From the IMG/VR virus record IMGVR_UViG_3300009705_003818, positions 1-47,335 of that record: DNA of 47,335 bases. The stretch is one strand, 5' to 3'. Origin of the DNA: a virus. A program made the position numbers and the translations under genes. The notes beneath the pieces are model-generated. The model saw only the letters and a program-made list of their open reading frames with translations, was not told the DNA's origin and did not search any database. Positions 1-47,335 of this stretch are shown here, piece by piece (position 1 is the stretch's first letter; each line of letters begins with the position of its first letter).

Positions 1-8
1 TGAATCAT

Positions 9-3000
9 ATGATCCCTAAGGTAACAGAGACAATGACCGCCGAAGAGGCGATATTTTACCTAGCAAGTATAGTAGCAACAGAACTCCAGACATCTATAGG
101 AATGACAGTTGACGCAACTGCTGGAGACGCTTCCTTAGTCGGCCAATTGACTCCTGATAATGTGCAATCGATGACCGCCACCACCATGCAGTCTTCAACT
201 CGTCCATGGACAAAAGTCTCTGAGATACCGATTGCTGATTATATGTTTTCGACGTTACGCATGCGCGGCGAAACTTCTCCGGGACTTTCATATGCCGGCG
301 TCGACTTTTCCGATAAAGGTCTATCGAGCACGATAAGATTCTCTGAGACCTCAACTGCCTCGTACGTGACGTTTCTTCCATACGACATGTTAGATCCGGC
401 TATTGATGGCGAGACAGAATATGAAAGCGTCGACCCGACCAAGCATACTTTTAAAACTGCGATTATGGACAAGCTCAGAGCTGACCCATCTCAGATAGCT
501 CCAGACGGATCTCTTCACGCTCTAATTAGTAATACAGTTTCCACAATCGACTCTCAAAACAGAGGCACTGGAGAATATTTTACTCGACTCCGGTCTCATA
601 GCGGCATAGGATCGACCAGACTTCTGATTACCCAGCTCTACGAGGACGTCGCTGCCATGATTGAGCAGTGTCAGCATGCGTCTCAGTCTTCCTACTCCAG
701 TGCTTTACACCAACTAATAGGACTTTCCAAGTTTATAAAGTCTAATAGATCAGGAAATTCCCAGAATAAAGTGCTAAAGTCAATGTTTTTTAGAAGGCTG
801 TGTCTTTACGATCTAACCCAAGGACTTACGCCCCAAGGTAGAGAGTACGCCGTCGACATCGGCCGCGGAGAACCCCATTCGAAAGACCCTACTAGTCTAT
901 ACCATAGCGACGCTTTTATGTCCTGGGCTGCTTCGAAGCTGTGGTCAGGCCCAATAGAGACAGTAGGCACATTAACAGAGTCTTACTTAGGCTACTACGA
1001 TCCTGACGTGGACTCTGAATTTGAGCAAACACAATTTTTTAGCATACTGGCCAGTCTATGTAATGACCAAGACGTCAAAGTGCCCGCAGGCATGGACGGA
1101 GGATTTCTCCAGGCCGCAAGGCTGACTCCTTCTGAAATCATGCTATTAACTCAGCCTGACGGCACAGACCCGCAATCATGGCCGTCCATTTATCCTGGCC
1201 AGAAGTTTGTCTTCACAGGTGACTCCGTCGTCCAGAATATGATGGGAACTCACTCCGACGGCTACATAGTAGGACAAATGCTTCACAATCGGGTTGAATC
1301 CATCTGTTCAATAGCGTCCTTCCAATTCGGGGGTCACAACGATGGCTCAGTCTCTGTGTTCCCAGAAGGAACGACCAGACACTCCGCCATGGACCGAAGC
1401 CAACTGATGGCTCTAATTTTTGAAATATATTTAATAATAATTGAAAGTACTCTTTCTGGTGACGTCGTTCTCGCCCCAGGCACAATAGAAGCTATGCTCG
1501 AGCACAGTACGGGCGTCGATCAAAGCCTTCAAGCCGGCTTAGGAAACTCTTCTGATTTAATCAAGACAATTTTTAAGCAACAGAGCGTTTATTCAAGGTT
1601 AATTCCCACACTTGTTCAAGACACCGGTGAAATAACTGGTTACAACGTCTCCGGTCCTCAGCCTACATGTAATTTAGAAGACATAACAAGCATCTTCAAA
1701 GCATTTAAACAGGTAAATTACAAAAACGTGCCATCAATTTGGCAAGAAGATGACCCACAATTTTTAAAAGATCTCGAATCTTTCGGCGGACTGATGGATC
1801 CATTTATGAGCATGCTCTCGGCAAATCAGGGAGTCTATGGCATCGATCCAAAAACAGGAACCTCAATAACTACGTCAAATGTTAGAAAAATGTTAATGAC
1901 TGCTGCTGATGAGCACTCTGCCCCTGCCGCTGCTTTTTCTCCAGCAGCAGTTTTGCTTTCTTTCTGGACAATTACCTTAGCAATTACATGGTTGCTAGCG
2001 GACTTTGCTGTTGATGATGACGCAGACTCAGAGTTAATAAATGCCTACAATAAAGTTCCTGATAGGTTTAGAAGCTTCTTGAGTAACACTAGCGTAAGGC
2101 AAATTGGAAATGCTACCTATAGACTAAAATTACTAGAACAAGCGGAAAGTAACTATGGGTTTACACCCACTGATTTCAATTCTAATCTCGATGAAGCTGC
2201 TTTATCATACCTTGAAACCTTCAATGACGATGAGACTCAAGACATTATATTCATAGGAGTACCAATAAGCTTAATGAGAAATCACTTATTGAAATACACC
2301 AATGAATTCTCAGATAAAACGTTTAATTCAGCTGAGTCATTAAAATATACAATATCTGCTGATAGATCAAGTGAATTTAGTGAGTTTGTAACGTTTACAC
2401 CAGACTTTGGTGGAATCGTATACGATAGCAAATACAGTATCAACAGAGAGATGATAGCTCTCGCAGCCGCCGCACCTGGTGCCTCCACCTTTGAAGATAT
2501 GCTCCTCCTCGCGGAGTTTTTCGTTGCAGGCGCGGACCTTGTGACACTTAGTACTAAGAAAGGACAGCAGATTTTTGAAGAAGGCGGCGCCGACGAACTA
2601 AAACTGGCTCGAACAGTTCTAGAATCTGAGATATTAAAATACATTTTTGAAAGAACAACAAGGCTGACAGTTTCTGAGTGGTGCCTTTCCGACAACAATA
2701 TAAACATGCAAGGCGTAACAGACCTGGCCAAATGGCACGGCCAGATAAAAACCAATAACGCTCCTTCTTTGAGCGAACCCGGAGGCGGCTTCAACAATAC
2801 AACCTATAAAAGTCTCTATAAAAAAGACACAGACCTCGAGAATCGACTAGAACCAGCAGGACTAGCAAAGTTTGCAGCAACTGCCGGGTACCCGTTGACA
2901 TTCGAGACGTCAAAAGAAAAACTTAGCAAAGTGCTAGAACCTCAGCTAGTAAGATCTGGCCAGGAGGCATACTATGCCGACCCACTGATAAGTAAAAAGT

Positions 3001-3287
3001 CGCTAGTTCTAAGTGAAATATTGTCTCATTCTCAACACGCAAGAGGAAATTCTATAGCGTCATCTGTCTTTACCCCGGGGATTTTTGATCTTGTGATAGG
3101 TGTGAGATTGGAAGGGATACACAATGACTGGATTACCGACACCGGTTCGATCCCTGAAGACACCTGGAAAGATGCAGCTGAAAGCTCTTCTGTAGGCCTC
3201 GCGTCAACTATAGATAATACAGTAAACGGTTTGATTCGAGTCGACAATTATCGATTAACAATAAGAACAGCACTGTCTGAAGGATAA
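9..3287 (+). CDS. Large virion structural protein, family not recognised
   Basis: This is a 1092-aa open frame. I do not recognise a named family. Its place at the head of a run of large structural genes, with the next ATG only 2 bases after its stop, makes a virion (probably tail or baseplate) role likely by context. One strongly hydrophobic stretch lies at about residues 644-668 (AAVLLSFWTITLAITWLLAD), flanked by acidic residues, and looks like a membrane-spanning helix, which is unusual in a soluble virion protein. The rest is polar and mixed, with no signal peptide. The frame stays open upstream to the window edge and the eight bases before the ATG hold no ribosome-binding site, so the true start may lie outside the window. 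Confidence 0.75.
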   Translation: MIPKVTETMTAEEAIFYLASIVATELQTSIGMTVDATAGDASLVGQLTPDNVQSMTATTMQSSTRPWTKVSEIPIADYMFSTLRMRGETSPGLSYAGVDFSDKGLSSTIRFSETSTASYVTFLPYDMLDPAIDGETEYESVDPTKHTFKTAIMDKLRADPSQIAPDGSLHALISNTVSTIDSQNRGTGEYFTRLRSHSGIGSTRLLITQLYEDVAAMIEQCQHASQSSYSSALHQLIGLSKFIKSNRSGNSQNKVLKSMFFRRLCLYDLTQGLTPQGREYAVDIGRGEPHSKDPTSLYHSDAFMSWAASKLWSGPIETVGTLTESYLGYYDPDVDSEFEQTQFFSILASLCNDQDVKVPAGMDGGFLQAARLTPSEIMLLTQPDGTDPQSWPSIYPGQKFVFTGDSVVQNMMGTHSDGYIVGQMLHNRVESICSIASFQFGGHNDGSVSVFPEGTTRHSAMDRSQLMALIFEIYLIIIESTLSGDVVLAPGTIEAMLEHSTGVDQSLQAGLGNSSDLIKTIFKQQSVYSRLIPTLVQDTGEITGYNVSGPQPTCNLEDITSIFKAFKQVNYKNVPSIWQEDDPQFLKDLESFGGLMDPFMSMLSANQGVYGIDPKTGTSITTSNVRKMLMTAADEHSAPAAAFSPAAVLLSFWTITLAITWLLADFAVDDDADSELINAYNKVPDRFRSFLSNTSVRQIGNATYRLKLLEQAESNYGFTPTDFNSNLDEAALSYLETFNDDETQDIIFIGVPISLMRNHLLKYTNEFSDKTFNSAESLKYTISADRSSEFSEFVTFTPDFGGIVYDSKYSINREMIALAAAAPGASTFEDMLLLAEFFVAGADLVTLSTKKGQQIFEEGGADELKLARTVLESEILKYIFERTTRLTVSEWCLSDNNINMQGVTDLAKWHGQIKTNNAPSLSEPGGGFNNTTYKSLYKKDTDLENRLEPAGLAKFAATAGYPLTFETSKEKLSKVLEPQLVRSGQEAYYADPLISKKSLVLSEILSHSQHARGNSIASSVFTPGIFDLVIGVRLEGIHNDWITDTGSIPEDTWKDAAESSSVGLASTIDNTVNGLIRVDNYRLTIRTALSEG

Positions 3288-3289
3288 AA

Positions 3290-5260
3290 ATGGCTATTAT
3301 CGCATCTAGATTTTTTACAAAGTGCTTGATACCCAGGCCGGCTCAATCATCCGCAAAGTTTGTATACAACTACTTTGTCCCGGATGAGGCTGAAAACGAG
3401 ACAGGTTTTTCTAGTTATGATGACGGACAGTTTTCAAATACTAGCTATCAAATGGACGGTACTGCTTATCTACTAGATGATCAAGGAAACAAACTAATAC
3501 TTGATAATTTCGGAAATCTGGTTGGAGAAGATGTCATTCAGCAGAGATCTCCCCGCTTTACAGAAGTAACCTGGACGCCCTCTGATGATACAGCAACTCA
3601 GCCGATCGGGGATATAGAAGATTTAAAAAAAGTCGATGACGACGGAATATTAATTCGACAAGAAGACATATCATCTGTTTTAGACACACAGATCAAGGTA
3701 TTCGATCCTAGATTGAGGAAAAGACTGGATACGAAGCTTAAGCTGTTACACGATTTATCGGTTGATCCTACTGATCAGTATGATTCCTGGGAAGCGTATT
3801 ACGACACAGGCGTACACTATACAGAAACAGGGATTGGCACCATGCAGATTATGGTAGACCTCTTAGTTGCTGGTACCAGCACTCACCGACCAACTAAAAC
3901 AACGACGGAAACAAATAATAAAATTTCAAGTCTCATAGATCTCAATACGTCCACAGATATTAGAAATGTAAATGATTTAGGCGTTGACGTAGAAACCCCT
4001 GTTTTTGAAGATGCAGCTTCCCTCCTTCTCGATATAAAGTATGACAGAAGACTTCTAGAACATTCTGTTAGTAATGATATGTCTAGAACGTACTACGCTA
4101 GAAGACAAGTAAAGAATTACACAAAAGTTGTTGATGCTGTAAATCTACCAAACCTGCCAGCAGAGTCAGATCCGACGGGCACCAGTTTGTCAACCGGCGA
4201 CGCAAGATTTGAGACAATAACAAGCCAATCTCCGTACTTAAAATCCTTGGCCAAAGAATCCCAGGCAACTTCTCCTATGACTCAATTTGATCTTGTTGGG
4301 TATATTGTAGAAAGATACGATGCAAAAAGAGATATTAATCTAAACGACCCTCAGAAAACTTTTTATGTAAACTCTGCTATAGCAACCAGCTTAATAGACA
4401 CAGAATTAGCGTATGGATCCTCATACTATTACATGGTGAGATCTGTGTACATGAGAGATTTTACAGGCTTAGACGGAACCTCAGGCCAAATTTTACAACA
4501 GAGACAGTTTTTTGCGAGCTACCCTACAGACCCAATGTTTATAGAGACTGTCGAATCTACCCCGCCCACAGAGCCTGACGGCCTTTTTTATAAGTTTAAC
4601 TACACAGATAAGAAAGGTCTTATACTTACATGGCAATATCCAGTCGGCCGTCAAAGAGATACGAAATATTTTCAAGTTTTTAGAAGAAAGACAATCGATG
4701 ATCCTTTCACATGCATTGCTGAGTTAGACTTTAACAATGCAACAATAAAAATAGGCAGAATGGAAAAAGTCCACGAAAATCAAGTCCGCCTCTGCACCGG
4801 AACAACTACTTTTTACGAGGATATTGATTTTACAAGAAATTCTTCGTATATTTACACAATAGCTGCCATCGATGCGCATGGGCTATCATCTGGGTATAGT
4901 GCACAAACTTTGGTAACTTTTGACAGTGATACAAATAAGATAAAACTTAAGGCGGTATCAAGATCAGGAGCCCCAAAGCAGTATCCTAACTTTTTCGTAG
5001 ACCCAGATTTAGACGAAAACACATACGTAAGAACACTCACCCAAGACGTAATGACTTCAAGCGGCAAGAGCAAAGTAAGACTATTTTTTGATTCTGATTG
5101 TGAAATTTATAAATCAACAACCTCAGATGGTGTTGAAGAAACTCATACACATACAGGATTAAGTGAAAATAATATTGTCTACAAATTGCACATGATTAAT
5201 TTAGATAGACAGAAAGACGATTCAGTGGAAATAACATTTAAAGATTTTAGAAATACGTAA
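3290..5260 (+). CDS. Virion structural protein with a fibronectin type III-like segment
   Basis: The 656-aa product begins MAIIASRFFTKCLIPRP. At roughly residues 418-545 the spacing of TPPTEPDGL, a LTWQYP strand, YFQVFRRK and YIYTIAAIDAHGLSSGYS matches a fibronectin type III beta sandwich, with the usual proline-rich lead-in and the conserved Tyr before the last strand. Such domains are common in phage tail and baseplate proteins, where they support assembly or binding to carbohydrate surfaces. The rest is rich in Asp, Thr and Ser and has no recognised motif. It starts 2 bases after the previous stop and precedes another structural gene by 62 bases, so it belongs to the same late cluster. The fold call rests on pattern reading only. 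Confidence 0.7.
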   Translation: MAIIASRFFTKCLIPRPAQSSAKFVYNYFVPDEAENETGFSSYDDGQFSNTSYQMDGTAYLLDDQGNKLILDNFGNLVGEDVIQQRSPRFTEVTWTPSDDTATQPIGDIEDLKKVDDDGILIRQEDISSVLDTQIKVFDPRLRKRLDTKLKLLHDLSVDPTDQYDSWEAYYDTGVHYTETGIGTMQIMVDLLVAGTSTHRPTKTTTETNNKISSLIDLNTSTDIRNVNDLGVDVETPVFEDAASLLLDIKYDRRLLEHSVSNDMSRTYYARRQVKNYTKVVDAVNLPNLPAESDPTGTSLSTGDARFETITSQSPYLKSLAKESQATSPMTQFDLVGYIVERYDAKRDINLNDPQKTFYVNSAIATSLIDTELAYGSSYYYMVRSVYMRDFTGLDGTSGQILQQRQFFASYPTDPMFIETVESTPPTEPDGLFYKFNYTDKKGLILTWQYPVGRQRDTKYFQVFRRKTIDDPFTCIAELDFNNATIKIGRMEKVHENQVRLCTGTTTFYEDIDFTRNSSYIYTIAAIDAHGLSSGYSAQTLVTFDSDTNKIKLKAVSRSGAPKQYPNFFVDPDLDENTYVRTLTQDVMTSSGKSKVRLFFDSDCEIYKSTTSDGVEETHTHTGLSENNIVYKLHMINLDRQKDDSVEITFKDFRNT

Positions 5261-5322
5261 GATGATAAGCTTACTATTTACTGAACACTAGAGAACAATA
5301 TACTTATTTAGCGAGGTACAGC

Positions 5323-6045
5323 ATGGGATTTTTAGATCATTCTACAAACAATATTATAATAGACGCAGTATTGACCGACTATGGCCGCCGGCTTTTAGCA
5401 GAGAATCAAGGTGCTTTTAAGATAGCATTTTTCTCTCTTGGTGACGACGAGATAGACTATACTACCATAAAGAAGTTTGGAAGAACTGTTGGAAAAGAAA
5501 AAATTGCAAAAAATACGCCAATATTCGAAGCACAGACTGCGGCAACGCAGGCTTTAAAGCATCGTCTAATAACTTTACCAGACCCTTTAGTTTCAAAGAT
5601 GCCGTCAATGAAATTCACAGTCTCTGAGGGAGGCACATCGTCGACCACAGTAACGAATCTTGTGACGATGACATCTGAACAATCGTTAGCCACAGTAAAG
5701 TTCGAACAAGAAATAGGAACATCTGGGACAGTTCCAGACGGCCTGTCTGATCAGACTTACACTATTTTGATCAATGATAGGTTCTTTTCACTCACTTCGG
5801 GTGTCAAGATAAATACACAACCCAACTCTAGAATTGCGGCCTATTCTCAAACAAAGACGTCAATTTCTTCTACGACAAATGCTTCAAATGTAGAAGTAAA
5901 ACTTCAGAGGAAGACGCTAGACGACACAACATATACGCAGTTTGGTGATTACTCGAACAAGAATCAAATAACAACTGTAGTAAGCGTTATAGGTGATCAG
6001 TCAGGTCTAAGAAAAGACATAAAGGTCCAATTTACAAAACCATGA
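5323..6045 (+). CDS. Conserved phage structural protein (DAVLTDYGRRLLA family)
   Basis: This 240-aa protein starts MGFLDHSTNNIIIDAVLTDY and continues with GRRLLAENQG and SLGDDEIDY. That N-terminal pattern (LDAVLTDxGRxxLA followed by LGDDEINY) recurs, to my knowledge, in tail-region proteins of many large myoviruses, usually annotated only as structural protein. The C-terminal half is Thr/Ser-rich and beta-like, ending in KDIKVQFTKP. A GCGAGG ribosome-binding site lies just upstream of the ATG. It is the first of three adjacent genes (with 6080 and 7346) of similar style that probably form one virion substructure. No enzymatic motif is visible. Confidence 0.75.
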   Translation: MGFLDHSTNNIIIDAVLTDYGRRLLAENQGAFKIAFFSLGDDEIDYTTIKKFGRTVGKEKIAKNTPIFEAQTAATQALKHRLITLPDPLVSKMPSMKFTVSEGGTSSTTVTNLVTMTSEQSLATVKFEQEIGTSGTVPDGLSDQTYTILINDRFFSLTSGVKINTQPNSRIAAYSQTKTSISSTTNASNVEVKLQRKTLDDTTYTQFGDYSNKNQITTVVSVIGDQSGLRKDIKVQFTKP

Positions 6046-6079
6046 TGAGTGACAAGATGAACAAGTCAGGAGATAAATA

Positions 6080-7330
6080 ATGGCACTGCTAACAGGCGGA
6101 AGCTTTAAAAGAATAAACACAGAAGACATAAAGACAAGAAGAACAAACTTAAATCAGCTTGTCGATATAATTCAGGAAGATATATCTGGGTCTAGTACTA
6201 GACGGACTTACCAAGTTTTTGTCACCGGTGGCGTAGGCCCAGGTGTGACGAGTTCTTTGTATCAGACAGTTTATGATCAAGACTTCACATTACAGACAGC
6301 CAATCCACTGTTTGATATGACTGTTGGCTTGTACGAATCAGGCAGTACAGTTACGAATGCAAAAACAAATACTGACACTGCTGATAAGATGCTATTCAAT
6401 TCTCAGTCACTCATGATGAGAGAGAAAGTCGATATCTACAGACAGCACGCTGCAACTCTGCTTGGAGATTCTACTGATTCTTTTTATGCGCCTTTTAATT
6501 CAACCGACGCCACTAACAGAATCGATGAAGCACTTTTTCTAAACTTCAAGAGGTTGTTCACGCGTGATGGTCTTAAAAGAGAGACATTTGCGACAAAGAT
6601 TTTTAGAAGCGCCTCCGACTGCCAATCCGGCGGCAACGCCATCGGACGATCAAATATTTACGCCACGTCCGAAGACGGCTCTACAATTTTTAGTGATATT
6701 GGCTCTACAAGTACACAAACAATTTCTTTTGGTGGTGCAGTAGGTAATATTGTAAACGCATCTGTTACAAGTGAAGTAGTAGGCCTCATTTTCTATGACA
6801 GAGGCCAAGTTGTCTTGGACATTGACAGAGTTTTCTCAGGATCTCAAGCGCTTTCTGGAACAATTCCCGCGATGTCCATAGCTTCTACAACTCAGGGTGC
6901 GACCATTGCCCAAGGATTCACAGTAATGGGTTCAAATGCAGGTAATCCGGATGCGAAATTAGTTCCTGACTTTCTTGTGTCTTCTTCGATCGACAATATC
7001 GTGGACCACTTTTCCACAACAAGATTCTCTTCAGGAACATTAACAGCAGCAACATTTCAAAACCAGACAAACATCAATTCTACGTTGGTGTTCTGCAGAG
7101 CAACTGCGGACGAATTTAACTTCTCCAGTAATCCAACATTCACAGACTCATCCAACAAATTAGTCGTAATAGACTCCGGCCAAGAAGATACACAGCGAAG
7201 CTTTACATTCCCAACGACTGTAGGTCTTCACGATCAGTTCGGAAATCTTTTGGCAGTAGCCAAAATGTCTAGACCAATAGAAAAGAATGATGAGAAAGAT
7301 GTGACATTTAGGATTCGTCTGGACTTCTAA
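6080..7330 (+). CDS. Virion structural protein sharing a C-terminal module with its neighbour
   Basis: The 416-aa product begins MALLTGGSFKRINTEDIKTR and has an AGGAG ribosome-binding site 7 bases before its ATG. The body is Ser/Thr-rich with long beta-prone segments and no catalytic motif. Its last 30 or so residues (LHDQFGNLLAVAKMSRP, then FRIRLDF) closely resemble the end of the next gene's product (LHDDNLNIVGRAHLAQP, then IKLRMDF). This suggests a common C-terminal domain, perhaps for docking on the same partner. The position among large late genes supports a tail or baseplate-associated role. The exact function is unknown. Confidence 0.72.
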   Translation: MALLTGGSFKRINTEDIKTRRTNLNQLVDIIQEDISGSSTRRTYQVFVTGGVGPGVTSSLYQTVYDQDFTLQTANPLFDMTVGLYESGSTVTNAKTNTDTADKMLFNSQSLMMREKVDIYRQHAATLLGDSTDSFYAPFNSTDATNRIDEALFLNFKRLFTRDGLKRETFATKIFRSASDCQSGGNAIGRSNIYATSEDGSTIFSDIGSTSTQTISFGGAVGNIVNASVTSEVVGLIFYDRGQVVLDIDRVFSGSQALSGTIPAMSIASTTQGATIAQGFTVMGSNAGNPDAKLVPDFLVSSSIDNIVDHFSTTRFSSGTLTAATFQNQTNINSTLVFCRATADEFNFSSNPTFTDSSNKLVVIDSGQEDTQRSFTFPTTVGLHDQFGNLLAVAKMSRPIEKNDEKDVTFRIRLDF

Positions 7331-7345
7331 TGAGGAGCCTAGATA

Positions 7346-9814
7346 GTGGCAATTATAAAGCTCGGCCCTGAGAATTTTCAAAATTATGAGTTGGTCGCAA
7401 ACCCAACGAAGACTTTTGAGTCAAGCTCCTCTGGAGTTACTGGCTCGATTGCCCTCTTTGCAGACGCGTCAACCAGCTTAAAAGATCTAGATCCTACATT
7501 TGGTGTAAGTGAAGAAGGCTATGACGACAACTACATAGACTCTGTTCGTATTGATATCCAAACTGCGTATGCCGATGGCACTTACGACGGCTACGGCGAC
7601 GCGGCAATGCAGACATATCTTGACGCTGTTAATAACCACCCACAAGGCGACCGCCAAAACAAAAGACAGGAAGTTCTAAGATTTATACCGGGCGCCAAAC
7701 CAGATAAGAATTTTCAAAGCAAGCAAGTAATAAAGAAGTGCCTTTTTCCATACTACATAAACGAATTAGAATCTTTAGACTGGGCCTACACAAACTATAA
7801 CTGCTTAAATTTCTTCACAGCGTCCACAGTCCCGTCTGAGTCTGCGCTAATATACCCAGCCGGAACAGGATCAGTTGCAGATCAAGATCTGAATTATTAT
7901 GCGCCCAGCTCGAGCTTTACTTTTGACTTTTTTATAAAACCGAAACTTGGCCCGCTTTTACCTTCTGAGGAGTACAAGGCAGGAACAATACTGCATATGT
8001 CATCATGTTATGCAATAAGTCTAGTCACAGGCTCTTCTCTAGGGCCTAACGGATTGGCCGACAAGTTCAGAATTCTACTACAGCTAAGTCAAAGTGCTGA
8101 TATTAGGCCGTCCTTATGTAATATTGGAGCTTCTGAAGTTACTCATACCAACGGCCCTGACCAGGGATTCCTTTATGCAACGACAGATAATAGCTTATCA
8201 AAGGATGAGTGGCATCATATTACCTTACGCTGGCCTGGAACTTTAGTGAATGGAGGCTCCGGATCTATTGATATCGACGGGGTCAAAAACAAAGAGTTTG
8301 TAATAACATCTGGGACTGTTATGCAAGCAAGTCAATCCGGAGCGACAACTGATGACCCCAACGCTGTCTTTGTAGGAAACTTCTACGAAGGAACCAACTC
8401 AGGCGAACAGGCAATTTCAAGATTCTTTGCCTCCACTGTTGCAGCCAACCAGGGACTAACACCCTTTCCAGGATCAGGGGACGCAGACCCCATAAACATT
8501 ACACTAGGGCACCCACTTCGAGCTGAAGTTCATGACATAAAGATATACAATTCTTACAAGACAGACAAAGAAGTGATAAGTCTTGGCAAAAAAGGCCCTA
8601 CTTCACTCGATCCTGATCTATTGTTTTATGTACCTCCGTTTTTTGTTCAAGAAACACGACCCAGAAATATCCTGCAGACACCGTTTTTCGATACAACCGG
8701 GACGTCAGAAGATCCATTTAATGTCGCCCTGTCGTTTGGAGTAGGCGGCCTCGAAATAAATCTAGAAAACTTTAGCAGAGAGTTTGTTAGAGGAGAGTAT
8801 CCAAGACTTCATAATTTGACGTCATCAATAATCAATGCCCAGGTACAAGAAGAAGGCCTTACCGCCAATGATATTTTGTATGCTACCGGGTCGTCACTAA
8901 AAAGACTTTACACGCTTCTACCATGTGATAACGGAAGGTTTCTACCTGGGTTTAACCTCCTATCAACAGGATCAGATCAGTCTAGTAAGTTTGTTGACAG
9001 CTTTGGTATAACAAGACTTGATTTAGTAAGCTTAGAAGATATGGTGTCTACGGCAAGTCTGCCCACAGGCCTAAGATCACTAGAATCTGTACCTTCTAGA
9101 ACAGTAACCATCGGCGGAACAATGACCTTGCCGGAGGGGATCGCTGCCGATGATGCAAGTGTTCAATATGGGACAGGATCTTTTCTCTTCGATCTTCAGG
9201 GAGCATCACCAGAAGATCCCAGCGTCGCGCCTGGCAGTATATTAACGATCTTGCAAAGAACTGGAGACCCTAGTTCTAATGAAATAGTCATGTTTGATGT
9301 GTCAAACATGTTTTATGGTGATAGAATAAAGAGGGGATCTTTAGTCCTGGAAGATCTAAACCCAACTGGCTCGGCCGACGCATTTACGTTAACATTAAGA
9401 GATGACAAACATGGCCGAATCTATAGAGCTGATACTCCTCTGTCCGGAGCCGCAACATGGAACTCCGTCGGAAATATTATGTATGATGAAGGGCTCATAT
9501 TAATTAAGTCACCTCACCTTCCATTCTTTGGAAAAGAAAGGTTCAAGATAAAGTTTGAAGGAGAAAGATCTGTATATGTTTTCGAAGTATCAATTCCCGT
9601 CAACGAAAATCTTCATAATTCGTCTTCGAACCCGTCCTATAGACAACTCCGTCCATCAGATTACTCTAACGAGAGCGCAACCGACTTTACTTACATTACC
9701 GGTATACAATTACACGATGACAATTTAAATATAGTAGGCCGCGCGCATCTCGCGCAACCGTTCGTCAAAAGAGAGTCAGATAGAGTGGTTATAAAGTTAA
9801 GGATGGACTTTTAG
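7346..9814 (+). CDS. Virion structural protein with a LamG/concanavalin-like segment
   Basis: The gene starts at a GTG with GAGGAG about 9 bases upstream and encodes 822 aa. Residues about 185-345 contain SFTFDFFIKPKLG, an ILLQLSQ strand, and DEWHHITLRWPG followed by a glycine-rich turn and IDIDG. That order is characteristic of LamG/concanavalin A-like jelly rolls, which in phages often bind sugars. The C-terminus (IQLHDDNLNIVGRAHL ... VVIKLRMDF) repeats the terminal module of the preceding protein. The stop codon shares one base with the GTG of the resolvase gene downstream. A host-surface-binding or baseplate-periphery role is plausible but inferred. Confidence 0.72.
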   Translation: MAIIKLGPENFQNYELVANPTKTFESSSSGVTGSIALFADASTSLKDLDPTFGVSEEGYDDNYIDSVRIDIQTAYADGTYDGYGDAAMQTYLDAVNNHPQGDRQNKRQEVLRFIPGAKPDKNFQSKQVIKKCLFPYYINELESLDWAYTNYNCLNFFTASTVPSESALIYPAGTGSVADQDLNYYAPSSSFTFDFFIKPKLGPLLPSEEYKAGTILHMSSCYAISLVTGSSLGPNGLADKFRILLQLSQSADIRPSLCNIGASEVTHTNGPDQGFLYATTDNSLSKDEWHHITLRWPGTLVNGGSGSIDIDGVKNKEFVITSGTVMQASQSGATTDDPNAVFVGNFYEGTNSGEQAISRFFASTVAANQGLTPFPGSGDADPINITLGHPLRAEVHDIKIYNSYKTDKEVISLGKKGPTSLDPDLLFYVPPFFVQETRPRNILQTPFFDTTGTSEDPFNVALSFGVGGLEINLENFSREFVRGEYPRLHNLTSSIINAQVQEEGLTANDILYATGSSLKRLYTLLPCDNGRFLPGFNLLSTGSDQSSKFVDSFGITRLDLVSLEDMVSTASLPTGLRSLESVPSRTVTIGGTMTLPEGIAADDASVQYGTGSFLFDLQGASPEDPSVAPGSILTILQRTGDPSSNEIVMFDVSNMFYGDRIKRGSLVLEDLNPTGSADAFTLTLRDDKHGRIYRADTPLSGAATWNSVGNIMYDEGLILIKSPHLPFFGKERFKIKFEGERSVYVFEVSIPVNENLHNSSSNPSYRQLRPSDYSNESATDFTYITGIQLHDDNLNIVGRAHLAQPFVKRESDRVVIKLRMDF

Positions 9815-10374
9815 TGTTAGTTTTAGGTTTGGACATATCAACCTCCATCACAGCGTACTCTCTGATGGACACAGAAGCCCCTCAGAGTGATTGTTTAGTA
9901 AAGTCTGAAGGAATACACCTTTCACAACACAAGTCCATCTACGATAAAGCAGAGTGTTTCAAAGCAGTTCTTCTAGAATTACACAAAAAATACCAGATAG
10001 ATGAAATCATCGTCGAAGAAGCTCTACAATCTTTCCGTCGAGGGTTTTCTTCCGCAAAGACACTTTCCACTTTGTCAAAGTTCAACGGAATTATCTGCTA
10101 CTTATCAGAAGATATTTTTAAAATTCCAGTTGAACTAGTCAATGTGACCCATGCAAGATCCAGTCTAGGCATTAAAATAGACAGAAAATCAGACGTCAAT
10201 CTAAAAGATCAAGTTTTTAATTGGGTGTCAAAGCGACCAGAGTTTGAATCTTTTTTGTGGCCTACAAAAACAATGAAGTCAGGCCCACGCAAAGGAAAAA
10301 CAATAAATGACCCATGCTGCTATGATATTGCAGATGCCGCTGTCATGTCCCTGTACAGAATAGATAAGTTATAG
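9814..10374 (+). CDS. RuvC-like Holliday junction resolvase
   Basis: This 186-aa protein has the acidic residues of the RuvC/RNase H fold: D7 in LVLGLDIST after the first strand, E68/E69 in IIVEEAL, and D171/D174 in CYDIADAAVMSL near the C-terminus. The length suits a phage RuvC-type resolvase. The expected role is cleavage of Holliday or branched junctions in replicated DNA before packaging; T4 uses the unrelated endonuclease VII for this job. The start is a GTG overlapping the previous TAG by one base, so translation is probably coupled. It leads a small DNA-processing group with the primase and the Mre11-Rad50 fusion. Another RNase H-fold nuclease is possible. Confidence 0.85.
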   Translation: MLVLGLDISTSITAYSLMDTEAPQSDCLVKSEGIHLSQHKSIYDKAECFKAVLLELHKKYQIDEIIVEEALQSFRRGFSSAKTLSTLSKFNGIICYLSEDIFKIPVELVNVTHARSSLGIKIDRKSDVNLKDQVFNWVSKRPEFESFLWPTKTMKSGPRKGKTINDPCCYDIADAAVMSLYRIDKL

Positions 10375-10408
10375 ACTTGAACATAGTAGTGCACATTCGT
10401 ATTATTGA

Positions 10409-11347
10409 ATGATGTCTTATAAAAGTTTAAAGAATATTCTGGATACCACCTTCGGTCAGGGTGACCTTGCAAGAGATGGCGTAAACTACCAGCTATCATG
10501 CCCTTTTTGCAAAGGAAAGAAAAAGCTTCATGTTAGGCTTGACGACTTTCGATATCATTGTTGGGTCTGCGATGCAAAAGGAAGAAATGTCTGGAAGCTA
10601 GTAAGCAAGATAAGACCTGATCTTGTGAGCATTTCTAATTTACCTAAGTCTTCTACCAATTTCATTCCAGAAGATCAAGTCAAAGAAGAAAAAGTTGTTT
10701 TACCTGAAAGGTTGGTCCCTGTTTTTAGAAAGTCAAGAGATCCTGATATATTATCAGTTAAAAAATACCTTGGAAAAAGAGGTGTCTCGCTAGAAAAAAT
10801 GATGAGATGGAGAATCATGTCTGCAACTTCTGGAAAATACAGAAGACATGCTTTAATTCCTTCTTTTGACAAAGAAGGTGAAATAAATTATTTCGTCGCG
10901 AGATCTATAGACGAAGGAAGTTTCAGGTACAGAAATGCAAAGGCCAGAAAGTCTGATGTTATTTTTAATGAAGTTGATGTAGACTTTTCTAAACCTGTTG
11001 TTCTAGTTGAAGGTGTGTTCGACGCAATAAAGTGTCCTGAAAACACCGTTCCGATACTAGGTTCAAGCATGGTTAAAAACTCTTTGCTTTACAAGCGTCT
11101 AGTAAGAAATCAAACAGATGTTATTATTTCACTCGACCCAGACATGCCCGAGAAAGCATACAAAATTTCTGACATTTTAATAAAAGCAGGTTGCGAAGTC
11201 TCAGTTTGCTTCGCTCCCGAAGGAAAAGACATGGGTGACTTAACCTATGACAGGGCACTATCTGTCCTGGCAAGCGCTAAATCATACAATTGTTACACAA
11301 AGCTTACTCAGAGGATTGGAACCATAAGAAGCGGTTCCGTGATATAA
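10409..11347 (+). CDS. DnaG-type DNA primase (zinc finger plus TOPRIM)
   Basis: The 312-aa product has an N-terminal zinc-binding domain (CPFC at about 31-34 and HCWVC at about 50-54) and a TOPRIM domain with the glutamate in VVLVEGVFDAIK (about 198-209), the SLDPD acidic motif (about 242-246) and PEGKDMGDL (about 271-279), the usual DnaG-family signature. It would make RNA primers for lagging-strand synthesis, the role of T4 gp61. It is shorter than bacterial DnaG and lacks a helicase-binding C-terminal domain. Two ATGs stand in tandem at 10409 and 10412, neither with a strong ribosome-binding site. It is followed after 3 bases by the Mre11-Rad50 gene. Confidence 0.88.
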   Translation: MMSYKSLKNILDTTFGQGDLARDGVNYQLSCPFCKGKKKLHVRLDDFRYHCWVCDAKGRNVWKLVSKIRPDLVSISNLPKSSTNFIPEDQVKEEKVVLPERLVPVFRKSRDPDILSVKKYLGKRGVSLEKMMRWRIMSATSGKYRRHALIPSFDKEGEINYFVARSIDEGSFRYRNAKARKSDVIFNEVDVDFSKPVVLVEGVFDAIKCPENTVPILGSSMVKNSLLYKRLVRNQTDVIISLDPDMPEKAYKISDILIKAGCEVSVCFAPEGKDMGDLTYDRALSVLASAKSYNCYTKLTQRIGTIRSGSVI

Positions 11348-11350
11348 TAT

Positions 11351-14300
11351 ATGAAATATAAATTTGCTCACTTTGCTGATATACATTGGCGAGGCCTAAC
11401 AAAACATGACGAATATAGACGTTCATTTAAAGACGCCTTTCGTAAACTAAGAAAAGAAAAAGTCGACGCAATCTTTATTGTAGGCGACATAGTTCACTCT
11501 AAAACTCAAGGGATATCTCCGGAGCTAATTGATAGCTTATGTTGGTGGTTTAGAGGTCTAGCTGACATAGCTCCCACTTATGTCACACTAGGTAACCACG
11601 ACGGTCTTATTATGAACAAAGACCGAGAAGACGCAATAAGCCCTATTATAAGAGCACTTAATATTGATAATTTGCACTTAATAAAAAACACAGGCACGAC
11701 TGAGTATGATGAAAATATTCAGCTCTGTAATTTTAGCTGCTTTGATGAAGAAGAATGGCCTAATTTAAAGCCGATTCCTGGAAAAATTAATATCGGGCTT
11801 TTTCATGGAGCTGTCTCCGGAAGCGAGACAGATATTGACTGGAAGATGGACGGGGAAGTAGAAGAATCTTTCTTTAGTGGGATGGACTTTGTCTTTCTCG
11901 GCGATATCCACAAGCATCAGTACATTGATAGAGAGAAAAGAATCGCATACTGCGGCTCTACAATACAACAAAATTTTGGCGAGAATCCCGATAAAGGATT
12001 TATGATTTGGGAAATAGAGTCTAAGGACAAATATAGCTCGAAGCACATCCGTGTGGCCCACGACAGACCCTATGTTACAGTTGACTGGAAAGGATCTGTT
12101 TCTAGTACATTAGATGCCTCAGAAGAATATCCGGACTATGCTAGGTTTAGAATTCGAACATTTGTTCCTATAAGTCAAGGAGAAATAAAGCAGCTCTATT
12201 CTTCACTTAAAGAGTTTAAAAATGCTTCAGAAATTGTCATGAAGCATGATGTTCCCAAGAACGACTTGACAATGGATCATGACTTAGGAGGCAAAAGACT
12301 GAATCTAAAAGATCCTAGCACAGTTGCTGCTATGATAGAGCTGTATTATGAAAGAGCAAATTTAAATGATAGGATGAAAGAAAGACTTACAGAGTTAGTG
12401 CATAAATTCTGGAAGTCGGCCTCCAAGATCGACACTTCCACTGGATCAAAGTGGTCTATTAAAAATCTGAAGTTTGACAATACGTTTGGGTACGGAAAGG
12501 ATAACGAAATAGACTTTAACACCCTAGACGGAATTACAGGTATTTTTGGAAAAAACAGGATTGGAAAGTCATCAATTTGTGGAACTTTGATGTATACACT
12601 TTTTAACACCACAGATCGAGGTACAATATCCAATTTACACGTGATTAATTCTAGAAAAGGTCACTGCAAGACATCAGCTGTGATATCAAAACGAGGAAAA
12701 AATTACAAAATTGAAAGACAGACAGTCAAAAAAGAGTCACGTGCCGGAAAGCTAAGCGCGACAACACACTTAAACCTCATGGAAGTAGACTCAAACGAAG
12801 ACGTCATCAAAGATCTTTGCGGCGAGCAGAGGAGAGAGACAGAAAAGACTTTAAGAGATATTGTTGGCGCCCCCGACGACTTTCTTTTAACAGCCTTCGC
12901 ATCTCAGGGGGAGATGAATAGTTTCTTAAAACAAAAAGCGTCTTCTAGAAAAGCTGTATTAAGCAAGTTTTTAGAACTGGATGTTTTTGATCATTTGCAC
13001 GAAGTGGCAAGAAATGAAAGTGCTGGCGTTAAACAGTTAATAAAAAGCGTCCCAGACCGTGATTATGATGTTTCAATTATCGATGCCAAGAATAAGCTTC
13101 GAGCCAAGACTCAAGAAAGAGAAGAGATATTTTCTTTTTTAGAAAAAGTAAGAACAAAGTCTCGAGACTTAGAGTTAACTCTTGCTACTCGACCCGATAG
13201 AGACCTAGTCACAGAGCAAGACGTAAAAGAGCAGGAAAATAGAGTAAATCAGCTCACAGAGCGCTCGTCTATGCAAAAAGATAAAATTTCTTCTTTGAAA
13301 GGCGAGCTTGACGACTTGCAAGATAAGCATGAAAAAATAGAAACTTTTAAAGAAGCATTCCCTATTGAAGAATTGAAAGTTTCCATAGAAGAACAAAGAG
13401 ACATAGACAGAACTACGATAGATATCAAGCACCGCTTAGACAAAGAAAAGCAAAAGCTTAAGTCTATAGACAGAGAAGTAAGTGTCTTAGATGAGGTTCC
13501 TTGCGGAGACAAGTTTCCTCAGTGTAAGTTTATTCTTAATGCTCACAAGGCCAAGACCAGCCTGAGAGCAAAGCAAAGAAAGATAGATGAACTATCTGAC
13601 GACCTCGGCGCTGCCAGAAAATCTCTCAAAAAACTTCAAAAGAAAGAGCTAGAAACAAAACTAGAAAAATATAATAATTTGCTTGACACTCTCTCTGAGA
13701 CAAATGTGCTTAAGAGTAAAGTAAAAATAAGTCTTGTGGAGATGAAGTCAAAAAAAGAAAAGACATCAGAAGAAATGAGACTCCAGGAAAAATCTTTAAA
13801 CGAGATGCTATCAAATGTAGCATCATCCGACGCTGCTGAAAAATTAAGATCACTCCGAGTAAAACTAAGAGATCTTAAAAATCAAGAAGTTGCCTATGAA
13901 GAAAAGTACCAAAAAGTCTCTGAGGACGTAGGTCTTCTACATTCAGAAATAAGCTCTCTAATAGAGTCGAAGAGCGCGTACGATGACTTGTTAGAGCAAT
14001 GGCGAGTATTTGACCTTTTCATACAGGCAACTTCTAAAAATGGTGTGCCGCTAGAGATAATAAGATCTAGACTTCCCGAAATTAATTTAGAAATAGCAAG
14101 TATCTTGCAAGGTACCACCGGATTTACAGTAGAGCTTGATTCTATCGAAGGATCAAATGACATGAACATCTACATTAACTACGGAGATTCTAAGAGAATA
14201 ATAGAGTGCTGTAGCGGGATGGAAAAGATGATGTCTGCAATGGCGATCCGTGTAGCATTAACAAATGTTTCAGAGCTTTCAAAACCCGACATACTAATAA

Positions 14301-14485
14301 TTGACGAAGGGTTTGGATCATTAGACGCTGGAAACATAGAAGCATGTACTACATTTTTAAACTCTCTAAAGAAGTGGTTTAGATGTATACTAGTAATATC
14401 ACATGTCGATGCTGTCAAAGATTCAGTCGATAATGTCCTTGAAATAAGCAAGGTAGGTAAAGATGCTAAAATCATACAAAAATAA
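11351..14485 (+). CDS. Single-chain Mre11-Rad50 (gp47-gp46/SbcD-SbcC) recombination nuclease
   Basis: The 1044-aa protein joins two subunits that are separate in T4. Residues 1 to about 340 carry the Mre11-type phosphoesterase motifs: FADIHWRG, FIVGDIVHS, LGNHDG, LFHGAV and LGDIHKHQ. From about 370 on it is a Rad50-type ATPase: Walker A GIFGKNRIGKSS near 397, a long charged coiled coil, a signature segment CSGMEKMMSAMA near 954, Walker B ILIIDEGFGSLD near 980, and a VISH H-loop. At the coil apex the zinc hook reads PCGDKFPQC (CX6C near 717-724) instead of the usual CXXC. The expected role is resection of DNA ends for recombination-dependent replication. The 81-aa gene begins inside its last 23 bases. 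Confidence 0.92.
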   Translation: MKYKFAHFADIHWRGLTKHDEYRRSFKDAFRKLRKEKVDAIFIVGDIVHSKTQGISPELIDSLCWWFRGLADIAPTYVTLGNHDGLIMNKDREDAISPIIRALNIDNLHLIKNTGTTEYDENIQLCNFSCFDEEEWPNLKPIPGKINIGLFHGAVSGSETDIDWKMDGEVEESFFSGMDFVFLGDIHKHQYIDREKRIAYCGSTIQQNFGENPDKGFMIWEIESKDKYSSKHIRVAHDRPYVTVDWKGSVSSTLDASEEYPDYARFRIRTFVPISQGEIKQLYSSLKEFKNASEIVMKHDVPKNDLTMDHDLGGKRLNLKDPSTVAAMIELYYERANLNDRMKERLTELVHKFWKSASKIDTSTGSKWSIKNLKFDNTFGYGKDNEIDFNTLDGITGIFGKNRIGKSSICGTLMYTLFNTTDRGTISNLHVINSRKGHCKTSAVISKRGKNYKIERQTVKKESRAGKLSATTHLNLMEVDSNEDVIKDLCGEQRRETEKTLRDIVGAPDDFLLTAFASQGEMNSFLKQKASSRKAVLSKFLELDVFDHLHEVARNESAGVKQLIKSVPDRDYDVSIIDAKNKLRAKTQEREEIFSFLEKVRTKSRDLELTLATRPDRDLVTEQDVKEQENRVNQLTERSSMQKDKISSLKGELDDLQDKHEKIETFKEAFPIEELKVSIEEQRDIDRTTIDIKHRLDKEKQKLKSIDREVSVLDEVPCGDKFPQCKFILNAHKAKTSLRAKQRKIDELSDDLGAARKSLKKLQKKELETKLEKYNNLLDTLSETNVLKSKVKISLVEMKSKKEKTSEEMRLQEKSLNEMLSNVASSDAAEKLRSLRVKLRDLKNQEVAYEEKYQKVSEDVGLLHSEISSLIESKSAYDDLLEQWRVFDLFIQATSKNGVPLEIIRSRLPEINLEIASILQGTTGFTVELDSIEGSNDMNIYINYGDSKRIIECCSGMEKMMSAMAIRVALTNVSELSKPDILIIDEGFGSLDAGNIEACTTFLNSLKKWFRCILVISHVDAVKDSVDNVLEISKVGKDAKIIQK

Positions 14486-14708
14486 CGTAGTTTTTATTTC
14501 TAGCACAAAGAGGGTAGAATTAATATGTAATGTTTGTGAGTATGTTGCTCGAGATCGAGAAGATCTACAATCGATACAACAAGAAGGATCATGCACAGAA
14601 TGCATAACTAATTTCAAACACCAATCAAATGTTGATTGGAAAAAAGGAATAAGACCCACCCGAGCGGCCGCGCGCGCTAGAATGAATATATTTATAGAAG
14701 AGGTATGA
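14463..14708 (+). CDS. Small zinc-ribbon-like protein
   Basis: This is an 81-aa product with two cysteine pairs, CNVC and CTEC, separated by about 18 residues, the layout of a small zinc ribbon. The C-terminal third is basic (KKGIRPTRAAARARM). It overlaps the end of the Mre11-Rad50 gene by 23 bases in another frame, and its ATG is preceded by AAGGTAGG. Its stop overlaps the possible ATG of the next gene. No family is recognised; nucleic-acid binding or a protein-bridging role is plausible from the cysteines and basic tail. The position directly before the packaging genes may be meaningful, but no function is claimed. Confidence 0.65.
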   Translation: MLKSYKNNVVFISSTKRVELICNVCEYVARDREDLQSIQQEGSCTECITNFKHQSNVDWKKGIRPTRAAARARMNIFIEEV

Positions 14709-14710
14709 AC

Positions 14711-15079
14711 ATGCAACCAATCGAATCAATAACAAGAATCTTAGACGATGCCATTAATTTAGTAGGCAAATCAGGAACTTACTCTCTGAAATACTCACTT
14801 CATGGACGCACTTTAGTGCTGAAGTTTATGACAGTTGTACATTTTGGATCAGAAAGCTCTTTAAACCCACAACTTGAGTCTGCAAGAGATCAAGCTCGCC
14901 AGCTAATGAAAGATAGAGTTAAAAATCTTAAGAAAGATTATAAAGATGCTACTGGTGAAGCATTAAAGTATGAAGACTTAGGAGAGGGAGATAATCTCGA
15001 GATGATCCATTCGACTTCTAACTCGCTAAGAAAAGTAGCATACTATCGATATAATCAGACACTATCTTTAGATATGTAA
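14711..15079 (+). CDS. Terminase-adjacent conserved phage protein; weak small-terminase candidate
   Basis: The protein begins MQPIESITRILDDAINLVGK and is about 122 aa. An alternative ATG lies 6 bases upstream at 14705, but the AAGAGG at 14698-14703 is only 1 base from that codon and 7 bases from 14711, so 14711 is preferred. The N-terminus is helical, followed by a beta segment (YSLKYSLHGRTLVLKFMTVVHF) and a charged helical stretch. The stop overlaps the terminase ATG by one base (TAATG), implying coupled translation. T4 places its small terminase immediately before gene 17, so a TerS role is possible by position, but no helix-turn-helix is obvious and the size is below gp16. I recognise no confirmed function. 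Confidence 0.6.
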   Translation: MQPIESITRILDDAINLVGKSGTYSLKYSLHGRTLVLKFMTVVHFGSESSLNPQLESARDQARQLMKDRVKNLKKDYKDATGEALKYEDLGEGDNLEMIHSTSNSLRKVAYYRYNQTLSLDM

Positions 15080-16665
15080 TGAGCAGTCAGAGCAAGAATC
15101 GGCAAGTCAAAGAGATTATAAAGTGCGGAAAGGATCCTTCATATTTTATTAAAAAATATGTCAAAATTCAACATCCGACCCGCGGCCTAATAAAATTTGA
15201 CACATATGACTTTCAAGATGAATGTCTAACAGACTTTGTGGACCATAGATTTAATGTAATTCTTAAGTCTCGCCAGTTAGGGATATCAACCTTGACTGCG
15301 TGCTATGCAGTCTGGCTTGCCTATTTTTATAAAGACAAAAACATACTGGTCATAGCAACAAAACTTGCAGTTGCCCAGAACTTTATTAAAAAAGTAAAGA
15401 CAGCTGTGAGGAGCTTGCCGCCTTGGATGACACTTACAGAAGTAATTGGAAGTAACAAACAAGGTGTCGAGTTTGGTAATGGATCACAAATAAAAGCAAT
15501 CCCTACTTCCGACGACGCCGGTAGATCAGAGGCTCTTTCTCTATTAATTGTCGACGAGGCCGCATTCATCAGAAACTTTGATGAGCTATGGATGGGCCTC
15601 TATTCAACACTTTCTACCGGCGGCCGCGCCATTGTTTTGTCAACCCCTAACGGTGTTGGCGACAAATATCACGAACTATGTGTAAAGTCTGAATCCAAAG
15701 AGAACGAATTTAATTTTATTAAGCTTCTCTGGGATGTCCACCCGGACAGAGACGATGAGTGGTTTAAGACAGAAACCAAAAATATGTCCAGAAAGCAGAT
15801 TGCTCAAGAGCTAATGTGCGACTTTGCAGCCTCTGGAGATACTTTCTTAAACCCACCTGACCTTGAAAGAATGGCCCTAAGGGTAAAACAACCCTTGGAA
15901 CGATGGGGCCCAGAAATGGCCGTCTGGGTATGGAAATATGCACTGAGAGAGAATAAATACGTAATTTCTGCTGATGTAGCACGTGGTGACGCCGCGGATT
16001 ATTCTACATTTCAGGTACTAGACATAACTAGTGCTGAGCAAGTGGCTGAGTATCGAGGGAAGATACCTCCCGACCAGTTCGCATCACTTTTGGCGGAAGC
16101 CGCCACCAGATACGGCGATGCCTTAATATGCCCAGAAAATAATACGTACGGATACGCAGTTATAATGAAGCTTGTAGAACTAGGGTGCAAGAATCTTTAT
16201 TTTAAGAACGAAAGAGACAAGTTTAATGCGATGTACATGGGCGATGTGCCTATAGGAAAAATCGGCTTTACAACAAGTGCTCAATCAAGAGGACAGATTC
16301 TTACGAAATTTGAGCAAGTCCTTAGAAATAACTCAGTCACTTTTTACTCTTCTAGACTTTTAGATGAATTAAAAACTTTTGTGTGGAAAGGCTCAAAAGC
16401 TCAAGCACAAAAGGGAAAGAATGATGACTTAGTGATAGCAGCAGCTATCGGAACTTGGCTATTTGATGCCGAGCCCAAGACAAATAAACAATCAACTGAT
16501 CTAAACAAAGCAATGCTAGCTGGGTTTGGTGTAAACGGACGTCCATACAAACAGGCCAAAACACCGTGGCAAAAAACAGGATGGAATCCAACAAGGCCTT
16601 ACTCATGGCCAGACCTGCCCGCATCAGGCTCGAGCGACGGTCTAGACATGAGCTGGCTTTTATAG
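15079..16665 (+). CDS. terL: Terminase large subunit (T4 gp17-like)
   Basis: The 528-aa protein has the two domains of a packaging motor. The ATPase half shows the Walker A variant KSRQLGIST (about 63-71), Walker B LSLLIVDEAAF with the catalytic Glu at 160, and the coupling motif LSTPNG (about 187-192). The C-terminal RNase H-fold nuclease shows an acidic residue in VISADVARGD (near 299), one in CPENNTYG (near 351) and DDLVIAAAI (near 449). It cuts concatemeric DNA and drives it through the portal, which is encoded 53 bases downstream. It is shorter than T4 gp17 (610 aa). The start overlaps the stop of the previous gene. Confidence 0.96.
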   Translation: MSSQSKNRQVKEIIKCGKDPSYFIKKYVKIQHPTRGLIKFDTYDFQDECLTDFVDHRFNVILKSRQLGISTLTACYAVWLAYFYKDKNILVIATKLAVAQNFIKKVKTAVRSLPPWMTLTEVIGSNKQGVEFGNGSQIKAIPTSDDAGRSEALSLLIVDEAAFIRNFDELWMGLYSTLSTGGRAIVLSTPNGVGDKYHELCVKSESKENEFNFIKLLWDVHPDRDDEWFKTETKNMSRKQIAQELMCDFAASGDTFLNPPDLERMALRVKQPLERWGPEMAVWVWKYALRENKYVISADVARGDAADYSTFQVLDITSAEQVAEYRGKIPPDQFASLLAEAATRYGDALICPENNTYGYAVIMKLVELGCKNLYFKNERDKFNAMYMGDVPIGKIGFTTSAQSRGQILTKFEQVLRNNSVTFYSSRLLDELKTFVWKGSKAQAQKGKNDDLVIAAAIGTWLFDAEPKTNKQSTDLNKAMLAGFGVNGRPYKQAKTPWQKTGWNPTRPYSWPDLPASGSSDGLDMSWLL

Positions 16666-16718
16666 TTTAGGTTTTATTTGGTTTGTATACAATATTTATT
16701 AACCACTGAGGATGACAA

Positions 16719-18680
16719 ATGGCACAACAAGCTGGCTTGTTCACAAGATTAACAAAACTTTTTAGATCAGGCCCTGTAATAAAACGAAGCGTAAGAAACG
16801 TTTCTTCTCAAAAGGCCTCCACTGCACTTGAAGTTTTCAAAAGAGCACACAGCGATGTATATAATAGTACACTGTCTGCATATGGTGCATTTGATAGAAT
16901 GTCCAGGTATTCTGATTTCAGTGAAATGGAAGGAACACCTGAGATAGCATCCGCTCTGGATATCTACGCAGAAGAGACAGTGGCATCTGATGAGCATGGA
17001 AGAGTTTTACACATCTACTCTGACAATAGAAAGATTCAAGAGCTCTTAGATAATCTCTTTTATGATGTATTGAATGTAGAGTTCAATCTTGTTATGTGGG
17101 CAAGAAACCTCTGTAAGTACGGTGACTTCTTTTTGTTTAATGATGTTCATCCTGACTTTGGCGTAATTAATGCCTATCCAATTGCTATAAGTGAAATGGA
17201 AAGAGAAGACGGATTTGACCCTGAAGACCCAATGGCCGTACGCTTCAGGTGGGTAACACAAGGTAACCAAGTTCTAGAAAACTGGCAAGTCTCTCATTTT
17301 AGACTCTTAGGAAACGACGCATTTCTACCATACGGATCTTCTGTTCTGGAGTCAGCACGAAGAATCTGGCGACAGTTAATACTAATAGAAGACGCGATGT
17401 TGGTGTATAGAGTTATCAGAGCTCCTGAGCGCCGAGTTTTTTATATAGACGTAGGTAATGTTCCTCCCGAAGATGTGGCAAACTATTTGGAACAAGCTCA
17501 GACAAGTTTAAAGAGAAATCAGGTTGTAGATAAAGACAACGGAAAAGTTGACTTAAGGTATAACCCACTTTCTGTAGATGAAGACTATTTTCTTCCAGTT
17601 CGTGGCGGAGAGTCAGGAACAAGAATAGACACACTAGCCGGCGGCCAGAATACTGCTGCTATTGAAGATGTTGAATACATACAAAAGAAGCTATTTGCTG
17701 CCTTAAAAATACCAAAAGCTTATCTTGGCTATGACGAAGATGTGGGATCCAAAGCCACACTGGCACAAGAAGACATAAGATTCAGTAGAACTATTCAAAG
17801 AATTCAAAAAACTGTGATATCTGAGATGAACAAGCTAGCAATGGTGCATCTATATTGTCACGGGTATACTGAAGAAGATCTAGCAGACTTTGAGTTAAGG
17901 CTTTCAAACCCGTCCTCAGTCGCACAGCAACAGAAGCTCGAGCTTATACGTGCTAGATTCGAAATCGCCGGCACAGCACCTGAGGGGTCTGTTAACAGAG
18001 GATGGATCCAGAAGAATGTCTTAGGTCTGACCGACGACGAGATCAGGCTCGCTAAAGAAGGAAGAGTCCAGGATAAATTAGAAGATCTAGAAGTAGAGGC
18101 ACAAACTGCTCCTGTCGTATCTGCCCCAGCCGGTGCACCGCCGGATGCTGGTGGCGACGAGGCACCTGCCGAAGAAATGGGAGACGAAGCCGGAGAAGAG
18201 GCCGCCCCCGAAGATCTTTTCGCCGCTGACAAACCCGAAGGTTCTCTTTTGACAGCTTTGCCTTCCGATCCCGACAATGACGAGGATTTCGATCTAGAAA
18301 TAGACGACGAAGTAGTAAGACTCTCCATAAAAGACTTAGATGCGCCTATAAAAGCAGAGAAACAAATAAAAAATGCTTTTGGACAAACCATTAATAAGTC
18401 TAGAAAAGTTCGAAATGGGCCAGCAACAACTCATATGCCCGATTTCGTAAAAATGACGGGAACTGGCCGTACTGCTAGGCACCAAGATACATCTAACAAA
18501 CCTTTTGATAATGATTTTTTGAAAGATCCGTTTTCAGAATCACATGTGTCTTCGCCTCCTAGACTAACTTTTGATTTAGTAAAGACGTTAGGACGCATGA
18601 CGAACAAGATAGGTATAGATAGAACAACATTATTGTCTGAAGATAAAGATCCAGATGGAGGCCCGAATGGCGAAGCATAA
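16719..18680 (+). CDS. 20: Portal protein (T4 gp20-like)
   Basis: This 653-aa product matches the T4 portal type: an N-terminal region with YSDFSEMEGTPEIASALDIY and AEETVASDEHGRVLHIYS, a central core (APERRVFYIDVGNVPP), and the conserved GSKATLAQEDIRFSRTIQRI near residue 343. It forms the dodecameric ring at the unique vertex, the docking site for terminase and neck and the initiator of prohead assembly. It is about 130 residues longer than T4 gp20. The extra length is a C-terminal tail with an Ala/Pro/Glu/Asp-rich, probably disordered linker (about 465-510) and a basic terminal part. GAGGA precedes the ATG. Confidence 0.95.
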   Translation: MAQQAGLFTRLTKLFRSGPVIKRSVRNVSSQKASTALEVFKRAHSDVYNSTLSAYGAFDRMSRYSDFSEMEGTPEIASALDIYAEETVASDEHGRVLHIYSDNRKIQELLDNLFYDVLNVEFNLVMWARNLCKYGDFFLFNDVHPDFGVINAYPIAISEMEREDGFDPEDPMAVRFRWVTQGNQVLENWQVSHFRLLGNDAFLPYGSSVLESARRIWRQLILIEDAMLVYRVIRAPERRVFYIDVGNVPPEDVANYLEQAQTSLKRNQVVDKDNGKVDLRYNPLSVDEDYFLPVRGGESGTRIDTLAGGQNTAAIEDVEYIQKKLFAALKIPKAYLGYDEDVGSKATLAQEDIRFSRTIQRIQKTVISEMNKLAMVHLYCHGYTEEDLADFELRLSNPSSVAQQQKLELIRARFEIAGTAPEGSVNRGWIQKNVLGLTDDEIRLAKEGRVQDKLEDLEVEAQTAPVVSAPAGAPPDAGGDEAPAEEMGDEAGEEAAPEDLFAADKPEGSLLTALPSDPDNDEDFDLEIDDEVVRLSIKDLDAPIKAEKQIKNAFGQTINKSRKVRNGPATTHMPDFVKMTGTGRTARHQDTSNKPFDNDFLKDPFSESHVSSPPRLTFDLVKTLGRMTNKIGIDRTTLLSEDKDPDGGPNGEA

Positions 18681-19494
18681 TAAGAAGCGCAACGTCGGCC
18701 TTTTGCATGAGCAATTGGTACGACACGCTAGCGAAATGACTGTAGAAGGGATGAAGAAAAAAACATCTCAAACTGTCAACATTCTAATGAAGCATTATTC
18801 TAAAGAATCAGAACTCTTAAAGGAGTTTAGACTTTTTAGTTCATTGATACACACAAATGTTGAAAGTAAAGAAGTTGCTAAAAGAATCATAGATGAAAGT
18901 AGAAAAGCCTGCGAGAATCATGATCCTGTTGCTCTCATGAAAGAAAAGTCTGCCTTGATCAAAGACGTCAATCACCTAATAGGTAGAAAAGACTTCTATA
19001 ATCAAAGAGTAAAAAATTACAAGCTGTTCACTACAGTTCAGACACTATTAAATGAGTGGCGAGGAAAGACAAGTCTGAGCCCAGAAGAAAGAGTCAGATA
19101 TGAGCTTGTCTTAGAGGCACATCTAACAAACACACAAGATAAGCCCCATCTACAAAAAGCTGAAAATGCCAACCCGCTAGTTCTGAATATCATGATAGAA
19201 AAATTTAACAAGAAATATGAGTCGTCACTTGACAGAGGGCAAAAAGAGTTATTAGAGAGCGCGCTCTCAGGTGATGACGATCTCGTAATAGAGAAGTCAA
19301 ACAAAATAAAGCAAAGAGCCTCAGATGCGCTGAAAGCTTTCTATTCATCTTGCGATAACAGCGTCTTGAATTCCAAAAAAGCTTTGCTGGAACAGAGATT
19401 AAAGAATTATCAGCCTGACAAAACAGATAAGTCCATATCACAGGCACTTATCTTATCTGACTTACTAAAAGAATTAGAGGACAAAGATGTCTAG
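18667..19494 (+). CDS. Head-region protein between portal and prohead protease
   Basis: The start is set at 18667 (MAKHNKKRNVGLLHEQLVRH) because GGAGG at 18657-18661 is 5 bases from it; an earlier in-frame ATG at 18655 has no such site. The product is 275 aa, highly charged and mostly helical (KEKSALIKDVNHLIGRKDFY, then NYKLFTTVQTLLNEW). It overlaps the portal gene by 14 bases and the protease gene by 8 bases. T4 encodes prohead core proteins 67 and 68 in the same interval, so a scaffold or core role is likely by synteny, although the size differs and no sequence match is evident to me. Confidence 0.75.
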   Translation: MAKHNKKRNVGLLHEQLVRHASEMTVEGMKKKTSQTVNILMKHYSKESELLKEFRLFSSLIHTNVESKEVAKRIIDESRKACENHDPVALMKEKSALIKDVNHLIGRKDFYNQRVKNYKLFTTVQTLLNEWRGKTSLSPEERVRYELVLEAHLTNTQDKPHLQKAENANPLVLNIMIEKFNKKYESSLDRGQKELLESALSGDDDLVIEKSNKIKQRASDALKAFYSSCDNSVLNSKKALLEQRLKNYQPDKTDKSISQALILSDLLKELEDKDV

Positions 19495-20101
19495 TAATAG
19501 AAAATTATTAACAGAGTGGCTTCCGTTCGAATACTCAAAAGACATGTTAAATGAGTCGAGAGAGAGTAACGAAGGAAAAATCATGCTGAAGGGAATATTG
19601 CAAAAAGCAGATACCCTCAATCAAAACGGAAGAGTATACCCAAGAGTGATCCTTGAGAGAGAAGTAAGAAACTATCAAAAGTTTATTGCCGAAAATAGAG
19701 CCCTTGGAGAATGTGATCACCCTGACTCTTCTGTCGTAGAGTTGAAGAATGCATCACACATTATAAGAGAAGCTTATATGGACGACGGTGTATGTTTTGG
19801 AGTCGTGGAGCTTTTAGACACACCCTCCGGAAAAATACTACAAAGTTTAGCAGAGTCCGGAGTGACTCTAGGAATTTCTTCAAGAGGCGTAGGGTCAACT
19901 AGCAGAGAAGGCGACTACGATGTTGTTCAGGATGACTTTCAGTTGATTTGCTGGGACTTTGTTTCAGAGCCCTCAACTCCAGGTGCCTTCTTAATGAGAG
20001 AAGGGAGAGACTTTTCAAGAGAAGATCTCGACAGACACTTTACAAAAACTGATAGAATAGACAGGGTAATGAACGACATACTGTCTTGGGAGAATGAATA
20101 A
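19487..20101 (+). CDS. 21: Prohead core maturation protease (T4 gp21-like)
   Basis: The 204-aa product carries the catalytic motifs of the herpes/T4-type prohead serine protease: His78 in GECDHPDSS and Ser131 or Ser132 in LGISSRGVG, followed by the conserved ICWDFVSEPSTPGA segment. The length is close to T4 gp21 (212 aa). It is expected to assemble inside the prohead, to activate itself, and to cut scaffold, capsid protein and other proteins after (I/L)xE sites. The MCP and several neighbouring proteins contain such sites. The gene overlaps the previous one by 8 bases and shares one base with the next ATG. Confidence 0.94.
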   Translation: MSSNRKLLTEWLPFEYSKDMLNESRESNEGKIMLKGILQKADTLNQNGRVYPRVILEREVRNYQKFIAENRALGECDHPDSSVVELKNASHIIREAYMDDGVCFGVVELLDTPSGKILQSLAESGVTLGISSRGVGSTSREGDYDVVQDDFQLICWDFVSEPSTPGAFLMREGRDFSREDLDRHFTKTDRIDRVMNDILSWENE

Positions 20102-20556
20102 TGGGAAATTGGGTATCAAATAACTGGACAAATTCTGATGAATATGCCGCATCCGGAACACCTTTTGTGACAGGAAGTCACGGAATTATTGATCTTGGGA
20201 CTACAGTCAAGAAAATAGTATTTCCTAGAGTTACTAGGTGGATCCAGATCTATAATCATACACCTACCGTCGGTCATGCTATGAAAGTAGGCTTTACAGC
20301 AAATGGAACAGCAGACACTGCACCTCCTGGGGAAACTGACACTGAGGCACACTACATCTATATACCAGGTAATAAAGAAACTGGGCGTCTCGAGCTTCGA
20401 TGCACAGAATTATTTGTTGCAGCAACTACATCCGATAGAGTAAACTTTACCATTGTTGCAGGCCTTACAAATATTCCGCCTAAAAACTTTTTTATAATGA
20501 CAGGCTCGATTGAGAATGAAGGAACTTCAGAAGAACACATACTGGGAGTAGGATAA
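20101..20556 (+). CDS. Unknown beta-rich head-region protein
   Basis: This is a 151-aa protein beginning MGNWVSNNWTNSDEYAAS. It alternates short hydrophobic strands (IIDLGTTVKKIVFPRVTRWI, then LELRCTELFVAATT) and ends with IENEGTSEEHILGVG, a pattern consistent with a small beta-barrel. I do not recognise a family. Because it is coupled to the protease gene by a TAATG overlap and sits among head genes, a minor capsid or decoration role is a reasonable inference. It contains one Cys and no signal peptide or membrane segment. Confidence 0.65.
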   Translation: MGNWVSNNWTNSDEYAASGTPFVTGSHGIIDLGTTVKKIVFPRVTRWIQIYNHTPTVGHAMKVGFTANGTADTAPPGETDTEAHYIYIPGNKETGRLELRCTELFVAATTSDRVNFTIVAGLTNIPPKNFFIMTGSIENEGTSEEHILGVG

Positions 20557-20557
20557 G

Positions 20558-20956
20558 ATGAAGATGACAAGACAGGTTCTGAAAGGCATTGTAAAAGAAT
20601 GCTTAGTGGAAATCCTTTCAGAAGGTATCTCTACTAAAAAGTCAGTCTCTAAAAAGAGTACTCATTCAGACCGAGAAGAACGAATAGAAAGAATTAAAAA
20701 AGAAGAGCAACGTCTATCCGAGCATAGAAAGAAATTTGATAGAAAAATAGATACTGCTGTTTCATCACTAACAAACGATGATATGATGCGAGATATTCTA
20801 GCCGACACTGCCAGAACCACACTTCAAGAACAACTTGCTCATGAAGGAAATTCTCCTGCCGGCCAAGCATCACCAGGGGTTGATATAGGTAGTTTGTTTG
20901 ATCAATCCGAAACTAATTGGGCAAGTTTAGCATTTGCGGATAAGAAAACTCGTTAG
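20558..20956 (+). CDS. Probable internal head or core protein with a protease-cleavable leader
   Basis: The 132-aa product starts MKMTRQVLKGIVKECLVEIL followed by SEGIST. The amphipathic leader ends in LSE|G, which fits the prohead-protease consensus (I/L)xE|(A/G/S). This is how T4 internal proteins are targeted: a short N-terminal capsid-targeting helix that gp21 removes. The middle is very charged and helical (REERIERIKKEEQRLSEHRK). A second in-frame ATG (MTRQV) lies 6 bases downstream. Its place right after the protease cluster agrees with a scaffold or core role. The leader interpretation is inference. Confidence 0.65.
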   Translation: MKMTRQVLKGIVKECLVEILSEGISTKKSVSKKSTHSDREERIERIKKEEQRLSEHRKKFDRKIDTAVSSLTNDDMMRDILADTARTTLQEQLAHEGNSPAGQASPGVDIGSLFDQSETNWASLAFADKKTR

Positions 20957-21001
20957 AGTAAATAGTTAATAAATGACACAACACTTAAAGGAGAAGTTCA
21001 C

Positions 21002-21289
21002 ATGTCAAAAAGAGTTAGAAAGCTGACTTCCGATTATCTTAAAAAAATGATAAAAGAAGAGGCCAGAAAGTTACAGATCGAAACGTCAGATCCTATGTTA
21101 GCCGGAATTGACGACATTGAGAAAGTAGAGGCTGAAGAAACTGAGGCCAGCGACTTAGCAGACTCATTAGAGAAAGATATTGATTATCTCAAGGTTTTAA
21201 AAATCCATGAGTCTAAGTTAGTCTCGAATCTTAAGCGACTTCGATCTGCGAAAACCAGGCTAAGAAAAAGAATCACAAAAAGTATTTAA
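21002..21289 (+). CDS. Small coiled-coil head-region protein
   Basis: This 95-aa protein begins MSKRVRKLTSDYLKKMIKEE, has an acidic middle (EKVEAEETEASDLADSLEKD) and ends in a basic coiled coil (ESKLVSNLKRLRSAKTRLRK). The N-terminal basic-amphipathic helix with LKxxIKEE resembles the leader of the preceding gene's product. A strong AAGGAG site lies 9 bases before the ATG. It may be a prohead core or scaffold component like T4 gp67 or gp68, which are also small and highly charged. No enzymatic motif is visible. Confidence 0.65.
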   Translation: MSKRVRKLTSDYLKKMIKEEARKLQIETSDPMLAGIDDIEKVEAEETEASDLADSLEKDIDYLKVLKIHESKLVSNLKRLRSAKTRLRKRITKSI

Positions 21290-21298
21290 GGAGACAAA

Positions 21299-21769
21299 AT
21301 GCCTACTCATAAGCAAGGAACAGTATCCTCACCTGTCACTGACAAGGACCTTGGAAGGGCTGGATCGACCGAGTTGCAAACAATATTTGCAACGAGCCCA
21401 ATCTATACAGGAGACTTGTCTGCTGACTCGATAAAGGCAGAATATCAAGCTGCAGTCTTGGACGGAGAAATTAACGACGGAGGCCACACTTTTGGAACAT
21501 TCCAGACTGATTATGCTGGTGCTCCTAAAATGGCTGATGTAGAGACCGGCGGAGGCGGCGCACCAGCATCTGCGTTTGTCCCTAATCCATCATCACCAGG
21601 TCAAGGCAGTACATCACCCACAGATCAGCCAGAAGCTCCTGACGGATTCGGATCAACACCTTCTGCTACTCCCTTCTCCGGAGTGGGGTCGCAATTGGAT
21701 CCGCAAGAATCTTCAGCAGCAATTTCAGGACAGACCTTGGGTGACTATGGGTTTGGAAAGAGCTCTTAA
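21299..21769 (+). CDS. First and most divergent member of a four-gene paralog cassette
   Basis: The 156-aa product begins MPTHKQGTVSSPVTDKDLG. It shares with the next three proteins an N-terminal QG, an aromatic-xxxPxY segment (FATSPIYTG), a central histidine-glycine block before a phenylalanine (GGHTFGTF), and the AFVPNPSSPGQG motif (against PFVPNVASPI in the next gene). Overall it is low-complexity, rich in Gly, Ser, Pro, Ala and Asp. AAGGAG precedes the ATG. Its function is unknown; placement between core and scaffold genes suggests a head component. It is the shortest of the four. Confidence 0.65.
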   Translation: MPTHKQGTVSSPVTDKDLGRAGSTELQTIFATSPIYTGDLSADSIKAEYQAAVLDGEINDGGHTFGTFQTDYAGAPKMADVETGGGGAPASAFVPNPSSPGQGSTSPTDQPEAPDGFGSTPSATPFSGVGSQLDPQESSAAISGQTLGDYGFGKSS

Positions 21770-21787
21770 TTAGAAGGGGGGTAACCG

Positions 21788-22333
21788 ATGTCAATTAATC
21801 AAGGAACATTCGACTTGCCAAATGGCGACGGCAAGATGGGAGAGTCAGACCAGATAGCACTCAAGCTTGTCTATCCCAACACACCTTATTATTCTACGAC
21901 ATTACTAGGCATAATCGACAGGGCCACACAAGCTGTTGCGTTTAAAGGCCATCTCAATGCCACCGCCACCGAGCACGGAAATGTAGACTTTTCGTTGACG
22001 AGTCTGAATTACGATGAAAACGATGTTCCTGGCCTAGCAGACCTCGACGGAAACATCATACTAGCAAATGTGTCATCAGTAGCCGGTGATGGTTTGCCGG
22101 CAACGCCATTCGTTCCGAATGTGGCTTCTCCGATTGCGCCTGAGGGAACAGTATATACAAATTACTCTCAGCAGCCGGCAGCCACCCCCGGGTCAGTCGC
22201 AACACTGCTCAAGACTTCTCTACCACCTGGCATGGGACTCGGCTCCGGCCTAAACCCATCAGACTCCGCAGCAATTATCGCTGCCCAAGACTTCGACACT
22301 ATCAACCTCGAAGATGGAAGCGGACAGATATAG
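21788..22333 (+). CDS. Second member of the tandem MxxNQG paralog cassette
   Basis: This 181-aa protein starts MSINQGTFDLPNGDG and has YPNTPYYSTT near residue 29, EHGNVDFSLTSLNYDENDVP in the middle, GLPATPFVPNVASPI, and a Gly/Pro/Ser-rich C-terminal part. The same order of motifs occurs in the next two proteins with about equal length. The ribosome-binding site is the purine run AAGGGGGG. There are no cysteine clusters, membrane segments or enzymatic motifs. A virion head role is inferred from its neighbours. Confidence 0.72.
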   Translation: MSINQGTFDLPNGDGKMGESDQIALKLVYPNTPYYSTTLLGIIDRATQAVAFKGHLNATATEHGNVDFSLTSLNYDENDVPGLADLDGNIILANVSSVAGDGLPATPFVPNVASPIAPEGTVYTNYSQQPAATPGSVATLLKTSLPPGMGLGSGLNPSDSAAIIAAQDFDTINLEDGSGQI

Positions 22334-22336
22334 AAA

Positions 22337-22885
22337 ATGTCTACGAACCAAGGAACATTTGATCTGCCAGTCAATGGAAACGAAGGAGGATTAGGACAAT
22401 CTAGCCAGACACGTCTGAAGATTGCATATAAGAACGCTCCTTACCACTCTACGACTGAGTTGGCTCCGCCAATTACTAGAGCGACTGAAAAGACAAAATT
22501 TGGAAACTATGCATGTCTTCTTGCAGAACCATCCACCGGACTCACCCATGGAAATCCAGACTTTGCAACAGTTTCTTTAGTCTATAGTGACAATGATGTA
22601 CCAGCTTCCGCCGAGGTTCCAACCTGCACCTCGCTTCCTTATGAAGCCGGCCGACCATCCTTATCCTATGGACCAGATGTTTCTTCACCGATAGTCGACA
22701 AAGGATCTGTTTTCACAGGCCCTTCACAGAAACCAATTGACGGATCTGCTGGATCCTTATCGACAACTCCACCAACTTTTCCAGATGTAACAGCCAGATA
22801 TCTGAAAGCAGTCGATCGAATCGATGGTCTGGTTTTGAAACAAGGCCCTGCCACCACCGGCGGGACCCCAGTAGGCGAGGATTAA
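22337..22885 (+). CDS. Third member of the tandem MxxNQG paralog cassette
   Basis: The 182-aa product begins MSTNQGTFDLPVNGN and keeps the family order: YKNAPYHSTTEL, THGNPDFATVSLVYSDNDVP, and SYGPDVSSPIVDKGS. The gap to the previous gene is only 3 bases and the Shine-Dalgarno sequence is weak, so translation may depend on readthrough from the upstream cistron. Unlike the second member it has a more basic segment near its end (ARYLKAVDRIDGLVLK). Function is unknown; probably a head component. Confidence 0.72.
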   Translation: MSTNQGTFDLPVNGNEGGLGQSSQTRLKIAYKNAPYHSTTELAPPITRATEKTKFGNYACLLAEPSTGLTHGNPDFATVSLVYSDNDVPASAEVPTCTSLPYEAGRPSLSYGPDVSSPIVDKGSVFTGPSQKPIDGSAGSLSTTPPTFPDVTARYLKAVDRIDGLVLKQGPATTGGTPVGED

Positions 22886-22889
22886 TCTT

Positions 22890-23438
22890 ATGCCAACAAA
22901 CCAAGGAGTATTTGATCTACCGGTAAATTCAGATGGCACTGAGGGGAAAAGCAAAGTCGAAAGGCTTAAGACAGGCTTTCCAAACACCCCTTGCTACTTG
23001 AACGGATCCCTCAAATATCTCCAGGCTCTAACGTTGTATAACGCAATTAAAGCAGATGAGGCTCACGAAAACACAGACTTTGCAGGTGTGAGCACCTTGT
23101 ACGCAGCAAACGGCGCGCCGCTGATTGCTGTGGATGGCGACGTCCCCGTCTCCGTCAACGATGTCGGCGATGGGCTTCCTGCAACTCCTTTTGCGCCTAA
23201 TGTGGCTTCACCAATTGTACGGACAGTCGGAGAGACTTTTTCAAGCTACTCTGACGTTACAACCGTCGACGCTGGAGGCGGAGGCCTTGATAAAACATCA
23301 GTTCCGTACGGATCCGGAGATGGATTCGAGCTCACCCCGCACGCAGCTTCTCGGGCAAATGATTCTGATAATCCTCTGGCGACCGAGTTTATAGACAAGA
23401 ACGGCACGGTGCGCACTGCAATTGATTTTAAGCAGTAA
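22890..23438 (+). CDS. Fourth member of the tandem MxxNQG paralog cassette
   Basis: The 182-aa product begins MPTNQGVFDLPVNSDG, with FPNTPCYLNG, HENTDFAGVSTLYAANGAP, and GLPATPFAPNVASPI. The last motif is nearly identical to that of the second member, and the DNA is similar there as well. The C-terminus differs from its paralogs (PLATEFIDKNGTVRTAIDFK). GAGG lies about 10 bases before the start. As with the other members, no function can be assigned beyond a probable virion head role. Confidence 0.72.
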   Translation: MPTNQGVFDLPVNSDGTEGKSKVERLKTGFPNTPCYLNGSLKYLQALTLYNAIKADEAHENTDFAGVSTLYAANGAPLIAVDGDVPVSVNDVGDGLPATPFAPNVASPIVRTVGETFSSYSDVTTVDAGGGGLDKTSVPYGSGDGFELTPHAASRANDSDNPLATEFIDKNGTVRTAIDFKQ

Positions 23439-23447
23439 AGTATCATA

Positions 23448-24035
23448 ATGAAAAAATCCTTAACTCAAGTGATGGAAGTCTTACACTATGACGATAGAAA
23501 GGGCTTGGGATACGGTACTTTAGATAATCAATTTCATGACTTGCGGAAATCTGGGCATTCGTTCCCATACTTAGATAATGATCCGTACGAAGATGAAGAG
23601 TTTGAAGACGAAGAAACAGAAGAAGCGATAGGTTATAAAATAATTCAACCCATGAAATACGATCCATTTTCTGATAGAGGAAGAGACCAGCTCTATTTTT
23701 CGGCAGGAGCCTCTGGCCTGGCCGATTGTTTTGCTCGACCAGATGATGTTTTGAGAGAGATTGCTGCCTTAGGAGATTCAATGTCGCCGATTCCGAGCCT
23801 TTATAAAAATAAAAATGCATCAGGAATTGGACATTCTGGATCTTCTTTTGCCTCAGGAGTAAATTCTTTTAAAAGAACAGGATCTAAGAGAGGGTACTCC
23901 TCTTCACCCCCCAGATTAAAAAAACACAAAAGTGAACGTGCCGAAGATGATCCCATAGATAATCTAGAGGATCTCGCAGATAAACAATCATTGTCAAGTG
24001 GAAACTTTTCGACAAGAAAAGACATATTTAATTGA
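23448..24035 (+). CDS. Unknown head-region protein with acidic stretch and basic tail
   Basis: This 195-aa protein starts MKKSLTQVMEVLHYDDRKGL. It has an acidic run (DPYEDEEFEDEETEEAIGY, about 45-63), a more ordered middle (GRDQLYFSAGASGLADCF), and a basic Ser-rich segment (KRGYSSSPPRLKKHKSE, about 144-160), ending RKDIFN. The short SSPPRL string also occurs in the portal C-terminal tail, which may be chance. Its stop lies 17 bases before the scaffold ATG. Alternation of strongly acidic and basic segments is typical of prohead core proteins, but no family is recognised. Confidence 0.6.
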   Translation: MKKSLTQVMEVLHYDDRKGLGYGTLDNQFHDLRKSGHSFPYLDNDPYEDEEFEDEETEEAIGYKIIQPMKYDPFSDRGRDQLYFSAGASGLADCFARPDDVLREIAALGDSMSPIPSLYKNKNASGIGHSGSSFASGVNSFKRTGSKRGYSSSPPRLKKHKSERAEDDPIDNLEDLADKQSLSSGNFSTRKDIFN

Positions 24036-24052
24036 TAGAGCAAGGTGAGAAT

Positions 24053-25675
24053 ATGAACAAAACCCTTTATGACGAAGCAGTTGCAGATGCACACAAGCTT
24101 CGAGAGCTTGCTGAAGAAACAGCTAAAAACAGAATAGTTGAAGCTGTCATGCCTGAAATAAGAAATCTAGTAAATAGAAGAATTTTAGGCGAAGATCTAG
24201 AAGACATGGAGTCAGAAGAGGACGATTATATGTCCGATGAAGACTTAGGTGTTGATTTAATGGATCTGTCCGGCCAAGGCCCCAGTCAATCAGACGAAAC
24301 CCATGTAGACTTAAGTACATCTGGTAACTCTCCCAACGTAGGGATAGAAGTTACGGGCGACGTCAATATCAATTTAGAAGTAGAAACTGAAGAAGATTCA
24401 GATGAGCTCGTTTTAAGCGACCAAATGGCGGAAGCCTTGACGCGTCTTATTAAGGGTGAAGAAATTTCTAAAAATGAAACTTTGGATGAGAGAGTGGAAG
24501 CTCTTTATTCCAGGGTTAACAAGCTTTCTGAGGTGACTAGAATTGTTGAGGAATCACAATTAAATGATTCTCAGAATAGAAGAATTGAATTAAGTTTATG
24601 GCATTGTGTACGAGAAGCAATCAAATTGCGTGCAGAGGTCATAATTACAGAATGTAAGACTCAAGAGAGGCTTGAGCGTAGATTGACAGAAACAATTAAG
24701 GAGATAATAGAAATGTCTAAGTCGAATCGCCGTAATATCTTCGATTTCCTCTTCGAAGAACAATACAAAGAGAGTAAGACCGAACTCGAGGAAGCGGAGC
24801 TCAGCCTCGGACTCAGTGATGAGGAACACACAGAGTTAGCAGATGCAGAAGATGCAGATGCTGTTGAGGGCGCCCTTGAGGATATCTTGGGTAATCTAGA
24901 ACTTTCATTAGCCCCCGAGGCTGAAGAAGGTGATGGTGCCGATGAAGAGCTTGATGCTGAGCCATCTGAAGAGCCAGCTGAGGAAGAGGATGATGAAGAA
25001 TCACTTGACCTTGGTGAGGCTGATATGGAGGAGATGTACGAGATCGATGAGTCGATGCTTAGAAGGGAACTTCGTCGTATGACCCGACTCCATGAAGAGG
25101 CTGCCGACGAAGCTGATGCATTCGGTGGTGGTGAAGTCCAAGGTGATGTTATTCTAGATATTGATGAGGAAGATCTTATCAACGCACTAGAAGATGAGCT
25201 TGGAAGCCAAGACATCGTATCAAACAAGCCAATGGTCGCCGTAGAATCACGACGTCGATCAAGCACTCGTCGTTCATCACGACGTCCAGACCGAAGATTG
25301 TCTGAGGCTCGTCGAGAAAACGTCAAATATAAGCGAGCTGTATCAGGTCTTAAGAAGCAGCTCGTCGAGATGAATCTATTTAATGCTAAGCTTCTTTATG
25401 CAAACAAGCTTATGCAAAACACGAACCTTTCAATGAAGCAGCAGAAGGCTATTGTCGAGGCACTAGATAACGCCAAGACCCTTCGCGAAGCTAAGCTTCT
25501 CTTCAAGAGTTTATCGGAGTCCCTCTCCCGACGATCTCGAGGTAAGAAATTGTCAGAGGGATCATTACGGACGCTCGGATCGTCTTCCAAATCAACCCGT
25601 TCGGCTCAGCCGAAACCCAGTGGTGTTGAGGTGGATCGATGGGGAGTTCTCGCCGGCTTGTACGGCAAAGACTAA
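24053..25675 (+). CDS. 22: Prohead scaffold protein (gp22-like), long form
   Basis: The start at 24053 (MNKTLYDEAVADAHKLRELA) is preferred over a TTG at 24032 because AAGGTGAG lies directly before it; the product is 540 aa. Long Glu/Asp-rich stretches dominate residues 50-340. The C-terminal domain contains NLFNAKLLYANKLMQNTN followed by KQQKAIVEALDNAKTLREAK, the helical signature of T4 gp22-type scaffolds. It should form the core around which the capsid protein assembles and then be degraded by gp21. T4 gp22 is about 270 aa, so this is twice as long. An internal ATG at 24713 with its own ribosome-binding site and a codon-usage switch suggest a second, shorter product. Confidence 0.85.
   Translation: MNKTLYDEAVADAHKLRELAEETAKNRIVEAVMPEIRNLVNRRILGEDLEDMESEEDDYMSDEDLGVDLMDLSGQGPSQSDETHVDLSTSGNSPNVGIEVTGDVNINLEVETEEDSDELVLSDQMAEALTRLIKGEEISKNETLDERVEALYSRVNKLSEVTRIVEESQLNDSQNRRIELSLWHCVREAIKLRAEVIITECKTQERLERRLTETIKEIIEMSKSNRRNIFDFLFEEQYKESKTELEEAELSLGLSDEEHTELADAEDADAVEGALEDILGNLELSLAPEAEEGDGADEELDAEPSEEPAEEEDDEESLDLGEADMEEMYEIDESMLRRELRRMTRLHEEAADEADAFGGGEVQGDVILDIDEEDLINALEDELGSQDIVSNKPMVAVESRRRSSTRRSSRRPDRRLSEARRENVKYKRAVSGLKKQLVEMNLFNAKLLYANKLMQNTNLSMKQQKAIVEALDNAKTLREAKLLFKSLSESLSRRSRGKKLSEGSLRTLGSSSKSTRSAQPKPSGVEVDRWGVLAGLYGKD
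24698..24703 (+). promoter_or_regulatory. Internal ribosome-binding site inside the scaffold gene
   Basis: AAGGAG lies 9 bases before an in-frame ATG at 24713, whose product would start MSKSNRRNIFDFLFEEQYKE and run to 25675 (about 320 aa). Arginine codon use changes at this point: by hand count 11 of 16 codons are AGA/AGG before it and 3 of about 26 after it. The short form would be close to T4 gp22 in size. It would be a nested scaffold comparable in logic to lambda Nu3 inside gene C. It is seen in sequence; use of the site is inferred. Confidence 0.5.
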
Positions 25676-25708
25676 CCATGAACCATTTATACAACAAGGA
25701 GAAAAAAA

Positions 25709-27607
25709 ATGTCTAAGTCTTTTTCATTAGATCAGTTGACTGAAGGGATTCGCCAGAGACATCTGGGAACTCAGAATCGTCAACTAATAGAGAAGTGGTC
25801 CCGAACGGGTCTTCTTCGCGGGTTGGACGGCGTGAAGCGCGAAAATATGTCCCGCCTACTTGAGAACCAAGCTTCGCAAGCCCTTAGAGAGTCATCGGCT
25901 CTTTCAGGCGGAAGCGTGGGTCTCGCGGATTCTGGCAATATGGCCGGTTTCTCAAACATTGCGTTCCCAATTGTTCGCAGAGTATTCGGTGGTCTGATCG
26001 CTAACGATCTCGTTTCGATTCAGCCAATGAGCCTTCCTTCTGGACTGCTCTTCTATCTTGATTACACAAGAGGTAATCTTGCTGGCGAAGGATATGAAAC
26101 ATACGGATCAGGTTCATCACTCTACAACTCACCTGTTGGTAAGGGCGTTCAGTCCGGATCCCAGGCAGTTGGCGGAATGTATGACCTTGCCGGCCAAGGT
26201 TTCACTCGCGTTCATCACGTGTCAGATACTGTTGCTATCACAGCTTCAGGTTCTTTCGGTTCAACAACAGCTATTGATACCGATACTGCTCACAAAGCAG
26301 CAACACTGCATACCACAGGCACAGACGGAAAACTGCTTCAGTTCGATCCGCAGCTAACTTCACTCATTGAAGGAAGCAAGCCAACTGCAGGCGGCGCCGT
26401 TGGAACAAACGTATACACCGCGGTGTTTATTACGCTTGATGACACCGACTTCGCAAACTCAGACACTACACTCGTCAAAGAGTGGACTGTTCCAGTTGCT
26501 GGTCATGCTAAGCAGGTTTCAGCAGATGTTCAGGCCGGCGTCGCCGGTAACGTTCGTCGTTTGAATGAGCTTGGAACTTTCGTGAACAATACGTGGACTC
26601 CGAAGCCTCTGATTGAGCTAGGTGCATCTAACGCTGTTCTCAAGGTCATCATCTCTGGTGGGATTGGTACGAACGTTATGGGCGTCGGTCACGGTGGTGC
26701 TGGTGGGCAGGCAAACATTGATACGGTTTCATTCCCTGTTTCAGCTCAGCAAGTCTCAGCTAACGGTGGAAGCCTTGTGGTTCCCGCATTTGAGTCAGAC
26801 TTCGGTACGGACCCATCCCCATCGATCCCAGAGATTGATATCAAGGTGGAATCCCTCGCAGTCGTGGCCGAAACACGTAAGTTACGTGCTCGTTGGTCAC
26901 CAGAGCTTGCTCAGGACTTGAATGCTTATCACAGCCTTGACGCAGAGGTCGAGCTAACTCAGATCCTGTCGGAGCAAATTGCTCTAGAGATCGATCGTGA
27001 GATTCTCAACGATCTTCTCACACAGGCTGGGGCAGCTAACTACTACTGGTCACGTGCACCAGGTAAGTTCGTTAATAAGGAAACAGCAAAGGAAGCAGTG
27101 TCTTCCAACTCGCTGGCTCCAGGACCGAGCTTCCGAGGCACAGTCCGTGAGTGGTACGAGACACTGGTTGAGACCATCATTGATGTTGCTAACCAGATTC
27201 ACCGTAAGACTCTCCGCGGCAGCGCCAACTTCATCGTCGTAGGACCTGATGTTGCTACTATCCTGGAGGCTTCAGTGATGTACAAGCCAAACTACAGCCT
27301 TGACGGTGACGGACAGGTTAGTGGTATGGTTCTCGGTGCTGACAAGGTCGGTACATTGAGCAGTCGTTTCACGGTCTATAAGGATCCTTACTTCCCACGC
27401 AACAAGGTTCTTGTTGGGTACAAGGGCGGTAGCTACCTTGAGACTGGTTACGTCTACGCTCCGTACGTTCCGCTTATCGTTACTCCAACGATCTTCGCTC
27501 CTGAGGACTTCACCCCGCGTAAGGGTGTCATGACTCGCTACGGTAAGAAGATGGTTAGAAGTGACTTCTACGGTACAGTGACCTGTATGGATATGAACAT
27601 AATCTAA
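25709..27607 (+). CDS. 23: Major capsid protein (T4 gp23-like)
   Basis: The 632-aa product begins MSKSFSLDQLTEGIRQRHLG and contains FSNIAFPIVRRVFGGLIAND and VSIQPMSLPSGLLFYLDY, the strongly conserved N-arm and early core of T4-type HK97-fold capsid proteins. The C-terminal half holds KLRARWSPELAQDLNAYHSL, and the end region has LVGYKGGSYLETGYVYAPY. A likely prohead protease site is ALRE|SSAL after residue 61, close to the T4 cut after 65. Compared with T4 gp23 (521 aa) it has about 110 extra residues, probably the Thr/Gly-rich segment at about 169-355. AAGGAG precedes the ATG. Codon choice is CGT/CGC and GGT-rich, unlike most neighbours, as expected for the most expressed protein. A strong terminator follows. 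Confidence 0.96.
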   Translation: MSKSFSLDQLTEGIRQRHLGTQNRQLIEKWSRTGLLRGLDGVKRENMSRLLENQASQALRESSALSGGSVGLADSGNMAGFSNIAFPIVRRVFGGLIANDLVSIQPMSLPSGLLFYLDYTRGNLAGEGYETYGSGSSLYNSPVGKGVQSGSQAVGGMYDLAGQGFTRVHHVSDTVAITASGSFGSTTAIDTDTAHKAATLHTTGTDGKLLQFDPQLTSLIEGSKPTAGGAVGTNVYTAVFITLDDTDFANSDTTLVKEWTVPVAGHAKQVSADVQAGVAGNVRRLNELGTFVNNTWTPKPLIELGASNAVLKVIISGGIGTNVMGVGHGGAGGQANIDTVSFPVSAQQVSANGGSLVVPAFESDFGTDPSPSIPEIDIKVESLAVVAETRKLRARWSPELAQDLNAYHSLDAEVELTQILSEQIALEIDREILNDLLTQAGAANYYWSRAPGKFVNKETAKEAVSSNSLAPGPSFRGTVREWYETLVETIIDVANQIHRKTLRGSANFIVVGPDVATILEASVMYKPNYSLDGDGQVSGMVLGADKVGTLSSRFTVYKDPYFPRNKVLVGYKGGSYLETGYVYAPYVPLIVTPTIFAPEDFTPRKGVMTRYGKKMVRSDFYGTVTCMDMNII

Positions 27608-27632
27608 TTTAGGTTCTGTTTTAATCAAGACT

Positions 27633-27664
27633 AAGGCGCCTCTTCGGAGGCGCCTTTTTTATTT
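27633..27664 (+). terminator. Rho-independent terminator after the capsid gene
   Basis: An 8-base-pair GC-rich stem (GGCGCCTC at 27635-27642 and GAGGCGCC at 27647-27654) closes a stable TTCG loop and is followed at once by six T residues. It ends the head transcription unit immediately after the major capsid gene. Confidence 0.92.
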
Positions 27665-27668
27665 CCCC

Positions 27669-27694
27669 TTTCAGCCTCAGAACCTATTTAAAAT
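27669..27694 (+). repeat. Copy 1 of a 26-base element upstream of the oxygenase gene
   Basis: This element (core CAGCCTCAGAACCTATTTAA) recurs at 28365-28390 with a single base difference. Each copy directly follows a T-rich stretch and lies upstream of the next gene (43 bases before the oxygenase ATG here). It is probably a shared promoter or processing element that restarts transcription after termination. Confidence 0.6.
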
Positions 27695-27736
27695 GTAGCA
27701 CATAGCTGATTCACCGGTGGGCTGCAAGAGCGAAAA

Positions 27737-28300
27737 ATGATTAAAGTAATAGATGATTTTTGTGATGAAGCATATTTTCAAGCATTGCAAGACATTTTCG
27801 TAAGACCGAACAATAAATTTGCCTGGTTCTATCACAATGCCGTAAATGGCAAAGCCTATGACAAGGGAGAAGATACATTTCAGTTTGTTCACACTTTATA
27901 TCCCGGAGTTCCAGTAATAGCATCTTCACTCGCTGGCAGTCCATCAATGATACAAGAGGATCCGTGGTTGAGATCATTATCTCCGATTGTTGAAGCATTA
28001 GACATCACCACACTACTTAAGATCAAAGCTAACTGTCTGCCCCGTACTGAAAAAATCATAGAGCACGGTCTGCATGTAGATTTTACTAAAAAAGAAAAAG
28101 AAGTACTCACCACAGGAATTCTGTATATGAATACCAATAATGGCTATACACACTTTGAAGATGGAACTAAAATTAAGAGTGTGGCCAATAGATTAATTAC
28201 CTTTCCGTGTAATCTCCTACACGGAGGCTCTACCTGCACAGACGAAAGTACCCGCGTTGTAATAAACTTTAGTTTTTATAAGCAAGGCGACAAAAACTAA
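27737..28300 (+). CDS. 2-oxoglutarate/Fe(II)-dependent oxygenase-like protein
   Basis: The 187-aa protein has the full facial-triad layout: H113-x-D115 in HGLHVDF, the distal His162 in NLLHGGST, and Arg173 in ESTRVVINFSF for the 2-oxoglutarate carboxylate. The N-terminus (MIKVIDDFCDEAYFQALQDI) and GILYMNTNNGYTHFEDG also fit the prolyl-4-hydroxylase-like group often found in marine myoviruses. It would hydroxylate an unknown protein or nucleic-acid substrate. It forms a short unit of its own, flanked by terminator-like sequences and preceded by the repeated 26-base element, right beside the capsid gene. The Shine-Dalgarno sequence is weak. Confidence 0.82.
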   Translation: MIKVIDDFCDEAYFQALQDIFVRPNNKFAWFYHNAVNGKAYDKGEDTFQFVHTLYPGVPVIASSLAGSPSMIQEDPWLRSLSPIVEALDITTLLKIKANCLPRTEKIIEHGLHVDFTKKEKEVLTTGILYMNTNNGYTHFEDGTKIKSVANRLITFPCNLLHGGSTCTDESTRVVINFSFYKQGDKN

Positions 28301-28326
28301 GACAAAAGATTTGCTTGCTGTTAATA

Positions 28327-28363
28327 AGAGAGATTCTCTATGAGAGCACTCTTTTTATTTTTC
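28327..28363 (+). terminator. Weak terminator-like hairpins after the oxygenase gene
   Basis: A short AGAGA/TCTCT hairpin (28327-28339) and a GAG/CTC hairpin (28342-28351) precede a T-rich run (TTTTTATTTTT). The stems are short and not GC-rich, so termination would be partial at best. The tail resembles the T-rich sequence that precedes repeat copy 1. Confidence 0.35.
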
Positions 28364-28364
28364 T

Positions 28365-28390
28365 TTTCAGCCTCAGAGCCTATTTAAAAT
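28365..28390 (+). repeat. Copy 2 of the 26-base element, upstream of the decoration-like gene
   Basis: It is identical to 27669-27694 except for one base (AGCC instead of AACC). It lies 86 bases before the ATG at 28477 and directly abuts the inverted repeat that frames a TATAAT sequence. It is likely part of a promoter region. Confidence 0.6.
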
Positions 28391-28416
28391 CAGGTCCGGT
28401 TTATATAATCACCTGA
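28390..28416 (+). promoter_or_regulatory. Candidate promoter -10 framed by an inverted repeat
   Basis: TATAAT (28404-28409) is a perfect bacterial -10 hexamer. It lies in the loop of a 6-base inverted repeat, TCAGGT (28390-28395) and ACCTGA (28411-28416). No good TTGACA stands at the right distance; the TATTTA of the repeated element falls in the -35 window. It could be a promoter with an operator, or a hairpin in the leader. Confidence 0.35.
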
Positions 28417-28476
28417 CACCCACAGGGAATCGGAAGCATTGGGAGCAACAAACTTTTAAAAAAAAGGAGAAAGATT

Positions 28477-29025
28477 ATGCCAAAGGTAAAATTTACATCA
28501 GATAAGGGTCTAGTTACATCAACTGGGTCAGGAATGGATCTCACCAGTATGGGTGCTAGCGCCGGCCCTAACATTAAAGTTCCAGTTGAGAGTATCACCG
28601 CCGCTACATATACGGTGACTTCTGGCCAGTCCGGAACAATCTTCACACTCAATAAAGCGGACGGGATTGTAGTTACGCTACCAGCAGCCACACCCGGCCT
28701 AAGGTACGAGTTTTATGTTGAAACTGCTCTAACAAGCAATAACTACACAGTTAATGCAGCTTCAGACGCTGATACGCTCACTGGAGCTTTAAGGCTTGTT
28801 GATATTGCAACTTTAGGGTCACATATTGACAATAACGACAATGTTATCACAACTGGTATCTCTATTCCTGCTGCTGCTGATCATCAGCTTGTAACGAATA
28901 AGACTACTACGGGTGGACTTGCAGGATCACACTGGGTATACACTTGCATAACTGACAGTAAGTGGCAAATATCTGGAACAAATATGTGTTCTTCCGGTGC
29001 TACTCTAGCGACTCCGTTTACCTAA
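28477..29025 (+). CDS. Beta-rich virion protein, probable capsid decoration protein
   Basis: The 182-aa product begins MPKVKFTSDKGLVTSTGSGM and is a string of short beta strands rich in Thr, Ala, Gly and Ser (YTVTSGQSGTIFTLNKADG, GIVVTLPAATPGLRYEFYVE). This is the style of small capsid-surface or fibre-head proteins. It has a strong AAGGAG ribosome-binding site, its own leader and promoter-like element, and an efficient terminator directly after it. A monocistronic, apparently highly expressed unit close to the capsid gene is what one expects for a decoration protein such as T4 Soc, but no sequence match to Soc or Hoc is visible. Function is inferred. Confidence 0.65.
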   Translation: MPKVKFTSDKGLVTSTGSGMDLTSMGASAGPNIKVPVESITAATYTVTSGQSGTIFTLNKADGIVVTLPAATPGLRYEFYVETALTSNNYTVNAASDADTLTGALRLVDIATLGSHIDNNDNVITTGISIPAAADHQLVTNKTTTGGLAGSHWVYTCITDSKWQISGTNMCSSGATLATPFT

Positions 29026-29100
29026 GCCGTTTAAGTAGTTTATAATACTATAACGCTAGCTATTGCATAGCAGTAAAATGACAAAACATACGTTTTGTGA

Positions 29101-29128
29101 GGAGACCTTTCGGGGTCTCCTTTTTTTT
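29101..29128 (+). terminator. Rho-independent terminator after the decoration-like gene
   Basis: A 7-base-pair stem (GGAGACC at 29101-29107 and GGTCTCC at 29114-29120) with a six-base loop is followed by eight T residues. It ends the unit of the 28477 gene and isolates the PAS-gene operon. Confidence 0.93.
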
Positions 29129-29249
29129 ATGAAGTCTACTAAACAAAATAACAGCTGCAGAACGCCCTTAATAACTAGTCATTGATAATTCAGTGTCGCA
29201 ATAGGAAATATGATCTAACTCTTTCAGAAGAACATAGTTATGTAACGAT

Positions 29250-29792
29250 ATGAGTTTAGAAAGCAAAAAAAGATTAAAGGCTCTAAGGACAATTGTCGAG
29301 GACTTGTCTGATAGAGATGTAAGAATCAAACAAGACCTACAACTTTTTGAGGATTTTTTTAAAAATTTCCCCTTACCAGTGACAATGTGGTCTGTGTCTA
29401 AGGAAGGAAACGTAATTTCTCAAAGAGGCAATGGCCTAATATGTGGTGCCTCTACTAGCTTAGAAGATTTATTCTTATGCCCAGTTGTTAAGGGAATGTG
29501 CCTTGAGGCACATGAGCTAGCTCTAAAGGGAGAATCAGTTCAACAATTTGTAACACAGGAAAAAAATATATTTTATGTTTCAATTGTTCCAAGAAGGTTA
29601 GACAATAAAGAAATCGTAGGTGTAGCCGGAATTGCTTGGGACATTACATCTAATGCTGTAATACTTTCGATCTTAGAAGATATACAAAAACTTTCTGAAG
29701 AGAAGCAAGTTGATACTAAGAAGATAAGACGCTTAGCAACAAAAGGTCTTAAGTCCAGCCGACTAAAGATGTTAATACAGGAGAAAGACTAA
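29250..29792 (+). CDS. PAS-domain protein
   Basis: This 180-aa protein contains one PAS-like domain at about residues 36-134: a leading helix LFEDFFKNFPLP, a strand and turn VTMWSVSKEGNVI, a helical middle around CLEAHELALKGE, and the closing strands FYVSIVPRRL and VGVAGIAWDIT, the last being the typical PAS/PAC ending. The N-terminus and the C-terminal 45 residues are charged helices; the latter is basic (KKIRRLATKGLKSSRLK). PAS domains bind small ligands or mediate dimerisation in bacterial signalling. A stand-alone PAS protein in a phage late region is unusual. There is no kinase or output domain. The gene overlaps the next ATG by one base (TAATG), so the two are likely translated together. 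No clear Shine-Dalgarno is seen. Confidence 0.72.
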   Translation: MSLESKKRLKALRTIVEDLSDRDVRIKQDLQLFEDFFKNFPLPVTMWSVSKEGNVISQRGNGLICGASTSLEDLFLCPVVKGMCLEAHELALKGESVQQFVTQEKNIFYVSIVPRRLDNKEIVGVAGIAWDITSNAVILSILEDIQKLSEEKQVDTKKIRRLATKGLKSSRLKMLIQEKD

Positions 29793-30127
29793 TGCCCAAC
29801 AGTGGTAATGGTGAACAAAATGGGTGGAACGAATACTCAAGACTTGTACTAAAAGAGTTGGAAACACTTTCAGACAGCATCGAAGGGCTAAGAAATGAAG
29901 TACAAAATGTAAAACAAGAAATTGCAAAAATGCAAGTTCGCGAAGACAAAGTTGACGAACTTAAAGCGTGGAAAGAAAAAGTAGACGAAGTTGCGTCTCC
30001 TACTCAAATGAAGGAGATGGCAGCTGCCGTAGAAGAATTAAAAACATTTAAGACTAAAGCGGTGACCATATTTGCTGTTGTTCAATTTACAATGGCTGCG
30101 TATGTATGGTTACTGAGAGTTATGTAA
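29792..30127 (+). CDS. Coiled-coil protein with a C-terminal membrane anchor
   Basis: The 111-aa product starts MPNSGNGEQNGWNEYSRLVL and has a long coiled coil (about 15-65, LKELETLSDSIEGLRNEVQN) and a single hydrophobic helix at about 89-109 (AVTIFAVVQFTMAAYVWLLR). It therefore probably sits in the inner membrane with its N-terminus in the cytoplasm. A small protein with one C-terminal membrane helix and a coiled coil could be a holin-like or lysis-regulating protein, but one helix and no partner endolysin in the window make that tentative. AGGAG lies 8 bases before the ATG. It is translationally coupled to the PAS gene. Confidence 0.7.
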   Translation: MPNSGNGEQNGWNEYSRLVLKELETLSDSIEGLRNEVQNVKQEIAKMQVREDKVDELKAWKEKVDEVASPTQMKEMAAAVEELKTFKTKAVTIFAVVQFTMAAYVWLLRVM

Positions 30128-30152
30128 GCCAAAGTATTTAAAGGAGAATCAA

Positions 30153-30575
30153 ATGGCCATATTAAAGAAAACAAAGACACCAACAGAGACAAAAAAGGCA
30201 GCTCCAGCTCCAGCTCCAGCAGTAGCAAAGCCAGCAGCAGCAGTAGTAAAGCCAGCAGCTCCAGCTCCAGCTCCAGCAGTAGAAAAGCCAGCAGCAGCCC
30301 CAGCCCAACCTGCACTAACCAAAAAAGCTGCCCCGGAAGCTCCTAAGAAGAAATCTCTAGAGTCTTCTATCAAGGTAGGTGATAAAGTAATGTGGGTAGG
30401 AGAGACAGACACAGCCAAGATCGCTACTGTCTCGAGAGTCTATGAGTCAGACGGAAAAGAAGTGGCCGATTTAGTTGTACCCTGGAAGTCCTCAGGGCCA
30501 AAAGCAACAGCCCTCCTCGAGGCGCTAAGAGTCGTTGATTGTCTGCACTGTTCTGGCACAGGTCTTACAGTTTAA
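30153..30575 (+). CDS. Ala/Pro/Lys-rich protein with a folded C-terminal domain and one CxxCxGxG motif
   Basis: The 140-aa product has a disordered N-terminal half made of Ala-Pro and Lys-Pro-Ala repeats (about 15-65) and a C-terminal domain from about 68 with KVGDKVMWVGE, IATVSRVYES and VADLVVPWKS, a beta pattern reminiscent of small SH3/KOW-like barrels. It ends with CLHCSGTG, a single copy of the CxxCxGxG knuckle known from DnaJ. AAGGAG precedes the ATG. The repeat part is encoded by two 45-base near-identical units. No family is recognised. A tethered binding module is one reading. Confidence 0.65.
   Translation: MAILKKTKTPTETKKAAPAPAPAVAKPAAAVVKPAAPAPAPAVEKPAAAPAQPALTKKAAPEAPKKKSLESSIKVGDKVMWVGETDTAKIATVSRVYESDGKEVADLVVPWKSSGPKATALLEALRVVDCLHCSGTGLTV
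30198..30299 (+). repeat. Two 45-base direct repeats coding for Ala-Pro tracts
   Basis: Units at 30198-30242 and 30255-30299 both contain three consecutive GCTCCA hexamers followed by GCAGTAG, AAGCCA and GCA triplets, separated by 12 bases. They differ at only a few positions. Such simple repeats can expand or contract by slippage in frame, changing the length of the Ala/Pro linker. Confidence 0.8.
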
Positions 30576-30640
30576 TTGACGAGCCTTAGTCTTCATAAAA
30601 ATTTTAAAATTTTTAAAATATATTTTGGAGGTGACAATTT

Positions 30641-30715
30641 TTGATACGATATAACTTGTTATTGCTACAGACGAGTAGCTGTCTGAATAGACAAATCGAT
30701 GATCAAAATCAATAG
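30641..30715 (+). CDS. Possible 24-residue micro-ORF
   Basis: A perfect eight-base Shine-Dalgarno (GGAGGTGA, 30627-30634) stands 6 bases before a TTG that opens a 24-codon frame (starting MIRYNLLLLQTSSC) ending in TAG. The start is basic, followed by a short leucine run and a cysteine, vaguely like a lipoprotein signal, but the residue three before the cysteine is Thr, not Leu. It lies in an otherwise empty AT-rich gap. Real translation is uncertain. Confidence 0.25.
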   Translation: MIRYNLLLLQTSSCLNRQIDDQNQ

Positions 30716-30772
30716 TCTTAGGCAAATCTTTTAAACATCAAATAGATAGTTAGAATCGGTGGAGCAAAATTA

Positions 30773-31942
30773 GTGGCAAATTTTATTGACATATTAAGCC
30801 CAACACCGTTTGGCTTTTTTGACTCGTCTATAGACTTCCAAAAAGAAGCAGACGCTATTGTGCCATTTGTAAAGCGTAAGTTAGGCGATGATATACTGTC
30901 AGTTGAGCTCACAAAGAAGCAAATCTGGGCATGCCTAGAAGAATCACTTTTAGAATATAGCTCAATAATAAATCAGTATCAGGCAAAATCACAATTGGCC
31001 AATCTTTTGGGCGGCCCTACTGGATCTCTCGACGGATCTGAGCAAAAATTTCCAAGAGAAAATCTAGAGTTCATGCTTCGAAGGGCAGAACCATATTCTA
31101 TGGAAGCCGGTATGGGTGGTTCGTACAATATGCTTTCAGGGTCTATTGCTCTAGTAAAAAACCAGCAAGACTACGATTTGTACACAGATCTAAAAGACGG
31201 TGACGGAACAGCACTCTTCGATAGAGCAGAAAATAATCCTAAAAGCAAGCTTAAGGTGATGGAAGTTTTTCATAATAGTCCGATGTCCGCTTATAGGTTT
31301 TTTGATACAACTTCTGCTATCAACTATTTAAATAATGAGTTTAGCTTTGAGTCGTTCACACCTGAGACAGTTTTTTATGTCTTACCTATTTTTGAAGACG
31401 TACTAAGAAGCGGACAATTAGATATGTCCCAACGCATAAGACGAAGTAACTACTCTTATAAGATCGTAGGAACAAAGATAAGAATTTACCCTAAGCCAAC
31501 TCAAAATGATCCTAAAAATCTGTGGGTAAGGGTCCATTTTTCACCAGATCCGATGAACCCAAGCTTTGCAGACGCAACTATTGAGGGTGTAAGTAATCTT
31601 TCAAATATTCCGTATGGAAGACTCACATTTGATAAGATAAATTCAATTGGACGCCAATGGATAAGACAGTACGCACTCGCACTTTGTAAAGAATTGCTTG
31701 GGCTTATAAGGTCTAAATTTACTTCTGTCCCAATCCCTGGCGCAGACTTAACCTTAAATGGATCCGATTTATTAAGCCAGGGAAGAGAAGACGTCGCCGG
31801 CCTCAAAACAAAGCTAGCTGAAATGTTAGAAGAGCTGACATACAGCAAAATGCTAGAAGATGAAGCCTCAGCAAGCGAAAATCTTACGAGAATTCTAAGA
31901 GGCATTCCGATCCCAAATGGCCGCGCAATAGTGATGGGTTGA
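30773..31942 (+). CDS. Neck protein candidate (gp13-like position)
   Basis: The gene starts at GTG with GGTGGAG upstream and encodes 389 aa beginning MANFIDILSPTPFGFFDSSI. The early segment FVKRKLGDDILSVELTKKQI followed by WACLEESLLEYSSIINQYQ is the pattern seen near the N-terminus of T4-type neck or head-completion proteins (a helix followed by a predicted ordered pair of strands and helices). A central region (YSYKIVGTKIRIYPKP) is beta-rich, and the C-terminal part is helical. It is the first gene of a neck-tail block with order 13-14-15-18-19 as in T4, which supports gp13. The assignment is by order and local pattern, not by a confirmed match. Confidence 0.65.
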   Translation: MANFIDILSPTPFGFFDSSIDFQKEADAIVPFVKRKLGDDILSVELTKKQIWACLEESLLEYSSIINQYQAKSQLANLLGGPTGSLDGSEQKFPRENLEFMLRRAEPYSMEAGMGGSYNMLSGSIALVKNQQDYDLYTDLKDGDGTALFDRAENNPKSKLKVMEVFHNSPMSAYRFFDTTSAINYLNNEFSFESFTPETVFYVLPIFEDVLRSGQLDMSQRIRRSNYSYKIVGTKIRIYPKPTQNDPKNLWVRVHFSPDPMNPSFADATIEGVSNLSNIPYGRLTFDKINSIGRQWIRQYALALCKELLGLIRSKFTSVPIPGADLTLNGSDLLSQGREDVAGLKTKLAEMLEELTYSKMLEDEASASENLTRILRGIPIPNGRAIVMG

Positions 31943-31950
31943 TTAAATAA

Positions 31951-32622
31951 ATGGCAAGACTTTTTGTAACACCTAGAGAAATTGATTTAATCTCTGATCT
32001 AACTAAAGAAGTGATAAAAGATATCTCAGGCCAAAAAGTATACTATTATAGAGTTAGAGAAGATCTCTCCGACGTACACGATGTTTACGAAGAATCACCT
32101 AACAAAATCTTTGATCAGCCCGTTGAAATAGAAGCAAGAGTAGAATATCAACCTGAAGAAATAAGAACTAATCAATTCGGAAGCGAGTCATCTTATTCAA
32201 TAAGCGTATTTTTTCATGAGAGAGACTTGCTAGATAGAGAGATTGAGGTAAGAGAAGGAGACTACTTTAGCTACGGAGACACTTTTTTTGAAATAACCAG
32301 TGTTGTGGTAGAGAGTAATATCTACGGTCAGATAGAGCACAGCATCGGTGTAAAGGCTACTGGTAAGCAGGCAAGAATGGGACAGATAGACGTAACCCCC
32401 GTCGGACCTACCAGCGAAAGACTAGCGGATGAAGATGCTGTTCAGGATACGTTCGTTCAACAGCGAGGATTTTCTGAGAACAGTTTAGGAGAAACAGGAG
32501 ATAAACGTCAGTTACAAGAAGACGGAAAGCTGGACGCTCCGATAGAAAAACCGGCAGAGGTATCATCAAAAGGAGATATCTCGAGCATAGATTCATCTTT
32601 TTATGGCGATGAGGACTGTTAA
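31951..32622 (+). CDS. Neck protein candidate (gp14-like position)
   Basis: The 223-aa product starts MARLFVTPREIDLISDLTKE and contains VYYYRVREDLSDVHDVYEES, VEIEARVEYQPEE, YSISVFFHERDLLDREIEV and REGDYFSYGDTFFEITSV. This is a beta-barrel layout typical of head-completion and neck proteins that bridge portal and tail. Its C-terminal 70 residues are charged and probably flexible. It follows the gp13-like gene by 8 bases and precedes the tail-completion candidate by 2, in T4 order. The Shine-Dalgarno sequence is weak, so coupling is likely. Confidence 0.6.
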   Translation: MARLFVTPREIDLISDLTKEVIKDISGQKVYYYRVREDLSDVHDVYEESPNKIFDQPVEIEARVEYQPEEIRTNQFGSESSYSISVFFHERDLLDREIEVREGDYFSYGDTFFEITSVVVESNIYGQIEHSIGVKATGKQARMGQIDVTPVGPTSERLADEDAVQDTFVQQRGFSENSLGETGDKRQLQEDGKLDAPIEKPAEVSSKGDISSIDSSFYGDEDC

Positions 32623-32624
32623 GA

Positions 32625-33950
32625 ATGTCAACACGTTATTATAAAAATAGAACGGACTCTTTTTCCAGCACCACAGGTAACGAAGGTGCAAATATCCCGG
32701 AAGACTTAGAGATCCCATCTTGCACAGTTGAGGATGTCGATAGAGCACTGTTCGACTTATTCAATAATCAGCTTCCTTTTACATATAAGCACAAAGAGGG
32801 CACGAGAAGTGCTCCTGTAATATTTGCCACCGGTGAAAGATTCGCTGTATTAAGAAGAAAAAAGCCGCTGAGAGATAAGTCTGGTGCTTTAATACTCCCA
32901 CTGGTCTCTATTATGAGGACAGGAGTCACACAGGCCGCGACCATGGGCGCCGGAACTGCACAGAACGTTCCAATGACTATAAGAAAAAAGCTCTCTCCAG
33001 AAGATCCTCTTTATCAAAGGCTCATAAACAAGCAGTCCATTCAAAACTCAGACGATCTCGTTTCTAATAATGCAATCGAGCAGGGCGGAATCGACGCATC
33101 TCCCGGTGAAAAGCTAGAATATTCAAAAAAAGAAGCATCCCCCGGAAGATTAGCCTCAAGACGATCAGGTCTGGCAGCAGGTATGTCTGAGAGAAGGACC
33201 AAGAGGATTCAGAGTGGTTTAGGAAGCAATATATATGAAATAATCACAATGCCTCCTCCCAAGTATTTTACTGCTACATACGAAGTGACCTTCTGGGCGC
33301 AATACACGTCCCAGATGAATAACATGATAAACTCAATGATGTCGCTGTATCAATCCTTTTCTCAAAGAACCTTTCAGTTAGAGACACCTAAGGGTTACTG
33401 GTTTGTAGGGTACGTCGGAGAAGAGCTCACAGCAGGCAATAATTTTGATGATTTTACTGACGCCGAGCGCCTTGTGCGGTATTCTTTTGAAATAAAAGTT
33501 CCAGCTTATTTGATAGGATCAACGTATCCAGGCGCGCAAAATACTTTAAGAAGATTTGTATCAGCGCCGCAGATTTCTTTTGACTCTCTCATCATGGATA
33601 AGGATGTTGACATCCAACGCCCCAACGGCGTTGTATCCTCGGAGGCCGGAGATTACGTTCTAGATGACCTAAGAACAGTCGATGAACCTTTACCTGGCCA
33701 GACAATTGGAAGGCCTTCTACAGCAGCTTCCGATTCTCGGGGGATATTTAGTCTAAGAGACGCATCACAGGTTACAAATAGGGATCTCAACGGAGACTTT
33801 GTAGGGGGATCAACCTCAGATGACAATAGAACTAAAATAATTGAAATTGATCATGATCCTTTCACTGGAAAAAAAGTACAAAAAAAGTTGCATGTTAAGA
33901 CAAGGACAAATAGAAAAGGAGAGACCGTTTTACGCGAGTCTCTTAAATAG
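32625..33950 (+). CDS. Tail completion / sheath-stabiliser candidate (gp15-like)
   Basis: This is a 441-aa product. The core at about residues 205-305 has PPPKYFTATYEVTFWAQYTS, NNMINSMMSLYQSF, LETPKGYWFVGYVGEELT and ERLVRYSFEIKVPAY, which fits tail-terminator or completion proteins that cap the tube and sheath (T4 gp15, 272 aa). The N-terminal part (DLFNNQLPFTYKH) is conserved-looking, and the C-terminal 120 residues (QISFDSLIMDKD onward) are an extra extension ending with DPFTGKKVQKKLHVK. It lies directly before the sheath genes. GAGGA precedes the ATG by 9 bases. The name rests on position and pattern. Confidence 0.62.
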   Translation: MSTRYYKNRTDSFSSTTGNEGANIPEDLEIPSCTVEDVDRALFDLFNNQLPFTYKHKEGTRSAPVIFATGERFAVLRRKKPLRDKSGALILPLVSIMRTGVTQAATMGAGTAQNVPMTIRKKLSPEDPLYQRLINKQSIQNSDDLVSNNAIEQGGIDASPGEKLEYSKKEASPGRLASRRSGLAAGMSERRTKRIQSGLGSNIYEIITMPPPKYFTATYEVTFWAQYTSQMNNMINSMMSLYQSFSQRTFQLETPKGYWFVGYVGEELTAGNNFDDFTDAERLVRYSFEIKVPAYLIGSTYPGAQNTLRRFVSAPQISFDSLIMDKDVDIQRPNGVVSSEAGDYVLDDLRTVDEPLPGQTIGRPSTAASDSRGIFSLRDASQVTNRDLNGDFVGGSTSDDNRTKIIEIDHDPFTGKKVQKKLHVKTRTNRKGETVLRESLK

Positions 33951-34005
33951 TTTTTTGATATGAAGATGATACTTATCATAGGGATAGATCGCTCTAGGAG
34001 ATATG

Positions 34006-37000
34006 ATGGCTGAGCAAACATTTCGTTCACCTGGCTTTTTCGAACAGGAAATTGACCTTTCTGCAAAACAATTAACACCTACAGGAACACCTGCCGGAAT
34101 AATTGGAACTGCTGAGAAAGGTCCGGCATTCGTTCCTGTTACAGTCGGGACTTTCGCAGATTTTCAAACAAGATTTGGCACTTTAGATACCAATCGATTC
34201 GGACCGTACGCGGTTCGAGAATGGTTAAAACATAGGACCGCAAGTACCTATTTAAGGGTTTTGGGAGCTGGTTCAAATGAAACAGCAACTGATATTGCCA
34301 ATACTACAAACAAAGGCATAGTCAAAAATGCAGGATTCCGCTTAAGCGGGTCTGTAGAACTTGGCGACTCCGGTGGATATCACGGTGATGTCCGAAGTGC
34401 CGGAGATGTAAGGTTTATATGTGCACAACACACACCGGCAACCAATGAGACAGCGGCGTATCCAGTATTTACTGATAACCCCTCTTTCTCAATATCGGCT
34501 ACCGCTGGCGGAGACGTTTCTCTTGTCAGAGGTGTTGTTTTCGTCGCCACCGGCACCAAGCTAGAGGTGATGGACTATAATACTGACTATGCTTCGTATC
34601 GTACGACCGCAGCCGATAGTAATGCGTATGATATTGCTAAGGTCGGTGCTATAGCTGGCAGCACACTCACAGAAAGCAAGTACTTTAAGATTATTCTTAG
34701 TTCTTCTTCTGGTGCAGGTTGGGCTAATGATGAAAGCCAGGCGGGAATTAGAATTATTTCTGCTTCTCTTGATCCTAAAGATGGAAACTATATTTCCAAG
34801 GTTCTAAACACAGACCCACTTAAGTTTCAAGAGCAGGAGCACCTTCTTTACCTCGACTTCGCAGTTGAGCATGAACTCGCACCTGTCCAGTCCACAGATG
34901 ATTCTGCTACTGTTGCTATCTTAAGTGGAACTGCAGGTCATTCTAATACATCTGGCGATACTAGCGTTGTTTTCAACGACCTTTTCGGAAGGTACGATAC
35001 ACGATACACAACACCAAGAACCACTGCGTTCATCTCACAGCCTTTCGGAAAGAGAGAATTCGATCTTTTTCACTTCGAGACAATTTCTGACGGTGCTTAT
35101 GGTAACGAAAAGTTCAAGGTATCTATTTCAAACCTTAGAGCCTCTACAGACCCGAACGATGATTTCGGAACATTTGAAGTTCAAATAAGAGCCTTTGATG
35201 ACAAAGACACAGATACACAAATTCTAGAAAGATATCCTGAGTGCTCACTAAACCCCAGGTCTGAAAGATACGTCGCAAAAATGGTAGGCGACAAAAAAGT
35301 CAGATACGACTTTGACCAGGAAAACGAGGATGAGCGAAGGCTGGTCATCTCTGGAAAATATCCTAACCTCTCTTCCAGAATCAGAATACAGATGAATTCT
35401 TCTGTAGAGAGTGGAGATATACCACACTCAGCACTTCCATTTGGTTTCCGAGGTGTCCCTGTTATTAAGACAAGTGACATGCTTGCACAGGGTAACACAG
35501 GTGGCGGCGGCGGATCAGCCCTGACTTTTGACGGCAGAACTTACGGATCAGCGAAGACAAATAGAATCAACAACCTCTCTTCTTCGCAACACAATCCAAT
35601 GTCGGCATCTCTGGTTCCACCTCTTCCCTTTAGATTTAAAGTGACAAGAGGCGAAGCAGACAGTGATACCACACCTACAATGGTTGGTCAACCAGGAACA
35701 AACGAAAGAGTTGATGGAAGATATTACTGGGGTGTTAACACAATATCAATTCCAACAAAAGAAGCAGCTGGTACCGCAGCAAAAGCTATTCTTAATGCAA
35801 ATGGAGGTGTTGGTGTCAACCCACTCATACGTGCTTATACCAAATTCCAAGGAATTAAGAAACTTGATGCACTCGTTACTGGGTCTGGAGCAGACGTATT
35901 CAACGCGAATAAGTTTACTCTGGCTAGAGTCGCTCTAGGTAACACTACTTCAAACAACAAGTTAAGTGATATCTTTGCAGCCGTGACTGGATCTTCTAGA
36001 GAGCATATGCTCGAAGCTGCGTACATTAGAAACGGCACACCCGATAGAAATACGTACACTGTCGATGATAGAACAACAGCCGGCGCCAACAGATTTACTT
36101 TGGCATCGCTGGTTCATACGAGCTCAGTCCTCTTCAATAGATTCACTGAGTACGCGAAGTTTACAAATATCTTCTACGGAGGCTTCGATGGAGTTAACAT
36201 CCTTGATAAAGATGCTTTCTACTTCAGAGATAGAGTATTCTCAGTCGACACAGGCGGAAAAGCTGTTGACGGCGACCCAGACATAGGATTGTCTACTACT
36301 GGTGGAACAACCATTAAGAACGGTGACAACGTCATGGGCGAAGGAAGAAAGGCAAATTCAAATGCGTCTTTCAGAAGAGCTGTTGATATTATGACTGACC
36401 CGGTTGCTTCCAATATACACATCTTAGCAATCCCGGGTGTAAGAGACACGTTCGTAACAGATCATGCTCTCACTAAGAATAGAGACTACTCAATGTCCAT
36501 CTATATTATGGACTCTCTGAGATACGACGAAGATGTTAATCGTCTATATGATGATTCTTCAACTCGTGTTGATGTGAGAGAGACTTCCGAGCAGTTTGAG
36601 TCGAGAGCAATTGACAACAACTATGCGGCCACTTATTTCCCTGATGTCTTTATTGAAGATCCTATCAATAATCAGACTGTTAAGGTTCCGTCTTCTGTTG
36701 CAGCATTAGGTGTGCTATCCTATAACGATAACAACAAGTACGAGTGGTTCGCTCCAGCCGGCTTTAATAGAGGCGCATTGGACTTCGTCCGTAACGTAGA
36801 AAATCGTCTAACTTCTGCTGATAGAGACACTCTGTATGATGCCAGATTCAACCCAATTGCTGTGTTTCCAAATGCAGGCTATGTAGTCTTCGGACAGAAA
36901 ACACTTCAAATGGCGAAGTCTGCTCTAGATAGAGTAAACGTTAGACGTCTCATGCTAGAGGTCAAACGACAAGTTGTACGAGTTGCCGATAGAATTCTTT

Positions 37001-37242
37001 TCGAGCCGAACAATTCCGCTACAAGGGCAAAATTTGTTAATCAAGTTGTGCCTCTCTTGGCATTAATACAGCTTAACAGCGGAATTGAGCAATTCAAGGT
37101 GGTGATGGACGAGTCTAATAATACATCAACTGACGTAGAAAACAACAAACTGAATGGACGAATAGTTGTTGTTCCGACAAGAGCAGTAGAATTTATCTCT
37201 GTTGACTTTATCATCACAAATAGCGGTGTGTCGTTCGAGTAA
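34006..37242 (+). CDS. 18: Tail sheath protein, paralog 1 (gp18-like)
   Basis: The start is set at the second of two tandem ATGs (34006) because AGGAG at 33996-34000 is 5 bases away, giving 1078 aa starting MAEQTFRSPGFFEQEIDLSA. Sheath hallmarks are the N-terminal GTPAGIIGTAEKGPAFVPVT and DRFGPYAVREWL-like segment, a central PFGKREFDLFHFETISDGAY, and the C-terminal RVNVRRLMLEVKRQVV, LFEPNN and TRAVEFISVDF. It forms contractile rings around the tube. It is longer than T4 gp18 (659 aa), with extra middle domains. It is the most divergent of the first three sheaths. Confidence 0.93.
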   Translation: MAEQTFRSPGFFEQEIDLSAKQLTPTGTPAGIIGTAEKGPAFVPVTVGTFADFQTRFGTLDTNRFGPYAVREWLKHRTASTYLRVLGAGSNETATDIANTTNKGIVKNAGFRLSGSVELGDSGGYHGDVRSAGDVRFICAQHTPATNETAAYPVFTDNPSFSISATAGGDVSLVRGVVFVATGTKLEVMDYNTDYASYRTTAADSNAYDIAKVGAIAGSTLTESKYFKIILSSSSGAGWANDESQAGIRIISASLDPKDGNYISKVLNTDPLKFQEQEHLLYLDFAVEHELAPVQSTDDSATVAILSGTAGHSNTSGDTSVVFNDLFGRYDTRYTTPRTTAFISQPFGKREFDLFHFETISDGAYGNEKFKVSISNLRASTDPNDDFGTFEVQIRAFDDKDTDTQILERYPECSLNPRSERYVAKMVGDKKVRYDFDQENEDERRLVISGKYPNLSSRIRIQMNSSVESGDIPHSALPFGFRGVPVIKTSDMLAQGNTGGGGGSALTFDGRTYGSAKTNRINNLSSSQHNPMSASLVPPLPFRFKVTRGEADSDTTPTMVGQPGTNERVDGRYYWGVNTISIPTKEAAGTAAKAILNANGGVGVNPLIRAYTKFQGIKKLDALVTGSGADVFNANKFTLARVALGNTTSNNKLSDIFAAVTGSSREHMLEAAYIRNGTPDRNTYTVDDRTTAGANRFTLASLVHTSSVLFNRFTEYAKFTNIFYGGFDGVNILDKDAFYFRDRVFSVDTGGKAVDGDPDIGLSTTGGTTIKNGDNVMGEGRKANSNASFRRAVDIMTDPVASNIHILAIPGVRDTFVTDHALTKNRDYSMSIYIMDSLRYDEDVNRLYDDSSTRVDVRETSEQFESRAIDNNYAATYFPDVFIEDPINNQTVKVPSSVAALGVLSYNDNNKYEWFAPAGFNRGALDFVRNVENRLTSADRDTLYDARFNPIAVFPNAGYVVFGQKTLQMAKSALDRVNVRRLMLEVKRQVVRVADRILFEPNNSATRAKFVNQVVPLLALIQLNSGIEQFKVVMDESNNTSTDVENNKLNGRIVVVPTRAVEFISVDFIITNSGVSFE

Positions 37243-37281
37243 ATGATAAGTACTATTAGAGATTAATCAGGAGATAACTCA

Positions 37282-40200
37282 ATGGCAGAGAAAACATTTT
37301 TAAGCCCGGCTGTTAGCACTAGAGAAATAGACCTCAGCCAGCCAACAACACTTACTCCTACTGGAGTTCCTGCAGGAATAGTGGGTACTGCCCGTCGAGG
37401 ACCAGCTTTTGTGCCAGTCACAGTCGCGACTTTCCAAGACTTTGTGGCGAAGTTTGGAAACACCGACGGCGAGGCCTTTGGCCCACTTGCCATGCACGAA
37501 TGGATGAGATTCCAGCGCGCCGGCACTTATGTAAGAGTCTTAGGTGTTGGAAACGGTAAAGCACGAGTCACCTCAGGAAAGGTCACAAATGCAGGCTTTA
37601 TAGTAGGCGATGCGCTCCCACAAGCCAACGGGAATATCGGTGTAAATACTTACGCACACACCGGAATGCAGCTTGGACGAACTTACATTTTAGCTGCTTA
37701 TATGAAGCAAGCAGACGGTTCCACAGTGTTTGCAGACGCTGGACTAAATGATAATAATTTCAGTGCAGCAAGACCTATTGTTAGAGGAATTATGATGTTT
37801 GCATCGGGTGTTGTTCCAACACTCAATACTGACATCACCTCTGACAACAGACCACTAGCATCAGGAGTTCCTGAGACCGCTGAAGGTATAGAGCGAGGTA
37901 CATCTATAGGTGATATCCTGACAGGGTCAGGCGAAAAGCAAGAGTTTATAATGCTCTTGAATGGACATAAAGTCTCAGATTCTTATCTAAATGTAATAAC
38001 TGCTTCATTCGACCCAGACGCACCAAATAACTTTAGAAATATGTTCAATACCGATCCTACTAAGATCGAAGAATCAGGGCATTACCTCTATCAAGACTAC
38101 CAAGTTCACAAAACTATCGCAGTCGTCACTGGCGCCGGCGCAACTCATTTTGCTGACACCAGAGGCTCAGGCCAAGAAGACGGCATTTCAGGCAAGCGAT
38201 ACGGTACGTGCTTCATAATGGCATCCTCAGGGTCAAGAAATGATTCTTCTGAGACATCTTCTACAGCTCTAGGTAATATCAACCTTGAAGGGTTCGATGA
38301 TAGATTCAGAACAGCTTTCTCGCCCTTTGTAATATCACAGAAGTTTGGTGGACAAAACCAGAACCTTTTCAAAGTACATGCACTCGACGACGGCCAAGCA
38401 GGCTCAGATACCTTTAAGATCACGATCGAGAACATCATTGGTTCAACGAATGAGAATAGAACGTTTGGATCTTTCGACCTCGCAGTCCGCAGGTTCGATG
38501 ATGCCGATAGAAATAAGGAAGTTCTAGAAAAATTCTCGAGGATCGATCTAGATCCAGCTAGTGATAGATACATTGCTAGAGTTATCGGGGATACACACAC
38601 TTTTTATGACTTTGACAAGAAGGCCGGCGGCCAAAAATTAGTAATAGACGGTGTGTACCCTAATAAGTCGCAATACATCAGAGTTGAGACATCAGACAAG
38701 CTCGATAATGGGTCTATAGACGATTCAGCCCTCCCTGTAGGTTTCCGAGGTCTACACCACATGGTGACATCAGGCTCAAACGATGCTACTGGTTTCGGTG
38801 CAGTGGTCTCAGGATCAATTACAGGGTCTGGCGAATCTGCGAGAAACTTCCATGTTAGTATTGCCCATCACCACACGATGGATGAGAAAAACATTTTCTC
38901 AGGCTCATTTAGAAATCTGGTTCAGTTTCCTATTCCTATGAGAGAAAACCTTTCAAAAGGAACAGGTCAGAAAAAGACTGCTGATGCGAACCTTACATGG
39001 GGCATCCAGTTTGAAAAGAAAAAGAATCTTTCAGAGCCTAACGCACTTGATAAGCTCGATCCAATGATCAGAAGCTATGTAAGATATCTGCCACACCACC
39101 TCGAATCAGACCAGAATGTTTGGGCGGGTGCCAACGAAGGCGCGCAGGACGTCGCAGGTAGTATCCTCGATGCTGATAGATTTAACAATAACCTGTTCTC
39201 GCTAGAAAGAATCGAAGTAATAACTGACGCTAATAGTAAACCTGATCCTCAACAGTGGGCAGTTGCAGCCTATCGTAGAGATGGTACAGCAGAGTCGACC
39301 ATGACTGATGTGTTCGGGAATGCTGGCCAGGCGTCTCGTCTGCTAAACCCAGCAACAGACCTTGCCCATCTTCCTTCTAGAAAATATCTCAAGTTTACTT
39401 TCCCTCTTCAGGGAGGCTTCGATGGGACAAATATTTTCAATGAAGACAAAGCAAAATTCAGAGATAACGCTGTAAGAAGAGAGATGGATGATTCTAGTAA
39501 TCAAGGCGGAACATCCGGACCAACAGTAGCAGCGCTTAGAAAAGCAATCGATGTAATGGAAGAAAAGTCCGACGTCGATATTAAAGTCTTAGCAATACCA
39601 GGCCTTAGACACGAGTCGATCACTGATTACGCTGTAGATTCTACTGAGAGAAGGTTCGATGCGCTCTTTGTGATGGACGTTGAGGAAAAAGACACTGTTA
39701 GTTCATACGTCACGTCTTCAGCTGATCAAGTAATTAATGTTTCTAACACAGTGACTAGATTTGCTAATAGAAACATGGACTCATCGTTTGCCGCCGCATA
39801 CTTCCCCGACGTGGTAATAACTGATCCGTCAACGCAAACAAATGTTCAGTGTCCGCCTTCAGTTGCTGTTATAGGAGCTTTAAGTTATAATGACTCTGTG
39901 GCACATCCTTGGTATGCACCTGCAGGATTTACCCGCGGCGCTCTGATGTCAGTTATAGAATCACAAGTGAAGCTAAATCAAGCAAACCTTGACGAATTGT
40001 ATGAAGTAGATATCAACCCACTTGCTTCTTTTGGACACACTCCTGAGGTTGTGGTCTTCGGACAAAAGACCCTTTTGGCGAACAAGAGCTCTCTAGATAG
40101 AGTCAACGTTAGGCGTCTTCTAATCGAAGTAAGAAGAAAGGTAAGGGTCGTCGCAAATACTCTTCTATTCGAACCAAACAGAGCAGATACACTTACTAAA

Positions 40201-40407
40201 TTCTCAAATGCTGTGACCCCAATTCTCGCAAGAATTCAGGCGCTGCAAGGTCTAGAAAGATTTAAGGTCCAGATTGATACAACAACCACAACACAGGCAG
40301 ATGTCGAAAATAACACCATCCGAGGCAAGATCTACTTGCAACCTACACGTGCAGTAGAATTTATCAGTCTAGACTTCGTTGTAACAAATGCAGGTGCTGA
40401 GATTTAA
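37282..40407 (+). CDS. 18: Tail sheath protein, paralog 2 (gp18-like)
   Basis: The 1041-aa product begins MAEKTFLSPAVSTREIDLSQ and has all sheath hallmarks, including GVPAGIVGTARRGPAFVPVT, KYLKFTFPLQGGFDG, RVNVRRLLIEVRRKVR, LFEPNR and TRAVEFISLDF. AGGAG is well placed before the ATG. Large parts are almost identical in DNA to paralog 3, interrupted by blocks that differ mainly at synonymous positions. It probably contributes the main or an alternative sheath subunit; which of the paralogs dominates cannot be read from the sequence. Confidence 0.94.
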   Translation: MAEKTFLSPAVSTREIDLSQPTTLTPTGVPAGIVGTARRGPAFVPVTVATFQDFVAKFGNTDGEAFGPLAMHEWMRFQRAGTYVRVLGVGNGKARVTSGKVTNAGFIVGDALPQANGNIGVNTYAHTGMQLGRTYILAAYMKQADGSTVFADAGLNDNNFSAARPIVRGIMMFASGVVPTLNTDITSDNRPLASGVPETAEGIERGTSIGDILTGSGEKQEFIMLLNGHKVSDSYLNVITASFDPDAPNNFRNMFNTDPTKIEESGHYLYQDYQVHKTIAVVTGAGATHFADTRGSGQEDGISGKRYGTCFIMASSGSRNDSSETSSTALGNINLEGFDDRFRTAFSPFVISQKFGGQNQNLFKVHALDDGQAGSDTFKITIENIIGSTNENRTFGSFDLAVRRFDDADRNKEVLEKFSRIDLDPASDRYIARVIGDTHTFYDFDKKAGGQKLVIDGVYPNKSQYIRVETSDKLDNGSIDDSALPVGFRGLHHMVTSGSNDATGFGAVVSGSITGSGESARNFHVSIAHHHTMDEKNIFSGSFRNLVQFPIPMRENLSKGTGQKKTADANLTWGIQFEKKKNLSEPNALDKLDPMIRSYVRYLPHHLESDQNVWAGANEGAQDVAGSILDADRFNNNLFSLERIEVITDANSKPDPQQWAVAAYRRDGTAESTMTDVFGNAGQASRLLNPATDLAHLPSRKYLKFTFPLQGGFDGTNIFNEDKAKFRDNAVRREMDDSSNQGGTSGPTVAALRKAIDVMEEKSDVDIKVLAIPGLRHESITDYAVDSTERRFDALFVMDVEEKDTVSSYVTSSADQVINVSNTVTRFANRNMDSSFAAAYFPDVVITDPSTQTNVQCPPSVAVIGALSYNDSVAHPWYAPAGFTRGALMSVIESQVKLNQANLDELYEVDINPLASFGHTPEVVVFGQKTLLANKSSLDRVNVRRLLIEVRRKVRVVANTLLFEPNRADTLTKFSNAVTPILARIQALQGLERFKVQIDTTTTTQADVENNTIRGKIYLQPTRAVEFISLDFVVTNAGAEI

Positions 40408-40450
40408 TGCTCCAGTCCATGCTGTATATTAATTTTCGGGATATAATTCA

Positions 40451-43400
40451 ATGGCACAGAAAACATTTTTAAGCCCGGCTGTTAGCACTAGAGAAATAGA
40501 TCTCAGCCAGCCATCAAAAAGAAAACCAGCAGGTATTCCCGCTGGTGTAATTGGTACTGCCCGTCGAGGCCCAGCTTTTGTGCCAGTCACAGTCGCGACC
40601 TTCCAAGACTTTGTATCAAAATTCGGTAATACAGACGGAGAGGCCTTTGGGCCTCTTGCAATGCATGAGTGGTTGAGGAATGCCCAAGCCGGAACGTATG
40701 TAAGAGTCTTAGGCATAGGCAATGCTGAGGCACGTGCAACATCAGGAAAAGTCGCCAGTGCAGGTTTTGTCGTGGGGTCACAGCAGGTCCAGGCCAACGG
40801 AAACTTTGGAACAAACCCATATGCACATTCAACCACAGGCCCAGGGCAGCTAGGAAGATCTTTTGTACTCGGGTGTTTCATGTCAGAATCTGCTGGCAGC
40901 TCATTTCTTAGTGATGCAGGAATACAAAAAGGAACCCTCCGAGCAACAGCATCAGTAACAATCCTCAATGCCGGCGAGATCACAAACAACGCCCAAATAT
41001 CGTTTGTTACAGCTGGTGGTGATACAGTCACAATTACCGGTCATGCTAGTGCCAATGCCATGACCACAACGTCTGGTGCTTCCACGGATGGAACGTTTGC
41101 TGCCGGAAACACCCTCTCTGGTGATACCGCCGGCAACAAAGCTCAAGCCCTCGCTATCGCCGCTGCCATCAGCCTCCATGACGATTTTACTGCAACCGCT
41201 GTCGACACCAATGTTATAACAATAACACAGAACACAGGCGGAGAAGCAGGCAATACAACCATTACTATAGCCAAGAATGGCGCAGACGGGAATATGTCTG
41301 CCGATGATATCGCCGTTGGGGATTCTTTTACTGCCGGCCATGACGTCACAGCACAGCCAATTGTAAGAGGAATTTTAATGTTCCCATCTGGGGTCGTGCC
41401 AACTCTCAATACATCTATAACTGCGCTCAGCTCGAAAGGTGCCTTAGCTCAAGGAACACCTGGCGTTGCCAACCAGCAGGAAGGTATTGAAAGAGGCTGT
41501 GCCGTAGGCGATATCATAACAGGTTCTGGTGATAAACAAGAGTTTGTAATGCTCTTAAACGGTCACAAGGTTTCTGATGGATACCTTAACGTGATCACTG
41601 CATCATTTGAGCAAGATGCTCCAAATAACTTTAGGAATATGTTCAATACCGATCCTACAAAGATCGAAGAAGCCGGACATTATCTATACCAAGACTATCA
41701 GATACACAAATCTTTTGCAGTTCCAACAGGATCAGGTGCGACATACTGGGATGACACCAGAGGCTCCGGTCAAGACGACGGATCAGCAGGCAAGAAATAT
41801 GCAACAGCTTTTCTCCTACCGTCCTCAGGGTCAAGAAATGATTCTTCTGAGTCATCTTCTACAGTTCTAGGTAATATCAACCTCGAAGGCTTCGAAGATA
41901 GATTCAGAACAGCTTTCTCGCCCTTTGTAGTATCACAGCAGTTCGGCGGCCAAAATAAGAATTTGTTTAGGATACATGCTCTTGATGACGGACAAGCTGG
42001 ATCTGACACGTTTAAAATTACAATCGAGAACATTATTGGTTCAACGAATGAGAATAGAAAGTTTGGATCGTTTGATCTAGTTGTACGTAGGTTTGATGAT
42101 TCTGATGTAAAGCCAGAAGTTCTAGAAAAGTACAATAGAATCGATTTAGACCCATCTAGTGATAGGTACATTGCTAGAGCCATTGGTGACACACATACTT
42201 TTTATGACTTCGATAAGAAGGCAGGCGCCCAAAAGCTGGTCATCGATGGAATATATCCTAATATGTCACAATATATTAGAGTTGAAACATCAGAAGCTCT
42301 AGACGAAAGTGCCATAGACGATTCAGCACTTCCAGTAGGCTTTCGAGGCCTATACCACATGGTGACATCAGGCGCCGCAGGCGACACCGGTGGCCTCGGA
42401 TCAGTATTGTCAGGAACACTTTCTGGAAGCGGAGAATCAGCTCGTCAAAACCACGTAAGCCGAGGATCGATTGACCCAGATGACCATCATCTTCGTTTAG
42501 CGATGAACTCATTCTCTGGTTCTTTCCAAAACGTAGTACAGTTCCCAATTCCTATGAGAGACAATATTTCACGAGGATCTGGAAAAAGAATCGAAGCAGA
42601 TGCAAGTCTTACGTGGGGAATCCAGTTTGAAAAGAAAAAGAACCTATCAGAACCAAATGCCCTCGAAGTCTTAGATGAGTCGATCAGAAGCTTTGTAAGA
42701 TATCTCCCACACCATCTTGAATCAGATCAGAACGTTTGGGCCGGAGATAATGAAGGGGTAACAGATATTGGCGGCGCCGTTCTTGATGCTGATAGATTTA
42801 ACAATAACCTGTTCTCGCTAGAAAGAATCGAAGTAATAACTGATACTAGCAGCAAGCCTGATCCTCAACAGTGGGCAGTTGCAGCCTATCGTAGAGACGG
42901 AACAGCTAACTCTACAATGACAGATATTTTTGGAACCGCTGGCCAGTCTTCCAGGCTTATTGATCCGGCATTAGACTTTGCCCATCTTCCTTCTAGAAAG
43001 TATCTCAAGTTCACTTTCCCACTTCAGGGAGGTTTCGATGGTGTTAACGTCTTTGATAAAGACAAGGCAAAGTTCAGAGATAATGCTGTAAGAAGAGAAA
43101 TGGATGACTCGAGCAACCAGGGTGGCATTAAGGGACCAACAGTAGCAGCTCTTAGAAAAGCAATCGACGTAATGGAAGAGAAATCAGACGTCGATATTAA
43201 AGTCTTGGCAACACCAGGCCTCAGGCATGAATCTATTACAGACTACGCTGTCGAATCGACCGAGCGCCGATTCGATGCACTTTACATAATGGATATTGAG
43301 GAAAAAGACACTGTTAGCTCATACGTAACCTCCTCAACTGATCAAATAATTAATGTTTCTAACACAGTGACTAGATTTGCTAATAGAAACATGGACTCAT

Positions 43401-44023
43401 CATTCGGAGCAGCTTACTTCCCCGACGTGGTAATAACTGATCCTTCTACAAAGACGAATGTCCAGTGTCCGCCTTCAGTTGCTGTTCTAGGAGCTTTGAG
43501 CTATAATGACGCTATAGCCCATCCTTGGTATGCACCTGCAGGATTCAATAGAGGTGGATTAACATCTGTATTAGAGTCCCAAGTGAAGCTAAATCAAGCA
43601 AACCTTGACGAACTATACGCTGTAGACATTAATCCACTTGCTTCTTTCGGTCACACCCCTGAAGTTGTCGTCTACGGTCAAAAGACGCTCTTGGCGAACA
43701 AAAGTTCACTGGATAGAGTTAATGTTAGAAGGCTCCTGATTGAAGTAAGAAGATCAGTCCGAGGCGTTGCAAATACCCTCCTATTCGAACCAAATAGAGA
43801 GGATACGCTCACCAAATTCTCAAATGCAGTAACCCCAATTCTTTCAAGAATCCAGGCCCAGCAAGGAATAGAGCGGTTTAAAGTTCAGATTGATACAACA
43901 ACCACAACACAGGCAGATGTCGAAAATAACACCATCCGGGGCAAGATCTACTTGCAACCCACGCGTGCCGTAGAATTCATCAGCCTAGATTTTGTCGTAA
44001 CAAATGCAGGCGCCGAGATCTAA
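40451..44023 (+). CDS. 18: Tail sheath protein, paralog 3, with an inserted domain
   Basis: This is a 1190-aa protein begins MAQKTFLSPAVSTREIDLSQ. It is paralog 2 plus an insertion of about 135 residues (about 164-300) in an outer N-terminal domain, then the same core and C-terminus (RVNVRRLLIEVRRSVRG, TRAVEFISLDF). The ribosome-binding region (CGGGATATAATTCA) has decayed compared with the corresponding AGGAGATAACTCA of paralog 2, which suggests a lower expression level. It may be a minor sheath subunit that displays the extra domain on the tail surface; that is inference. Confidence 0.93.
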   Translation: MAQKTFLSPAVSTREIDLSQPSKRKPAGIPAGVIGTARRGPAFVPVTVATFQDFVSKFGNTDGEAFGPLAMHEWLRNAQAGTYVRVLGIGNAEARATSGKVASAGFVVGSQQVQANGNFGTNPYAHSTTGPGQLGRSFVLGCFMSESAGSSFLSDAGIQKGTLRATASVTILNAGEITNNAQISFVTAGGDTVTITGHASANAMTTTSGASTDGTFAAGNTLSGDTAGNKAQALAIAAAISLHDDFTATAVDTNVITITQNTGGEAGNTTITIAKNGADGNMSADDIAVGDSFTAGHDVTAQPIVRGILMFPSGVVPTLNTSITALSSKGALAQGTPGVANQQEGIERGCAVGDIITGSGDKQEFVMLLNGHKVSDGYLNVITASFEQDAPNNFRNMFNTDPTKIEEAGHYLYQDYQIHKSFAVPTGSGATYWDDTRGSGQDDGSAGKKYATAFLLPSSGSRNDSSESSSTVLGNINLEGFEDRFRTAFSPFVVSQQFGGQNKNLFRIHALDDGQAGSDTFKITIENIIGSTNENRKFGSFDLVVRRFDDSDVKPEVLEKYNRIDLDPSSDRYIARAIGDTHTFYDFDKKAGAQKLVIDGIYPNMSQYIRVETSEALDESAIDDSALPVGFRGLYHMVTSGAAGDTGGLGSVLSGTLSGSGESARQNHVSRGSIDPDDHHLRLAMNSFSGSFQNVVQFPIPMRDNISRGSGKRIEADASLTWGIQFEKKKNLSEPNALEVLDESIRSFVRYLPHHLESDQNVWAGDNEGVTDIGGAVLDADRFNNNLFSLERIEVITDTSSKPDPQQWAVAAYRRDGTANSTMTDIFGTAGQSSRLIDPALDFAHLPSRKYLKFTFPLQGGFDGVNVFDKDKAKFRDNAVRREMDDSSNQGGIKGPTVAALRKAIDVMEEKSDVDIKVLATPGLRHESITDYAVESTERRFDALYIMDIEEKDTVSSYVTSSTDQIINVSNTVTRFANRNMDSSFGAAYFPDVVITDPSTKTNVQCPPSVAVLGALSYNDAIAHPWYAPAGFNRGGLTSVLESQVKLNQANLDELYAVDINPLASFGHTPEVVVYGQKTLLANKSSLDRVNVRRLLIEVRRSVRGVANTLLFEPNREDTLTKFSNAVTPILSRIQAQQGIERFKVQIDTTTTTQADVENNTIRGKIYLQPTRAVEFISLDFVVTNAGAEI
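40940..41350 (+). other. Inserted Thr/Ala/Gly-rich domain in sheath paralog 3
   Basis: This segment has no counterpart in paralog 2, whose chain passes directly from its DAGLNDNNFSAA region to RPIVRGIMMF. The inserted residues are beta-rich with repeated VTITG, NVITITQN and GNTTITIAK strings and an Ala-rich helix (KAQALAIAAAISLHDDF). The pattern resembles modules found in phage tail fibres and surface proteins. Base usage is more GC-rich (GCCGGC, GCCGCTGCC) than the flanking gene, suggesting separate origin. Confidence 0.75.
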
Positions 44024-44084
44024 AAAAGGCAGAATTGAGATACTTAGATAGGTAAAACTCTTAAACTCTTAAGGAGAGATAAAA

Positions 44085-44573
44085 ATGGCAGAAACACTAC
44101 CAGTTACCGATATGTTACCCAACAAGTTCGAGCCGAAGCGAAAGTTTCGCTGGGTCTTCGCAATTGAGGGTATTGACGCATTTTTGATGAAGACGGCTGC
44201 TCGTCCAACTATTAATACAGAAGAGCAGGAAATAAGCTACATCAATCATACGCGATATGTCGCAGGAAAAACTAAATTTGACGCACTAAGCTGCACGCTT
44301 CACGACCCAATTGCTCCATCAGGAGCCCAGCAGGTTATGGAATGGATAAGAACTCACTTTGAATCAGTCTCAGGCCGCGGCGGCTATGCTGATTTCTACA
44401 AGCGCGATTGTCAGCTTAAGCTTCTCGATCCAGTTGGAACAGTTGTTGAGCTCTGGGATATTAAAGGTGCCTTCTTAACTGCAGCATCTTTTGGAGATCT
44501 AGACTACGGAGCATCAGACCCGACAGAGATTTCTCTGACAATAAGATTTGATAACTGCGTCTTGCAGTACTAG
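44085..44573 (+). CDS. 19: Tail tube protein (T4 gp19-like)
   Basis: The 162-aa product, the same size as T4 gp19 (163 aa), begins MAETLPVTDMLPNKFEPKRK and has FRWVFAIEGIDAFLMKTAAR, the ISYINHTRYVAGKTKFDALS segment, WIRTHFESVSGRGGYADFYK and TEISLTIRFDNCVLQY. These form the double beta-sheet of the hexameric tube ring. It polymerises within the sheath and conducts DNA. AAGGAGAG precedes the ATG. A terminator follows, so the tube is the last gene of the main tail transcript, after three sheath genes. Confidence 0.94.
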   Translation: MAETLPVTDMLPNKFEPKRKFRWVFAIEGIDAFLMKTAARPTINTEEQEISYINHTRYVAGKTKFDALSCTLHDPIAPSGAQQVMEWIRTHFESVSGRGGYADFYKRDCQLKLLDPVGTVVELWDIKGAFLTAASFGDLDYGASDPTEISLTIRFDNCVLQY

Positions 44574-44602
44574 ACTTTCGTCGTCTTAAGAGTTTTGTTT
44601 TA

Positions 44603-44640
44603 GAACCCTCTTGTGTTTTGGGCACTTGGGGGTTTTATTT
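44603..44640 (+). terminator. Rho-independent terminator after the tail tube gene
   Basis: A stem with arms at 44603-44614 and 44622-44633 (AACCCTC pairing with GGGGGTT through one G-T pair, two mismatches, then GTG with CAC) and a seven-base loop runs into TTATTTT. It separates the tube gene from the fourth sheath gene. Confidence 0.82.
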
Positions 44641-44761
44641 TATTCAATTTTAGATGATTTAATAATTTCAATCGACAAGTAAGATTAGAATAGGATGAAT
44701 ACCAACCTCAGCGACCTTCATCTAGATGATAAGTAGAGTATATAGCCGCTAGGAGTTAGAG

Positions 44762-47335
44762 ATGCCAGTTTACAATAGTCCTTCAGTTACAGTGAGGTCC
44801 GAAGATACCCCTCACGCGCAACAGTTTACTGAACCGACAACCAGCGCCGCCACAATCATTGGCCCTGCCAGAAGAGGCCCCGCATTTATTCCAGTAAGAT
44901 TTTCATCTTTTGATCATTTTGAGTCTGTTTTTGGGTCAACTGACTCAGAGCGATTTGGACCACTTGCGGTCAGAGCGTGGATAGGAGAGCCTGGCACAAC
45001 CGGGACCTACATAAGGACCTTGGGCGCAGGCACTTGCAAAAAAAGAGAAAGCACAGGAGAAAACGCCGGAAGAGTAGACAAGGCCGGCTTTGTAGTGGGA
45101 GACGAGCAACTTTCTGAAAACAATGGGTTTATCGCCAAAAATTCTCAAGCCGGAGAAAATGGACCTCTTGGAAAAACATACTTCTTAGGATGCTTCATGT
45201 CGGAGTCGGCAGGAAGTACATACTTTAGCGACGCCGGAATTATCCACGGAATGGATAATTTAGGATACCATGCGAAGTCTGATCCAAAGAATGGGTCAAT
45301 TCCGGTCTTGAGAGGCATCTTGATGGTCCCTTCCGGAGTATCACCTTCGCTTACGTCTGATACTGTGGGTAACAATGAGCCTAGCAGTGTCTCTTTCGGA
45401 AAATTCGACGCAGCAGGATCAGGAGACGGAGGTGGAGCTTTCGGAGACATCAACTCAGTCACCGGCGACAAACAACGATTCATAATGATACTAAACGGTT
45501 TCACAGCTATTAAAGACGCCACCGGAAACGTTCTTCCTAACGGTGACGGTGATCTATGGAACAATGCGATAACAGCATCATTCGATCCTCTTGGCGACGC
45601 CGATGTTGAGTATTTTGGGAATGTCTTTAATACTGACCCACTAAAAATACAGAAAGCCGGCCACTATTTGCATACTCACTATCCAATCGATATGATACAT
45701 GCAATAGCCACAGGATCGGGAATAGTAGGCAATTTCTCCATAGCCGAAGGCGACGGAGAAGCCTCGGTAGACGGTGCAACAGTCAATGTAAAGTATGAGA
45801 CAGCTTTTTTACTAACTGGAAGCTTTAGAAACTCAGGGTCGGCAACATCTAGTACACATGTAGGCACTCCTAATTTTGAAGGATTCGAAAACAGGTACAC
45901 GACTGCCTTCTCTCCGTTTGTAACAGGTCACAAAGTATCAGGAAAAAGACAAGATCTTTTTAGAATACACACCTTAGACGACGGCCGCGCAGGCTCGGAC
46001 GCTCTAAAGATAACAATCTCAAATATATACGCTTCAAACAATGAAGACTTTAATCCTTACGGAACATTTGACCTGCATGTCAGGAGAGCCGATCAACCAG
46101 ATATCTTATTTGGGGCTTTCTCTGATGCAGTTGAATCTTTAGAGACCTTCGCCAACTGTAATCTAGATCCATCTAGTCCAAACTATATTGCTAAGAAAAT
46201 CGGTGATACACACACTTTCTTTAATTTTGATAGTAGTCTAAGTCAAAAGATAATCGTAGAAGGAAAGTATCCTAGCGTTTCACAGTATATTAGAGTTGAG
46301 ATGGATCCTAGCATCGACCTGGGCACAACTCCAACAACACTTTTGCCTATAGGCTTTAGGGGTTTAAACCATCTAATAACATCGGGGTCAACTTCAAACG
46401 TAGCGGGCTACAGGTCTTCTATTCTATCCGGACAGCTCTCTCGAGAAAGTGGAAATGCAGGAGAAAGAAATCCGTCAACTTCACTTTCTGACGCTTCGAG
46501 TGATATCGTCGCCAGAGTGATACAACCTCCTGTTCCTATGAGAGAAAACATTAAGGTCATAAACCCACTCGATACCGGGCCCTCATCAACAGGAAAGGTC
46601 GAAGGCAATTTAACCTGGGGCGTTCAATATGAAAGAAAGACGCAGCTGGATTTTCCAAATGAGTCCACAGTGAATTCTGAATTACTCCGAGGCCTTGTTG
46701 AATATATGCCCGATTACCACACTGATTATCAGAACGCCTGGGTCGGAAACAATCATGGTGCACCTGATCTAGGCGGTTGCGTCCTCGATGCTGATAGATT
46801 CAATAGGAATTCGTTTACTTTGGAGAACATAGAAGTAATTGAAAATGTAGACAGCTACCCTGATGCAGACGAGTGGTCAGCGGCTGTCTATAGAAGAACC
46901 GGGAAGGCTGTGAAGACAATGAGTAACTCTGATGGTGTTACAAAAGTTTCTCGTCTTTTAGATGCCAAAAGAGACCTTACGAGCGTGACTGAAAATAGCA
47001 CGACAGGCAAATACCTTAAGTTCACATTCCCACTGCAGGGAGGGTTCGACGGTGTAAATATTTTTAATAGAGACAAATCACTCTTTACAGACAACGCAGT
47101 TAGAAGAGAATATCTCGATCCTGCTCAAGGGAAAGGCAAAGGCCCGACGGTCTCCGCCTATAAAAAGTCTCTGGACATCTTGCGAGATACCACCATTCCT
47201 ATGAGTATATTGGCTCTTCCTGGTATTCGCCATGTCCCACTCACAGAGTATGCGACAGAAATGGCTGAGAACAGATTTGATACTTTTTATGTGATGGACA
47301 TTCCGTTGCTTGATGTAAGTAGTACTGTTATAACA
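44762..47335 (+). CDS. 18: Tail sheath protein, paralog 4 (partial, cut by window end)
   Basis: An open frame starts MPVYNSPSVTVRSEDTPHAQ and runs for 858 codons to the end of the window without a stop. Sheath marks are AATIIGPARRGPAFIPVR, RFGPLAVRAWIG, CFMSESAGSTYFSDAGII, DGRAGSDALKITISNIY, YLKFTFPLQGGFDGVNIFNR and the beginning of the C-terminal region. AGGAG (44751-44755) is 6 bases before the ATG. It is more divergent from paralogs 2 and 3 than they are from each other, and it has its own N-terminus. It lies behind a terminator, so it needs its own promoter or readthrough. The missing C-terminus should hold the RVNVRR and TRAVEF segments. Confidence 0.92.
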   Translation, partial: MPVYNSPSVTVRSEDTPHAQQFTEPTTSAATIIGPARRGPAFIPVRFSSFDHFESVFGSTDSERFGPLAVRAWIGEPGTTGTYIRTLGAGTCKKRESTGENAGRVDKAGFVVGDEQLSENNGFIAKNSQAGENGPLGKTYFLGCFMSESAGSTYFSDAGIIHGMDNLGYHAKSDPKNGSIPVLRGILMVPSGVSPSLTSDTVGNNEPSSVSFGKFDAAGSGDGGGAFGDINSVTGDKQRFIMILNGFTAIKDATGNVLPNGDGDLWNNAITASFDPLGDADVEYFGNVFNTDPLKIQKAGHYLHTHYPIDMIHAIATGSGIVGNFSIAEGDGEASVDGATVNVKYETAFLLTGSFRNSGSATSSTHVGTPNFEGFENRYTTAFSPFVTGHKVSGKRQDLFRIHTLDDGRAGSDALKITISNIYASNNEDFNPYGTFDLHVRRADQPDILFGAFSDAVESLETFANCNLDPSSPNYIAKKIGDTHTFFNFDSSLSQKIIVEGKYPSVSQYIRVEMDPSIDLGTTPTTLLPIGFRGLNHLITSGSTSNVAGYRSSILSGQLSRESGNAGERNPSTSLSDASSDIVARVIQPPVPMRENIKVINPLDTGPSSTGKVEGNLTWGVQYERKTQLDFPNESTVNSELLRGLVEYMPDYHTDYQNAWVGNNHGAPDLGGCVLDADRFNRNSFTLENIEVIENVDSYPDADEWSAAVYRRTGKAVKTMSNSDGVTKVSRLLDAKRDLTSVTENSTTGKYLKFTFPLQGGFDGVNIFNRDKSLFTDNAVRREYLDPAQGKGKGPTVSAYKKSLDILRDTTIPMSILALPGIRHVPLTEYATEMAENRFDTFYVMDIPLLDVSSTVIT

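Follow-up and report, generated by a model that had tools for sequence, protein, structure and literature searches.

The scaffold gene described here very probably encodes two nested proteins. In the window, i.e. the whole stretch of 47,335 nucleotides of the virus record IMGVR_UViG_3300009705_003818 that was analysed, one open frame of an uncultivated far-T4-type phage would give a minor long form of 540 amino acids and a more abundant short form of 320 amino acids with the same C-terminus. The suggestion in the earlier note that one frame yields two scaffolds, one long and one short, gained strong support from the comparison with relatives, in which the internal Shine-Dalgarno (SD) sequence and start codon are conserved, the long frame is kept open and codon usage changes at the internal start. 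The region from 24697 to 24715 reads T-AAGGAG-ATAATAGAA-ATG and is in frame with the ATG at 24053; the positions given earlier for AAGGAG and ATG (24698 to 24715) were thus correct. The features of the locus are listed in Table 1.

Table 1. Features of the head module and of the putative nested scaffold gene in the window
Feature	Positions	Strand	Evidence or remark
gp20 portal protein	16719..18680	+	Pfam PF07230, E=5.5e-79
Prohead protease, S77 family, own separate gene	19487..20101	+	Pfam PF03420, E=5e-23
195-aa neighbour directly 5' of scaffold	23448..24035	+	homologues at the same place in most relatives
Predicted long scaffold frame, 540 aa (541 codons with stop)	24053..25675	+	ATG at 24053; one open frame in 81/82 complete relatives
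Conserved N-terminal helical segment of long form, about residues 1-46	24053..24190	+	alignment A1; AlphaFold helix 3-45; match to Immutovirus scaffold residues 3-45
Second helical module of long form, up to internal SD	24407..24709	+	profile M hits; helices 123-133, 144-166, 172-198, 204-219
Internal SD AAGGAG (TAAGGAG from 24697)	24698..24703	+	9 nt 5' of internal ATG
Internal start codon ATG (putative)	24713..24715	+	start kept in 70 non-redundant loci (69 ATG, 1 GTG)
Predicted short scaffold frame, 320 aa	24713..25675	+	codon usage shifted towards capsid gene
Short-form N-terminal leader MSKSNRRNIFDFLFE, ends L-F-E, possible prohead-protease site	24713..24757	+	[LI]xE within 20 aa in 68/70 loci
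Best-conserved C-terminal domain, common to both forms, KKQLVEMNLFNAKLLYANKL...	25313..25666	+	alignment A2; profile C; Immutovirus match
gp23 major capsid protein	25709..27607	+	Pfam PF07068, E=1.8e-76

The head module of the window contains T4-type gp23 and gp20 and also a T4-type terminase, and its capsid protein fell outside the T4/cyano-T4 branch of the capsid tree, as expected of the far-T4 group, whose capsid genes were reported in viromes of marine as well as freshwater origin (PMC4360716). The order portal, protease, scaffold position and capsid is that of the T4 head module (20-67-68-21-22-23). The scaffold gene sits between the S77 protease and gp23 genes; it ends 33 nt 5' of the latter and is separated from the former by extra genes.

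Relatives were gathered by searching viral contigs with each half of the protein separately, and the SD was left out of the query. After removal of copies, 82 loci with a complete frame were available, including the window. The site was readable in 70 non-redundant loci (scaffolds less than 80% identical), and all 70 had an SD and a start codon at the homologous junction. AAGGAG at a spacing of 9 nt was present in 49 loci, CAGGAG in six, AGGGAG in three and ATGGAG in two, while the spacing was 6 nt in seven loci (AAGGAG in four and CAGGAG in three); TTGGAG, ACGGAG and AAGGGG occurred in one locus each. Protein homology located about 50 of the 70 sites, while the roughly 20 most diverged ones were placed partly by GGAG itself and are hence less independent, although the peptide context of the site aligns in these loci as well. 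Among 962 other in-frame ATG codons of the same genes only 21, at scattered positions, had GGAG 4-10 nt upstream.

The peptide encoded over the SD varied by clade. It was IKEM-x-M or IKEMxxM in the group of the window, and QEN(S/T)-x-M, KENSDM, MENTGM, TENTGM, QEKKM, KEIKEM or KETTM in others. As the peptide varies and GGAG stays, the nucleotide signal is kept and not the peptide. A G-ending codon followed by GAG was used in all 69 loci with GGAG, compared to 21 expected from the amino acids and the codon usage of each gene. Judged from these comparisons, the internal SD/ATG is under selection at the nucleotide level. That the long protein alone is made, and that IKEM..M owes its conservation to the peptide, which might be a prohead-protease site or the end of a coiled coil, is very unlikely. 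The junction I-K-E does fit the T4 gp21 motif L/I-X-E (PMC9026906), and IKEM is conserved as a peptide in the window's own subclade. However, other clades have QENS, MENT, TENT, QEKK or KETT and yet keep GGAG and ATG, the use of AAG GAG departs strongly from expectation, and a constraint on the peptide predicts neither the codon step nor the low RNA structure described below. Such a constraint on IKEM was rejected because the peptide is swapped in other clades while GGAG stays.

The change in codon usage was evident in the window from the arginine codons, of which AGA and AGG (AGR) made up 11 of 16 before 24713 and 3 of 26 after it, compared to 5 of 28 for the capsid gene. The counts on both sides agreed with those in the earlier note, which had also picked the split point on which the Fisher test (p=4e-4) is based. 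Its statement that codon choice then matches the capsid gene holds for the low share of AGR, but not for the favourite CGN codon, as CGA was used 11 times here and twice in the capsid gene. Most other genes of the window are rich in AGR. Across the relatives, pooled AGR codons decreased from 50% before the internal start to 28% after it.

For a comparison among relatives, each codon was scored against the phage's own capsid gene and the scores were centred per amino acid, so that amino acid composition cannot cause the effect. Of 56 non-redundant loci, 54 had a better codon fit downstream of the internal start than upstream of it (mean +0.18). As a control, other long ORFs from these loci were divided at the corresponding fraction, and 58 of 108 showed such a rise (mean +0.006). 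Uniform coding of the long scaffold throughout the relatives, which had been named beforehand as evidence against an internal start, was thus not what was found. On average the fit was at a low over the 40 codons that precede the internal start, jumped at the start and rose further over about 100 codons. The best change point of individual genes scattered around the start, with a median of +27 codons and the middle half of the values between -3 and +81. Selection on expression predicts such a step if ribosomes translate the downstream half more frequently than the upstream half. The minimum of the codon fit, at 24593-24712 in the window and likewise in relatives, looks as if an open ribosome-binding region dictates codon choice there.

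The region around the internal start also had the properties of an initiation site. In 67 of 70 loci the 40-nt folding energy at the internal ATG was weaker than the average of the gene (mean z +1.2), and in all 68 loci compared the internal SD paired more strongly with the anti-SD than did the SD of the long form. The median pairing energies were -8.8 for the internal SD, -5.6 for the long form and -8.5 for the capsid gene, which puts the internal site on a par with the capsid gene. In the window, the SD upstream of the long form is weak (AAGGTGAG). SD-like codon pairs within genes have been proposed to pause ribosomes, and the motif might merely slow elongating ribosomes between two folding domains. 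We regard this as the least probable of all explanations considered, since it accounts neither for the constant distance to a conserved start codon, the GTG in place of ATG and the low RNA structure nor for the lasting rise in codon fit downstream.

A transcript of its own for the short form, produced from an internal promoter instead of internal initiation on the long mRNA, is unlikely. A sigma-70-like sequence matching at 10 of 12 positions was present at 24516-24543 in the window. However, the total number of promoter-like matches equalled that in shuffled sequences (7 vs 6.3), at least 10 of 12 positions were matched upstream of the internal start in only 2 of 69 relatives, and the T4-late motif TATAAATA was present in one. 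A promoter or T4-late motif common to the relatives was not found upstream of the internal start. Even with a separate transcript the same internal start codon would be used.

The N- and C-terminal domains were encoded in one uninterrupted frame, mostly of 400-650 codons, in 81 of the 82 complete loci. The exception was locus L063, which had insertions or deletions in the upstream half, while its relative L061 (81% identical) was intact. In L063 (positions 6500-8125) the upstream frame is broken but the short frame and its start are preserved, which may reflect an assembly error or the loss or decay of the long form. The comparison with related phages that the earlier note had proposed gave no case of two separate genes for the two halves among the 82 complete loci, as would be required also for an ancient fusion. 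The outgroup, Immutovirus, already has the N- and C-terminal segments in one scaffold protein. These two observations effectively exclude the recent fusion of two genes that had been put forward as the other reading of the site. By that reading, the codon step would mark the seam between sequences of different origin, and the SD/ATG would be a relic of the second gene's start, which agrees with a sharp codon step and a complete start signal at the junction. The same open frame, SD/ATG and codon step nevertheless recur in relatives of 28-60% identity, and a relic would decay, whereas this site appears to be under selection at the nucleotide level. A recent fusion is therefore extremely improbable.

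In the capsid-protein tree, the 56 placeable loci with the internal start formed one side of a branch supported at 99/96. Their neighbours were Immutovirus, Mel-JY01, L026-L028 and LR756508. Among the T4-like groups known from earlier work, the clade belongs to the far-T4 range (PMC4360716). Scanning of Immutovirus, Mel-JY01 and S-RSM4 for internal starts gave weak candidates, and the Immutovirus genomes are nearly identical to each other; their sole candidate, GGAG with a spacing of 8 nt to ATG, is at codon 145. The Immutovirus scaffold (Flavobacterium phage immuto) is annotated as 'DNA polymerase phi-like protein' and is encoded just 5' of the capsid gene. Its C-terminus (residues 294-413) and its N-terminal 43 residues are homologous to the scaffold of the window, but with 413 amino acids it is shorter and lacks the middle module. 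One locus with the same internal start, L185, comes from a contig of 108,871 bases within a Halobacteriovorax metagenome-assembled genome, which may be a lead to a host or a binning error.

Both predicted products contain the acidic linker and the C-terminal domain, while the N-terminus of 220 residues is confined to the long form. According to a weak AlphaFold model (pTM 0.38), this N-terminus consists of two helical parts flanking a disordered acidic stretch; the N-terminal residues of the long form are conserved across relatives (alignment A1). Neither half of the frame matched a family in Pfam or PHROG, and no protease match was found inside the frame with these databases. The C-terminus had been called gp22-like, but T4 gp22 showed no detectable sequence similarity to the scaffold (hhalign probability 0.3%). 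Homology to gp22 was rejected on these grounds, and the label 'gp22' would refer to the gene position and the acidic, coiled character. The role of the short product as a scaffold is likewise deduced from the position of the gene.

In phage lambda C/Nu3, the scaffold is made from an internal in-frame start, and the long and short products share the scaffold C-terminus. The gene in the window resembles it in its putative internal in-frame start and shared C-terminus. However, the extra N-terminus of the lambda protein is a protease, while that of the window is a helical segment of 220 amino acids that is not expected to be related to it in sequence, and the S77 protease of the window has its own gene, about 4 kb further upstream. 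The lambda C, Nu3 and portal proteins have been described as one initiator complex (PMC3224144). The protease/scaffold gene of Mu-type phages has an in-frame internal scaffold start, with an SD 8-9 nt before it and at the same relative position in diverged relatives, as inferred from few genomes (PMC4378225). The long product of Mu comprises protease and scaffold, whereas the long form of the window is free of a protease. Of the features of nested scaffold genes, the clade of the window has the conserved in-frame ribosome-binding site and start, but the N-terminal part of the window's long form is not a protease. The T4 annotation places an internal start in gene 21 rather than in gene 22, and the scan used here for internal in-frame SD/starts gave none in T4 gene 22. 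Endolysin genes for two polypeptides also consist of one frame with an in-frame internal start, giving two isoforms that share the C-terminus and can assemble together (PMC9430671), but these are lysis enzymes unrelated to the scaffold in sequence or role.

The short form starts with a leader that may be cut by the protease or target the protein to the core. The motif [LI]xE was present within the first 20 amino acids in 68 of 70 loci, compared to 49% of windows in the same glutamate-rich proteins, and the glutamate was most often at position 15. L/I-X-E is the motif of the T4 prohead protease, gp21 (PMC9026906), and in T4 a short N-terminal sequence targets the internal proteins IPII and IPIII to the capsid (PMC9958956). 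The start of the window's capsid protein, MSKSFSLDQLTE, resembles the leader. Short basic leaders ending in L/I-x-E were seen at several head-module genes; they are MAKHNKKRNVGLLHE (18655-19494), MSSNRKLLTE (19487-20101), MSKRVRKLTSDYLKKMIKEE (21002-21289), MSKSNRRNIFDFLFE (24713-25675) and MSKSFSLDQLTE (25709-27607), and may be a common targeting signal that is cleaved by the protease.

From these features we infer that initiation actually occurs at 24713. Ribosomes starting at 24053 would produce the minor protein of 540 amino acids, and the strong internal SD at 24698 would direct others on the same mRNA to the ATG at 24713 and thus to the more abundant scaffold of 320 amino acids; this ratio is deduced solely from SD strength and codon fit. 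Through the common C-terminal assembly domain the long form would co-assemble with the short form into the prohead core and bring its helical N-terminus into it. There, going by the logic of the gene, the N-terminus might bind the portal, or else another core partner. The leader of the short form, ending in L-x-E, could be cleaved by the separate S77 protease of the phage.

We somewhat favour the wider view that, in a broad far-T4 clade, the core is built of two nested isoforms, the long one being a core organiser or portal adaptor rather than a protease fusion, and that the internal start creates the cleavable leader of the abundant isoform. If true, this would be a general, undescribed strategy by which members of the T4 superfamily other than T4 assemble their heads. 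The literature searched, which included few subscription journals, gave no description of a nested scaffold in phages of the T4 type, and the papers found gave no account of far-T4 head construction. The comparative evidence makes a scaffold of two isoforms very likely and names the exact residues, providing an example of a nested scaffold gene beyond the protease-scaffold fusions of lambda and Mu. Gene callers will overlook what is probably the most abundant scaffold product throughout the clade. A codon step together with a conserved in-frame SD offers a cheap and general signature for hidden isoforms in metagenomic phages.

Some further features of the locus were observed. Between the protease and scaffold genes, four successive ORFs (156, 181, 182 and 182 aa) at 21299-23438 appear to be tandem paralogues with the common motifs QGTFDLP..., LKxxFPNTPYY..., DVPA... 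and FVPNVASPI; they may encode decoration or core proteins. The gene of the 195-aa protein at 23448-24035 is rich in AGR codons; the identity of the protein across relatives was about 28-42%. A strong terminator-like hairpin with a T-run was located at 27633-27656, immediately 3' of the capsid gene.
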